Shown here one piece after another: positions 1-64,000 of a DNA stretch of 64,000 bases. Below the pieces are notes generated by a model. That model worked only from the letters and a program-made list of their open reading frames with translations. It did not search any database and was not told the DNA's origin. The translations under genes and the position numbers were made by a program. How positions within the stretch are numbered: position 1 is the first letter of the stretch; each line of letters starts with the position of its first letter. The stretch is from Gammaproteobacteria bacterium (GTDB lineage: Bacteria > Pseudomonadota > Gammaproteobacteria > Natronospirales > REEB76). Where the stretch lies: the NCBI GenBank assembly GCA_028870845.1, contig JAGWOR010000007.1:1-64000 (forward strand), written 5' to 3'.

Positions 1-52
1 CCAGTACTACTCCCTCTCCCGCGCGGGGAAAGAGAACAATATTGTTGCCGCT

Positions 53-1243
<1,191 letters not shown>

Positions 1244-1342
1244 TGCGGGCTCCGGAGCATGGGGTGGCGGGAAGTGTGAAATTATACCAGTCTGTGGTCC
1301 TCCGGGAACGCCGCGCATGCGGCAGGGATTGGGGATGCACCC

Positions 1343-1747
1343 ATGCCCATGCATAAGCTGAACAACGTTACACAGATGCGCCTCGACAAGTGGCTTTGGT
1401 GCGCGCGCTTTTACCGCACACGGGCGCTGGCTAGCAGCGCGGTAAACGGCGGAAAAGTACACGTTAACGGTGAGCGCGTGAAACCCGCGCATAGCGTGCG
1501 AATCGGTGACAGCATGGAGATCACCCGCGGCGGAGAACGCTATGCCATTACGGTGCGTGGACTGTCGTTGCAACGCGGGCCCGCGGCCAGCGCCCAGCAC
1601 ATGTACCTGGAAACCCCAGTCAGCCGCGAGATCCGTGCACGCCACGCCGAGCTGCGCAAGCTGGCGGCGCTGGCCAGTCCGGCGCCCCAGCGGCGTCCCG
1701 ACAAAAAGTCCCGGCGTCTGATCCACCGCTTCAAGCAGGGGTTATGA
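1343..1747 (+). CDS. hslR: S4-domain RNA-binding heat shock protein 15 (HslR-like)
   Basis: [38 protein letters not shown]4 motif, basic C-terminus. Start may be ATG 1343 or ATG 1376. Confidence 0.9.
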
Positions 1748-1791
1748 ACCACGGTAGGCCGGGGGGTCCGAAGTAGGCCACAATACCGTTT

Positions 1792-2226
1792 ATGAACCGC
1801 CCCAAAACCCCGTCACTGGCGGTCGACCTGATTATTGAATTGACCGACCGCACGGGAAGCCAGATTGTGCTCATCCAACGGCGCAACCCGCCCCCTGGCT
1901 GGGCTTTGCCGGGAGGGTTTGTGGACGTGGGCGAAACCCTGGAAGCTGCGGCCCGGCGCGAGGCGCTGGAGGAAACCGGTTTGCAGGTGCAGCTCAAGGT
2001 GCTGTTGGGTTGTTATTCCGATCCAGCGCGTGACAGTCGCGGGCATACGGTGAGCGCAGTCTATGTGGCTGAATCCCGTGGACAGCCACGGGCCGGCGAT
2101 GATGCCGCCGGTATCGGCGTCTTCGATGCTCTGGCACCGCCGCAGCTGGCTTTTGATCATGCGCTGATTCTTTCAGATTACCGCCGCTATCGCGAAACCG
2201 GCATGCCGGCGCCTTTGCGCGGATGA
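1792..2226 (+). CDS. NUDIX hydrolase
   Basis: Nudix box [24 protein letters not shown]. Confidence 0.93.
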
Positions 2227-2324
2227 ATTACAGTTAATTCCCCGTGGTTCCGGCCGCTGCGCGCCGCCAGCATATATAATTCACGGCTTTCCTGTAACGG
2301 CCCGGCTCACAACGGGGCATCTGC

Positions 2325-3980
2325 ATGGTTCTGTCGACGCGCGTGAAGATCATTGTGGCTGCGGCGCTGTTCGCCATCGCCTGGTTCGCCAATCTTCAGT
2401 ACCGCGACCTGTTTCAGACGGACGAAGGCCGCTACGCGGAAATTCCCAGGGAAATGCTGGTGAGCGGCGACTGGGTGACCCCGCGCCTGGACGGCTTCAA
2501 ATATTTTGAAAAACCCGCGCTCCAGTACTGGACCACCGCCGCGGCGTACAAACTATTCGGCGCATCCAACTGGACCTCGCGACTCTGGACCGCGCTCACC
2601 GGTTTTCTGGGAGTGCTGATGACCGCCTGGGTGGGCTGGCGGCTGTTCGACCGCAGGACCGGCTGGTGCGCAACCCTGGTGCTGGGCAGCAGCATCTACT
2701 ACGTGATCATGGGGCACTTCAACACCCTCGACATGGGCGTGAGTTTTTTCATGTGCATGTCGCTGTTCGCTTTCCTGATGGCGATGCGCGCGGGTGATTT
2801 GAACGAGGCGCGCGTCAGTCGCGGCTGGATGTACCTGGCATGGGCGGCGGCTGCGCTTGGCATGTTGAGCAAGGGGCTGGAAACCGTGGTGTTGCCAGGC
2901 CTGGTATTCGTCATATATACGCTGGTGAGCCGTGACTGGAAGCGCTGGAAGCAGCTGCACTGGTACGGCGGCCTGCCGATATTCCTGGCGATCGCCGCGC
3001 CCTGGTTCGTGGTGGTGTGTGTGCGCAACCCGGATTTTTTCTCTTACTTTTTCATCTATGAACATTTCGACCGTTTTCTGACGCCGGTGGCGCACCGGCC
3101 GGGCGGCTGGTGGTACTTCATTCCGGTGCTGCTGTTGGGCCTGTTACCCTGGTTGCCGCAGTTTCTGCGCTCGCTGTTCAGGCCCTGGCGATTGCCGGCT
3201 GCTGATGGCCGGGCGGGCGGTTTCAATCACGTGCTGTTCTTGTGGCTGTGGTGCGTGGTGATATTCGTGTTCTTCTCGTTCTCCGATTCCAAGCTGGCCA
3301 GTTACATCCTGCCGATTTTCCCCGCGCTGGCGCTGCTGGTGGGTCGCGAGCTTGCGGTGCTGCGCCGCGGAGACGCGCTGTTCACCGCCCTCATCTGCAT
3401 GCTGATGGCGGTTGCGGCCCTGTGGCTGGCGCCGTTGATCCGCCAGGACGGCGGCTCGCTGCCGCTGCAGCTTTACCAGGAAATCCTGCCATGGATGATC
3501 GCGGGCTGCGGACTGTTTCTGCTGGCGGCCGTCGTCGGCTTTTTCCTGGCCTATTTCCGCTGCACTGGCACCGCCCTGGCGTTGATTGGAACCGGGCTGT
3601 TCCTGTCCACGCAAGTCATCAGCAGCGGCGCACAGGTGCTGTCGCCGGTGTATTCCGGTCGTTCCCTGGCCAGGCAGATCAGCCCCTGGAACAAGCCGGA
3701 CGTCCCGTTTTACAGCATCAACGACTATCAGCAGTCGCTGCCTTTTTATCTCAATCGCACCCTCACGCTGGTTGCCTACAAGGGCGAACTGGCATTCGGC
3801 ATCAGCCGCGACCCGCAGAAATGGATTCCGGATATCGACAGCTTCATATATATATGGCAAAAAGACCCGCAGGCGCTGGCGGTGATGCCAACCGCCACTT
3901 ACCAGGAACTGGAAAATAAAGGCGTAGCCATGCAGATTATCGGCCGGGACCCGGAACGCATCGCGGTGAAAAAACCATGA
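2325..3980 (+). CDS. arnT: ArnT-like glycosyltransferase 39 family protein (L-Ara4N transferase)
   Basis: Multi-TM protein; DEGRYAEIPREMLVSGDWVTPRLDGFKYFEKPALQYW is the ArnT/PMT family signature; adjacent arn genes. Confidence 0.88.
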   Translation: MVLSTRVKIIVAAALFAIAWFANLQYRDLFQTDEGRYAEIPREMLVSGDWVTPRLDGFKYFEKPALQYWTTAAAYKLFGASNWTSRLWTALTGFLGVLMTAWVGWRLFDRRTGWCATLVLGSSIYYVIMGHFNTLDMGVSFFMCMSLFAFLMAMRAGDLNEARVSRGWMYLAWAAAALGMLSKGLETVVLPGLVFVIYTLVSRDWKRWKQLHWYGGLPIFLAIAAPWFVVVCVRNPDFFSYFFIYEHFDRFLTPVAHRPGGWWYFIPVLLLGLLPWLPQFLRSLFRPWRLPAADGRAGGFNHVLFLWLWCVVIFVFFSFSDSKLASYILPIFPALALLVGRELAVLRRGDALFTALICMLMAVAALWLAPLIRQDGGSLPLQLYQEILPWMIAGCGLFLLAAVVGFFLAYFRCTGTALALIGTGLFLSTQVISSGAQVLSPVYSGRSLARQISPWNKPDVPFYSINDYQQSLPFYLNRTLTLVAYKGELAFGISRDPQKWIPDIDSFIYIWQKDPQALAVMPTATYQELENKGVAMQIIGRDPERIAVKKP

Positions 3981-4348
3981 ACCTGGTCAGCTTTCTTCTG
4001 GTCATCACCGGCGTGTTGCTGAACGCTGCCGCACAGCTCTTGCTCAAGGCCGGCGTGCGCCACATGGGCGTGATCAAGCTGCAGTTCGCCACCATCATTA
4101 CAGCCGGCTGGAAACTGGCATTCGAACCCCACATCCTGGGCGGTCTGACCTGCTACGTGGTGAGCGTGGTGGTGTGGATTCTGGCATTGTCACGCGTACC
4201 GGTGAGCATCGCCTACCCGATGCTGTCACTGGGTTACGTAGTGACGGCGGCCGCAGCCTGGGCGCTGTTTGGTGAGTCGCTAGGAGCCATGCGCCTGACC
4301 GGCATAGCGGTGATCATCGTCGGCGTCTATCTGGTGGCGCGCAGCTGA
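3977..4348 (+). CDS. SMR/EamA-type small transporter, ArnE/ArnF-like flippase subunit
   Basis: 123 aa, four hydrophobic segments, ARVPVSIAYPMLSLGYVVTAAAAW-type SMR motif; ATGA overlap with arnT. Confidence 0.8.
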   Translation: MNLVSFLLVITGVLLNAAAQLLLKAGVRHMGVIKLQFATIITAGWKLAFEPHILGGLTCYVVSVVVWILALSRVPVSIAYPMLSLGYVVTAAAAWALFGESLGAMRLTGIAVIIVGVYLVARS

Positions 4349-4377
4349 GCCCACGATTCTTGCAGACAGGAAAATAC

Positions 4378-5502
4378 ATGAGCGAATACTTGCCGTTCAC
4401 AAGACCCACTATCGATGAGCAGACCATTGCGGAAGTCGGTGAGGTACTGCGTTCGGGCTGGATCACTACTGGCCCGAAGGTGGCGGAATTCGAGCAGGCC
4501 CTAACCGAGTATCTGGGTGGCGGCCGCTTGGTACGCACATTCCTGCACGCCACCGGCGCCCTGGAAGAGGCCCTGGTGGTATGCGGCATCGGGCCGGGTC
4601 ATGAGGTGATTGTGCCGGCCATGACCTTTGCGGCCACAGCCAACGTGGTGCTGCGCCTGGGCGCCAAACCGGTGCTGGTGGACGTGGATCTGAGATCCCG
4701 CAGCCTGTTGATGGATCAGGCCACCGCGGCGGTGACGCCGAAAACCCGGGCCATCATGCCGGTGCACCTGAATGGCCTGGCCGCCGACCTGGACGCAGTG
4801 TATGCGCTGGCCGGAAAGCACCACCTGCGGGTGGTGGAAGACGCCGCCCAGGCCATCGGCACCTTATATAAGGGCCGCAAAATCGGTTCCTTCGGTGATC
4901 TGGTGGTGTTCAGCTTCCACCCCAACAAGAACCTCACCACGATCGAGGGCGGAGCAGTGTCACTGGCGGATCCGGATGAAACCAGGACCCTGGAAATCCT
5001 GCGCTTTCACGGCATCACCAAGCATGCGGATGGCACCATGGACGTGACGCGTCCGGCCAGCAAACATAACCTGACTGATGTGGCTGCATGCGTGGGGCTT
5101 GGCCAGCTGCGGCATCTGGACGGGTTCAATCAGAAGCGCCGCCAGCTGGCAAACCGTTATTTCGAAATGCTGGCGGACGACCGGCTGGGAGTGCTGCCGG
5201 CGCGCGGCGACGCAGGACACAGCTGGCACATGTTCACACTGCTGCCGCGGTACAGCAGCGCCTGCCCGGACCGCAATACCCTGCGCCAGCGCATGCACCA
5301 ACGCGGCATCGGCCTCGGCATTCACTACCAGGCACTCAACCAGTTCACGCTGTACAAAAACATGGGTTATCCTGAGGGCAGTTTTCCCAACGCTGAGCGC
5401 ATTGGCCGCGAGACCGTGACTTTGCCGCTGTTCCCGGCCATGCAACTCTCCGACGTGGAGCGGGTGTGTGAAGCGCTGGATCAGTGCCTGAATTCGCGCT
5501 AA
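4378..5502 (+). CDS. arnB: UDP-4-amino-4-deoxy-L-arabinose aminotransferase (DegT/DnrJ/EryC1 family)
   Basis: LPFTRPTIDEQTIAEVGEVLRSGWITTGPKVAEFE..., VVEDAAQAIGTLYKGRKIGSFGDLVVFSFHPNKNLTTIEGG. Confidence 0.92.
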   Translation: MSEYLPFTRPTIDEQTIAEVGEVLRSGWITTGPKVAEFEQALTEYLGGGRLVRTFLHATGALEEALVVCGIGPGHEVIVPAMTFAATANVVLRLGAKPVLVDVDLRSRSLLMDQATAAVTPKTRAIMPVHLNGLAADLDAVYALAGKHHLRVVEDAAQAIGTLYKGRKIGSFGDLVVFSFHPNKNLTTIEGGAVSLADPDETRTLEILRFHGITKHADGTMDVTRPASKHNLTDVAACVGLGQLRHLDGFNQKRRQLANRYFEMLADDRLGVLPARGDAGHSWHMFTLLPRYSSACPDRNTLRQRMHQRGIGLGIHYQALNQFTLYKNMGYPEGSFPNAERIGRETVTLPLFPAMQLSDVERVCEALDQCLNSR

Positions 5503-5517
5503 TTCCTGGATATTCAG

Positions 5518-6486
5518 ATGGCAAGAGCAAAAAAGACCTTAAAACCGGAAGTTTCCCTGGTGATCCCGGTGTACAACGAACAGGAATCCCTGCCGGGCCT
5601 GTTCGCGCGCCTGTATCCGGCCATGGACGCACTCGGCCGGAATTTCGAATGCGTGTTCGTGGACGATGGCAGCGCCGACCGTTCCGCCGCATTGTTGCGC
5701 GAGCAGTTCGAGAAACGCCCCGAATGCACACGCGTGGTATTGCTGCAGAGCAATTTCGGCCAACATGCGGCCATCCTGGCGGGTTTCAGTGCCGCGCGCG
5801 GCGAACGTATCGTCACCCTGGATGCGGACTTGCAGAATCCGCCCGAGGAGATCGGCAAGCTGCTGCTGAAGATGGACGAAGGCTTCGACTACGTGGGCAC
5901 CATACGGCACAAGCGCCGCGATGTGGCCTGGCGCCGGCTGGCTTCGCGCATGATGAACCGGCTGCGGGAACGCATCACCAAGGTGAAGATGACCGACCAG
6001 GGCTGCATGCTGCGCGCCTATGCCCGGCACGTGGTGGACGCCATCAACAGCACCAGCGAAATCAATACCTTCATCCCGGCGCTGGCATATCTGTATGCGC
6101 TCAAGCCGGTGGAGGTCGAAGTGGAACACAACGAGCGTCAGGCGGGCCGCTCCAAGTATTCGCTGTACAAGCTGATCCGCCTGAATTTCGACCTGGTCAC
6201 CGGATTTTCGGTGGTGCCGCTGCAGCTGTTTTCGTTTGTCGGGGTGATCATCGCCGGCGCATCATTGCTGCTGTTCCTGTACATCATGATCTACCGCATC
6301 CTCTATCCACAGGGCACGGTGCAGGGCGTGTTCACGCTGTTCGCCATCGTGTTTTTCTTCATTGGCATATTGCTGTTCGGCATCGGTCTGCTGGGCGAGT
6401 ACATTGGCCGCATCTACCAGGAAGTGCAGCGCCGGCCCCGCTATCTGGTGCGCGCGGTGCTGGAAAAGAAAGCCACGGATGACTAG
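5518..6486 (+). CDS. arnC: undecaprenyl-phosphate 4-deoxy-4-formamido-L-arabinose transferase (GT2)
   Basis: GT2 motif VSLVIPVYNEQESLPGLFARL, FVDDGSADRSAALL, two C-terminal TM segments. Confidence 0.92.
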   Translation: MARAKKTLKPEVSLVIPVYNEQESLPGLFARLYPAMDALGRNFECVFVDDGSADRSAALLREQFEKRPECTRVVLLQSNFGQHAAILAGFSAARGERIVTLDADLQNPPEEIGKLLLKMDEGFDYVGTIRHKRRDVAWRRLASRMMNRLRERITKVKMTDQGCMLRAYARHVVDAINSTSEINTFIPALAYLYALKPVEVEVEHNERQAGRSKYSLYKLIRLNFDLVTGFSVVPLQLFSFVGVIIAGASLLLFLYIMIYRILYPQGTVQGVFTLFAIVFFFIGILLFGIGLLGEYIGRIYQEVQRRPRYLVRAVLEKKATDD

Positions 6487-7402
6487 CGCAGTCGTCTTTG
6501 CATATCACAACGTGGGGGTGCGCTGCCTGTCGGTGCTGCTGGCGCATGGCGTTAAAATTCCGCTGGTGGTCACCCACGAGGACGATCCACGCGAGAACCT
6601 GTGGTTCGGCAGCGTGCAGCGGCTTGCAGAGCTGAACCACATCCCGGTGGTGACGCCGGAAACCGCGCCCGGCAAGGAAATGCTGCAACGCCTGGCCGCT
6701 GCCCAGCCGGACTTCCTGTTTTCCTTTTATTACCGCTACCTGCTCAAGGCACCGCTGCTGCGCATCTCGCGCCTGGGTGCCCTCAACATGCACGGTTCGC
6801 TGCTGCCGAAGTACCGAGGCCGGGTGCCGGTCAACTGGGCCATCCTCCACGGCGAGCGTGAGACCGGCGCCAGCCTGCACTATATGGAGGAAAAACCCGA
6901 TGCCGGCGACCTGGTGGACCAGCAGGCGGTGCCAATCCTGCCGGATGACACGGCCATCGAGGTGTTCAACAAGGTGACCATGGCGGCGGAAATGGTGCTG
7001 GACCGCAGCCTGCCGGCACTGATCCAAGGCAAGGCGCCGCGCATCCCGCTGAACCTGAATGCCGGCAGTTATTTCGGCCGCCGCCGCCCGGAGGATGGAC
7101 GCATTGATTGGCGCCAGCCGGCGCAGGCGGTTCATAATCTCATTCGCGCCGTGGCTCCGCCGTACCCGGGCGCTTTCAGTGTCTGCGGCGGCAAGCCGCT
7201 GCGCGTCCTGCACAGTCACTACGCCGGCGAAGCGGCGCGCCACGACCGGCCGCTGTTGTATGTGGAACAGGGCCGCTGTTATGCAGATTGCGGCGACGGC
7301 CGGCGCCTTGAAATCGTGGTGCTGGAGCTGGACGGATCCGTCCTGAATGCAGTACGACTGGCCGAGCAATTTGGCAACAAACCATTGTCTTTGGGAGATT
7401 GA
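6479..7402 (+). CDS. formyltransferase (ArnA N-terminal domain as a separate gene)
   Basis: MTSAVVFAYHNVGVRCLSVLLAHGVKIPLVVTHEDDP..., LNMHGSLLPKYRGRVPVNWAILHGERETGASLHYM; ATGA overlap with arnC stop. Confidence 0.9.
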   Translation: MTSAVVFAYHNVGVRCLSVLLAHGVKIPLVVTHEDDPRENLWFGSVQRLAELNHIPVVTPETAPGKEMLQRLAAAQPDFLFSFYYRYLLKAPLLRISRLGALNMHGSLLPKYRGRVPVNWAILHGERETGASLHYMEEKPDAGDLVDQQAVPILPDDTAIEVFNKVTMAAEMVLDRSLPALIQGKAPRIPLNLNAGSYFGRRRPEDGRIDWRQPAQAVHNLIRAVAPPYPGAFSVCGGKPLRVLHSHYAGEAARHDRPLLYVEQGRCYADCGDGRRLEIVVLELDGSVLNAVRLAEQFGNKPLSLGD

Positions 7403-7404
7403 GC

Positions 7405-8457
7405 GTGCGGAAAATCCTGATCCTTGGCGTGAACGGTTTCATTGGCCACCACCTGAGCAAGCGCATTATTGAAACCACCGACTGGGAAGTCCACGGCATG
7501 GACATGTTCTCGGACCGGGTGAGCGACCTGCTGGACAACAAGCGCTTCAATTTCTTCGAAGGCGACATCACCATCAACAAGGAATGGATGGAATACCACG
7601 TGCGCAAGTGCGACGTAGTGCTGCCGCTGGTAGCCATCGCCACGCCCGCCACCTACGTGAAGGATCCATTGCGGGTGTTCGAGCTGGATTTCGAGGCCAA
7701 CCTGCCGATCGTGCGCATGTGTGTGAAATACGGCAAACGCGTGCTGTTCCCGTCCACCTCGGAAGTCTACGGTATGTGCCGAGACGACGGCTTCGATCCC
7801 TACAGCTCGGAGCTGATCCTGGGACCCATCAACAAGCCGCGCTGGATCTATTCCTGCTCCAAGCAGCTCATGGACCGCATCATCTGGGCCTATGGCGAGA
7901 AACAAAACCTGGCTTACACCCTGTTCCGGCCGTTTAACTGGATCGGCCCGGGCCTGGATTCCATCTACACCGCCAAGGAGGGCAGCTCGCGCGTGGTCAC
8001 CCAGTTCCTCGGCCAGATCGTGCGCGGCGAGAATATCAAGCTGGTGGACGGGGGCGCCCGCAGGCGCGCCTACACTTACGTGGACGATGGCATTGACGCG
8101 CTCATGAAGATCATCGAGAACCGGGACGGCGTGGCCGACAAGCGCATCTACAACATCGGCAATCCAAAGAACAGCCACTCGGTGAAGGAACTGGCGGAGA
8201 TGATGCTGGCGCTGGCCAATGAGTTTCCCGAATACCGCGACAGCGCCAAGCAGGTCAAGCTGGTGGAGGTGAGAGCCGACGATTATTACGGCAAGGGCTA
8301 CCAGGACGTGGAAAACCGCCTGCCCAACGTGGATCACACACGTAAGGAGCTGGGCTGGGAGCCCAAAGTAGACATGAAAAGCGCGTTGCGCAAGCTGTTT
8401 GAGTTCTACCGCGGCCATGTGGCTGAGGCGCGCGAGCTGGTTGAGAACAGCAATTGA
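7405..8457 (+). CDS. UDP-glucuronate decarboxylase / NAD-dependent epimerase (ArnA C-terminal domain as a separate gene)
   Basis: KILILGVNGFIGHHLSKRI Rossmann, YSCSKQLMDRIIWAYG catalytic Y-x3-K, RPFNWIGPGLD. GTG start at 7405 or TTG at 7399. Confidence 0.9.
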   Translation: MRKILILGVNGFIGHHLSKRIIETTDWEVHGMDMFSDRVSDLLDNKRFNFFEGDITINKEWMEYHVRKCDVVLPLVAIATPATYVKDPLRVFELDFEANLPIVRMCVKYGKRVLFPSTSEVYGMCRDDGFDPYSSELILGPINKPRWIYSCSKQLMDRIIWAYGEKQNLAYTLFRPFNWIGPGLDSIYTAKEGSSRVVTQFLGQIVRGENIKLVDGGARRRAYTYVDDGIDALMKIIENRDGVADKRIYNIGNPKNSHSVKELAEMMLALANEFPEYRDSAKQVKLVEVRADDYYGKGYQDVENRLPNVDHTRKELGWEPKVDMKSALRKLFEFYRGHVAEARELVENSN

Positions 8458-8469
8458 TATAAAAAATAA

Positions 8470-9295
8470 GGTAATTAGGGCGAAACGTAACCAAAATAGA
8501 GTCTCAGGAACCGCTTGAACAGGTTCTCGCGGCGGTGGTTAAAACGGTACTCGATTTCTTTGAGGTACATGGGGAAATGATACTTGGAGACACCCCGGTA
8601 GTTATACAAGATGTGCTTGGCATAACTCCAGAAGCCCTCGATGCCGTTGCGGATGCAGCGGCTGACGAAGGCATGCTGATGACTGACGATGTGGTGCTTG
8701 CCGAAGCGCCTGAGGGACTGGTAGCCGCGGAAGGCGTCAGTGTAGTACACCGAGCCCTTGCGGGTACGGACCTGGATATGGCGCATGAGCTCCTGGGCGG
8801 TGAGATGCTCGACGACCTTGGTATAGACGCGTCCCTCCCTTTCCAGCAGGCCAAAAACGATACTCTTGCCAGCGGCGTCCCGACCGCGTTTGCCTTTGCG
8901 GCGCCCGCCGAAGTAGGCCTCGTCCAGCTCGATCTCGCCCTTGAGTTTGCCGCCTTCGAGTTCAGTGACATGGAACAAAGCTTCGCGCAAGCGCTGATAC
9001 ACGCGCGTGGCCACCTTGGCATCGACGCCCCAATCCTGCGCCAGGCGGTAAGCCGGCTGCAGTTGGAGAAACCTTTCAGGATTTCGATCTCACGCGTGAG
9101 CCGGGCGAGACTTCTACTCTTGCCGCAATACCGGCATTTGACGTAGCCGCGCGCGGTGCGCAGCACGCGGAAGGAACCGCAGAAAATGCACTTGCGACCC
9201 CGCAAAAAGTTGGCCGCACAGGCAAAATGACTGGTTTTCCCTGTAACCATAAGCACTTAATCCTATGCCTGTGGTTACGAAACGCCCTAATTACC
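8470..9295 (-). mobile_element. IS1595/ISXO2-like insertion sequence
   Basis: Terminal inverted repeats GGTAATTAGGGCG(AAA)CGTAACC at 8470-8492 and its complement with (TTT) at 9273-9295, 20/23 identical, enclosing a transposase; ~826 bp. No convincing target-site duplication seen. Confidence 0.88.
8475..9256 (-). pseudogene. IS1595-family transposase split over two frames (zinc-finger N-terminus 9256 to ~9070; DDE part ~9070 to 8475)
   Basis: Frame 1: CIFCGSFRVLRTARGYVKCRYCGKSRSLARLTREIEILKGF; frame 2: LQPAYRLAQDWGVDAKVATRVYQRLREALFHVTELEGGKLKGEIELDEAYFGGRRKGKRGRDAAGK...; continuous only with a -1 shift near GGTTTCTCC (9065-9073). Confidence 0.85.
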
Positions 9296-9315
9296 AAATT
9301 GTTTAAGCCAAGTGC

Positions 9316-10239
9316 ATGAGCAAACTGATTGGTCTTAAAATCGATGTGGATACCCTGCGCGGCACGCTGGAAGGTGTGCCGCAGCTGGTCTCTGTCCTGC
9401 GGAAGCACCAGGCGCAGGCCACTTTCCTGTTCAGCCTGGGTCCCGACAATACCGGCCGCGCCCTGCGGCGAATCTTCCGGCCGGGATTCCTCAAGAAAGT
9501 GTTTCGCACCAATGTGGCCGGCCATTACGGCCTCAAGACCCTGATGTACGGCACCCTGATTCCCGGTCCCGACATCGGAGTGAAGGCTACCGAGGCCATG
9601 CGCCGGGTGCGGGATGCGGGCTTCGAGGTGGGCATCCACACCTGGGACCACATCCGCTGGCAGGATTTCGTGGCGCGGCGCGACGCAGACTGGACCGCGC
9701 GCGAGTTCGGCAAGGCCGTGGACCGTTTCGGTCAGGTTTTCGGCTCTGCGCCCAAAACCTTCGGCGCCGCCGGCTGGCAGCTCAACGAGCATGTGCTGGC
9801 GCTGCAGCAGCAGTTCGGCTTCGATTACGCCAGTGATACCCGCGGCAGCTTTCCTTTTCTCCCCGCCATGGGCGGGCGCAGCTTCACCGTGCCGCAGCTG
9901 CCAACCACGCTGCCGACACTGGATGAGCTGGTCGGCGTGGATGGCATCACGGTTGAGAATGTGACGCAACACCTTTTGAAACTCACCGAACCGCTGCCGG
10001 TGCACGGTCATATATATACCCTGCACGCGGAACTGGAGGGCATGGCTTTGCAGCCGGTGTTTGAAGAGCTGCTGGCAGGCTGGAAACGACAAGGGTATGC
10101 GCTGGTGGCCACCCGCGAGATGGCGGCGAAACTGGATCGCAACTCGCTGCCGGTTCACCAGGTGGTCATGGGGGAAATTGCCGGACGCTCGGGCACGCTG
10201 GCGTTACAAGGTCCTAGGATTTCCGCCACTCCGGTATAA
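9316..10239 (+). CDS. arnD: polysaccharide deacetylase family, ArnD-like deformylase
   Basis: KIDVDTLRGTLEGVPQLVSVLRKHQAQATFLFSLGPDNTG, HTWDHIRWQD metal-binding motif; position at the end of the arn cluster. Confidence 0.9.
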   Translation: MSKLIGLKIDVDTLRGTLEGVPQLVSVLRKHQAQATFLFSLGPDNTGRALRRIFRPGFLKKVFRTNVAGHYGLKTLMYGTLIPGPDIGVKATEAMRRVRDAGFEVGIHTWDHIRWQDFVARRDADWTAREFGKAVDRFGQVFGSAPKTFGAAGWQLNEHVLALQQQFGFDYASDTRGSFPFLPAMGGRSFTVPQLPTTLPTLDELVGVDGITVENVTQHLLKLTEPLPVHGHIYTLHAELEGMALQPVFEELLAGWKRQGYALVATREMAAKLDRNSLPVHQVVMGEIAGRSGTLALQGPRISATPV

Positions 10240-10334
10240 TTGTGCGTTCAAGGTATTCTCACGGCGGGCTATCGCCGTTTCGATGAATTCCTGTCGTAAT
10301 CGCATTGCAGCGCATATCCAAAAGGAACCATTCC

Positions 10335-11576
<1,242 letters not shown>

Positions 11577-11593
11577 GCCGCTTGCCAGCGCAG

Positions 11594-11628
11594 CCGGATG
11601 AAGCCACGATCAGGTGCGCTTCATCCGG
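11594..11628 (+). terminator. hairpin between convergent icd and poxB
   Basis: CCGGATGAAG ... CTTCATCCGG perfect 10-bp stem with 15-nt loop, ~18 nt after the icd stop; no strong T-tract. Confidence 0.55.
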
Positions 11629-11641
11629 CCGGCTTTGCCGT

Positions 11642-13372
11642 TTACAAGTCGCCCAGGTATTTCAGGTTTTTCTCCAGGTGCTGCAGCACTTCCACACGCC
11701 GGCCCTCCAGCAGCATCCTGGCCTGACTGATGGTGTAGGCGCGCAATTGCTTCAGGCTGGTGTGGGGTGGCATGCCCACCGCATTGTGATCCGTGGTCAC
11801 GTCCACCAGCACCGGTCCGTCGTGGGCGAATGCTTCCTGTACGGCGCTATCCAGCTTGGCAGGGTCTTCCACACGGATTCCCTTGATACCGCAGGCTTCG
11901 GCAACCTGGGCGAACTTCGGATTGGGAAGGTCGGTCTGGTAGTCGGGGATGCCCGCCAGCTGCATTTCGATCTCCACCATGCCCAGCGAACCGTTGTTGA
12001 ACACCACCAGTTTCACCGGCAGCTGGTACTGCGCCACGGTCATGACGTCGCCCAGCAGCATGGAAATGCCGCCGTCGCCGCAGCAGGCCACCACCTGACG
12101 GCCACCGCCTGACAGAGCCGCACCGATGGCCTGGGGCATGGCGCTGGCCATGGAGCCATGGGAATAGGAGCCGAACAGACGGCGCTTGCCGGTGGCCCGC
12201 AGGTAGCGTCCCGCCCATACCGTGGTCATGCCGGTGTCGGAAGTGAATATGGCGTCGTCATCCGCATGCTTGTCGATGACCGAGGCCAGATACTCGGGGC
12301 TGATGGCGCCGGACTTGCCGCTATCCGCGGCATGTTTCTGCAGGCGCTCCCGGTCCCCGGCGCGCGCCGCCAGGCGGTCCTTGAGAAATTCAGCATCGCG
12401 TTTCTGTTTGATTTTTGGCAGCAGCGCATCCAGCGTAGGCCCGATGTCGCCGCACAGGCCCAGTTCCACGTGTACGCGCCGGCCCAAACGTTCCGGCCGG
12501 TCCAGGATCTGCGCCACCCTGGCCTTGGTCACCAGGAAATCCTTCCAGGGAAAGTCCGTGCCGAGCATCAACAGCACATCGCAGTCGCGGATTGCATCGG
12601 TGGTGGCCGTGCCGCCCAGGAAACCGGTCATGCCGGTATCGAAGGGATTGTCGTATTCCAGGAACATCTTGCCCTTGAGGGTATAGCCCACGGGAGCCTG
12701 GAGCCTGCCGGCCAGCTCCATTACCTGAGCGTGGGCACCGTCGCAGCCGATGCCGCCGTAGATCACCACCTTGCCTGCGCCGTTCAGCAGGCTGGCGAGC
12801 TTGGCCAGTTCCCCGTCAGCAGGGCGCACCAGCGTAGCCGGCCGGTACACCGGCGAGACGATGGCGGCCTCGTCCACGGGCTGGCTCAGCAGGTCGCCGC
12901 CAAAGCCGCATATACCCACGCCTTTCAGCGACAGGGCGTGCTGCATGGCCTGCTGCAGCATGCGCGGCGCCTGTTTCGGCGTCTGGGCCAGCTGGTTGTA
13001 ATAACTGCAGCCGTCGAACATGCGCAGATCGGTCTCCTGGAACGACTGCATGCCGTATTCCTCGCGCAGGATGGTGGAAGGCAATGCCAGCACCGGCGCG
13101 CCCCAGCGGTGCGCGTCATAGAGTGCGTTGATGAGATGCACGTGGCCGGGTCCCGAACTGCCGGCGCAGCAGCCAAATCCGCCCAGCACCCCCTCGGCCA
13201 TGGCCGCATAGGCCCCGGCTTCCTCGTGGCGCACGTGGATCCACTGGAGTCGGCCATCGCGACGCAGCGCGTCATTGAAAATATTCAGGCTATCACCGGT
13301 TACCCCATAGATACGCTTGATGCCGGCCTCGGCGATCATCGTCACCATTTGTTCAGCAACCGTTTTGGCCAT
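11642..13372 (-). CDS. poxB: thiamine pyrophosphate-dependent pyruvate oxidase / pyruvate dehydrogenase (quinone), PoxB-like
   Basis: MVTMIAEAGIKRIYGVTGDSLNIFNDALRR, HVRHEEAGAYAAMAEG, CCGDGGISMLLGDVMTVAQYQLPVKLVVFNN TPP motif. Confidence 0.9.
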   Translation of the reverse strand: MAKTVAEQMVTMIAEAGIKRIYGVTGDSLNIFNDALRRDGRLQWIHVRHEEAGAYAAMAEGVLGGFGCCAGSSGPGHVHLINALYDAHRWGAPVLALPSTILREEYGMQSFQETDLRMFDGCSYYNQLAQTPKQAPRMLQQAMQHALSLKGVGICGFGGDLLSQPVDEAAIVSPVYRPATLVRPADGELAKLASLLNGAGKVVIYGGIGCDGAHAQVMELAGRLQAPVGYTLKGKMFLEYDNPFDTGMTGFLGGTATTDAIRDCDVLLMLGTDFPWKDFLVTKARVAQILDRPERLGRRVHVELGLCGDIGPTLDALLPKIKQKRDAEFLKDRLAARAGDRERLQKHAADSGKSGAISPEYLASVIDKHADDDAIFTSDTGMTTVWAGRYLRATGKRRLFGSYSHGSMASAMPQAIGAALSGGGRQVVACCGDGGISMLLGDVMTVAQYQLPVKLVVFNNGSLGMVEIEMQLAGIPDYQTDLPNPKFAQVAEACGIKGIRVEDPAKLDSAVQEAFAHDGPVLVDVTTDHNAVGMPPHTSLKQLRAYTISQARMLLEGRRVEVLQHLEKNLKYLGDL

Positions 13373-13499
13373 CACCCTGTCCTCCAAATTTCCGAGAAAT
13401 ATAATTGCATTGAATATGCGACTCTACACTGCATTCTTAACCGAACCAACCATAGGGTTATTGTTCAGCAATAGTTCGCTGCAGAATGCAAGCATCACG

Positions 13500-13524
13500 G
13501 AAAAACGGCGGCCATCAGGCCGCC
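13500..13524 (-). terminator. intrinsic terminator of the S9 peptidase gene
   Basis: Minus strand reads GGCGGCC TGAT GGCCGCC GTTTTT, downstream of the stop at 13553. Confidence 0.85.
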
Positions 13525-13552
13525 ATTGTGTGTAGGATCAGCAATATTTTGT

Positions 13553-15655
13553 TTACTGCGGTGAAGTCCAGCGCTTCAGCCATGCCAGCACGATTGCATG
13601 CCATTGCACGCTGTTTTGCGGCTTCTGCACGAAGTGCGACTCATCCGGGAAGTTGAGGAATTCGCTGGGAATGCCGCGGCGCTGCAGCGCGGTGAATGCG
13701 CCCAGTCCCTGTGACAGGGGGATACGGTAGTCATGGTTGCTGTGCACCACCAGCATCGGCACGCGCCAGTTTTTGACGTGATCCAGTGGATTGAATTTTT
13801 CGTAACCTGCCGGATGCAGGTACTGGGGACCGCCGTTTTCGTGTTCCTCAAACCACAGCTCGTCGGTAGCGTAGTACATCATGCGTGTATCGAACACGCC
13901 GTCGTGATCCACCAGGCATTTCCACGGCTTGTTCCACACGCCCGCGATCCAGTACACCATGTATCCGCCGTAGCTGGCGCCCAGCGCGCAGGCGCGGTGC
14001 GCATCCAGGAAGGGATACTTGTGCAACGCCGCGGCCCAGCCCTTTTGCAGGTCTTCCAGCGGCCGGTCGCCCCAGTGTTGTGAGATGGCGTCGGTAAACG
14101 CCTGGCCGTAGCCGGTGGAGCCGTGGAAATTGACGGCCACCACCGCGAACCCGGCGCCGGCATAGACTTCCGGGTTCCAGCGGTAGTGGAACTCGTCATT
14201 CCAGGCTCCCTGGGGGCCGCCGTGAATCAGGAATGCCACCGGATACTTTCTGCCTGCCACATAATTTACCGGCGGGATTACATAGCCGTGCACCGTGTCC
14301 CCATGCCATCCCTTGAACGTGAACCAGTGCGCGGGTGAGAAGCGAATATCGGCAAGTTGGGCGGCGTTGATACGCGTGACCTGTTTAAGGTTCGTGCCAC
14401 CCGCATTGAGCATGTACAGATCTGCCGGGTGCTGGAAATCGGCGCGCGCCGCCAGGATGTGATCGCCCACCGCATCGAAGCCGTACACTGTGCCATCACT
14501 CAACAGGCGTGACACCTTGCCGCTGGCGACATTCACGGCGAACAGCGCGTGGTTGCCGTCATCGTCAGCGGTGGTGTAGAGGGTTTTCCCGTCGGGTGAA
14601 ATCTGCAGCGCTCCGGCGCTGCGATCCCAGCGGGTATCCACCTCATGGGTGGCGCCGGTTATAAGGTTGCGTGCCAGGATCGCAAAGCGGTCGGATTCGA
14701 AACCCGGGGTTTTCTGGGCCAGGTAGTACAGGGTTTTGCCGTCAGGAGACACCAGCGGGAATCCATCCCAGGCAGGATTTTTCGCGGTCAGGTCCCTGGG
14801 GCGGGCGGAGCCGTCCGCCGGCACGGAATACACATTGAAATTGGTGGTCCAGGCTTCACTGGAGCCGCCTACCTTGGTGTCAAAGTACACGGTCTTGCCG
14901 TCGGGCGAGAACGTATATTCGCTGGCGTCGCCTTCGGGTTTGGAGGGAATGTCGCCGTGGATGCCACGCGTCAGCCACAACGGTTCACCTTCGAGTTTTC
15001 CATCCGTACCCAGGGCGGCAATGAAAAGCTGTGAGCGGCGGCCGTTCATCCATACGTCCCAATGACGCACGAACAAGTGGGTGTATAGGCGGCCAGTAGC
15101 TTTGTTTGCGGCTGCGGCTCCCAACGTCCTGTCTCCCGCCGCACTTGCACGTCCCTGTGCATCGCGTTCATCCAGACGTGCTTTGGTGCAGGCGATGTCC
15201 TTGCAATCGGTAAACACGTCCATGGAAAGCAACACGTGCCGGCCATCGGGCGAGAGTCTGTAATTGTTGATGTCCAGTGGCAGTTTGCTGACCTGCTGTG
15301 GATTGCTTCCATGCATAGCCACACTCCAAAGCTGCATGGAGCCAGATTTGGCGGAGAGAAAATACAGGGTATTTCCATCCGGCGACCAGTGCGGGCTGTT
15401 GCCGGCCATGATTTTCCGCGGCTGTTCGCCAGGCTTGTTCAGATCCAGCACCCAGATGCTGGTGGCGCCCTTGTTGGCTGCATAGTCGGTCTGCCGCAGG
15501 CTGAACGCCGCCATTGATCCGTCCGGCGAGAGCTGCGGATCGGACAACCGCTGCATCATCACCAGGTCGTGGGCATTAAATGGGTGGCTTGCGGCGGACG
15601 CCATTGCAGGGCCTGTGAGCAGCAACGCTGCCATTGCCATGTACGACAGTTTCAT
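13553..15655 (-). CDS. S9 family prolyl oligopeptidase / acylaminoacyl-peptidase, exported
   Basis: Signal peptide MKLSYMAMAALLLTGPAMASAAS, WD40-like propeller (SPDGKTLYY), catalytic GASYGGYMVYW and HSNHDYRIPLSQG. Confidence 0.93.
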   Translation of the reverse strand: MKLSYMAMAALLLTGPAMASAASHPFNAHDLVMMQRLSDPQLSPDGSMAAFSLRQTDYAANKGATSIWVLDLNKPGEQPRKIMAGNSPHWSPDGNTLYFLSAKSGSMQLWSVAMHGSNPQQVSKLPLDINNYRLSPDGRHVLLSMDVFTDCKDIACTKARLDERDAQGRASAAGDRTLGAAAANKATGRLYTHLFVRHWDVWMNGRRSQLFIAALGTDGKLEGEPLWLTRGIHGDIPSKPEGDASEYTFSPDGKTVYFDTKVGGSSEAWTTNFNVYSVPADGSARPRDLTAKNPAWDGFPLVSPDGKTLYYLAQKTPGFESDRFAILARNLITGATHEVDTRWDRSAGALQISPDGKTLYTTADDDGNHALFAVNVASGKVSRLLSDGTVYGFDAVGDHILAARADFQHPADLYMLNAGGTNLKQVTRINAAQLADIRFSPAHWFTFKGWHGDTVHGYVIPPVNYVAGRKYPVAFLIHGGPQGAWNDEFHYRWNPEVYAGAGFAVVAVNFHGSTGYGQAFTDAISQHWGDRPLEDLQKGWAAALHKYPFLDAHRACALGASYGGYMVYWIAGVWNKPWKCLVDHDGVFDTRMMYYATDELWFEEHENGGPQYLHPAGYEKFNPLDHVKNWRVPMLVVHSNHDYRIPLSQGLGAFTALQRRGIPSEFLNFPDESHFVQKPQNSVQWHAIVLAWLKRWTSPQ

Positions 15656-15889
15656 GAGAAACCCCCGGAATTGGTTTTTTAAATCAAAGGCATACGGTAT
15701 TTTCCGTGCGCTCGGAACTAGGGTAGGGCATTTCAATACGGTTTACCATACAAGCCGGCTGTCCGGCGTTACAGGACTCCGGTTCCTAATTTTTTTATCC
15801 GGTGTGGTTGGATGGAAAAGCCGGTTCATGGCCAAGATGCAAGCCGGCCATTAGACTAAGGCCATTATGTTCGCAGTGTGGAGAGATTG

Positions 15890-16816
15890 ATGGCCAAAGG
15901 CACCCATGATTACCAGCCGGATGCCCGCAATGCGGACATCAAAATCAACGTCAACGGTGAACTGTTGCCACGTGCCGACGCCAAGATCTCGGTGTTTGAC
16001 AGCGGCTACGTCCTGGGCGACGGGGTTTGGGAAGGGCTGCGGTTGCATGCCGGCGGCCTGCCGTTTCTGGATCAGCACCTGGACCGGCTGTACGAGGGCG
16101 CGAAAGCACTGGATCTGGATATCGGCCTCAACCGGAAGCAGCTTACCGCGCGTTTAGTCGAGACCCTGCGCGCCAACCAGATGCAGGATGGCGTCCATAT
16201 CCGGTTGATGGTAACCCGCGGCGTGAAATCCACCCCGCACCAGGATCCGCGCTTCGTCATCGGTTCCGCCACGGTGGTGATCATTCCGGAATACAAGACC
16301 CCGCTGCCGGCCACCGTGGAGCAGGGCATTCGCCTGTTCACCGTGCATGTGCGCCGTGGTGCGCCGGACGTGCAGGATCCGAAACTCAACAGCCATTCCA
16401 AGCTGAATTGTGTGCTGGCCTGCATCCAGGCAAGCAAGGCCGGTTACGACGAAGCGCTGATGCTGGATCCGCATGGCTTCGTGGCCACCTGCAATTCAAC
16501 CCACTTTTTCATAGTTAGGAAGGGTGAAGTGTGGACTTCCACCGGCAAGTACTGTCTTGGCGGCATCACACGCGCCAATGTCATCCGGCTGTGCCGCGAA
16601 CACGGCATCCCGGTCTGTGAAAAGGACTTCAGCCTGACCGATGTGTACGGGGCCGAAGAAGCCTTCGTCACCGGCACGTTCGCCGGCCTGGTGCCGGTCA
16701 CGGAAATCGATGGACGGATGATGGGTGACGGCAAACGCGGTCCCATGGTGCAGCGCTTGCAGCAGTTGTACATGGAACTGGTGCAGCAGGAGAGCAAACA
16801 GAGTCCGCGGGTATGA
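15890..16816 (+). CDS. class IV PLP aminotransferase (D-amino acid/branched-chain aminotransferase-like)
   Basis: DSGYVLGDGVWEGLRLHAGGLPFLDQHLDRL, LNSHSKLNCVLACIQA, GGITRANVIRLCREHGIPVCEKDFSLTDVYGAEEAFVTGTFAGLVPV. Confidence 0.9.
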   Translation: MAKGTHDYQPDARNADIKINVNGELLPRADAKISVFDSGYVLGDGVWEGLRLHAGGLPFLDQHLDRLYEGAKALDLDIGLNRKQLTARLVETLRANQMQDGVHIRLMVTRGVKSTPHQDPRFVIGSATVVIIPEYKTPLPATVEQGIRLFTVHVRRGAPDVQDPKLNSHSKLNCVLACIQASKAGYDEALMLDPHGFVATCNSTHFFIVRKGEVWTSTGKYCLGGITRANVIRLCREHGIPVCEKDFSLTDVYGAEEAFVTGTFAGLVPVTEIDGRMMGDGKRGPMVQRLQQLYMELVQQESKQSPRV

Positions 16817-17550
16817 AGGGATTGCGCATCGCCATGTGGTCCGGCCCGCGCAATATTTCCACCGCCATGATGCGTGCCTGGGAAAACCGCCGGGATACTG
16901 CGGTGATCGACGAGCCTTTCTACGCCTATTACCTGCTGAATACCGCTACCAATCATCCGGGCCGTGATGAGGTGCTGGCCTCACAATCCACCGACTGGCG
17001 GGCAGTGGCGAGCATGCTCGCCGGGCCGATTCCGGGCGGCAAGACCATCTGGTATCAGAAGCACATGACCCAGCACATCCTGCCCGACATGCCCTTGGAC
17101 TGGCTGGACGGACTGGTGAACTGTTTCCTGATCCGCGCCCCCCGGGAGGTGGTGGTTTCTTTCACCGCCATTCGTCCGGATGCCGCCATCTGGGAACTGG
17201 GCTTCGAGCAGCAACTGCGCATTTTCGAGCACGTGTGCCGGCAGAATGCCGGTGTGCCGCCCATCGTGGATGCCGCCGACATTCTGAAAGATCCCGCCGG
17301 CATGCTGCACGCCTTATGCACGCGCCTGGACGTGCCATTCAGCGAACGCATGCTCCACTGGCCGGCGGGTAAGCGTGCCAGCGACGGCGTATGGGCCAAG
17401 TACTGGTATCAGGCGGTGGAGCGCTCCACCGGCTTCGACACGTACAAACCCCGAAAGCCTGAACTCAGCGCCTTCCAGAAGCGCCTGGTGGAGCAATGCC
17501 AGCCGTTATATGAACGCCTGTGGACCCAGAGGATCTTGCCGGCGGCTTGA
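16813..17550 (+). CDS. sulfotransferase-like protein
   Basis: MKGLRIAMWSGPRNISTAMMRAWENRRDTAVIDEPFYAYYL (PAPS-binding-like 5' motif), CFLIRAPREVVVSF; ATGA overlap with the preceding aminotransferase. Confidence 0.75.
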   Translation: MKGLRIAMWSGPRNISTAMMRAWENRRDTAVIDEPFYAYYLLNTATNHPGRDEVLASQSTDWRAVASMLAGPIPGGKTIWYQKHMTQHILPDMPLDWLDGLVNCFLIRAPREVVVSFTAIRPDAAIWELGFEQQLRIFEHVCRQNAGVPPIVDAADILKDPAGMLHALCTRLDVPFSERMLHWPAGKRASDGVWAKYWYQAVERSTGFDTYKPRKPELSAFQKRLVEQCQPLYERLWTQRILPAA

Positions 17551-17647
17551 GTGGTCAGGGTATTTCCCGCGCCGTTTCAGTAAAATACGCGATTGCCCGA
17601 CCCGACCGGCATCATCCGGGCGGCCCTACCCCTGTTCCGGAGCCTGC

Positions 17648-20600
17648 ATGTCCCAGCCCGCTGAATCCCGACCCGCACCGCGCACCGCTTTTATTTTTGA
17701 GGGCGAAACGCCGGTGCTCGAGCCTTTGCGTTCCGCCATCAACGAACTGAACCTGGCCGACGAAACCCGGTGTGTGAACGAGCTGCTGGCGCAGGCGAAA
17801 CTGGATGCCGCTGCCCGGCAGCGCATCCAGGAGCAGGCCACACACCTGGTGGAGGCGGTGCGCAGCAACCGTTCTGGGAAAGGCGGGGTGGAGGCATTCC
17901 TGCGCCAGTATGACCTGTCCTCCCAGGAGGGCATGGTGCTCATGTGCCTGGCCGAGGCTCTGCTGCGCATACCGGACGCGGATACCGCGGATAAACTGAT
18001 CCGCGACAAGCTATTGAGCGGCAAGTGGCAGGAACACCTGGGTGAAAGCTCTTCGTTATTCGTGAATGCCTCCACCTGGGGATTGATGCTGACCGGGAAG
18101 CTCATCGCGCTAGACCGCAGCGTGGAGAAAAACCTCTCGAGCTACATGGCAAAAATGGCGACCCGCATCGGCGAGCCGGTGATTCGCAGCGCTTTCCGCC
18201 AGGCCATGCGCATCATGGGCCACCAGTTCGTCATGGGACGCAGTATCGAGGAAGCGCTCAAGCGCGCCGTCAGCCAGGAGCATCGTGACTTCCGTCATTC
18301 CTACGACATGCTGGGTGAAGCCGCGCTCACTGCCCGGGATGCGCAGCGTTATTTCGATGACTATAGCCGTGCCATCGACATCATTGGCGCAAGCTTCGAT
18401 AAAAACATGAACGTTTTCGCCGCCCCAGGAATCTCGGTGAAACTTTCGGCATTGCATCCGCGCTATGAATACGCCCAACGTGAGCGGGTGATGCGGGAAC
18501 TGGTGCCCAGGCTGCTGGCGCTGGCGGAACGCGCGGCCCGTTACAACATGGGCATGACCGTGGATGCGGAAGAGGCCGACCGCCTGGATTTATCGCTGGA
18601 TGTATTCGAGGCGGTATACCGCTCGCCATCCCTGAAAGGCTGGGAAGGTTTTGGTGTTGCCGTGCAGGCTTACCAGAAACGCGGCATCCGCGTAATCGAC
18701 TGGCTGCAGGCCATGGCCATGGCCAGGGACAGCAAGCGCCGCATGCCGGTGCGTCTGGTGAAAGGCGCCTACTGGGACAGCGAAATCAAGCGTGCCCAGG
18801 AACGCGGCCTGCAGGGCTATCCGGTCTTCACCCGCAAGGCCAACACCGATGTTGCCTATCTGGCCTGCGCGCGCAAACTCATGGGCATGCGTGACTGGCT
18901 GTATCCCATGTTCGCCACCCACAACGCCCATACCCTGGCCAGCGTCTTGGAAATGTCCGGCGGCAAACCGGAATATGAATTTCAGCGACTGCACGGCATG
19001 GGTGAAGAGTTGTATTCGGAAGCCATGAAAACCGGCAAGCATCAAGTGAACTGCCGCGTGTATGCGCCGGTCGGCAATCACAAGGACTTGCTGCCTTATC
19101 TGGTGCGCCGGCTGCTGGAGAACGGTTCCAATACTTCGTTTGTCAACCGCATCATCGATGAGAAAGTGCCGGTGGCCTCCATCGTTTCCGACCCGGTGGC
19201 GGAAGTGGAGGCCCTGGCTGAAAAACCGCACCCACGCATCCCACTGCCGGCGGATATCTACGGAACCGCGCGCCGTAATTCACGCGGCCTGAATCTTACG
19301 GATGTGGAAGTGCTGACGCGCCTGTCCCGGGACATGGAGCACAGCATGCGGCGCGAGTGGCATGCAGCGCCCATCGTGGGCGGCAAGGAATTTGACGGCA
19401 AGCAAAAGCCCTCGCTCAATCCGGCGGACAACAGCCAGACCGTGGGCCTGATCCGGGAAGCGGATGCCGACACCATCCGCAAGGCAGTGGATCTGGCGGT
19501 GGCTGCGCAACCGGCTTGGGACCGGACGCCCGCCGCGGAACGCGCCCGCATCCTGCGTCGTGCCTCGGATCTGTTTGAGGAGCATGCCGCCGAACTCATG
19601 GCGCTGTGTGTGCGCGAAGCCGGCAAAAGCATTCCGGATTCACTCTCCGAAGTGCGCGAAGCAGTGGATTACCTGCGTTACTACGCAGAGCGGGCGGAGG
19701 AGGATTTCGGCAAGCCCCTGCGGCTGCCCGGTCCAACCGGAGAATCCAACGAGTTATGGCTGCAGGGCCGCGGCGTGTTCGTGTGCATCAGCCCGTGGAA
19801 TTTCCCGCTGGCGATTTTTACCGGCCAAATGAGCGCGGCTCTGGCGGCCGGCAACGCGGTACTGGTGAAGCCGGCCGAACAGACCTCGCTGATCGGCGCC
19901 CAGGCCGTGCGCCTGCTGCACGCGGCCGGAGTGCCCGGGGACGTGCTGCATTTCATCCCGGGGCGCGGTTCGGTGGTGGGACAAAATGCGGTTGCGGATC
20001 CGCGCATCGCCGGTGTGGCGTTCACCGGTTCCACGGAAACTGCCAAGGTCATCCACCAGACGCTTGCCAACCGGGATGGTGTGATCCCCGCACTGATCGC
20101 CGAGACCGGCGGCCAGAATGCCATGCTGGTGGATTCCTCGGCGCTGCCGGAACAGGTGGTGCTGGACGTGGTCAGTAGCGCTTTCAACAGCGCCGGGCAG
20201 CGCTGTTCTGCCCTGCGGGTGCTGTTCGTGCAGGAGGAAATTGCCGAGCGCGTCATCGAAGTATTGTGCGGGTATCTGGACGAGTTGCGTATCGGCGATC
20301 CGGCGTTTATTGACACTGACGTGGGCCCGGTGATCGACGCTGCGTCCAAACAGGATCTGGACAAACACAAGGAGTGGATCAAGACCCAGGGCAAGGTGCT
20401 GCGCGAACTCAAACTGCCGGCTGCTTGCGCGCACGGCACCTATGTGACTCCCATGGCGGTGGAGCTTCCGTCATTGGATGTCCTGAAGCGCGAAGTATTC
20501 GGCCCGGTACTGCACGTGATCCGTTTCAAGTCCAGCGAGCTGGATGCGGTGATCGACAGCATCAATCACACCGGCTATGGACTGACGCTGGGCGTGCATT

Positions 20601-20845
20601 CGCGCATCGACAGCCAGGCGCAGTACATCCAGCGCCGCATCCGTGTCGGCAACGTGTATATCAACCGCAACATCATAGGAGCGGTGGTGGGCGTGCAGCC
20701 CTTTGGCGGACAGGGACTATCGGGAACCGGGCCCAAGGCTGGCGGGCCACATTACATGTTGCGCTTCGCCACGGAGAGAACGATAACCATCAATACCGCT
20801 GCTGTGGGTGGCAACACCACGCTGTTATCGATGGGAGACGGTTGA
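17648..20845 (+). CDS. putA: bifunctional proline dehydrogenase / L-glutamate gamma-semialdehyde dehydrogenase
   Basis: PRODH barrel (GMTVDAEEADRLDLSLDVFEAVYRSP, RLVKGAYWDSEIKRAQ), ALDH domain (FVCISPWNFPLAIFTGQ, GQRCSALRVLFVQEE). Start at ATG 17648; no N-terminal RHH DNA-binding domain visible. Confidence 0.95.
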   Translation: MSQPAESRPAPRTAFIFEGETPVLEPLRSAINELNLADETRCVNELLAQAKLDAAARQRIQEQATHLVEAVRSNRSGKGGVEAFLRQYDLSSQEGMVLMCLAEALLRIPDADTADKLIRDKLLSGKWQEHLGESSSLFVNASTWGLMLTGKLIALDRSVEKNLSSYMAKMATRIGEPVIRSAFRQAMRIMGHQFVMGRSIEEALKRAVSQEHRDFRHSYDMLGEAALTARDAQRYFDDYSRAIDIIGASFDKNMNVFAAPGISVKLSALHPRYEYAQRERVMRELVPRLLALAERAARYNMGMTVDAEEADRLDLSLDVFEAVYRSPSLKGWEGFGVAVQAYQKRGIRVIDWLQAMAMARDSKRRMPVRLVKGAYWDSEIKRAQERGLQGYPVFTRKANTDVAYLACARKLMGMRDWLYPMFATHNAHTLASVLEMSGGKPEYEFQRLHGMGEELYSEAMKTGKHQVNCRVYAPVGNHKDLLPYLVRRLLENGSNTSFVNRIIDEKVPVASIVSDPVAEVEALAEKPHPRIPLPADIYGTARRNSRGLNLTDVEVLTRLSRDMEHSMRREWHAAPIVGGKEFDGKQKPSLNPADNSQTVGLIREADADTIRKAVDLAVAAQPAWDRTPAAERARILRRASDLFEEHAAELMALCVREAGKSIPDSLSEVREAVDYLRYYAERAEEDFGKPLRLPGPTGESNELWLQGRGVFVCISPWNFPLAIFTGQMSAALAAGNAVLVKPAEQTSLIGAQAVRLLHAAGVPGDVLHFIPGRGSVVGQNAVADPRIAGVAFTGSTETAKVIHQTLANRDGVIPALIAETGGQNAMLVDSSALPEQVVLDVVSSAFNSAGQRCSALRVLFVQEEIAERVIEVLCGYLDELRIGDPAFIDTDVGPVIDAASKQDLDKHKEWIKTQGKVLRELKLPAACAHGTYVTPMAVELPSLDVLKREVFGPVLHVIRFKSSELDAVIDSINHTGYGLTLGVHSRIDSQAQYIQRRIRVGNVYINRNIIGAVVGVQPFGGQGLSGTGPKAGGPHYMLRFATERTITINTAAVGGNTTLLSMGDG

Positions 20846-21029
20846 CAGGTTATGGTCACCATCTTCTGGTTAGAAGCCACCCAGGAATGATTTGGCTTAG
20901 CTTGATGATTAAGAGCGAATCCAACTGTAATTTGTTAAAATTGACAGGATTTGGTTGCGTATCGCGCGCATCAAGTTAATTTTCCTGCATTACCAAAAAT
21001 TTCATTTAAAGCCAAAGTTAGGATTTAGG

Positions 21030-23354
21030 ATGACAAACCTGAATATCAGCCAGCTTGAGAAAAATTATCCCCATTGGGAAAAACTCAAAGACATGATTGA
21101 TCAATCCATTGATCTCATGTTAAACCTGCGTCAGAGTGGCCATCCTGGAGGCTCGCGTTCCAAAGTCCATATGCTGGTGGCGACCCTGCTTTCCGGGGCC
21201 ATGCGATGGGATATCCGCCACCCGGAAAAGCGCTTCGCCGATCGCTTTGTGCTGGTAGCCGGCCACACAGTGCCATTGGTATACGCGACCCTGGCGGTAT
21301 TCAATGAAGCATTGCGACGGAAATTCAAGACCACCGGCGACACGCGTTATCAGATACCCGGTGAAGCGGTGTATTGGGAAGACCTGCTCAGATTCCGCCA
21401 TAACGGCGGTTTAGCCGGTCATGCGGAAATGTCCGGAAAAACACTTTTCTTTAAGTTCAATACCGGGCCATCCGGTCATGGTTCACCTGCCGCAGCGGGA
21501 GAAGCGGCTGCCCTGAAGTTGGCCGGTTTGGATGATGTAAAAGTATTTGCAATTGAAGGCGAAGGTGGGGCCACCACCGGTGCAACCCATGAAACGATGA
21601 ATTCAGCCTGGGGTTTGGGACTTGATAATTTGTATTACCTGTTGGACTGGAATGATTACGGTATCGATAACCGGCCATTTAGCAGCGTGGTGTATGGATC
21701 TCCCCAGGATTGGTTCGGTTCCCACGGTTTCCGCGTATTCGGCGCTGAAAACGGCATGGATTGGCCTGATGTGACCGCTGCCCTAGTGGCAACCATGAAC
21801 ACCGAAAATCCCGACCAGCAGCCCAATGTCACCTGGTTTAAGACACGCAAGGGGCGGGGGTATGAGGTCTACGATAATAAATCCCACGGAACACCGCATA
21901 AATTCAACAGTGATTTGTTCTGGAAGACCAAAAAAGCGTTCACAGATAAATACGGGATCAGCTTTGAAGGTTTTGGCGCCACCGGACCGGATGAGCAACA
22001 AGCCCGTCTGAAACAGACGGCCGCCAATTATGAAAAAGTATTTTCACTCTACGATGATCCAAGCTTTTTGGATTATGTGGCAGATACACTGGTAGAAATT
22101 GGTGATTCGGTCCCCGCGGAAAAAACCACGGCGTACTTCAATTTCACAAAGAATCCGTTCAAGGATCCCGTGCTGACCGATTATAAAAATTACCCTCCGG
22201 AATTATTTGAAAATCCCGGTGAAAAACAACCCAATCGGGCCGGATTTTCAAAATTTGGCGCCTGGATTAATGCCTATGCCTATCAGAAATATGGCCGGCC
22301 GCTGGTCATTGCCATGTCGGCAGATCTGGCGGACTCCACCAATATTTCGGGATTCGCAAAAGCGTTCGGGGACTTTGCGGGATTGGGATTTTACGACCGG
22401 GTGCATAACCGGAAAGGCTGTCTGCTTCCCCAGGGGATCACTGAATTTGCCAATGCCGGAATTTCGGCTGGAATCGCCACGGTGAATCTGAGCGACAAGC
22501 CATTTGAAGAATTCAACGGTTATTATGCGGCTGCCTCCACCTACGGTTCATTTTCCTACTTGAAATACGGGCTCATGCGCCTGTTCAGCCAGGTTGCCCA
22601 GGACTCAGAAATCAAGGTTGGCAAGGTGATCTGGGTGGCGGGCCACTCCGGTCCTGAAACTGCGGAGGACTCACGCACCCACTTTGGCGTATTTTCACCG
22701 GCAGTGACCCAGCTTTTCCCGGAGGGACAGATAATCAATCTGTACCCCTGGGAGCACAATGAAGTCGCCCCAATGCTGGGTGCCGCACTGGCCACCGAAG
22801 TGCCCATAATCGCCCTGCATTTGACACGGCCAGCGGTTGAAATTCCTGATCGAAAAGCCTTGGGAATGGGCTCGTACCTGGATGCTGCAAAAGGCGCTTA
22901 CTTGATTCGTGATTATAAAAAGGGATTGCCCAAAATGGGCTGTATATTCGTTCAGGGAACGAGTACAACTGCGAATGTAATCAAGATCCTGCCCAAACTG
23001 GATGAATCCGGTATCAATGTGAAAATAATCGCTGCGGTGAGTCCGGAATTGTTTGCCCGTCAACCGCAAGCCTACCGGCAGCAGATAGTGTCAGTCAGTG
23101 ACTGGATGAATTCCACGGTGATTACCAATGGTGCGCGGCGCACCATGCATGACTGGCTGGCAAACAAAATCGCCGAGGAATACGCCCTTTCCTCTGACTG
23201 GGATAACCGCTGGCGAACCGGCGGTTCCGTGGACGAAATTTGTGATGAAGCCCATATCTCGCCAGCCTGGATTCTCAAGGGCGTCCAACGCTTCGCCAGC
23301 GAACACGAAGAGCGTCTCAGTAGGCTGCGTAAGATGGTGGAGCAAATCAGCTAA
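21030..23354 (+). CDS. divergent transketolase-like protein (774 aa)
   Basis: LRQSGHPGGSRSKVHML, GHAEMSG...NTGPSGHGSPAAAGEA, GEGGATTGATHETMNSAW TPP region, AGHSGPETAEDSRTHFG, RBS AGGATTTAGG before ATG 21030. Confidence 0.85.
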   Translation: MTNLNISQLEKNYPHWEKLKDMIDQSIDLMLNLRQSGHPGGSRSKVHMLVATLLSGAMRWDIRHPEKRFADRFVLVAGHTVPLVYATLAVFNEALRRKFKTTGDTRYQIPGEAVYWEDLLRFRHNGGLAGHAEMSGKTLFFKFNTGPSGHGSPAAAGEAAALKLAGLDDVKVFAIEGEGGATTGATHETMNSAWGLGLDNLYYLLDWNDYGIDNRPFSSVVYGSPQDWFGSHGFRVFGAENGMDWPDVTAALVATMNTENPDQQPNVTWFKTRKGRGYEVYDNKSHGTPHKFNSDLFWKTKKAFTDKYGISFEGFGATGPDEQQARLKQTAANYEKVFSLYDDPSFLDYVADTLVEIGDSVPAEKTTAYFNFTKNPFKDPVLTDYKNYPPELFENPGEKQPNRAGFSKFGAWINAYAYQKYGRPLVIAMSADLADSTNISGFAKAFGDFAGLGFYDRVHNRKGCLLPQGITEFANAGISAGIATVNLSDKPFEEFNGYYAAASTYGSFSYLKYGLMRLFSQVAQDSEIKVGKVIWVAGHSGPETAEDSRTHFGVFSPAVTQLFPEGQIINLYPWEHNEVAPMLGAALATEVPIIALHLTRPAVEIPDRKALGMGSYLDAAKGAYLIRDYKKGLPKMGCIFVQGTSTTANVIKILPKLDESGINVKIIAAVSPELFARQPQAYRQQIVSVSDWMNSTVITNGARRTMHDWLANKIAEEYALSSDWDNRWRTGGSVDEICDEAHISPAWILKGVQRFASEHEERLSRLRKMVEQIS

Positions 23355-23500
23355 GGAAGACGGTTACAAACGAAGGTTTCACAATAAAATGATTGGATTA
23401 ACGATCATATCCACAACTCCGGCTTCCATAAATGGCATGCATTAGTAAATATTGCTGAGTAAGCCGGCGGATCTGGTTGCCATGTATAAAGAGGTTCAAT

Positions 23501-24697
23501 ATGCGAAAATTTTCAAAACGGTTTGGCCGGCTTGGTACTGAAACTGCATTTGCCGTGGGCGCCGATGCGGCCGCTTGGGCGTCGCAAGGCAATACCGTCT
23601 ATCCGTTTCATTTGGGAGACATTAATCTTCCCACGCCAAAGCATATTGTCGAGGCAGCCATGGCTGCCATCAAAGCCGGTAAAACCGGTTATGCACCCGG
23701 TGCGGGCATTATGCCATTACGGGAAAAACTAGCGGAAAATGTGGGAATCGATCGGGGTGTCCAGTACGCAGCTGAAAATGTTTCGATCCAACCAGGCGGA
23801 AAACCGGTAATCGGCAAATTTTTGGGCGTACTCCTATCTGAAGGCGATGAGGTCTTGTATCCCAACCCCGGCTATCCCATTTACGAATCGCAGATCGAAT
23901 ATCTGGACGGCAAGGCGCTGCCCTATGGGTTTACGCCTGTTGCCGGTGGTTTTGCCATCAATCGGGAAGAAATCGAACGCCAGATTACCGACAAAACCGT
24001 CGCCATCATCTATAACAATTATCAGAACCCGATCGGCGCAGAATCTTCCGCTGAAGAGATGCAGTATATTGCTGATCTGGCGATTAAACATGATCTTTGG
24101 GTCCTGTCGGACGAAGCTTATTTCGATATTCGCTATGGCGGAAAAAGCGAGAGTATCGTGTCTTTGCCCGGGATGCGGGAACGCACGGTCATTCTGTATA
24201 CATTTTCCAAAAAATTTGCCATGACCGGTTGGCGTTTGGGGGCTGCTATTGGACCGTCTGATTTTATATCCGGGATTTCAAAATTTAATACCAACTATGA
24301 ATCCTGTTCAAACCATTTTGTTCAATACGCCGGTATAGCCTGTTTAACCGGACCGCAAGATCCGCAACTGGCGATCATTAAAGAACTGCGCCAACGCCGG
24401 GATGCGCTGGTTAATGCGCTGCAAGATATCAATGGTGTCAAGGTTTCCAAACCGAATACCACCTTTTACTTGTTTCCTGACGTGACGGAAATATACCAAC
24501 GCAAGGGCTATACCAGTTCAGCCGCATTTCGCAAGGATGCTTTGGAAAAAACCGGCGTGTCCTTCTGCTCACGTGAGCATTTTGGACGACGCCTGCCGAC
24601 TGAAAACAAGATATTTGTGCGATTTGCCTATTCTGGAATCAATGTGCCTCAAATTGAGGAAGGACTGGCTAAACTCAAAGTCTTTTGGGAATCGTAG
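23501..24697 (+). CDS. class I/II PLP-dependent aminotransferase
   Basis: GKTGYAPGAGIMPLREKLAENV, YPNPGYPIYESQIEYLDG, YNNYQNPIGAESS, LSDEAYFDIRYGG, YTFSKKFAMTGWRLG (Schiff-base Lys). Confidence 0.92.
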   Translation: MRKFSKRFGRLGTETAFAVGADAAAWASQGNTVYPFHLGDINLPTPKHIVEAAMAAIKAGKTGYAPGAGIMPLREKLAENVGIDRGVQYAAENVSIQPGGKPVIGKFLGVLLSEGDEVLYPNPGYPIYESQIEYLDGKALPYGFTPVAGGFAINREEIERQITDKTVAIIYNNYQNPIGAESSAEEMQYIADLAIKHDLWVLSDEAYFDIRYGGKSESIVSLPGMRERTVILYTFSKKFAMTGWRLGAAIGPSDFISGISKFNTNYESCSNHFVQYAGIACLTGPQDPQLAIIKELRQRRDALVNALQDINGVKVSKPNTTFYLFPDVTEIYQRKGYTSSAAFRKDALEKTGVSFCSREHFGRRLPTENKIFVRFAYSGINVPQIEEGLAKLKVFWES

Positions 24698-24870
24698 TGA
24701 AAAGCGAATCAGTTCATTCAAAATATATGCCGCCGAGCTTTGTCATTCAATTTCAAAACTGGGTGCAAATGCCCGGGCGAATCCGCCGCTGATATCAGCA
24801 AGACATATAACCCCGGGTTGACTGGCCTGAGATTATCCCACCGGGTGCTCCAAGCGATGCGGCGGCGGCA

Positions 24871-24899
24871 TTGACGTATATACCATAGGGGGGTATAGT
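24871..24899 (+). promoter_or_regulatory. csoR promoter with CsoR-type operator dyad
   Basis: TTGACG (24871-24876), 17-bp spacer, TATAGT (24894-24899); dyad TATACC-ATAGGGG-GGTATA at 24879-24897 lies between and over the -35/-10. Confidence 0.8.
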
Positions 24900-24907
24900 A
24901 TGCAGTC

Positions 24908-25186
24908 ATGCCGCATACCAGCCACCGACAGCAGCTTCCCCGGCTGAAGCGCATCCAGGGCCAGGTCGCCGGCCTGTTGCGCATGGTCGAACAGGAACGC
25001 TACTGCGCCGATATCCTCACCCAACTGCGCGCCGTGCAGGCGGCGTTGCGCAGCGCCGAGCAGGAGATTCTCAAGGGCCATATCGAGCACTGTGTGGCGG
25101 ATGCCATCGACAGCGGCGATCAGCGCAAGCGCCAGGCCAAACTTTCCGAGCTATACGACATCCTCAAGCGATTCGGCTCATCCTGA
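24908..25186 (+). CDS. csoR: CsoR/RcnR-family metal-sensing transcriptional repressor
   Basis: LPRLKRIQGQVAGLLRMVEQERYCADILTQLRAVQAALRSAEQEILKGHIEHCV is the family signature with Cys/His ligands. Confidence 0.92.
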   Translation: MPHTSHRQQLPRLKRIQGQVAGLLRMVEQERYCADILTQLRAVQAALRSAEQEILKGHIEHCVADAIDSGDQRKRQAKLSELYDILKRFGSS

Positions 25187-25240
25187 ACCTTGCCCTGAAG
25201 TCCGGCAGGTATCATCCGGGCGCGAAGGACGGAGGATCCC

Positions 25241-27718
25241 ATGCCGCACGATTGCAATCACACCATAAACCAGAAGGCTAAAGACCCGGTTTGCGGCATG
25301 CAGGTGGATATCGCGCATGCGTCCGTGAAAGCGGATCACGGAGGCCAAACCTGGTACTTCTGCTGCCAGGGCTGCCGGGAGAAATTCCTGTCGGAACCGG
25401 AAAAATATCTGTCCAATGTGCCGCGTCCCGTAACTAGCCTGCACCAGCATTCGGCACAAACGCAGGCTTCGGCGGCCCGGGTTACTGCTTCGGCATCCAT
25501 GTACACCTGCCCGATGCATCCGGAGGTCAACCAGGATCATCCAGGTAGCTGTCCAAAATGCGGTATGGCCTTGGAACCGGTGATGCCTGTCGTAGACGCC
25601 ACCCGCCAGCAGTGGACTTGCCCCATGCACCCCGAGGTGATTCAGGATAAGCCTGGAGCCTGTCCCAAATGCGGTATGGCGCTGGAGCCCATGCAGATTT
25701 CACAGAAGCCACCGCAGGATCCGGAGTTGCGCAAGATGACATTGCGCTTGTGGATCGGAGCATTGTTGACCTTGCCGCTCATGGTGATCGCCATGCGTGG
25801 CTGGTTGTTGCATCCCTGGCTGGGCAAATTGTCCTCCGTTACATGGAACTGGAGCGAATTTGTTTTGTCTGCGCCCGTGGTGTTGTGGGCCGGCTGGCCG
25901 TTTTTCCAGCGCGCCTGGCAGTCGTTGATTAATCGCAGCTTGAATATGTACACGCTGATCAGCCTGGGGGTGTCGGTTTCTTTCGTCTACAGTCTGCTGG
26001 TATTGATGTTTCCCGGGCTGATTCCGGCGAGTTTTCGCGGCGCCGATGGCAGTTTGCCGGTGTATTTCGAAGCGGCCGCAGCCATAACCACGCTGGTCTT
26101 ATTGGGTGAAGTTCTGCAGATGCACGCCATGCATTCCACATCGGCGGCCATCCGCGGGCTTATGGAGCTGGCCCCGCCCACGGCCCACCGCATTGCTGGT
26201 GGTGTTGAGCAGGATGTGCCACTTTCCCGGGTGCAGGTGGGCGACAGCCTGCGGGTCAGGGCAGGCGAGCACGTGCCCGTGGACGGCGCGATCATCCAGG
26301 GTTCCAGTCATGTGGATGAATCCATGCTCACCGGCGAACCTCTGCCGGTGGCAAAGAACACCAACGCGGCTGTGCGTGCCGGTACCCTAAACGGCGATGG
26401 CAGTTTTGTGATGCGCGCAGAGCGGGTGGGAGCCGACACGTTGCTGGCGCGCATCGTGGCGCAGGTGGCCACGGCGCAACGCAGCCGCGCCCCGATACAG
26501 TCCCTGGCAGACCGGGTATCCGCCTGGTTCGTGCCGATAGTGGTTGGCGTCGCGGTGCTGACCTTTTGGTTCTGGTACCTGGCGGGGCCGGCTCCGCAGT
26601 TTGCTCATGCTTTGGTGAACGCAGTGGCAGTGCTCATTATTGCCTGCCCGTGTGCCCTGGGTTTGGCCACACCGGTATCGATCACCGTGGCCATGGGCAG
26701 GGGAGCTCAGTCCGGAGTGCTATTCCGGGACGCCGCTGCACTGGAACGCCTGCGCGATGTGGATACCTTGCTGGTGGACAAGACCGGTACCTTGACCGAG
26801 GGAAAACCGAAAGTCGTGGCGCTAGAAACCACCGGCAACAGCACCAACGAAAGCGAGCTGCTGCGGCTGGCGGCAACGCTGGAAACCGGCAGCCTGCATC
26901 CACTGGCAGCCGCGATTACCAGCGCAGCCAGGGAACGCGGTATCGCGGCGGGGTACGTCTCGCAATTCAATTCCATCACCGGTCAGGGCATCACTGGCAT
27001 GGTGGAGGGCAGGCCGGTGGCCATAGGCAATGAAAAAATGCTGCAGGAATTCAAAGCAGACACCGGCACATTGGCGGGTAAGGTACAGTCGCGGCGCGCG
27101 CAGGGTGCCATGATCGCGTATGTGCTTGTTGACCGGCGACTTGCCGGCTTCATCGCCATCGCTGATCCGATCCGTGACAGCGCGCTGCACATACTCAGGC
27201 AGCTGCGGCAGGCGGGCCTGAATATCCATATGCTCACCGGCGATCATGAAACCACCGCGCGGTATGTGGCCGGGCAACTGGGAATCGAGTCCTATCAGGC
27301 GGGCGTCAGCCCCGAGGGTAAGCTGGAGGCGGTGAAGAAGTTGCAGGCCGCAGGTGCCAAGGTGGCCATGACCGGCGATGGCATCAACGATGCCCCGGCG
27401 CTGGCATCAGCGGATGTGGGCATCGCCATGGGCACGGGCGCCGACATCGCCATGCAGACCGCAGCGGTGACGTTGGTGAGCGGCGGTTTGACCGGACTGG
27501 TGCGCGCGCGACGGCTGTCACAGGCCACGGTGCGTAATATCCGCCAGAACCTGTTCTGGGCATTCGCTTATAACAGCCTGGGTATCCCACTGGCCGCCGG
27601 GGTGTTATACCCGTTTTTCGGACTGCTGCTGTCGCCCATGATCGCAGCCGCGGCCATGTCGTTCAGTTCCGTTTCAGTGGTTGCCAATGCACTGAGACTG
27701 CGCTTGGCCAGACTGTGA
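25241..27718 (+). CDS. copA: copper-translocating P1B-type ATPase with N-terminal YHS and two HMBD (CPMHPEV) domains
   Basis: KDPVCGMQVD...YHS; CPMHPEVNQDHPGSCPKCGMALEP and CPMHPEVIQDKPGACPKCGMALEP; CPC (IIACPCALGLATP), DKTGTLTEGKP, GDGINDAPALASADVG. Confidence 0.95.
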   Translation: MPHDCNHTINQKAKDPVCGMQVDIAHASVKADHGGQTWYFCCQGCREKFLSEPEKYLSNVPRPVTSLHQHSAQTQASAARVTASASMYTCPMHPEVNQDHPGSCPKCGMALEPVMPVVDATRQQWTCPMHPEVIQDKPGACPKCGMALEPMQISQKPPQDPELRKMTLRLWIGALLTLPLMVIAMRGWLLHPWLGKLSSVTWNWSEFVLSAPVVLWAGWPFFQRAWQSLINRSLNMYTLISLGVSVSFVYSLLVLMFPGLIPASFRGADGSLPVYFEAAAAITTLVLLGEVLQMHAMHSTSAAIRGLMELAPPTAHRIAGGVEQDVPLSRVQVGDSLRVRAGEHVPVDGAIIQGSSHVDESMLTGEPLPVAKNTNAAVRAGTLNGDGSFVMRAERVGADTLLARIVAQVATAQRSRAPIQSLADRVSAWFVPIVVGVAVLTFWFWYLAGPAPQFAHALVNAVAVLIIACPCALGLATPVSITVAMGRGAQSGVLFRDAAALERLRDVDTLLVDKTGTLTEGKPKVVALETTGNSTNESELLRLAATLETGSLHPLAAAITSAARERGIAAGYVSQFNSITGQGITGMVEGRPVAIGNEKMLQEFKADTGTLAGKVQSRRAQGAMIAYVLVDRRLAGFIAIADPIRDSALHILRQLRQAGLNIHMLTGDHETTARYVAGQLGIESYQAGVSPEGKLEAVKKLQAAGAKVAMTGDGINDAPALASADVGIAMGTGADIAMQTAAVTLVSGGLTGLVRARRLSQATVRNIRQNLFWAFAYNSLGIPLAAGVLYPFFGLLLSPMIAAAAMSFSSVSVVANALRLRLARL

Positions 27719-27815
27719 AATATCCGGCGGTTTGCTATCTTGTTACCCCCGCTCGCGAACTAAGCGTCGCCTGCTTTCTCTAAGCAGATTGTGAACTATT
27801 CTGGAGGACAAACTG

Positions 27816-28805
<990 letters not shown>

Positions 28806-28822
28806 ACATTAAAAAGGCAGCT

Positions 28823-29482
28823 ATGGACAAATTCATATTCATCACCGGCAACAAGGCCTATTCATCCTGGTCACTGCGTGGCTGGCTGGGTTTGCGCGCC
28901 GCCGGCGTGGACTTTGAGGAACTCATGGTTCCGCTGTACGTACCGGGTTACAAAACCATCCTGCTGGAGCATTCGCCCTCCGGCAAGGTACCGGTGTTGA
29001 AACACGGAAAGCGGGTGATCTGGGATTCGCTCGCCATCTGTGAATATCTGGCCGAAATGTTTCCCAAGGCAGGGCTGTGGCCTGAAGACCGAAGCGCAAG
29101 GGCTTTGGCGCGTTCGGTGAGCGCCGAGATGCATTCCGGGTTTTCCGCCATCCGTTCTGCCATGCCGTTCAATTGCCGTGCCAAGGGCAGGCGCGCGCAA
29201 GGCAGCCAGGCGCTGGAAGACGAGATCGGGCGGGTACAGCAGCTTTGGCTGCAATGCCATGAACATCATGGAAGGCAGGGGCCTTGGCTGTTCGGACACT
29301 TCACCGTGGCGGATTGCATGTATGTGCCTGTGGCGCTTCGATTTGTCACCTATGGGGTACCGCTGGAAACCCATGCACAGGCCTATGTGGAAACAGTTTT
29401 GCAGCATGCGCCGGTTCAGGAGTGGATGGCAAACGCCGAGCATGAAAAAGCGGTTATTCCAAGCAGCGAGGTTGGTGGCTGA
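28823..29482 (+). CDS. glutathione S-transferase family protein
   Basis: Thioredoxin-fold N-terminus (GNKAYSSWSLRGWLGLRAAGVDFEE, SGKVPVLKHGKRVIWDSLAICEYLAE). Confidence 0.9.
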   Translation: MDKFIFITGNKAYSSWSLRGWLGLRAAGVDFEELMVPLYVPGYKTILLEHSPSGKVPVLKHGKRVIWDSLAICEYLAEMFPKAGLWPEDRSARALARSVSAEMHSGFSAIRSAMPFNCRAKGRRAQGSQALEDEIGRVQQLWLQCHEHHGRQGPWLFGHFTVADCMYVPVALRFVTYGVPLETHAQAYVETVLQHAPVQEWMANAEHEKAVIPSSEVGG

Positions 29483-29597
29483 CGGGCCTTCAATGCGCCG
29501 ACTACCCGGGCACGAACCGTGTTTTAACTGCCTTGACAGGCAGGGCGGCTATGTACGGAGATAAAACCTGCGCATTGTTTGGACATAAGTTGCCTGC

Positions 29598-29639
29598 TTG
29601 ACGGATGTCGAAAAATAACTATACTGTTTTTACATACAG
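29598..29639 (+). promoter_or_regulatory. lexA promoter with SOS box
   Basis: TTGACG (29598-29603), 16 bp, TATACT (29620-29625), and CTGT-TTTTACAT-ACAG (29624-29639), a perfect CTGT-N8-ACAG SOS box. Confidence 0.88.
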
Positions 29640-29658
29640 TTCCCAGGTACACAGCAAC

Positions 29659-30279
29659 TTGGCTGAATTAACCCCCAGGCAGCAAGAAATTCTTGAGCTG
29701 GTTCAAGATGTTATAGCTGCCACTGGCATGCCGCCCACGCGCGCAGAAATCGCTGACCGGCTCGGCTTCCGCTCAGCCAACGCCGCAGAGGACCATCTGC
29801 GGGCCCTGGCCCGAAAGGGTATGATTGAACTACTGCCCGGCGCTGCCCGGGGTATCCGTCTCACCGATCCTCCCGGTCTCCCGGTAGTCGGCCGGGTAGC
29901 GGCGGGCAGTCCCATTCTGGCCCAGGAACACCTGGAAGGCCGGTTCCAACTGGATCCGGCGCTGTTTTATCCCAAGCCACATTACCTGTTGCGCGTCAGC
30001 GGCATGAGCATGCGCGACGCGGGCATTCTCGACGGCGACCTGGTGGCTGTGCACCGTGCCACGGACGTCTTTAACGGCCAGATTGTGGTGGCCAGGGTAG
30101 GTGACGAGGTGACGGTCAAACGCTACCGGCTGAAGGGTGCCAAGGTATGGCTGGAGCCCGAAAACCCGGATTATCAGCCCATCGTGGTGGATGCTGCAGC
30201 TCAATCACTGGTATTGGAGGGCGTAGTGGTGGGCGTCATTCGCAATAGTTTTCCAGCCAGCCGAAGTGGGCATTTTTAG
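29659..30279 (+). CDS. lexA: LexA repressor
   Basis: [54 protein letters not shown]; autocleavage [28 protein letters not shown] catalytic Ser and VKRYRL Lys. Start proposed at TTG 29659 rather than ATG 29605. Confidence 0.9.
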
Positions 30280-30311
30280 CGGCCAATATGGCCGGTTTCA
30301 GGCATAAAAAA

Positions 30312-30334
30312 GGCGCGGAAGAAACCGCGCCTTT
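30312..30334 (+). terminator. bidirectional terminator after lexA
   Basis: A-run then GGCGCGG AAGAAA CCGCGCC TTTG. Confidence 0.75.
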
Positions 30335-30387
30335 GTAATTAGGCGGTTGCCGGCATGAGCGGGCAACCGCCAGTTTCGTTGCTGCAA

Positions 30388-30663
30388 TTACTTGGTATGC
30401 GCAGCAGGCGGATTGCTCTTCTTCTTCTCGTTCTTTTCTTTTTTCGCCTTTTTGCTCATGGTTTTCTTATGCTCTTTCTTATGCCATGTTTTCTTATGCA
30501 TGGTTTCCTTATGCTTGGTTTCCTTGTGCATGGTTTCCTTGTGCATGGTTTGCTTGGCAGGCGCCTTGGTGCCGGCGGTAGCCGGTGCACCCTGGCCGAA
30601 TGCCATGCCGGTGAACGCTAACAGTGCGCCGGCAATTACACCGATAATCATCTGACGTTTCAT
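30388..30663 (-). CDS. small exported His/Lys-rich pentapeptide-repeat protein
   Basis: Signal peptide MKRQMIIGVIAGALLAFTGMAFG then TMHKETMHKETKHKETMHKKTWHKKEHKKT; mature part extremely basic. Confidence 0.75.
   Translation of the reverse strand: MKRQMIIGVIAGALLAFTGMAFGQGAPATAGTKAPAKQTMHKETMHKETKHKETMHKKTWHKKEHKKTMSKKAKKEKNEKKKSNPPAAHTK
30481..30555. repeat. five tandem 15-bp repeats (consensus ATGCATGGTTTCCTT on +)
   Basis: Direct reading: ATGCCATGTTTTCTT / ATGCATGGTTTCCTT / ATGCTTGGTTTCCTT / GTGCATGGTTTCCTT / GTGCATGGTTTGCTT. Confidence 0.9.
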
Positions 30664-31008
30664 TCTGAGTACTCCGTAACAGGGTTTAGGTTATATATAA
30701 CCGCTTTATCCGAGTAACGGGCATAAATGCGTTTCATTCCCCGCAACCCGGACAGAGCTGGTTGCTTCTTTGCTCAACCAGATATCTGGATATGCAACAA
30801 ATCCCTAGAGTTATGTGAGATCCTTCGGAGAGGGCATGTATTCGCCCCCCCCTCGGCAGGCCTGCCGAGGGCCGCATAGTGTAACCGGCCCCAAGGCGGT
30901 TAGATAGGGGTAATTCCCAATCGCCAGCAGGCCTGGGATGTCTTCAGGCCAGTAAAACCTGGCCTTTGGCGCGTGCCCGGCGGCGTTCAGCGCTGGCATA
31001 ATGGTTGC

Positions 31009-32256
31009 ATGAAGAAAATTCCCGTTTCCGAGCTTCGCCTGGGCATGTACGTGACGGCCTTGGACCGCCCGTGGCTGGAAAGCCCTTTCCCATTCCAGGG
31101 CTTCCCGGTGGATGCCCAGGAACAGCTCGCTACCCTCAAAAAGACCTGCGAGTACGTGTATATCGATGAGGAACGGGGGGCGGCATCTCCATCGGAATCA
31201 GGGGGAAAGACCGCCTCGACGCGCAACCGCGATCGTCCCATCACTCTGACCATGGAGCGCACCGATCTTACCGGTCTCGGTTGGCGTGGGCGGGATGTTT
31301 TCCGTCATGACATGCGCAAGGTGCTGGCCAGCCGGGGAAAGTTGCACCGACATGTGCAGCGTCTGCTGAGCGATGTTCGGTTCGGGCGCAGTGCCGATAC
31401 CCGTGAGTCCCGCATTCTGACCCTGGAGTTGATCGACGTGGCCATGGCCAATCCGGCCGCGGCCCTTTGGCTCACGAATCTCGAGACCAAGCATGACTTC
31501 ACGGTTGCTCATTGCCTGAACGTGTGCATTCTCAGCATCGTCTTCGGACTGCATCTGGGATTATCGAGTGATTCCATCACCGATCTGGCGCTGGGCGCAC
31601 TGCTGCACGATGTGGGCAAGATGCGCACGCCGGTTTCCATCCTCGATAAACCGGGGCTGCTGACCGAGGACGAGTTCGACATCATGAGGAAACATCCGGT
31701 GGATGGTTTCAACATCCTGCGCAAGGACAAGGGAGTATCGGAGAAATGCCTGGAAATCGTCCAGTTGCACCACGAGAGAATCAGCGGCCAGGGCTATCCA
31801 TTCGGTCTTAAGAATGATGAAATTCCGGTGCATGTGCGCATAGTGGCCATCGCCGATGTATACGACGACATTACCAGCAACCGTGTGTATCACGAGGGTA
31901 TTCCTCCCCACACCTGCCTGAACATGATGTTTCATTGGGCGCCGCGCGATTTTGGCGAAGATCTCATGCAGGAATTCATCCGTTGCGTCGGTATTTATCC
32001 GATCGGCAGCCTGGTGGAGCTGAACAGCAATGCCCTGGGCATCGTGATGTCCGCGAATCCCGCCAGCCGCCTGCGGCCAATCGTCATGCTGATCCGTGAT
32101 GCCGAAGGCAAACCCTATGACCGCCGCCCCCTGATCAATCTCGCAACCCCATCCGCCAAAGGTGGTGAACCCAAATGGGCCATTAAACGCGTGGTGGACT
32201 CCAAGGAATATGACATCGATCTGGGGCGCATTGCGGAAATGGAAGCCGGTGCTTAA
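31009..32256 (+). CDS. HD-GYP domain protein (putative c-di-GMP phosphodiesterase) with N-terminal DUF3391-like region
   Basis: ALLHDVGKMRTPVSILDKPGLLTEDEF, HHERISGQGYPFGL, VAIADVYDDITSNRVYH. Confidence 0.92.
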   Translation: MKKIPVSELRLGMYVTALDRPWLESPFPFQGFPVDAQEQLATLKKTCEYVYIDEERGAASPSESGGKTASTRNRDRPITLTMERTDLTGLGWRGRDVFRHDMRKVLASRGKLHRHVQRLLSDVRFGRSADTRESRILTLELIDVAMANPAAALWLTNLETKHDFTVAHCLNVCILSIVFGLHLGLSSDSITDLALGALLHDVGKMRTPVSILDKPGLLTEDEFDIMRKHPVDGFNILRKDKGVSEKCLEIVQLHHERISGQGYPFGLKNDEIPVHVRIVAIADVYDDITSNRVYHEGIPPHTCLNMMFHWAPRDFGEDLMQEFIRCVGIYPIGSLVELNSNALGIVMSANPASRLRPIVMLIRDAEGKPYDRRPLINLATPSAKGGEPKWAIKRVVDSKEYDIDLGRIAEMEAGA

Positions 32257-32314
32257 ACCAGCAACCGCAAACTGTGCATGGCATTGCTGCTAGTTCTGCG
32301 CTTTATTACAGCAC

Positions 32315-32734
32315 ATGCTTGAAATAACGCCGGCAATCAGGCTGCAGGAAAATGCACTGAATTTCAAGTTCGTGCGTGCTTCCGGCCCTGGCGGACAGAA
32401 TGTGAACAAGGTAGCGAGCGCGGTAGAACTGCGTTTCGACATGAACCGCGATTATTCGCTGCCGGCGGAAGTGCGCTCGCGACTCGCGCGGATGGCTGCT
32501 AACCGGATCAATTCACACGGACAGCTGGTGATTTTCGCCCAGCGATTCCGTTCCCAGGAACGCAACCGTGCGGATGCAATCGCGCGATTGGTTGCGCTGA
32601 TTCGTCGAGCCGCGGTATCACCAATACCACGCAAGCCCACCAAAGCCAGCGCCGCTTCCAGGCGGCGCCGGCTTGAAGGCAAACGGAGGGTCAGCAGTAA
32701 AAAACGGCTGCGCAGCCGTCGCTACGAAGACTGA
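32315..32734 (+). CDS. arfB: alternative ribosome rescue factor / peptidyl-tRNA hydrolase ArfB
   Basis: FKFVRASGPGGQNVNKVASAVELRFD (GGQ) plus basic C-terminal tail. Confidence 0.93.
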   Translation: MLEITPAIRLQENALNFKFVRASGPGGQNVNKVASAVELRFDMNRDYSLPAEVRSRLARMAANRINSHGQLVIFAQRFRSQERNRADAIARLVALIRRAAVSPIPRKPTKASAASRRRRLEGKRRVSSKKRLRSRRYED

Positions 32735-32762
32735 CCGGTACAGCGTGGATAGCTGAATCTGG

Positions 32763-34400
32763 TCAGGGGCCGATCAGCACTTCCTCGCTCTCGCCCTTGC
32801 GGGTATCAATTCCGCGGGATCCCAGGTTCTTGATCTCGTCGGCGCAGCGTTGGGCAGCATCGGACTTCTGACCGCAGAGCAGGGCCAGCCAAAGAATTAC
32901 CAAGCTGAAGGCCACAATGATCCACATGCCGGTGAAAAACCCAAATGTGCCATTGCCGCCCATCTTCCCGCTGGGACCAAGCCAGCAGATGATCCACATG
33001 CCGATGAAATAGGGCAGCAGCCACCAGGCCTGCTGCCAGCCGAGTTCGGACAATGGCCTGCGTTTGATGAAATACCAAACCAGGTACAAAACCACGTACA
33101 CCGCCACCATCCCAAACAGCACTTTTACGGTATCGAAGCCGGTCCAGTAAATGATCCAGTTGGAAAAGATGAAGGCAATTATCGAAACGGTGTACACCGC
33201 GCGCAGGCGGAACGGTCGGGTGGCATCAGGTAAAACCCGCCGCAGGTGCAGCAGGATCACCGGCCCGATCATGTAAGACAGTACGGTAATCAGGGAAACT
33301 GCGGATACCAGCTGCTGCCACGAGGGGAATGGGAAGAAAAAGATCACACCCACCAGCCAGGTAACAATCAATCCGATCCAGGGGACACCGCTCTGGTTCA
33401 GCTTGACCACCTGCTTGGGAGCATTGCCCATTTCACCTGCCGCCATGATGATGCGCGGACTGGCGGTGACGTAGATAAAGGCGGTTCCCATGGGCGATAC
33501 AAAAGCGTCTATGTACAGAATCACCGCCCACCAGAATGCACCTACGGCGACCGCGATGGCTGCCAATGGTCCGGCAATGCCGGTGAACTGCAGATGTTCC
33601 CATCCTTGTGCCAGATCTGCCGGTTTCAGTGCGGTGATAAAGGAGATCTGTAGGCCGATGTATATCAGCATGGAAATGATGACCGAACCGATCAGCGCAA
33701 TCGGGATATATCGGCCCGGATTGCGGGTTTCACCGGCCAGTGCGATTGCCTGCTGGAATCCGAGGAAGCTGAAGATGATGCCAGCCGTAGCCACGGCGGT
33801 GAAAATGCCACTTATGGGTGTGCTGCCCGTATGCGCGGTCATGTTGCCGCCGTGGAATGAATACACCATGAGTATACCGATGGTGGCCAGCGGGATGAGT
33901 ACTTTCCACCAGGTGGCCGCACTGTTGATGAAGACCACCAGCCGTATGGCGAGAAAATTGAGCGCAACCACGAATGCCAGAAGAATGATCGAGATTACGG
34001 TGCCCAGGTGGGTTAATGTGAGCGTGGCGGGATTGATAAGTCCATGAATGTAGTTATTGGCGTAGGTCACCACCGAGGTGACTTCCACTGGTGGAACCGT
34101 GACAAAAGCCAGGAACAGTATCCAGCTCCATATCTTGCCGGTAAGGTCGCCGTGACTCACATGTGTCATGTGAACCAGCGCCCCGGAATTCGGGAACATG
34201 GTGGAGAGCTCGGCGAATACGAATGCCAGAAAGAGTACTGCAACGGCGCCGATGATCCAGGACAATATACTCCAGGGTCCGGCCTGCAGAGCCGCATGCA
34301 AGGGACCGAACAGCCACCCGGATCCGATCATGGCCCCGAGGCTGGCGTATAAAAGCCCGATAACGCCAGCATCGCGTCTTAGTTTGGTTGGTCCCGCCAT
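32763..34400 (-). CDS. APC family amino acid permease
   Basis: IGLLYASLGAMIGSGWLFGPLHAALQAGP motif, 12+ TM segments. Confidence 0.92.
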   Translation of the reverse strand: MAGPTKLRRDAGVIGLLYASLGAMIGSGWLFGPLHAALQAGPWSILSWIIGAVAVLFLAFVFAELSTMFPNSGALVHMTHVSHGDLTGKIWSWILFLAFVTVPPVEVTSVVTYANNYIHGLINPATLTLTHLGTVISIILLAFVVALNFLAIRLVVFINSAATWWKVLIPLATIGILMVYSFHGGNMTAHTGSTPISGIFTAVATAGIIFSFLGFQQAIALAGETRNPGRYIPIALIGSVIISMLIYIGLQISFITALKPADLAQGWEHLQFTGIAGPLAAIAVAVGAFWWAVILYIDAFVSPMGTAFIYVTASPRIIMAAGEMGNAPKQVVKLNQSGVPWIGLIVTWLVGVIFFFPFPSWQQLVSAVSLITVLSYMIGPVILLHLRRVLPDATRPFRLRAVYTVSIIAFIFSNWIIYWTGFDTVKVLFGMVAVYVVLYLVWYFIKRRPLSELGWQQAWWLLPYFIGMWIICWLGPSGKMGGNGTFGFFTGMWIIVAFSLVILWLALLCGQKSDAAQRCADEIKNLGSRGIDTRKGESEEVLIGP

Positions 34401-34649
34401 TGTGTAACTCCGGTAGTTGAGGTTTAAGGTCCGCTACATGGTATATAAAATGCCGCGCCAGGCTGGGTGTACTGGTCCAGCTATATCTTAAGACAGTGCG
34501 CTCCTACAGCAAAAGTAAGCGGAGTTGCTTACAAACGTATCCTTATGACTGGTCTGTGATAACTCTGGAAAATATCCGTGCGCTTACACGACGATTACCA
34601 GGGCTGCTGAATATTAGACGACCCGGGTCATGGTAACAAGCCAGAGGCT

Positions 34650-35057
34650 TCAATGCAGGCGCTTGAGATCATCTCCCTGACTGATGGAACTGCGCTGGCT
34701 AAGAACTTCGGCCGCACCGTTTACGATTGTGACCCCATTGGGGTTGTCGAGTTGTACAGATTCAACCCTCCAGCCTGAAAGACAGGCGCGTCCTTTCCAG
34801 CGGTCGGAACCGGATTCGCTGAATTCAAATACATAGGTGCGTTTCCATGTGAGCCGGCCGGACGCTGTGCGCGACAGCCGCAGGCTGGCAAGGGATACGG
34901 TTTCATCAAGGAATTGCAGGTTTAACTCTTCACAAATCCGAGCGCAACTCCGGGTCATTCGTTCGCGCGCTTTCAAACTGTCGCTCCAGAACCAAATTCC
35001 GCCAATCAGGCAGATAAGGCTAAGAATCGCCATTGAGGTGCTGAAGTCAATATACAT
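34650..35057 (-). CDS. DUF3301-like membrane-anchored protein
   Basis: N-terminal TM then ERMTRSCARICEELNLQFLDETVSLASLRLSRTASGRLTWKRTYVFEFSESG. Confidence 0.75.
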   Translation of the reverse strand: MYIDFSTSMAILSLICLIGGIWFWSDSLKARERMTRSCARICEELNLQFLDETVSLASLRLSRTASGRLTWKRTYVFEFSESGSDRWKGRACLSGWRVESVQLDNPNGVTIVNGAAEVLSQRSSISQGDDLKRLH

Positions 35058-35062
35058 GCTGG

Positions 35063-36280
35063 TCAGAGCGCGTGTACACAGAGCTGGTTACGGCCATTGT
35101 GCTTGGCTTCATACAACGCGGTATCAGCCTGTTTGAGCACCGCCCAGGGATTGGCGCCGGAATTATGGTTTTCCGCCGCCCCGATGCTCACGGTTACCCG
35201 CAATGCGTCGTCCTCACCGGCGTTTGGGCTGCCTGCGGCTGCGCGGCGTTCACCACGGCGGGGATTGAATCCGGATGATTCTATGTCGCGACGCAGATCT
35301 TCCAGCAGTGTGGCCACCTCATGGAGACGCTTGCCGGGGTACAACAGGCCGAATTCTTCGCCACCATAGCGAAATGCCTTACCACCACCGGATCCTGCCT
35401 TAAGGCGGGAGGCGACCAGCCTCAATACCTGGTCTCCAAGATCATGGCCATACGTGTCATTGAAGGATTTGAAGTGATCAACATCCAGCATGGCAATGAC
35501 GTAATGCCCCCCGAGCTGGCGCATGTTTTCCTCGAGCGCGCGACGTCCCGGCAGGCCGGTCAGTTCGTCCAGGTAGGCCATGCTCCAAGACTCAAGTACG
35601 ATGGCGAGGCCGAATGCCAGAGCCGCAGCCGCGGCGAATATGCCGGTTGTCACCGGTTGACGCGCATGCAGCATTACCGCAGCGGCAAGCGTCGCAAAGA
35701 AGAACGCCGCGATCTCGGCGCTGTGTTGCCGTATCAAGCGGTCGTTGATCCAAAGTATGCTCACGCTCAATAACAGCAAGCCAGGCTGGCTGATGTTGAT
35801 GGCCGCGATCACAGGCCAGTGCATGAATTTAACGTTAAGCGCATCGGCAATCCGTTGCGCATGCGTGGCCAGTAAAATCATGGTGAACATGAATTCCAGA
35901 AACAACAAGGTAAAAATCCAAACAGCATGGCGGGTGAATATCCCGCGTTCACGCAGACCATGCGCGCATATCAGGTTGAGGGGCAGAAACAGGCAGACAC
36001 AGCCAGCCAGTATGCGTCGGTCCAAGTCTTCATGCTGGCCGGAATGCAACAGCAGAGCGCCATAGGCGAGAATCAGGGTCAAGAGGGCAAAAAACATCCG
36101 GCTTCGATTGAACTGCATGCTGAGCGCCAAGGATGCCAGTAATATAAAGAACGCAACCAGCTCAGTGGCCAGGATGCCTGCATACGGGAAATTGACCGCG
36201 TAGTGCATCAGCAGAATTGCGCCTGACAGCAGAATAAGTTCCGGCAAAAGCGTATACAGAACACCGACCAGCAGTTTCAT
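35063..36280 (-). CDS. membrane GGDEF-domain diguanylate cyclase
   Basis: DELTGLPGRRALEENM, MLDVDHFKSFNDTYGHDLGDQVLRLVA, FRYGGEEFGLLYPG. Confidence 0.93.
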   Translation of the reverse strand: MKLLVGVLYTLLPELILLSGAILLMHYAVNFPYAGILATELVAFFILLASLALSMQFNRSRMFFALLTLILAYGALLLHSGQHEDLDRRILAGCVCLFLPLNLICAHGLRERGIFTRHAVWIFTLLFLEFMFTMILLATHAQRIADALNVKFMHWPVIAAINISQPGLLLLSVSILWINDRLIRQHSAEIAAFFFATLAAAVMLHARQPVTTGIFAAAAALAFGLAIVLESWSMAYLDELTGLPGRRALEENMRQLGGHYVIAMLDVDHFKSFNDTYGHDLGDQVLRLVASRLKAGSGGGKAFRYGGEEFGLLYPGKRLHEVATLLEDLRRDIESSGFNPRRGERRAAAGSPNAGEDDALRVTVSIGAAENHNSGANPWAVLKQADTALYEAKHNGRNQLCVHAL

Positions 36281-36336
36281 CGGGTGAAATGCTATGAGGT
36301 TTGCGTATTGTGCGGTGTTGGACGCGGCATTACAGG

Positions 36337-37035
36337 CTAATGCGACACGCGCAACTGATCGATGACATCATGCACCCCGGGAACATACCAGCAATCATAT
36401 TCCGCCATGCGTGCCTGTTCCCTGTTGTGCACATAGCCATTTAATGTCACCGTGTTCGCATGCGTTTTCGGCGTAATGTTTTCCGCGCGCAACAGCGGGT
36501 CTTTCTCCAGAATCATGAGCACTGCGTCCGTAATCTCGTCATCGCTGTCTTTTTCCGGCGGAACCACCCGCAGATGATTATGTACGTTGCCCGTTCCAGG
36601 TACCCACCAGCAAGTGACCTCGGCGAGCCTGCGGTGCGATAGGCTGCCAACCTCGCCCTCCAGGGTCACCTGGCAGCCGCTGGCATGCGCAGCAATCCAC
36701 TGCCGCGCTTGTGGCTGTTCAGGCTTGCCGGCATACACGCGAACGTCCCGGAACGCGGGTTCTTGGGAAAGGGCATCGACCAATGCATCCAGCAGCGCTT
36801 TATCGCTGCGCCGTTCGCCAGTCTCAAGGTACAAATGATCCTCGAAATCCGCATGCCCGAGTAATTGCACGGCGATGCGCCGGATTTTTCGTTTGGCGAT
36901 GATGTTTTCCACCATGCCTTCCAACCGCAGCCTGTCCGGGTGTGAGATAGTAATAGGATAGGCATGCAGGTTAATGTCCGTGTCTTTCTCCAAAGCGGTT
37001 TGCAGTGCATGAATGATTTCGCTGGGTGTTTGCAT
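36337..37035 (-). CDS. BON-domain repeat protein, no obvious signal peptide
   Basis: Repeated motifs VTLEGEVGSLSHRRLAEVTCWWVPGTGNVHNHLRV and VTLNGYVHNREQARMAEYDCWYVPGVHDVIDQLRV. Confidence 0.8.
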   Translation of the reverse strand: MQTPSEIIHALQTALEKDTDINLHAYPITISHPDRLRLEGMVENIIAKRKIRRIAVQLLGHADFEDHLYLETGERRSDKALLDALVDALSQEPAFRDVRVYAGKPEQPQARQWIAAHASGCQVTLEGEVGSLSHRRLAEVTCWWVPGTGNVHNHLRVVPPEKDSDDEITDAVLMILEKDPLLRAENITPKTHANTVTLNGYVHNREQARMAEYDCWYVPGVHDVIDQLRVSH

Positions 37036-37141
37036 ATCTATGCCTCGAGCTTCTCTTAAAGTTTACATGGCTGGGCTGCGCTTGGCATCGATAGCTCAAG
37101 CCACTGATCAGCACGAGTTGCAGGCTGCATGAATCCGAACC

Positions 37142-39834
<2,693 letters not shown>

Positions 39835-39953
39835 CATATTGCATTCACGCGACCCATGCGGTTTTTATGCATGGATTCTTGTCATTTCAGCAGTTATCAT
39901 CCAGCAATTCTTGGGCCGCCGTTAGGCGGCGGCATACTCAACGGAAATTACGC

Positions 39954-40745
39954 ATGTCTCACCGCAAGCCACGTGGACTTATCCTCGGTATCTTTTCCGT
40001 GGGTGTCGTTTTATCGCTGATCGGGTGCAGTTCTACCAAGCCCTATACACTGGTGGCCCAGTTGCCAACCGGGGCGCAGCAGACCCGAATCCTGTCAGCC
40101 ACCATTGACATTGACGGCTTGTCGTGCAATGTGCGCGTGATTTTACTGGACACGACCCAGCCATGGACGCCAATCTGTTTTGTGCGACAGGACCACGCCA
40201 ATTTCAAAAGTCTGCTGATTGCCGATCAGCAGGTGGATTTGGGAGCGGTTGGTGACGGGTTCCAGGTTCTGAATAACATGCTGCCTTCGCTGCCGGCGCC
40301 GTCAGAAAACGTTAGCGAAGCAGGGAGCCAGCGGACAAATAAGGGCAATCACTTGCCCAAATACCCGGCGGCCGGTTTTCCGACACAATGGAACCAAGCC
40401 GCGTACCCGGGGCACGTAGTATTGGAGGGCCAGAACACCGGTTACCTGGTAACCAAGGCCACACTCAAGATCAACGGCAGCCAGGGTACCCTGGATGTGG
40501 CTTACAAGACCAGCTATAAACCCTTGCATCTGGATTGCACCGTACTGGCCAACCAGCATGGTGACTTCACGCTGATCTTTAATCCAATTACCTTGAACAT
40601 GGTGGAACCAGGGGCCAACTTCAATATTTCCTTGGTTTCCGAAGGCTCTAATATTTCAGGCAACATCTGGGATGCGAGTGGTTTTGATAACTGGTTACCC
40701 AGCCTGCCACTCCATTGGGTCGCGGCAACCTACTCGGCACATTGA
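39954..40745 (+). CDS. putative lipoprotein of unknown function
   Basis: MSHRKPRGLILGIFSVGVVLSLIGCSS has a lipobox-like signal; no family recognised. Confidence 0.65.
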   Translation: MSHRKPRGLILGIFSVGVVLSLIGCSSTKPYTLVAQLPTGAQQTRILSATIDIDGLSCNVRVILLDTTQPWTPICFVRQDHANFKSLLIADQQVDLGAVGDGFQVLNNMLPSLPAPSENVSEAGSQRTNKGNHLPKYPAAGFPTQWNQAAYPGHVVLEGQNTGYLVTKATLKINGSQGTLDVAYKTSYKPLHLDCTVLANQHGDFTLIFNPITLNMVEPGANFNISLVSEGSNISGNIWDASGFDNWLPSLPLHWVAATYSAH

Positions 40746-40818
40746 ATACTGCGTCACCGACGATCCGCAAGCGGTTGTAGCGCGACCTCTCAGCCGGCGC
40801 GCTGGTTTAACCACGAGC

Positions 40819-42264
40819 TCAGTAACCGGACATTTTTTTGACGGCATTGAGCATCTCGAAGCTCCAGGCAGCGTAGCGTTGCCGGATCACTTGATTTTTA
40901 TTCGGACGGAACAGCCTGTAGCGCACCGGTTTACAGGTGCGTACTCCTAACAGCCACCCCAGGCCCAGGGTTGTGGCCTCATGCTTGTGCGGGCGGTACA
41001 CCGGCAAACCGCTTAGATCCGCGAGCCACTGGCAAATCACGTTCCAGCGGGCGATTCCACCGCTCACCAGCATGCGGTGCGGTTCAATCTTGCTGCTGCG
41101 CATTCTTTCCAGGTTCAAGCAACATAAGAACACCATGCTCTCGGCAACAGCCGCGGCTTTTTGCCTGATGTCACCCTCGCCGATGAAGCGTGAGCTGAAA
41201 TCAGATATCCAAAATGGAGAGCCCAGGCCTGACACGCCGTTCAAGAACAAAGGCGCTTGCCCATTTTTACCAAGCCAACCGGGAATCTGCGCAAGAAAAT
41301 TTTTTTGCGATATACCGGCAGACTCACGCAGCCATTCAAGCGCGCTTCCTGCGCCATTCACGGTGCCCTCCAGAACGTAGGCGGTGTCCTTGCGTGTCTG
41401 CCACAGCACACTGCTGAGCAGGCCTGCGACCCGCGGCGGCGTATTTCCCCAAGGGCGTTGAAGGAATGCACCGGTACCGAGATTGATATAAATGCTGGCA
41501 GGATCCGGTTTGCCGGCGGCGAACAACGCCGCTGGCTGGTCGCCCGTAACCACCTTCATGGGTATCAGATATTTGCCCAGGATGATGTGGCCGTATGCAA
41601 ATCGGTTGGGTACGCAACGTGGCAGTATGCTTGCCGGAACCTGGAATAATGCCAGCAATTCTGGCGACCATTCCCGCTGCCGGTAGTCCCAAAGCAAGGT
41701 GCGCGAAGCATTCACCGGATCGGCCAGAAATGGCTTTTCGGCCAGCAGGTTGCCGAGCAGATAACTCGCAAGCGGGCCGGATGCCAGCCGTCCGCGCGCA
41801 AGGGCGCGTTGCACCGGCTTCAGATGCTCAAGGCACCAGGCGATTTTTGAAGCTCCGTAATGTGGGGAAAGTACCAGGCCGCTAAGAGTGTGCACGCGCT
41901 TTTGTCGGCTGGAAAGTCTGGCCAGTTGCTGAGCTGCGCGCCGATCCTGCCAGGAAATCACCGGGGACAGAGGCTTTCCGGTTTGGCGGTCCCAGCATAC
42001 GATCGTGGATCGCTGGGTTGCGAGACCGGCGCATTGGATGTGCATGCAGCGTTTGCCCAATTGCCGTGCCACAGCCTTGCATGTTCTGCGTATGGAGTTG
42101 AGCAGCGCCTCCGGGTCGTGTTCAACCCGGTCCGGTGCAGGATGCCGCGTGGCTATACGCGCCTCCGCCGAAGCCTGCTGCCTGCCATTTGCATCGATCA
42201 CCGTCGCACGGCTGGCATGTCCACCTTGATCCAGCAGGAGAAACAACGGCGTTTTGCCTGGCAC
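40819..42264 (-). CDS. FGGY-family carbohydrate kinase (glycerol kinase-like, divergent)
   Basis: LFLLLDQGGHASRATVIDANG, GLATQRSTIVCWDRQTGKPLSPVISWQDRR, VVTGDQPAALFAAG, LVSGGIARWNVICQWLADLSGLPV. GTG start 42264 proposed. Confidence 0.82.
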   Translation of the reverse strand: MPGKTPLFLLLDQGGHASRATVIDANGRQQASAEARIATRHPAPDRVEHDPEALLNSIRRTCKAVARQLGKRCMHIQCAGLATQRSTIVCWDRQTGKPLSPVISWQDRRAAQQLARLSSRQKRVHTLSGLVLSPHYGASKIAWCLEHLKPVQRALARGRLASGPLASYLLGNLLAEKPFLADPVNASRTLLWDYRQREWSPELLALFQVPASILPRCVPNRFAYGHIILGKYLIPMKVVTGDQPAALFAAGKPDPASIYINLGTGAFLQRPWGNTPPRVAGLLSSVLWQTRKDTAYVLEGTVNGAGSALEWLRESAGISQKNFLAQIPGWLGKNGQAPLFLNGVSGLGSPFWISDFSSRFIGEGDIRQKAAAVAESMVFLCCLNLERMRSSKIEPHRMLVSGGIARWNVICQWLADLSGLPVYRPHKHEATTLGLGWLLGVRTCKPVRYRLFRPNKNQVIRQRYAAWSFEMLNAVKKMSGY

Positions 42265-42289
42265 CGGCCTGACTCCCGAATGATTCCGC

Positions 42290-43468
42290 CTAATTTTGCG
42301 GCTCCAGCACCAGACTGCGTGTGTCCGCCAGCCGTCGACGGGATGGCAAGGACTGCTTGATCCTGTTAAGCGCGCGCTCGGCATCGGCCCGATAGGAAGT
42401 GAGCTTGCCGCCATACACAGCCAGCATTCTGGGCTGGAATTCACGCTCGGTGGCATACAGGATTTCACGGGAACGGCGGAAGATACCGGATTTTCCCGCC
42501 GGTAGAACCCTAATACCGGCAAAGCTGGAACTGATTTTGACCGTGGCCCGCGGAAAATAACGTTGCACGACCGCCAAAAGATATTGCTGCTCGCTGTCCA
42601 GGGGACTGGCCTGTGCCGGATCGCTGCCTGTGAACGGCGTTTCCGTGGTGCCTACCAAAGTGGTGCCGTTATGCCAGGGCATGATGAATACCGCGCGACC
42701 GTCCTGGGGTGCCTCCACGTAATAAATGCTGTCGACCACCGCAGCATCGAGAATGACATGGGAACCCTGGATAAGCTCGATATCCGGGCGCGCTGGCTGC
42801 GGATGGATGCGCGCGGCTACTTGGTTGACCCACGGGCCGGCTGCGTTGACCAGCACACGTGCCCGCGCGCTGCTGGATACTCCATTGTCATGAAAATGAA
42901 TTTCACAACCATGTTCGTCGAGCCGTGCCTCTTCAAACCGGGCGGGCATAAAAAGCCGGGCGCCGAGAATTTCTGCCGAACGCATGACCGCGCGGGTGAG
43001 GGCGGCATCGTCGGTTTGCGCATCCCAATATTGATATACGGCCTGCAAGCCGTCCTGGCTGAGCCCGTCGAGTCCGTCCCATTGGCTGCGCATAACTCTG
43101 TGGAAGCGGGCATGGGCATGCAAGCCACCGAGCAACGCGTACAGGCTCAATCCGGCGCATACCTCCCATGACGAACGGCGGGTCTGGCGGTACACAGGGA
43201 TGTAAAACGGCGTCAGTTTCACCAATCTGGGTGCGATACGCAGCAACAACTCCCTTTCGCGCAGGCATTCGCGCACCAGCCGCACATCAAATTGCTCAAG
43301 ATAGCGCAGACCGCCATGAATCAGTTTGCTTGAGCGGCTGGATGTACCGGCTGCGACGGCCTGTTGTTCCAGAACCATGACGCGATAGCCGCCAGCTGCC
43401 GCCGCCTGGGCGATTCCAGCGCCGTGAATACCCGCGCCGATGACCGCCAGATCGTATTCCGTGTTCAC
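42290..43468 (-). CDS. glpD: FAD-dependent glycerol-3-phosphate dehydrogenase (short form)
   Basis: YDLAVIGAGIHGAGIAQAAAAGGYRVMVLEQQAVAAGTSSRSSKLIHGGLRYLE; 392 aa. Confidence 0.88.
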   Translation of the reverse strand: MNTEYDLAVIGAGIHGAGIAQAAAAGGYRVMVLEQQAVAAGTSSRSSKLIHGGLRYLEQFDVRLVRECLRERELLLRIAPRLVKLTPFYIPVYRQTRRSSWEVCAGLSLYALLGGLHAHARFHRVMRSQWDGLDGLSQDGLQAVYQYWDAQTDDAALTRAVMRSAEILGARLFMPARFEEARLDEHGCEIHFHDNGVSSSARARVLVNAAGPWVNQVAARIHPQPARPDIELIQGSHVILDAAVVDSIYYVEAPQDGRAVFIMPWHNGTTLVGTTETPFTGSDPAQASPLDSEQQYLLAVVQRYFPRATVKISSSFAGIRVLPAGKSGIFRRSREILYATEREFQPRMLAVYGGKLTSYRADAERALNRIKQSLPSRRRLADTRSLVLEPQN

Positions 43469-44211
43469 GCAGGTGAGAATCCAGGCGCCTGCAGCATGCC
43501 GCCGATGTCATTGGTTTCGACGAAACTCGCACCCTGCTCCGCCAGTTGCAGTGCCCGCCGCGGATCCTGGGTTTCGTAAACCGCCCACTCCCATGAGCCC
43601 GGCATCGATTTGTGCACATCGGCAAACATTTCATCGCTGGTAAACAGGTAATCGGGTTTTAGCGCCTGCACTACGCGCAGAGCCTCGGATGTATATTCTT
43701 CGGTGGCCCAGCCGATGGTGATTGCTCCATGAGCGCGCGCCAGGCCAAGGCAAACGTGATCGAATGAAATGATGGTGCAGCGTTGCATGAGGCCCTGGCA
43801 AACTTCCAATACTTGCCGTACCACTGTGTCCCTGCCGAAATGCCGCAGGCTTTGGCGCTTGATTTCCGCAAACAGGTGCACCTGTGGCTGGGTTTCCAGC
43901 CAGGTGATCAATGCATGAAGTGTGGGAAGTTTAGCCTCAGTGTACTTGCCGCCAAACCTGCGGCGTTCACCGACTGTGATTGAGGACAGTTCCGCGGCGC
44001 TCATCTCGGTGATGCTCCGGTTAATGCCTGCCGTACGCGCCAGCGATTCGTCGTGGGCTACAAATGGAGTGCAATCGGAAGACAGCTGGATGTCGCATTC
44101 AAGCCAGCGAGCGCCTTGTTGTGCCGCGGCGGCAAAGCCTTCGACCGTATTTTCCGGATAACGCGCCGGCCAGCCGCGATGGCCAACCAGCCTGGGGATT
44201 TTTGTTGGCAA
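43465..44211 (-). CDS. ugpQ: glycerophosphodiester phosphodiesterase
   Basis: VGHRGWPARYPENTVEGFAAAAQQGARWLECDIQLSSDCTPFVAHDESLARTAG. Confidence 0.93.
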   Translation of the reverse strand: MPTKIPRLVGHRGWPARYPENTVEGFAAAAQQGARWLECDIQLSSDCTPFVAHDESLARTAGINRSITEMSAAELSSITVGERRRFGGKYTEAKLPTLHALITWLETQPQVHLFAEIKRQSLRHFGRDTVVRQVLEVCQGLMQRCTIISFDHVCLGLARAHGAITIGWATEEYTSEALRVVQALKPDYLFTSDEMFADVHKSMPGSWEWAVYETQDPRRALQLAEQGASFVETNDIGGMLQAPGFSPA

Positions 44212-44238
44212 CGTAAATCGTCCCGGTAGGATATTGCC

Positions 44239-45465
44239 TTATTCGTATCTTAACGCTTCTATAGGGTCAAGCGCCGCTGCCTTGGCGGCAGGGGTGATGC
44301 CGAAAATCACACCGACACCCGCGGAGAACGCGAATGCCAGTACCACCGCCCACCAGGGAACGAAAGAACTTCTAAACGCAGGCACCAGGTGCGCCACCAG
44401 CATACCGATGCCATAGCCCAACAGCAGCCCGATAACCCCGCCGATCAATGCGATGATCACCGCTTCAATCAGGAACTGCAGCAGGATGTCGCTGCGGCGT
44501 GCACCCAGGCTCTTGTAAATGCCGATTTCACGGGTACGTTCGGTGACCGACACCAGCATGATGTTCATTATGCCTATGCCGCCCACCAGCAGTGCAATCG
44601 CCACGATGCCGCCAAGTATGTAGGTAATGGCATTCAGCACGGTGGTGAAGTTGCCTAATAATTGCGCCGGGGTCTGCACCTTGAAGTCGTTGTCCTGCCC
44701 CGGCTTCAGGTGGTGGTTGCGACGCAGGATCTGCGTGATCCTGGCGGTAACCTCATCCAGGTGCTTGATATCGTTCACCTTCAGCTGGATCACGATATCC
44801 GGTATGACGGCTGCCCCCAGCAGGCTGTGGGCTGTACCGTAGGGGATAATCACCTGGTTGTCCTGATCGAAGCCGAGAATCTGGCCCAATGGATGCAGCA
44901 CTCCCACAATCTTGAACCATTGACCGGATATCTGGATGAATTGTCCGATCGGGTCCTTGGGCATGTGCAATTTCTTGATCACGGTGACGCCGATCACGGC
45001 TACATGCCGGTGATGCAGATCGTCGTTTGGCGTAATGAAGCGACCACTGTCCGGATAGGAGCCGTTGTTGATGGCGTAATTCGGAGTCGAACCCAATACC
45101 TGGCTGTTGGTAGTGTGGTCGTGAAATTTTACCGGATCATAAAAACGGCCGACCGGCAGTATCGGACTGAGTCCGCTGATGCCGGTGACATCGTGCTGAA
45201 TGCTGAGCAAATCGTCTGTGGTTACCTTGGCAGTCTTGCCTGCGAGCCGGTCCTTGCGCGGCAGGTAGGAATGGACCGTGAGGCTGTTGACTCCCAGGCC
45301 GTTGAACTCACTGGTGATGGAATTGCTGAAACCCTGGATCAACGAAACCACGGCAATCACCGCCATGACGCCGATGATGATGCCGAGCATGGTCAGAAAA
45401 CTGCGCAATGCATGCGCGCGGATGGCCTGTATCGCGGAGCGCAGGCTTTCAAGCAGGTAATACAT
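44239..45465 (-). CDS. MacB-type ABC transporter permease (copy 2)
   Basis: [62 protein letters not shown]. Confidence 0.93.
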   Translation of the reverse strand: MYYLLESLRSAIQAIRAHALRSFLTMLGIIIGVMAVIAVVSLIQGFSNSITSEFNGLGVNSLTVHSYLPRKDRLAGKTAKVTTDDLLSIQHDVTGISGLSPILPVGRFYDPVKFHDHTTNSQVLGSTPNYAINNGSYPDSGRFITPNDDLHHRHVAVIGVTVIKKLHMPKDPIGQFIQISGQWFKIVGVLHPLGQILGFDQDNQVIIPYGTAHSLLGAAVIPDIVIQLKVNDIKHLDEVTARITQILRRNHHLKPGQDNDFKVQTPAQLLGNFTTVLNAITYILGGIVAIALLVGGIGIMNIMLVSVTERTREIGIYKSLGARRSDILLQFLIEAVIIALIGGVIGLLLGYGIGMLVAHLVPAFRSSFVPWWAVVLAFAFSAGVGVIFGITPAAKAAALDPIEALRYE

Positions 45466-45479
45466 GCCAGCATTCCATT

Positions 45480-46709
45480 TTATTCATAACGCAGTGCATC
45501 GATTGGATTCAGGGAAGCGGCTTTTGCGGCCGGGGCGATGCCAAACAGCACACCGACGCCGCCCGAAAAACAAAATGCCAGTGCAATCGCCCACCAGGGC
45601 ACGTGGGCGCCCAGGAACTGGGGAACCAGATGCGCCACCAGCATGCCGATACCGTAGCCCAGCAGCAGTCCTATTACGCCGCCGATGAGGGACAAAGTCA
45701 CGGCTTCAATCAGGAACTGCAGCAGAATGTCGCTGCGGCGCGCTCCCAGGCTTTTACAAATGCCGATTTCGCGTGTGCGTTCCGTAACCGAAACCAGCAT
45801 GATATTCATGATACCGATGCCGCCCACCAGCAGCGAAATGCCGACCACGCTCCCCAGCACCAGGGTGATCATGTTGAAAATCTTGTTAATGGTGGCTGTG
45901 ATTTGTGCAGAGGTTTGCACCTCAAAATCATTTGCTTCGTCAGGTTTCAGATGATGCCTGCGACGCAGCAGTTGGGTGATCTGGCCAGCGACACTGTCGA
46001 TGTCCTTGAGATTATTTACCTCAAGATCGATCTGGATGTCCACGTCGTTGGAAGCGCCCAACAGGCTGTGGGCCGTGCCATAGGGGATATAAATGCGGTC
46101 GTCCTGATCCTGACCGGCGATATTGCCAAGCTCCTTCAGTACTCCCACGATCTTGAACCATTGCCCGAACATTTCAATGAACTGTCCCACCGGATGTTTG
46201 GGCAGGTTAAGATCCGCAAGCAGTGTGTGCCCGATTACCGCCACGCGCCGATGACCGATATCGTCACTGGGCGTGAGGTAACGTCCCATTACAGGGTAGA
46301 AGGGACTATTTTCAGCATGTGAGGAAGTGGTGCCGTAAATACCGGAGTAGGCGACCTGGTCGCCATATTGAACTGCGCCGGAACCATTGCCGGCTAGATA
46401 AAGTACCGGCGTGATCTTACTGATGCCTGCGATCTGATGTTGTATGGCCTGCATGTCGCCCGGACTGATCCGTACCACCTTGCCAGCAAGGTATTCGTCC
46501 TGGGTTTCATTCGACGTGATGAGCAGGCCATTGACGCCCATGTTGGAAAATATGGAGGTGATGGAATGGCTGAATCCCTGGATCAGTGAAACCACCGCGA
46601 TCACCGACATCACCGCGATGATGATGCCCAGAGTGGTCAGGAAGCTGCGCAGGGCATGCGCGCGAATGGCCTGGAATGCGGAACGCAGGCTTTCCAGCAG
46701 GCTATACAC
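45480..46709 (-). CDS. MacB-type ABC transporter permease (copy 1)
   Basis: [43 protein letters not shown] start 46709 overlapping the ATPase stop. Confidence 0.92.
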
Positions 46710-47430
46710 GGCTTGCGGCGTCCTGGGTTTTAGCCGCGGCTGCACTGACGGTGTCGCTTTGAATCTGTCCGTCCATAAGCCGGATGACACGCTGGCAATG
46801 ATTGGCGATATTCTGGTCGTGGGTTACCACAATAATCGTGTGACCCTGTCGGTGCAGCGCGTCGAACATGGCCATGACGTCGCGGCTGGTGCTGGAATCC
46901 AGGTTGCCGGTGGGTTCGTCGGCCAGCAGGATCGTGGGTTTTCCCACCAGTGCGCGGGCAATGGCCACACGCTGCCGCTGGCCGCCGGACAGCTGGTTGG
47001 GGAGATGCTGCAGACGGTCGCCCAGGCCTACGCTTTGCAGTGCCGCCGTAGCCATCTGCTTGCGCTCGCTGAATGAAACACCACGGTAAATCAACGGCTG
47101 CATGACGTTGTGCAGGGCATTTGCCCGCCCCAGAAGGTTGAAGTTCTGGAAGATGAAGCCGATTTCACGGTTGCGGATATGGGCCAGGGCATTGTCATCC
47201 AGTTGTGCTACCGGCGTGCCGTTCAGGATGTATTCCCCGCTGCTGGGTTTGTCCAGACAGCCCACGATGTTCATGAGCGTGGATTTGCCGGAACCCGATG
47301 GCCCGATGAATGCTACATACTCATTGGCGCGGATCGAAAGATTTACCTCCTTGAGCGCGTCCAGAATCGCTTCGCCCATCACATACTGCTTGCTGATGTG
47401 ATGCAGCTCCAAGATCGGTTTTGGGCTCAT
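46702..47430 (-). CDS. ABC transporter ATP-binding protein, MacB/LolD type
   Basis: [18 protein letters not shown] Walker [29 protein letters not shown]. Confidence 0.95.
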
Positions 47431-48674
47431 GTGCTGCTCTTGGCAGACTTGTGTTGTTCATCCGGAAGCACAGAAATCGACGCACCATCACTCAAGGCGT
47501 GCAGCGTCGTGTACGGACCGGTTATTACCGTATCGCCGGCTTTGAGACCGGAGAGCACTTCCTGATAGGTATCACTGGAGACACCAGTGGTTACATCAAT
47601 CTTATAAGCCTTGCCGCCACGCATGACATAGACGTAGGCGCCGGTTGTGGGCTCCAGGCTTTTGGAGTTGGGATTGTTTTCATAAAGTACCGCCTGCAGC
47701 GGTACGGCGATTGCATTCGGTGTGCTCTGGGTAAAGATTTCGGCGCGGCAGCTCATGCCGGGCCGCACGCGCGGCAGTTTTTGGTCGGTGAGCCCGATTT
47801 TCACCTCGAAGGTCACGCCTTGCTGGGCAGCCTGGGTCGTGGTCGATGTGCTGTTATCGGTCACAGAAGCCGCGATGAACTGCACTTTGCCGTGAAATGT
47901 GTCATTCGGATAGGAGACCGCATTGATGTTGGCTTCCTCATTCAATTTCACATTGGCGATGTCAGCCTCGTCCACCTGCACATCCGCCTGAACCTCGCTG
48001 GGATCTGCGATTTCCATCAGTGTTGAACCGGGGATATTGGTGCCGGTAATCACGGTCTCTCCGACTTTTACCGGCAGGTTGGTCACCATGCCGTTGATCG
48101 GCGAGAGGATCACGGTCTTGGACAGGTTTTGCTGCGCCTGGCTGAGTTGTGCCTGGGCGATGCGCAGTGATTCGACCTGTGAATCCAGCTGTACTTTAGC
48201 GATGGCCAGCTGATTGGCCAGCTGATCGAAGGTGTTGGCGTCCACCAGGTGCTGTTTGTAGAGCGCATGCTGGCGGTTGTATTGCAGCTGCAGATTGGAA
48301 ATGGTGAGTTTTTGCGTGTCGATTGCCAGCTGCGCCTGCTGCACGCCAGCTTTGGCCTGATCCACGGCCGCCGCATACAGTTCCGGATCAAGGCGCAGCA
48401 CCACCTGGCCGGCCTTGACCATCTGGCCTTCCACTACCGGAATCTGGCTGATCTTGCCGATGACTTCCGGCTTCAACTCCACCGGATTGATGTAGATGAG
48501 TTGCCCGGACGCCAGGATGGAACTGCGGATGGTGCGGGTTTCGACTTTGGCGATGGTGACTTTCTGGGTATCGCCGCCGCGAACCAGCCGGCTGACGACC
48601 ACCAGCAGGATGATGCCAGCGACAATTGCCAGGGTGATCCAGAGCTTACGCTTCTGCCGCATGGCGGCCTCCAT
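47427..48674 (-). CDS. MacA-like periplasmic adaptor (membrane fusion protein)
   Basis: N-terminal TM, coiled-coil hairpin, [21 protein letters not shown] lipoyl motif. Confidence 0.93.
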
Positions 48675-48683
48675 ATTGTGTCA

Positions 48684-48723
48684 GTGTTATACCTTAGTAT
48701 AACACCTGGATTCAGGGATGCAA
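48684..48723 (-). promoter_or_regulatory. macAB-like operon promoter with embedded operator dyad
   Basis: Minus strand TTGCAT-16-TATACT; dyad GTGTTATAC CTTA GTATAACAC (plus, 48684-48705) covers the -10. Confidence 0.75.
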
Positions 48724-48774
48724 CTGCCAGCACCTGGTTCCTGCGGCAATCGAACCTGGATTACGTTACCGCTG

Positions 48775-49473
48775 TTACGCGAGTTTGATGATGATGATCA
48801 GCGCGTAAATGATCACCCAAGGTGCCAGCACGATGATGGTGGATTTTCCCAGACGCAGTTTATTCCACTGGGCAAATCCAAAAATCATCAGCGCCAGTAT
48901 CCAGAAGGTGGTCAGGTGCAGGCTTGCCGCCACCCCCATCATGTGGTTGTTCAAGGGCAGGTGAAACAGCAGGGTGTTGAGAGAGGTGATGTCCAGCGTG
49001 TAATAGGTGACTTGATGGCTGGAAAACAGATAGGTAATGCCGCTTGCAATGGTGCTCAGTATCATCGGGAAGCCGGTCCAGACGCTGAAGTTAAACCACC
49101 TGCCGTAGGACTGCTCCTCGTAGCCGCCGATTTTGCTCACCAAAAACAGGTACAGGGCTTGCAAAAGAGACAGGGCAATTATTGAGATAGGTATAAAAAC
49201 CGCACTGCCGACAATAAAACGGGTGCGGGTGAAATTCTGGCGTATCTGTTCCAGCTGATCGCTGCTGTATTTGTCTCCCAAGGCTGCGGTCATCTGATTG
49301 GCAAGCCAGCCTATATCCACGGTGGCGTAATACCAGACGGTGAACGCGATGATCAAAACGGTGCTGATAATCAGGGGATATAAAAACCAGGAGATGTGCG
49401 TGCGGATATCCTGGAGTGCGGTTTTTGGCTCAACAAAAATATTGCCGAGACTAGCGAGTGCCTGGTTATTCAT
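48775..49473 (-). CDS. YIP1-family membrane protein
   Basis: NIFVEPKTALQDIRTHISWFLYPLIISTVLIIAFTVWYY and further TM segments. Confidence 0.75.
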   Translation of the reverse strand: MNNQALASLGNIFVEPKTALQDIRTHISWFLYPLIISTVLIIAFTVWYYATVDIGWLANQMTAALGDKYSSDQLEQIRQNFTRTRFIVGSAVFIPISIIALSLLQALYLFLVSKIGGYEEQSYGRWFNFSVWTGFPMILSTIASGITYLFSSHQVTYYTLDITSLNTLLFHLPLNNHMMGVAASLHLTTFWILALMIFGFAQWNKLRLGKSTIIVLAPWVIIYALIIIIKLA

Positions 49474-49690
49474 TGCATTAACCCCTGGTTATGTTGATAT
49501 AAACAAACTGGCTGATGCCGGCTGACAGGTATCCAAGCGATAATTCTCCGGCAATTTTGCCGAACTTCAAAGTATCCGCCGGGTTTACTGGCGTACTGGC
49601 TTACAGAATGAGGAGTTTAAGGGTTGGCGAAAGGCATGCTATAGCCGGCCACCAGCTGATTCCGCAGCCGGCGGTGCATGCTCCAAAAAC

Positions 49691-49728
49691 CACGCGCCCC
49701 CGGTCTTTGTAAGGACCAGGGGCGCGAA
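49691..49728 (-). terminator. terminator of the RRM gene
   Basis: CGCGCCCC ... GGGGCGCG stem with interior GGTC/GACC pairing, followed on the minus strand by TGGTTTTTGG. Confidence 0.75.
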
Positions 49729-49751
49729 GTGTTTTTATTGAGGCTGGGAAA

Positions 49752-50039
49752 TTACCACCGGCCGCCGCGGGCGCCACCGGGCCCGCCTTGGCGAGGTTGC
49801 CTTTCCTGCGCTTCATTCACGCGCAGCGGGCGTCCCCCCATATCCTTGCCGTTCAGTTCTTGGATAGCTTTCTGTGCCGCGTTCTGGTCCATTTCCACGA
49901 AACCAAAACCGCGGGGACGGCCGGTTTCACGGTCAGCGATCAGTTTCACCGAATGCACGGCTCCGAACGCTTCAAACTTGGCACGAACTTCTTCTTCGGA
50001 AGCGGTAAAGGGCAGATTGCCCACATAAATTGACGTCAT
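49752..50039 (-). CDS. RRM-type RNA-binding protein
   Basis: MTSIYVGNLPFTASEEEVRAKFEAFGAVHSVKLIADRETGRPRGFGFVEM (RNP2/RNP1), Gly/Arg-rich tail. Confidence 0.95.
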   Translation of the reverse strand: MTSIYVGNLPFTASEEEVRAKFEAFGAVHSVKLIADRETGRPRGFGFVEMDQNAAQKAIQELNGKDMGGRPLRVNEAQERQPRQGGPGGARGGRW

Positions 50040-50380
50040 ACTCTTTATTCACTCTGCTGTAACTGATGAAAACCACGGCTGCCGGTCTTGAAACCTGCAT
50101 CCGTGATACTGCCTGACAGCTTGTATGCCTGCTTGCAGCATCCCCATCCGTGCCATCGCACGGTAAAGTCGCTACTTGCGGGCGGCAGCTGCCTTATTGT
50201 TCGTTACATGATCACTTAATTTGCGGCGAGCCGGGTGGAAACACCAAAGAACGTCGGCAGGTCTGTGACTGGTCACGAACGGGGGCGAGAGCTTACGCCA
50301 GTTAATTGAACCTGTCCAATAGCCGGAAGGGGATAAATTCCAGAAAAAACATCACCCTGCGACCCGAGGGGGCTGCCCCA

Positions 50381-50397
50381 CGGGGTATAATACCCCG
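50381..50397 (+). promoter_or_regulatory. dyad with consensus -10 upstream of bipA
   Basis: CGGGGTATAATACCCCG: 17-bp odd-centred perfect dyad containing TATAAT (50386-50391). Confidence 0.55.
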
Positions 50398-50422
50398 GCG
50401 TTTACCCCCGGTTTATCCCGCC

Positions 50423-52246
50423 GTGATCGAAAAACTCCGCAATATCGCCATCATTGCCCATGTGGATCATGGCAAGACCACCCTCGTGGACCAGCTGCTC
50501 AGGCAGTCCGGCACCCTGGATGCGCGTACAGTCCTGCCCGAGCGGGTCATGGATTCCAATGACCTGGAGCGCGAGCGGGGCATCACTATCCTGGCAAAAA
50601 ACACCGCCATCCGCTGGAATGGCTACCGCATCAATATCGTGGACACACCGGGGCATGCGGATTTTGGCGGCGAAGTGGAACGCGTATTGTCCATGGTGGA
50701 TTCCGTGTTGCTGCTGGTGGACGCTGTGGATGGCCCAATGCCGCAGACCCGCTTCGTCACCCAGAAGGCCTTCGCCCACGGCCTACGGCCCATTGTGGTG
50801 ATCAACAAGATTGATCGGGATGGCGCGCGGCCCCACTGGGTCCTTGACCAGACTTTCGACCTGTTTGACAAGCTCGGGGCATCCGACCAGCAGCTGGACT
50901 TCCCGGTGATCTACGCCTCGGCCTTGCAGGGCCACGCGACCCATGACCTGGTACACCCGGGCAGGGACATGACTGCGCTGTTCGAAACCATTGTCGAGTT
51001 CACGCCACCGCCGGCGGTGGATCTGGACGGCCCATTCCAGATGCAGGTGAGTTCACTGGATTATTCCAGTTACGTGGGCGCCATCGGCATTGGCCGCATT
51101 GCCCGCGGATCCCTGGCGCGCAACAGCAGCGTGGCGGTGATCGGCCACGACGGCCTGGTGCGGCAGGAGCGGGTGCTGCAGGTATTCGGCTTTCTGGGCT
51201 TGCAGCGTGTTGAAGTGCAGGAAGCCAAGGCCGGAGACATCGTGGCATTTACCGGTATTTCGGCGCCACGCATCTCCGATACCTTATGTGATCCCGAGCA
51301 TGTGGAATCGCTGCCATCCCTGAGCGTGGATGCGCCCACCATCAGCATGACGTTTGAAACCAACAATTCCCCTTTTGCCGGCCAGGATGGCAGGTTTCTC
51401 ACCAGCCGCCAGGTGCGTGAACGCCTGTACCGTGAAGCCCTGCATAACGTGGCGCTGCAAGTGGAAGATACCGCAGACCCTGAAAAATTCCGGATTTCGG
51501 GGCGCGGAGAATTGCATTTATCCATCCTCTTGGAAACCATGCGTCGCGAAGGTTATGAGATCGCCGTGTCACGTCCGCAGGTCATCGATCGTCAGGTGGA
51601 AGGCGTGCGCCATGAGCCTTTTGAGATGCTCTCGGTGGACATCGAGGAGCGCCACCGTGGGAACCTGATGGAAGCCCTGGGAGCACGCGGCGGCGATCTC
51701 CAGGACATGCGACTGGATGGTCGCGGGCGAGTGCGCCTGGATTACCGCATTCCGGCGCGCGGACTGATCGGATTTCAGACCGAATTCCGCACGCTGACCT
51801 CCGGCACCGGATTGCTGCATCATGTGTTTGATGGCTACCGTGCCGCCAGCCAGACCGCAACCCGCCCGCGAGCCAACGGCGCCATGATTTCCAATGCCAC
51901 CGGCAGGGCCGTGGCCTATGCCTTGTTCAATTTGCAGGAACGCGGAAGACTGCTGGTGGCCCCAGGTGACCCGGTGTACGAAGGCCAGATCGTCGGCATC
52001 CATGCGCGTGACAGCGATCTGACGGTGAATCCGCTGAAAACCAAGCAGCTCACCAACATCCGGGCCGCAGGCCGCGATGAAAACATCCTGCTGACGCCGG
52101 CCCTGCATTTCACCCTGGAACAGGCCATGGAATTCATCGGCAACGACGAACTGGTGGAAATCACACCGCGCAATATCCGTTTGCGCAAGCGATACCTGAG
52201 TGAGCTGGAGCGCAAGCGGGCATCGCGTAGCGTTGCCGTGGCCTGA
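50423..52246 (+). CDS. typA: ribosome-associated GTPase TypA/BipA
   Basis: [72 protein letters not shown] start 50423. Confidence 0.95.
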
Positions 52247-52272
52247 TCCCAGCGGTATGGGCCGGAAACAAG

Positions 52273-52863
52273 ATGAGCGCTGATTTATACACACAGGCGT
52301 TGCAGCGGTTCCAGGAACTGTTCGCCCGTGCCCAGACCCTGGACATCCCCGAACCCGCAGCCATGAGCCTGGCTACTGCCGATGCGGACGGCCGGCCATC
52401 GGTGCGCACCGTGTTGCTAAAGGCTGTCGATCAACGCGGTTTTGTCTTTTATACCAACATGCGAAGCCGCAAGGGCTCGCAGCTGCTTGCCAATCCGCAC
52501 GCCGCATTGTGCTTATTCTGGCAGCCGCTCATGGAACAGGCGCTGGTGGAAGGCGCGGTGCAGCCGGTCAGCGATGCAGAAGCGGATCAGTATTGGGCCA
52601 CCCGCGAGCGCATGAGCCAGATCGGCGCCTGGGCATCCCAGCAATCCCAGCCATTGCCTGAACGGGCGGCACTGGAGAAGCGTTACGATGAATTCGAGCA
52701 GCAATTCTCTGGCCAGTCTGTGCCGCGTCCGCAATACTGGACCGGCTTTCGTCTACAGCCGGATCTGATCGAGTTCTGGAAATCACGGCCCGGGCGCCTG
52801 CATGAACGCGAACGCTACTTCAGCCAACAGGGACGCTGGCAATGGCAGCTTCTGTATCCCTGA
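52273..52863 (+). CDS. pdxH: pyridoxamine 5'-phosphate oxidase
   Basis: SLATADADGRPSVRTVLLKAVDQRGFVFYTNMRSRKGSQL, GRLHERERY, WQWQLLYP terminus. Confidence 0.94.
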   Translation: MSADLYTQALQRFQELFARAQTLDIPEPAAMSLATADADGRPSVRTVLLKAVDQRGFVFYTNMRSRKGSQLLANPHAALCLFWQPLMEQALVEGAVQPVSDAEADQYWATRERMSQIGAWASQQSQPLPERAALEKRYDEFEQQFSGQSVPRPQYWTGFRLQPDLIEFWKSRPGRLHERERYFSQQGRWQWQLLYP

Positions 52864-53882
52864 GCACGTTCAGGATCATGCCGAAGACACGGGAGCATCG
52901 TCCGATTCCGGCCGCGTCACACCGGGTATGTGTGGCGCCCATGATGGACTATACCGACAGGCATTTCCGCTATTTGATCCGCCTCATGAGCCGGCATACC
53001 CGCCTGTATACCGAAATGCTGACCAGCGGTGCGCTGCTCAACGGCGATTCCCGCCGGCACTTGGCATTCCACAGCGCCGAACACCCGCTTGCCCTGCAGG
53101 TGGGAGGCAGCGACCCCGGCGAGCTGGCCCGCTGTACACGGCTGGCTGTCGATTACGGCTATGACGAAATCAACCTCAATGTGGGTTGTCCCAGCGAACG
53201 CGTGCAGTCGGGGCGTTTCGGTGCCTGCCTGATGACGGAGCCGATGCTGGTGGCGGATTGCGTGGCCGCCATGTCGGCTGCTGGCGGCATACCGGTTAGC
53301 GTTAAGACCCGCATCGGCGTGGACGAGCACGACAGCTACGCGCACCTGGCGGATTTTATACACACGGTGAGCACGGGCGGCTGCAACCTGTTCATTATTC
53401 ACGCGCGCAAGGCCTGGCTGCACGGCCTTAGCCCCAAACAAAACCGCGAGTTGCCGCCGCTACAGTATGCGAATGTGCGGCGTCTCAAACAGGATTTTCC
53501 CAGTCTGACTATCGTGATCAACGGCGGAATCCAGACGCTGGAAGACATGCAATCGCATCTAAATTCACTGGATGGCGTGATGATCGGCCGCGAAGCCCTG
53601 GCCAATCCTTATCTGTTCGCACAGGTGGATCTTGCCTGTTTCGGCGAGCCCGGTTCGGTGCACTCACGCTCACAGCTGCTGGAGGACTGGCTGCCCTATG
53701 TTGAATCGCAGCTGCGTGCGGGTGTGCCGTTGGCGCGCATGAGCCGGCATGTGCTGGGCATATTTAAAGGCTGTCCGGGCGCACGCCGATGGCGGCGGAT
53801 TTTGAGCGAAACTTGCACACTTCCTGAAGCAACTATCCAGAGCCTTGATGCTGCACTATCTGTCGTGCAGGAAAATGCATAG
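52842..53882 (+). CDS. dusA: tRNA-dihydrouridine synthase A
   Basis: VAPMMDYTDRHFRYLIRLMSRHTRLYTEML, LNVGCPSERVQSGRFGACLM, HARKAWLHGLSPKQNRELPPL. The true start may be downstream of 52842. Confidence 0.93.
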   Translation: MAASVSLSTFRIMPKTREHRPIPAASHRVCVAPMMDYTDRHFRYLIRLMSRHTRLYTEMLTSGALLNGDSRRHLAFHSAEHPLALQVGGSDPGELARCTRLAVDYGYDEINLNVGCPSERVQSGRFGACLMTEPMLVADCVAAMSAAGGIPVSVKTRIGVDEHDSYAHLADFIHTVSTGGCNLFIIHARKAWLHGLSPKQNRELPPLQYANVRRLKQDFPSLTIVINGGIQTLEDMQSHLNSLDGVMIGREALANPYLFAQVDLACFGEPGSVHSRSQLLEDWLPYVESQLRAGVPLARMSRHVLGIFKGCPGARRWRRILSETCTLPEATIQSLDAALSVVQENA

Positions 53883-54347
53883 TGCATAGAGATTCAAGTA
53901 CGCTGTATATTGCGATACACGTATGAGCGCAGCGTAAATCACTGCATGCAAAGGTCCGGGTGGGTCGATGCGCGTATTTGGTGCATAGGAAAGCGCATAT
54001 ATATTTTTATGCACGTTTATGTGGAATCGTAATGAGTTTGTCATTCGAATTTACCCGGGGATCGGCAAATAAAAAATCCGGACTCCTGATCTCACATGAC
54101 CTCACGAGTCTGCATTGCAACAATCTCAGGTAAATGAATGGCTTATGTGAACTTTAGCGAAGGAGTTCACCAGCGTCGCGTAAACGCAACGATTTTTGCT
54201 TAACCATAAATCCTTTCATAAGCCGGTGGATTTCCTCATCAATCTAGCGCAGTAATCACTGTATCTGTTTATTTTTTATGAGATTTAATTTTTAAAGCCG
54301 TTTTTTATCACTCCAGCTGGCATAAACAGAAAATTATTTTTTGTCCC

Positions 54348-54467
54348 TTGACAGCGACAAGCTGAGTGCTACCCTCAAGGTACTAAGAAAAACCCTGCTG
54401 CCTCTCGGGGGAGTCAAGGCAACACGTTTTTGGGTAAGGCACCCGCTTGCGGGCGCCTTAGTGTTTT
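54348..54467 (+). promoter_or_regulatory. putative promoter and structured 5' leader of the giant secreted protein
   Basis: TTGACA (54348-54353), 16 bp, extended TGCTACCCT; hairpin TGCC-CTC/GAG-GGCA (54399-54421); terminator-like hairpin TAAGGCACCCGC TT GCGGGCGCCTTA (54435-54460) flanked by AACAC/GTGTT and TTTTCCTT. Confidence 0.5.
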
Positions 54468-54490
54468 CCTTGCTGTTCGGGAGATGACAC

Positions 54491-57400
54491 ATGCTTCGTA
54501 AGATCTTGGGCCTAAAGGCCGCTTTCCTGAGTACCGCGTTCCTGATGCTGCTTTTATGCCTGCCACAGGCGCAGGCTGCAAACACTTCAGGTGCACATAC
54601 CTATACCTCGTCGATTTACAGTAAGGCGGTGCCGGTGACAACCCCGGCTCTCCGTACCCTGCAACATACCAATTTGCCGTCGATCATGCGGGCGGTAATT
54701 GGTAACCGCAGTTACTCCCAACAGCAGATCGATCAGCTTCGCCAGAAGCTGATCGCTGGCGGCTATATCAAGCCGCCCAAGTCACCCTACCTGATCCCCC
54801 TCGGGAAGCTGAAACCCACTGGCGCCATGCCCCAGGGTGTCGTCAGCACCCGCCACTTGCAGTCACACATGGGCCAGCGCCTGAGCATCAGCACCGGCGT
54901 AGTGTTCCCCGGCATCGGCGTGTCCGACTCGCCGCCGGATTCCATCGGCTGCGCCCCGCCCGATACCGACGATGCCGTCGGCCATGACACCGCCATCGGC
55001 GGTGATGCAGTGGTCGAAATCGTGAACACCTGTGAAGGCCCCGGCGTGGGCTCCTTCAAGGTGTGGAATGCCAGCACCGGCGCCGTGATCCAGGGCACCA
55101 CTTCCTTGGCAGGTATGTGGTCCTCCGGCAGCGGCTGCGACAACGGCGGCGGCGACAACCAGGTCCTGTACGACCAGTTCGCCCATGTCTGGCTGTTGTC
55201 CCAGTTCAACAACGCCTATACCGGTATCTGCCTCGCGGTCTCCAGCACCGATGACCCGACCGGCACCTACCATCTGTACAACATCGTCATGGATCCCAAT
55301 GGCTTCACCGACTACCCGAAGGTGGGCATCTGGGTGACCGGCGATGCCAACACCGATTCCTACTTCGTGTCGGCCAACGACTTTCCGCCGGCGGCCTGCG
55401 GCAATTGCGTGGTCTACACGGCCGTGCAGCGCTCGGCAGCCCTCAGCGGCGGCACCGCCGGCGTGCTCACCGTCATCGGCCCTTCGTACACCACCGGCCT
55501 GGACTTCTCGGCCCTGCCGGCCGATGTGGACGGCCTCAACATGGCGCCCCTGGATGACCCCGAAATTTACATGGACTACATCAGCCCGTATTACTACGGC
55601 GGCAACACCTACGCCCTGGAACTGTGGCAGATGTCGGTGAACTGGAGCGCTAATAGCGCCAGTGTCACCGGCCCCACCGCGATCACGGTGGATCCGTTCG
55701 AGGACGGCGCTATTGGATGCGCGCCCCAGCCTTCGCCGGGCGAATGCCTGCCGACCCTGGGCGACCGCTTGATGTTCCGGCTGGCCTATCGCAACGGCTA
55801 CACAGGCAACTCCGACCAGGTGCTGTTGGTCAACCACGCGGTGGTTGACACCAGCCAGAGTTCGAACCCCATCGGCATCGACTGGTATGAGCTCACCGCG
55901 CCCTCCGGCAGCACCAATGTGGGTGACTGGGCCATCGCCCAGCAGGCCTTGTATTCCCCGGCCGATGGCAATAGCCGCTTCATGGGCTCCATCTCCATGG
56001 ACCATGTGGGCAACATCGGCCTTGGCTACACCATCTCGGGTCCTAGTGTGGATCCCTCGGTCGCGGTCACCGGACAGGACGTCGGCTCGCCCCCGGGGAC
56101 CATGGATATACCTGAGAACATCCTGATCGCCGGCACCGGCGTGCAGGAGAGCACCGGCCGTTGGGGCGACTATTCCTCCATCATGGCCAGCGCCACCGAT
56201 GACTGCACCTTCTGGACCGCCCAGGAGTACATCTCCAGTACCGGTTCCTTCCACTGGTCCACGGGCAATGGTTCGTTCAAGTTCACCAACTGCTCCATCG
56301 GACCGGAAGGCACCCTGGCCGGCACCATCACCGATGCCAACACTGGCAACCCGATTTCCGGTGCCGCGGTGACCCTCACCCCCGGAAACGATACCGCCGT
56401 CAGCAACAGCAGCGGCCAATACACCATGACCGTACCAGTGGGTACCTATGCAGCCGCGGCTTCAGCATTCGGCTACGTGACAGGCACGGCCTCGGGTCTG
56501 GGTATCACCCAGAACCAGACTCTGACCCAGGACTTCTCCCTGACTCCGGAGCCCTCGGCCACCATCTCGGGCAATGTCAATGACGCCACCCCGAGTGGCC
56601 ATGCCTATGGCCTGTACAGCGAAGTCAAGGTGACCACGCCCAATTACGGCCAGGTGGCGGATGTCTGGACCAGCCCCACGGGCGCCTACAGCGTGTCCGT
56701 GCCGCAAGGTGCTGATTACACCCTGACCGCGACACCGTACCTGCCTGGCTATGTGGCGGGTACCGCCACGGTCACCAATTTGGGTGGCGACACCTCCCAG
56801 AATCTGGGCCCGACGGTGGGTTCGAGCTGCTCGGCTCCAGGCTATGGTTTCGTCAACGGTTTCGGCGAGAACTTTGACGGTGGGACTTTCCCGCCCACCG
56901 GCTGGACCGTGACCAATGACTACTCGGGTTCACCGATCCAGTGGGATACCAATGCCAACTGGAACGACCAGAACTACACCAACGGTACCGGCGTAGCGGC
57001 CACCGCCGACAGCAACAATGCTGCCAGCCTGTATGGCTACACCGGCAGCTACGACACCTCGCTGGAAACGCCGGAAATCCCGGTGGCCAGCCTGGGTCCC
57101 AACCCGGTGCTGTCGTTCTCCGTGAACTATCACGAATACAGCGGCAACGATGCCCTGGACGTGGATGTCAGCGGTGACGGTGGCACCACCTGGACCACCC
57201 TGGACCACATCACCACCAACTATGGAGCGCTGTACTCGACGCCGGGAGCCAATCTCCAGGTGCCGCTGACGATCCCCAATGGCGCGACGCAGATCATCCT
57301 GCGGTGGCGCTATTACAACCTGGTGAGCGGTTTTGACTGGTATGCGCAGATCGACAACGTGTCGGTCGGTGCGTGCACAGCCTTTGCCGGCGGACTGGTG

Positions 57401-59809
57401 TATGGCCAGGTGACGGACCAGAACACCGGCCTCGGCCTGAACGGCGCAGCGGTGTCCGATAGCAACTCGCCGGCCAACAGCACCACCACCTTCACCAACA
57501 CGGCGGACCCGAACCTGCCGCCGGCGTATTACTTCCTGTTCAGCGACACCAATGCTGCGGACGTAATCACCGCCTCGTATTCGGGTTACACCAGCGGTAC
57601 CGCCACCCTGAACGTGACCAATGACAGTGAAACCCAGCAGGATTTTGCCCTGGGCGCGCCCCAGTTCAGCATCAATCCGACGAAGTTTGCACTGCATGTC
57701 AGGGTCGGGACCCAGGCCATCCGCTACCTGACGATCAACAACACCGGTACCGGGGACGGTAACTACAGCTTCCTGACCTTCGACAACGCGCCTCCCTCCA
57801 TGCCCACCGGTGGTGGAGCCCCGCTGAACTCGATCCACTGCCAGCATCTGGCGCCTGCGAGCTACGTGTTCCTGGCACAGACCAAGGGTGGTAGTGGCTT
57901 GGATGCCGGCTGCGGTATCCAGGACGGCATGACCCGCGGTGGGCCGAACGGCTCGGGCTGGACGGCCCTCAGCAACCTTCCCTATTCGATCATGGACGAC
58001 GCCTCAGCCGAGGATGAAGGCACCGGGTTGCTGTACGACGTGGGTGGTTATGGCAGCTCCGGCGTGACCGCCAATGCCAACGTCTACGATCCAAGCACCG
58101 GCACCTGGACGGCCATTGCACCCATGCCGGCGGCCCTGGAAAAACCGGCTGCTGCCTTCATCGCCGGCAAGCTGTATGTGGCCGATGGCTGGACCGGTTC
58201 CGGTAATGCCTCCGGAGCCCTGTACGTCTATGACCCCAGCACCGGCGCCTGGACCACCGATGCAGCCAGCAATCCTGCTCCGGAAGGCGGTGGTGCGTCT
58301 GTGGCAGTGCTGAACAACCAGATGTACCTGATGGGCGGATGCCCCACGGGCTCCAGTTGTGGCGACACTCCGTTCGTGGCCTATAACCCGGCCACCGACA
58401 GCTGGACGCAGCTGGCACCGTATCCACACGCAAACTCTTGGGCGAGCTGCGGAGCGGTTGCAGGTGTCATCTACTGCGCAGGCGGTACCGCGGGCAGCAC
58501 CGAGTATGCCGACGGCTACATGTATGACGCATCCAGCAACAGCTGGACGGCCATTGCTCCAATCCCGGTGTCATCCGGCGGCTTGTGGGCATCGGGCTAC
58601 ATCGGTAACTCCCTGGGCCTGTTTGTTTCAGGCGGCGTGACCGCGAACTTCTCAACGGTCACCAACCAGGGCTTCGTCTACACCCCGGGCACCAACAGCT
58701 GGAGCGCATTGCCGAACTCCAACTACACGGATTACCGTGGCGGCAGCGCCTGCGGCTTCTATAGGGTCGGTGGTTCCAGCGGTGGCTTCACACCCACGAA
58801 CTACTTCGAAGTGTTGCCGGGTATCACACCCTGCGGTACTTCGCCGATTCCGTGGCTGTCCATTGAACCGCCCACAGGCACTGTGGCGGCGGGTAGCTCC
58901 GACCAGCTGAAGTTCCGCTTCCGCGGCGGCCCTGCCAGTGGTGTGAAACCCTTCACGGTTTCCCACGCCTACGTGGATCTCCAGGGCACGCCCTATGGCA
59001 TGCAGATGATCAAGCTGCAGGTACATTGGGACCCGATGCCTGTGGATCTGTCCGTGGCTGCGACCCAGAGCCTGCCCACTGTGTATGTGGGTGGTATCGA
59101 GGTGTACACCGTAACCGTGACCAATAACCAGAAACCTGGACATGGTCCGGCCACGCAGATTGCACTGACCTATAATCTGCCGGCGGGAGCCAATCTGCTC
59201 AACACGCAGGGTTCCATGACCTGCAGCCTGGTGAGCGGCGTCTCAACCTGCGATTACACTGTCCTGTCCCAGGGGCAGTCGGTCAGTGAGACCTACTTCG
59301 TAGTACCGTCCATTGCAGGGACTTTGAACAGCACATTCTCAGTCACTTCAAGGATGCCGGACGACAATCCTGCCAATAACACCACTTCGATCTCTGCGAA
59401 TGTGTTGGCAGTGGCACACGTGACCCTGAACTCCTTCACGGTCAACCATGCCAGCGTGCCTGTGGGTGGCCAGGTGACCTATAACCTGGGCGTTGGCAAC
59501 CAGGGCCCTGGCAATGCCAAGGGAGTCAAGATCACGCTTCCGCTTCCGGCGAACATGAAGTTTACCGGCTCAAGCTCGGGCGCCTGCTCCAACAGCAAGG
59601 GCTTGGTGATCTGCAACCTCGGGTTGATGACGAAAGGCGGCAACTCCAACGTGAGCATCACGGCAACCGCGGTTGGCGCGGGAGCGGTGAACACGATGGC
59701 GACTGTCTCCAGCACCAGCCGCGATCCGAGCAACAGCAACCACTCGGGCATCGTGCACATCACTGTGAGCCCCACGGCCCAGCCGCCGTCACCGCGCGGA
59801 GGCAAGTAA
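54491..59809 (+). CDS. large secreted protein: N-terminal beta-rich domain, CarboxypepD_reg-like repeats, kelch repeats, DUF11 repeats
   Basis: Signal peptide MLRKILGLKAAFLSTAFLMLLLCLPQAQA; GTLAGTITDANTGNPISGAAVTLTPG; VYDPSTGTWTAIAPMPAALEKPAAAFIAGKLYVADG kelch; HVTLNSFTVNHASVPVGGQVTYNLGVGNQGPGNAKGVKITLPLPANMKF DUF11. Confidence 0.85.
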   Translation: MLRKILGLKAAFLSTAFLMLLLCLPQAQAANTSGAHTYTSSIYSKAVPVTTPALRTLQHTNLPSIMRAVIGNRSYSQQQIDQLRQKLIAGGYIKPPKSPYLIPLGKLKPTGAMPQGVVSTRHLQSHMGQRLSISTGVVFPGIGVSDSPPDSIGCAPPDTDDAVGHDTAIGGDAVVEIVNTCEGPGVGSFKVWNASTGAVIQGTTSLAGMWSSGSGCDNGGGDNQVLYDQFAHVWLLSQFNNAYTGICLAVSSTDDPTGTYHLYNIVMDPNGFTDYPKVGIWVTGDANTDSYFVSANDFPPAACGNCVVYTAVQRSAALSGGTAGVLTVIGPSYTTGLDFSALPADVDGLNMAPLDDPEIYMDYISPYYYGGNTYALELWQMSVNWSANSASVTGPTAITVDPFEDGAIGCAPQPSPGECLPTLGDRLMFRLAYRNGYTGNSDQVLLVNHAVVDTSQSSNPIGIDWYELTAPSGSTNVGDWAIAQQALYSPADGNSRFMGSISMDHVGNIGLGYTISGPSVDPSVAVTGQDVGSPPGTMDIPENILIAGTGVQESTGRWGDYSSIMASATDDCTFWTAQEYISSTGSFHWSTGNGSFKFTNCSIGPEGTLAGTITDANTGNPISGAAVTLTPGNDTAVSNSSGQYTMTVPVGTYAAAASAFGYVTGTASGLGITQNQTLTQDFSLTPEPSATISGNVNDATPSGHAYGLYSEVKVTTPNYGQVADVWTSPTGAYSVSVPQGADYTLTATPYLPGYVAGTATVTNLGGDTSQNLGPTVGSSCSAPGYGFVNGFGENFDGGTFPPTGWTVTNDYSGSPIQWDTNANWNDQNYTNGTGVAATADSNNAASLYGYTGSYDTSLETPEIPVASLGPNPVLSFSVNYHEYSGNDALDVDVSGDGGTTWTTLDHITTNYGALYSTPGANLQVPLTIPNGATQIILRWRYYNLVSGFDWYAQIDNVSVGACTAFAGGLVYGQVTDQNTGLGLNGAAVSDSNSPANSTTTFTNTADPNLPPAYYFLFSDTNAADVITASYSGYTSGTATLNVTNDSETQQDFALGAPQFSINPTKFALHVRVGTQAIRYLTINNTGTGDGNYSFLTFDNAPPSMPTGGGAPLNSIHCQHLAPASYVFLAQTKGGSGLDAGCGIQDGMTRGGPNGSGWTALSNLPYSIMDDASAEDEGTGLLYDVGGYGSSGVTANANVYDPSTGTWTAIAPMPAALEKPAAAFIAGKLYVADGWTGSGNASGALYVYDPSTGAWTTDAASNPAPEGGGASVAVLNNQMYLMGGCPTGSSCGDTPFVAYNPATDSWTQLAPYPHANSWASCGAVAGVIYCAGGTAGSTEYADGYMYDASSNSWTAIAPIPVSSGGLWASGYIGNSLGLFVSGGVTANFSTVTNQGFVYTPGTNSWSALPNSNYTDYRGGSACGFYRVGGSSGGFTPTNYFEVLPGITPCGTSPIPWLSIEPPTGTVAAGSSDQLKFRFRGGPASGVKPFTVSHAYVDLQGTPYGMQMIKLQVHWDPMPVDLSVAATQSLPTVYVGGIEVYTVTVTNNQKPGHGPATQIALTYNLPAGANLLNTQGSMTCSLVSGVSTCDYTVLSQGQSVSETYFVVPSIAGTLNSTFSVTSRMPDDNPANNTTSISANVLAVAHVTLNSFTVNHASVPVGGQVTYNLGVGNQGPGNAKGVKITLPLPANMKFTGSSSGACSNSKGLVICNLGLMTKGGNSNVSITATAVGAGAVNTMATVSSTSRDPSNSNHSGIVHITVSPTAQPPSPRGGK

Positions 59810-59899
59810 GGACGCCATGAGTATGGTGAACTGCATCGCACACGAAGGGGGCGCTCGACTCCCCAGTACAGCGCACTAACTCAGCGTGCGATAAGTAAG

Positions 59900-59928
59900 C
59901 CCCGGCCGAAAGGCCGGGGTTTTTTTTT
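59900..59928 (+). terminator. intrinsic terminator
   Basis: CCCCGGCC GAAA GGCCGGGG TTTTTTTTT. Confidence 0.97.
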
Positions 59929-60123
59929 ACCCGGAGCAGAACCTTAACCGGCGTTGATCTGCGGCCCTTCGGTGGCAGGCAGCGCCCACGGTAAAACCGG
60001 TACTTTCCCCAGTGCTTGCAGACGCTAGTATTCAGGCGCCCTCGGGGACTGTGGTGACTGATTCCATCTACGGGAATGCCTTCACCTACAATAGGCTGGA
60101 ACCAATGTAATGGATGTATTTGA

Positions 60124-60957
60124 ATGCCCAACCGCCGAAATAAAACGAAATTCAAGCTGACGCTTGCTCAAGCGCAGCGCGCCGACCGCTTTGCTCTTTA
60201 TCAGCAGTCCGTCCAGGATGTGCGGTGCGAGGCCGAATTTCTGGAACGCATGTTCCGGAAAAGGCGCAGCCGGGCTGCCTTGTCCTTGCGCGAGGATTTC
60301 TGCGGTACCGCGCTATTAGCCTGTGAGTGGGTGCGCCGGGACCGCTTGCACACGGCAATCGGCGTGGATCTGGATCCAAGCGTGCTTGAGTGGGGCCGGC
60401 AGCATAATCTTACCAAACTAACGCCTTCACAGACCGGCAGACTGACGCTGCAACAGGCCGATGTGCTTGCTGCGGATGCTCCAGCAGTGGATATGCTGGT
60501 GGCGTTTAACTTCAGTTATTGGGTGTTTAAACAGCGGGCGCAGTTGCGGGCCTATTTTCAGGCGGTTCGCCACAGCCTGGTGCCGGATGGTTTGTTCTTG
60601 CTGGATGCTTACGGCGGTTATGACGCATTCCGGCAGATGAGCGAGCGCCAAAAATTCAGCCGATTCACCTACGTATGGGAACAGGCCGATTACGACCCGG
60701 TATCCGGGGATACAACTTGCCACATTCATTTTTCGTTTCCCGACGGTTCCAGGCTAAGGCGTGCTTTCACCTATCACTGGAGATTATGGACCTTGCCGGA
60801 AATCCGCGAGCTACTTGCGGAGGCCGGCTTCAGCCGGATCCAAGTGTATCTTGAAGGCTGGGACGAGAGCCGTGAAGAAGGCAACGGCGTGTTCGAGCCT
60901 GCGGAGCGGGGCGAGGCGGATGCAGCCTGGATTGCGTACCTCGCTGCAGAACCCTGA
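60124..60957 (+). CDS. class I SAM-dependent methyltransferase
   Basis: LREDFCGTALLACEWVRRDRLHTAIGVDLDPSVLEWG, DMLVAFNFSYWVFKQRAQLRAYFQAVRHSLVPDGLFLLDAYGGYD. Confidence 0.88.
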   Translation: MPNRRNKTKFKLTLAQAQRADRFALYQQSVQDVRCEAEFLERMFRKRRSRAALSLREDFCGTALLACEWVRRDRLHTAIGVDLDPSVLEWGRQHNLTKLTPSQTGRLTLQQADVLAADAPAVDMLVAFNFSYWVFKQRAQLRAYFQAVRHSLVPDGLFLLDAYGGYDAFRQMSERQKFSRFTYVWEQADYDPVSGDTTCHIHFSFPDGSRLRRAFTYHWRLWTLPEIRELLAEAGFSRIQVYLEGWDESREEGNGVFEPAERGEADAAWIAYLAAEP

Positions 60958-61002
60958 TTCAAATGCGGCTTGCGGCGCAGCTACCAGGCTCTCCGGGGAG
61001 TT

Positions 61003-61575
61003 TTAATTCTGGGTTTTCATTCCAAGCAGGGTGGCCAGCTGCTGAAGATGAGCCAGATGGGTCGCGGCCTGGTCGGTTTGATTCAGGTCACCCGCGTCCA
61101 GATCCACGACTGCTTTTTGAGATGCAATCTGTTCGCGTAATTGTGCAGTCAGACGCGGAAACAGATAACTGTTGTAGGCGGCTTCTTGTTCGCTCGGGGA
61201 CAGCGCTTTCCAGCGCTGCAGAAACTGCAACAGGCTGGCGTCACTCCAATCGTTGCCGCTCATGAAAGCGTGCAACAGGGCCGGACCTGAGTCAGGAATG
61301 GTTTGGCGAACCGTATTTTGTGTAATGGTTGCGCGGGAGTGCCGTTTCCAGGCTAAGGCGCCGATCGCGAGTGAGATTGCCAGCAACATTGCCGCAGACG
61401 ACCATAGAAGATATGGCCGTTTGCGTCCGGCAGACGACAGCTCGCCATACTCAAGGTTTAATAAGCCGCTGGCAATGCCATCGACCAGCTTGCGTCGACG
61501 GGCGCGATATTCGTCAAAGCTCAGTTCACCAGAGGCATAATGGCGGGCAAGTTCGCGTATCGGTGATGGCTTCAT
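61003..61575 (-). CDS. SHOCT-like N-terminus membrane protein of unknown function
   Basis: IRELARHYASGELSFDEYRARRRKLVDGI plus one TM segment; ATGA overlap with the upstream gene. Confidence 0.7.
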   Translation of the reverse strand: MKPSPIRELARHYASGELSFDEYRARRRKLVDGIASGLLNLEYGELSSAGRKRPYLLWSSAAMLLAISLAIGALAWKRHSRATITQNTVRQTIPDSGPALLHAFMSGNDWSDASLLQFLQRWKALSPSEQEAAYNSYLFPRLTAQLREQIASQKAVVDLDAGDLNQTDQAATHLAHLQQLATLLGMKTQN

Positions 61576-64000
61576 TTATCCAGGTACCGCCCAACCCGGA
61601 AGCCGGTTAATGGATCAGCCGAACCATTGCTGGGCCGAACCAAATCCACGCCGCACTGCGATAATGGATCGCGGTAATCCCCGCCAACGGCTTCCAAGCC
61701 ATCTGAACCCAGAACCCACTCTTGCGCGTTACCAACGTAATTCACCAGCCCCCAGATGTTCGGCCGCCCGGTTTCGATATTCACCATCGATAATCCTTTG
61801 ATTACCTGGCCGGCCAAGGTAACCTGGCAATTGAAATCCTGGTTCGTGTCGGTGCCGCCGGCGCTGGCTGCGTAGCGGTACTGTATATAAGATGGAATGA
61901 AATAGCGCTCACTGCTGCGTTTGGAGAGCCAAGCCACGTAATTTCTGGCATCGGTGAACGGAATGTCAGTAGCCGGCATGTTGTTTTCGCCATTGAGCGG
62001 CTTGCATTGCCCGGTTGCGCGGCAATAGGCATTGATCTGGCCGACTGAGATTTCATATTTACCGATGGCAAACGGCTGTTTGAAACCGCCCCCGGCAGGG
62101 ACTACCACCATGATCGGTCCTTGCAAGCCTTTGCCTAGGAAGTCATAGCAATCAGCGCGTCCCTGACGGCCGTAGCCAGCAAGTTCGACAGTGCAGGGTT
62201 GGCCCCCATTTGGGCTGATGACCTGCGCCTGGTTGTTGGCAAAATTCCGTTGATATTCAGCTTGGAACGCGGGGTTATCAACCCACAGGCGCATGGCCTC
62301 GGCCAGGTAGATTTTTGCCTGCTGGGACTGCCCGGCGCGCATGTATTCCTGATAGGCGACGAAATACCGATTGGCGTTAGCCTGCGCAGTCTGCAGTTGG
62401 GTGGCGAACTGATCCAGATCCTGGTTATTCGGTTCCGTCTCCTGGCCAATGGCCAGGTCGCCCTCGGCTTTTGACAATTCGTTTAATGCCATGGCCGTGC
62501 GGCCGAGTTTGGCATATTTGGAAATTACTGGAGCCGGGGGCAGTACAGTGTTGCGGATTACGACACTTTGAGGAAAGGCGGATTTGGCCGCAACCAGCAG
62601 GGCATTTGCCAGCACCAAATCCGTGGTTTTCAAGGCGACGATATGCGCCGCGATATTTCTGTACAGCTCGTCTGCAATTTGCAGGGGTTCACCGGGGAAA
62701 AGTTTTTGCACACTGGCGAGCTTGGTTTTTAACGCATCCATGCCTTGTGGTTGTATATTCACCGCCATGGACATTAAGTCATTGCGTTCCGCCTTTGCGG
62801 AGTAATCCTGCAGCGCTTTCTTCAGGCTATCCAATGGAGCATATTGCAGACCACCCTGGACTAGAGCAATCGCACCATGATAATCACCGATCGCCGCGCG
62901 TGCGTTGGCCAGGTTCAGGTAAGCGCCGGCATAGGCCTGCGGGGCGACCTGGGTGAGAAATTTATCATTGACCGGTAGGCGATTCTGGAGATTCAGGTAG
63001 GTCTTTCTGGCATCCGATATCTGGCCTGCATTCAGCTGAGTCTGAAACTGGTTTTCAAGCGCGATGATTTGCGCCATGCGCAGGCGCTCAGTCTGTTCCT
63101 GCTTGAAATTCTGCTGTGCATCAGCCAGGGCTTGATCGGCATGAGCAAATCCGGGTAATTGCGGCGCGTATTCCCTGCCGGTTGCAAGCAAATCAGAGGC
63201 CGCCAGAAAACGGTTTTGTTTGATCATTGCATTTGCCAGGTTAATGTAAGCCTTGGCGATGCTTTCACGGATTTCCTTGAACCATTGCATGTCCTCAGTC
63301 TGGAGCAGAGCCGCAGTATCCTGGGTAAGATTCAATAGACGCAGATCCCAGTCGCTATCGTATTTTGGACTGGCCAGAATTTTTTTAATGGCGGATCGAT
63401 TGGAATCGGCTTTTGCCTGGGTTGAGCGGGTATCCGGAGAGGTAAAACCCGCATGCGTCTCTGCTTGCGTCAATGCGGTGCGCAACGTCACTAAATCGCC
63501 TATCGCAAGCAGATGCGAATAAACAGTCAGACTCTTTTCCATTGAGCCCCAGTTTTTGGCGGTGGTATCGTAATGCAGTGCAGCTTGCATGGCATGCATA
63601 AGTGAGCTATCCAGCTGCGCTAAAATGGGGTCGGCGGGGTTGAGTTTTGCCAATTCAAGCATGTAGGGTCGAATCTTGGCAAAATCCTCAAGGCTGTGAG
63701 CATTCGATACTGAAGGCTGCAGAAGTTTTTCAAGTTGGGAGATGCGGGGACCGTCCTGCTGTTCTTTCAGTGAACCCTGAATCTGATCCTGCAGGTTAAG
63801 CAGCTCGGGATCATCCGGCGCATAATCCAGGCCAACAACGAGTACGCTGTTTGCCTCGGCATAGTTTTTGGCAGTTACGTCCTTCTGTACCAGCTGTGCA
63901 TAGCGGTTTATCAATCGTTCATCATGTAACAGGCTGTTATTGGGATCAGCAATTTTGAGTGTCTTGATGATGTCTGTAATGGAACCTTGCTTGCCAGGCA
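61572..64000 (-). CDS. TPR-like repeat protein with C-terminal SUMF1/formylglycine-generating-enzyme fold (partial, runs off the right edge)
   Basis: FAIGKYEISVGQINAYCRATGQCKPLNGENNMPATDIPFTDARNYVAWLSKRSSERYFIPSYIQYRYAA...NYVGNAQEWVLGSDGLEAVGGDYRD...GFRVGRYLDK. Frame stays open to 64000 (PGKQGSITDIIKTLKIADPNNSLLHDERLINRYAQ), so the listed 63914 start is not real. Confidence 0.82.
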   Translation of the reverse strand, partial: PGKQGSITDIIKTLKIADPNNSLLHDERLINRYAQLVQKDVTAKNYAEANSVLVVGLDYAPDDPELLNLQDQIQGSLKEQQDGPRISQLEKLLQPSVSNAHSLEDFAKIRPYMLELAKLNPADPILAQLDSSLMHAMQAALHYDTTAKNWGSMEKSLTVYSHLLAIGDLVTLRTALTQAETHAGFTSPDTRSTQAKADSNRSAIKKILASPKYDSDWDLRLLNLTQDTAALLQTEDMQWFKEIRESIAKAYINLANAMIKQNRFLAASDLLATGREYAPQLPGFAHADQALADAQQNFKQEQTERLRMAQIIALENQFQTQLNAGQISDARKTYLNLQNRLPVNDKFLTQVAPQAYAGAYLNLANARAAIGDYHGAIALVQGGLQYAPLDSLKKALQDYSAKAERNDLMSMAVNIQPQGMDALKTKLASVQKLFPGEPLQIADELYRNIAAHIVALKTTDLVLANALLVAAKSAFPQSVVIRNTVLPPAPVISKYAKLGRTAMALNELSKAEGDLAIGQETEPNNQDLDQFATQLQTAQANANRYFVAYQEYMRAGQSQQAKIYLAEAMRLWVDNPAFQAEYQRNFANNQAQVISPNGGQPCTVELAGYGRQGRADCYDFLGKGLQGPIMVVVPAGGGFKQPFAIGKYEISVGQINAYCRATGQCKPLNGENNMPATDIPFTDARNYVAWLSKRSSERYFIPSYIQYRYAASAGGTDTNQDFNCQVTLAGQVIKGLSMVNIETGRPNIWGLVNYVGNAQEWVLGSDGLEAVGGDYRDPLSQCGVDLVRPSNGSADPLTGFRVGRYLDK

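Follow-up and report, generated by a model that had tools for sequence, protein, structure and literature searches.

A block of two genes lying between putA and csoR in a gammaproteobacterial genome was, with strong support from sequence comparison, acquired horizontally. It lies in a stretch of 64,000 nucleotides, referred to here as the window, and encodes a deeply divergent transketolase-like protein (TK-like) followed by an aminotransferase. The pair was acquired jointly from the Fidelibacterota or a near relative, and we consider it probable that TK-like is a functional alternative transketolase that travels with an aspartate-type aminotransferase. What is worthwhile and new is an uncharacterised TK-like family with a predicted Glu metal ligand, caught moving between phyla. 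The region comprises the following features.

17375..20845, + strand: putA, the left host flank; an open frame whose start codon is probably further in, with a C-terminal part matching at 87-91% in nine congener genomes
20846..24870, no strand: the acquired island at its maximum extent (low GC; gene-free junctions in congeners; host-like sequence again from ~24871)
21030..23354, + strand: TK-like, a divergent transketolase-like protein of 774 aa with GEG for GDG (Pfam, Foldseek, catalytic residues, 81-82% to L001/L002/L047)
23501..24697, + strand: class I/II PLP aminotransferase of 398 aa, aspartate-type, Ib-like (Pfam Aminotran_1_2, PDB relatives, 80-81% to genes in L001/L002/L047)
24871..24899, + strand: csoR promoter-like element TTGACG-17-TATAGT, the host-derived right boundary (pattern scan and congener alignment)
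24908..25186, + strand: csoR-like regulator, the right host flank (73-80% identity in eight congeners)

The island and its origin

A preliminary description of this DNA had pointed to a two-gene block of lower GC between putA and csoR, and windowed GC bears this out. The GC content is 0.49-0.51 across positions 21,001-25,000, compared with 0.61-0.64 in putA and 0.58-0.63 in csoR/copA, giving a block of about 4 kb with ~50% GC within a region of ~60%. GC3 is likewise lower, at 0.56 for TK-like and 0.49 for the aminotransferase, whereas the 38 other long ORFs of the window average 0.69 (sd 0.08). Because the GC3 of TK-like is only ~1.6 sd below that mean and the window contains further GC dips (53.5-54.5 kb and 63-64 kb), composition alone would not prove transfer, and low GC is by itself suggestive only. 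Elsewhere in the window, positions 53501-59809 contain a second GC dip (~0.49) and then a protein of 1,772 aa that includes Kelch, DUF11 and CarboxypepD_reg domains, while positions 2325-5502 hold an ArnT-like aminoarabinose transferase near a DegT-type, perhaps ArnB-like, aminotransferase.

Both island genes are intact. TK-like starts with an ATG at 21030, and a start at an alternative TTG (20955) would lengthen the protein by 25 aa. The island extends at most over 20,846-24,870, its limits being set by the putA tail and the csoR promoter region, both of which can be aligned with the gene-free junctions of congeners. Promoter pattern matches in the region are not above chance, yet the stretch 24871-24899 is conserved in the alignment of the congeners. 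A mobile-element mechanism for the insertion was rejected, as neither tRNAs nor Rfam matches nor convincing terminal repeats were found in or around the island. Plasmid carriage was rejected as well, the plasmid matches being distant canonical transketolases only.

The relatives of the host provided the comparison with unoccupied sites. In three congeners (G002, G003 and G005), the putA-csoR junction is free of genes and spans 144-272 bp. Translations read by eye revealed an L-serine-dehydratase-like frame between putA and csoR in four others (G001, G007, G008 and G010) and a TPR-like frame in G004, so that csoR in the congeners either adjoins putA or stands apart from it through other inserts. 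Across the genus (congener loci L093 and L099-L105), the gap is thus a variable slot: empty, or occupied by a serine-dehydratase-like gene, a TPR-like gene or the TK-like/aminotransferase pair. TK-like had no high-scoring match in 94 relatives, ten congeners among them, and was found in 0 of 368 other genomes of the class sample at E<=1e-50. The host genome, a draft of 78 contigs that is 87.6% complete, encodes its own canonical transketolase, which is 23% identical to TK-like.

The closest proteins to TK-like, with 81-82% identity, belong to Fidelibacterota (Ca. Neomarinimicrobiota; loci L001, L002 and L047), and the aminotransferase is 80-81% identical to the genes adjoining TK-like in the same three loci. 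At the DNA level, the identity is 73-76% over both genes. In separate maximum-likelihood trees, the window and these three loci form a clade with support of 100/100 for TK-like and 100/97 for the aminotransferase. This clade is nested within a larger Fidelibacterota/KSB1/Calditrichota clade in the TK-like tree and lies among Fidelibacterota in the aminotransferase tree, one Spirochaeta being included in each. Along these branches dN is ~0.11-0.14 and dS is saturated or nearly so, indicating that both genes are under purifying selection. In one Neomarinimicrobiota draft genome, an in-frame stop splits the TK-like gene (L018, 3166-5526).

The empty congener sites, the lack of TK-like in the other sampled genomes of the class and the congruent, Fidelibacterota-placed trees together strongly support the horizontal acquisition that had been proposed for both genes: the block combines an empty site in close relatives with a discordant phylogeny. 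Both genes evidently came jointly from within the Fidelibacterota or from a closely related lineage; which lineage was the donor is less certain, as a KSB1/Calditrichota branch sits inside the TK-like tree. The pair arrived in the variable slot between putA and csoR, and its new host would thereby have gained a second transketolase beside the resident canonical one.

The transketolase-like protein and the aminotransferase

TK-like has the PP, PYR and C-terminal domains of the transketolase fold. Pfam Transketolase_N and Transket_pyr score above their cut-offs, with the C-terminal domain just below. Against curated NCBI transketolase models, it reaches 109 bits (cut-off 488) and 90.9 bits (TIGR00232 tktlase_bact, cut-off 682.25), in both cases far below the threshold. 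A profile of 37 TK-like homologues matched PDB transketolases with E-values down to 2e-30 and DXS weakly. Furthermore, the AlphaFold model (pLDDT 87, pTM 0.90) retrieved only transketolases among its best 50 PDB folds in Foldseek. Other identities were considered and rejected: pyruvate dehydrogenase E1 (AceE) gave no PDB match and only a weak local match to the PDH E1-alpha model, phosphoketolase gave neither a PDB match nor a phosphoketolase Pfam domain, and the similarity to DXS is weak and local only.

To compare individual residues, 46 TK-like proteins were aligned with nine canonical transketolases, using E. coli numbering. The equivalents of H26, H66, H100, N185, S385, E411, H461, D469, H473 and R520 are kept in all 46 proteins, and that of H261 in 45, the remaining one being unreadable; the family thus retains the catalytic and substrate residue set of transketolase. 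For R358 the local alignment is ambiguous, and a nearby arginine (R403) is kept in 43 of the 46. The usual ThDP-metal motif is GD-X25-30-N (PMC2831816). TK-like proteins instead carry GE-X29-N, with D155 replaced by Glu in every one of the 46 members, and the other uniform changes are Q118H, F434Y and the loss of E160 (A/P/T). TK-like is a deep, uncharacterised branch of the transketolase fold. Within the literature covered and with the terms used, our search found no paper linking transketolase with Marinimicrobia or Neomarinimicrobiota.

The second protein contains Pfam Aminotran_1_2 and shares ~30% identity with aspartate and prephenate aminotransferases of class Ib; its PDB relatives are enzymes of these two kinds, including the prephenate aminotransferases of Arabidopsis and Rhizobium. 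It reaches no curated NCBIfam cut-off among the matches listed, and the confidence of its predicted structure is moderate (pLDDT 76). The fold, the PLP lysine and the lysine of the GGK motif (K101) are those of class Ib. The substrate-site Trp of that class (P-x-W), on the other hand, is a Tyr (NPGYPIY) in 20 of 20 aligned members. Its substrates are most likely dicarboxylate amino acids; our confidence in this is moderate, given the presence of Tyr where the aspartate aminotransferase relatives have Trp.

Distribution and gene neighborhoods of the pair

We sampled 149 genomes of the donor phylum, 74 of which carry TK-like and 75 of which do not. To find canonical transketolases we used TIGR00232 (E<=1e-45), a search that detects split forms too. 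Such a transketolase was absent from 25 of the 74 carriers versus 4 of the 75 non-carriers (Fisher p 8e-6; one of the 149 genomes unplaced by name), a statistic weakened by draft incompleteness and shared ancestry, since the test treats related genomes as independent and a transketolase missing from a draft carrier genome can reflect incompleteness. The host and each of the 18 carrier genomes examined for it have ribulose-phosphate 3-epimerase. Transaldolase was found in part of the carriers only and was not found in the host draft. That transketolase is missing more often in carriers while the epimerase is retained suggests that TK-like can stand in for transketolase.

The aminotransferase family occurs in 55 of the 74 TK-like carriers versus 5 of the 75 others (p = 1e-18, related genomes again being counted as independent). 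The two genes are adjacent in 22 donor-phylum genomes, with aminotransferases of 72-81% identity, and in one Spirochaeta. Adjacency also extends to a second clade that branches more deeply, with ~60% identity (G229, G187, G160, G149, G213 and G227), inside which the trees of the two genes, compared for five members, are in agreement. The co-occurrence of the pair across distant taxa, by which the preliminary description had proposed to check it, is thus confirmed, down to these six more divergent genomes.

The typical gene order in Fidelibacterota is M1 peptidase, Rrf2, TK-like, aminotransferase, a fusion of NADP-malic enzyme and phosphotransacetylase (MaeB/PTA), and nuo. In Chloroflexota, Planctomycetota and KSB1 carriers, TK-like has other neighbors and no adjacent aminotransferase. 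Three genomes hold, downstream of uvrA, a canonical transketolase followed directly in tandem by TK-like (G122, G216 and G176; L106 4850-9174, L107 6256-10565 and L108 6655-10994). In two members of the deeper clade, the pair is followed by a gene of ~260 aa (L109 9428-11657 and L111 9656-11860); a tryptophanase/tyrosine-phenol-lyase-like gene is nearby in the first (G229), matched in size and position by a gene in the second (G187). The association of the two genes is real but not obligate, and for that reason fits two linked enzymes of central metabolism better than a strict two-step pathway.

Proposed function, alternatives and known relatives

From its fold, residues and phyletic pattern, we propose that TK-like, though deeply divergent, is a working transketolase. 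It would bind thiamine diphosphate with Glu in place of the usual Asp metal ligand, would move a two-carbon ketol unit between sugar phosphates, and would serve the non-oxidative pentose phosphate pathway either as a substitute for the usual transketolase or in addition to it. The second gene product would be an aspartate/glutamate-type aminotransferase. Since the donor pair adjoins the NADP-malic enzyme/PTA fusion and complex I, the two enzymes probably serve central carbon, nitrogen and redox balancing, with pentose phosphates on one side and aspartate-oxaloacetate on the other, rather than secondary metabolism. TK-like may not be redundant with the canonical enzyme, given the tandem arrangement in three genomes and the many carriers that hold both. 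Against a working transketolase stand the Glu at the metal site, where Asp155 is reported to be essential in the human enzyme according to a title cited in PMC2831816, the ambiguous alignment at R358 and the incomplete occurrence of transaldolase.

Should TK-like work as a transketolase, many genomes from Fidelibacterota and other uncultured lineages in which the enzyme seems to be lacking would have a pentose-phosphate shunt after all, one that goes unnamed in the curated models used here. The GD-X25-30-N motif, although conserved widely, would then have a Glu variant that is natural and stable. Otherwise, the two genes point to a so far unknown reaction of central metabolism.

An unlikely alternative is that TK-like is a ketol transferase with another donor or acceptor, whose keto sugar or keto acid product feeds the neighboring aminotransferase in a dedicated two-step pathway. 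The adjacency of the pair in deeply diverged lineages with congruent trees agrees with such a pathway, as do the family-wide changes at the cofactor and donor sites (Q118H, D155E, F434Y and E160 to A/P/T) and the lyase-like gene close to the pair in G229 with its same-size counterpart in G187, and the tandem with canonical transketolase suggests a distinct job. However, TK-like has the catalytic residues of transketolase and most of those at its phosphate site, many Fidelibacterota carriers have no other recognised transketolase, carriers from Chloroflexota, Planctomycetota and KSB1 have no aminotransferase next to the gene, and the pair is not accompanied by accessory genes specific to a pathway. 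It is equally doubtful, in our judgment, that TK-like forms a distinct Glu-ligand ThDP family which, with the aminotransferase, performs an undescribed ketol-transfer-plus-amination step portable between phyla, in Fidelibacterota and other lineages. The block had been put forward as a transferred module for carbon transfer and transamination, and as a candidate for undescribed metabolism: the transfer and the linkage of the genes hold, but a dedicated module with an unknown product finds little specific support, the transketolase active site being kept and the aminotransferase looking like an aspartate-type class I enzyme.

The chances are slimmer that the pair serves aromatic amino acid synthesis, with the transketolase supplying erythrose-4-phosphate to the shikimate pathway and the aminotransferase acting on prephenate. 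The Arabidopsis and Rhizobium enzymes among the best PDB relatives and the conserved GGK lysine would fit this role. In 1-beta aspartate aminotransferases, prephenate competence is marked by Lys, Arg or Gln at position 12 (T. thermophilus numbering). Here that position is Leu11 or Gly12, depending on the alignment register, so that the marker is replaced in either case, and the donor cluster contains no shikimate genes. It is very improbable that TK-like is a transketolase paralogue with a regulatory or ancillary role that catalyses little by itself and assembles into hetero-oligomers with the canonical enzyme: the tandem genes and the altered metal ligand would agree with it, but the family retains a strongly conserved active site, and roughly one carrier in three has no other recognised transketolase. 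Finally, a misassembly that joined Fidelibacterota reads into the host contig, for which the draft state of the genome and the unmarked insertion might speak, is the least credible, as it requires two false junctions, both falling cleanly within an intergenic slot that varies in congeners, as only two donor-cluster genes are present, with a spacing of their own (147 bp versus ~380 bp in L001 and L002), and as no near-identical donor was found, the closest DNA identity being the 73-76% given above.

Among known systems, TK-like stands close to the canonical bacterial transketolase (TktA/TktB; TIGR00232; PDB 1qgd, 3hyl and 8r3r), with which it has the fold, the domain order and the catalytic His, Glu, Asp, Arg and Ser residues in common. 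It differs in being only 21-23% identical and ~100 aa longer, with GEG for GDG, Q118H, F434Y and E160 lost. The N-terminal component of a split-chain transketolase (PDB 6yak) is its best PDB sequence match, although TK-like is one continuous chain. 1-deoxy-D-xylulose-5-phosphate synthase (DXS) belongs to the same ThDP superfamily and shows weak local similarity, but its scores are far weaker, and several carrier genomes contain separate DXS-sized matches. The aminotransferase, in turn, resembles class Ib aspartate and prephenate aminotransferases (PDB 1j32, 8wkj, 1bjw, 5wmh and 6f77) at ~30% identity near full length, with the same fold and both lysines, and departs from them in its Tyr for Trp and in lacking the prephenate-marker residue.
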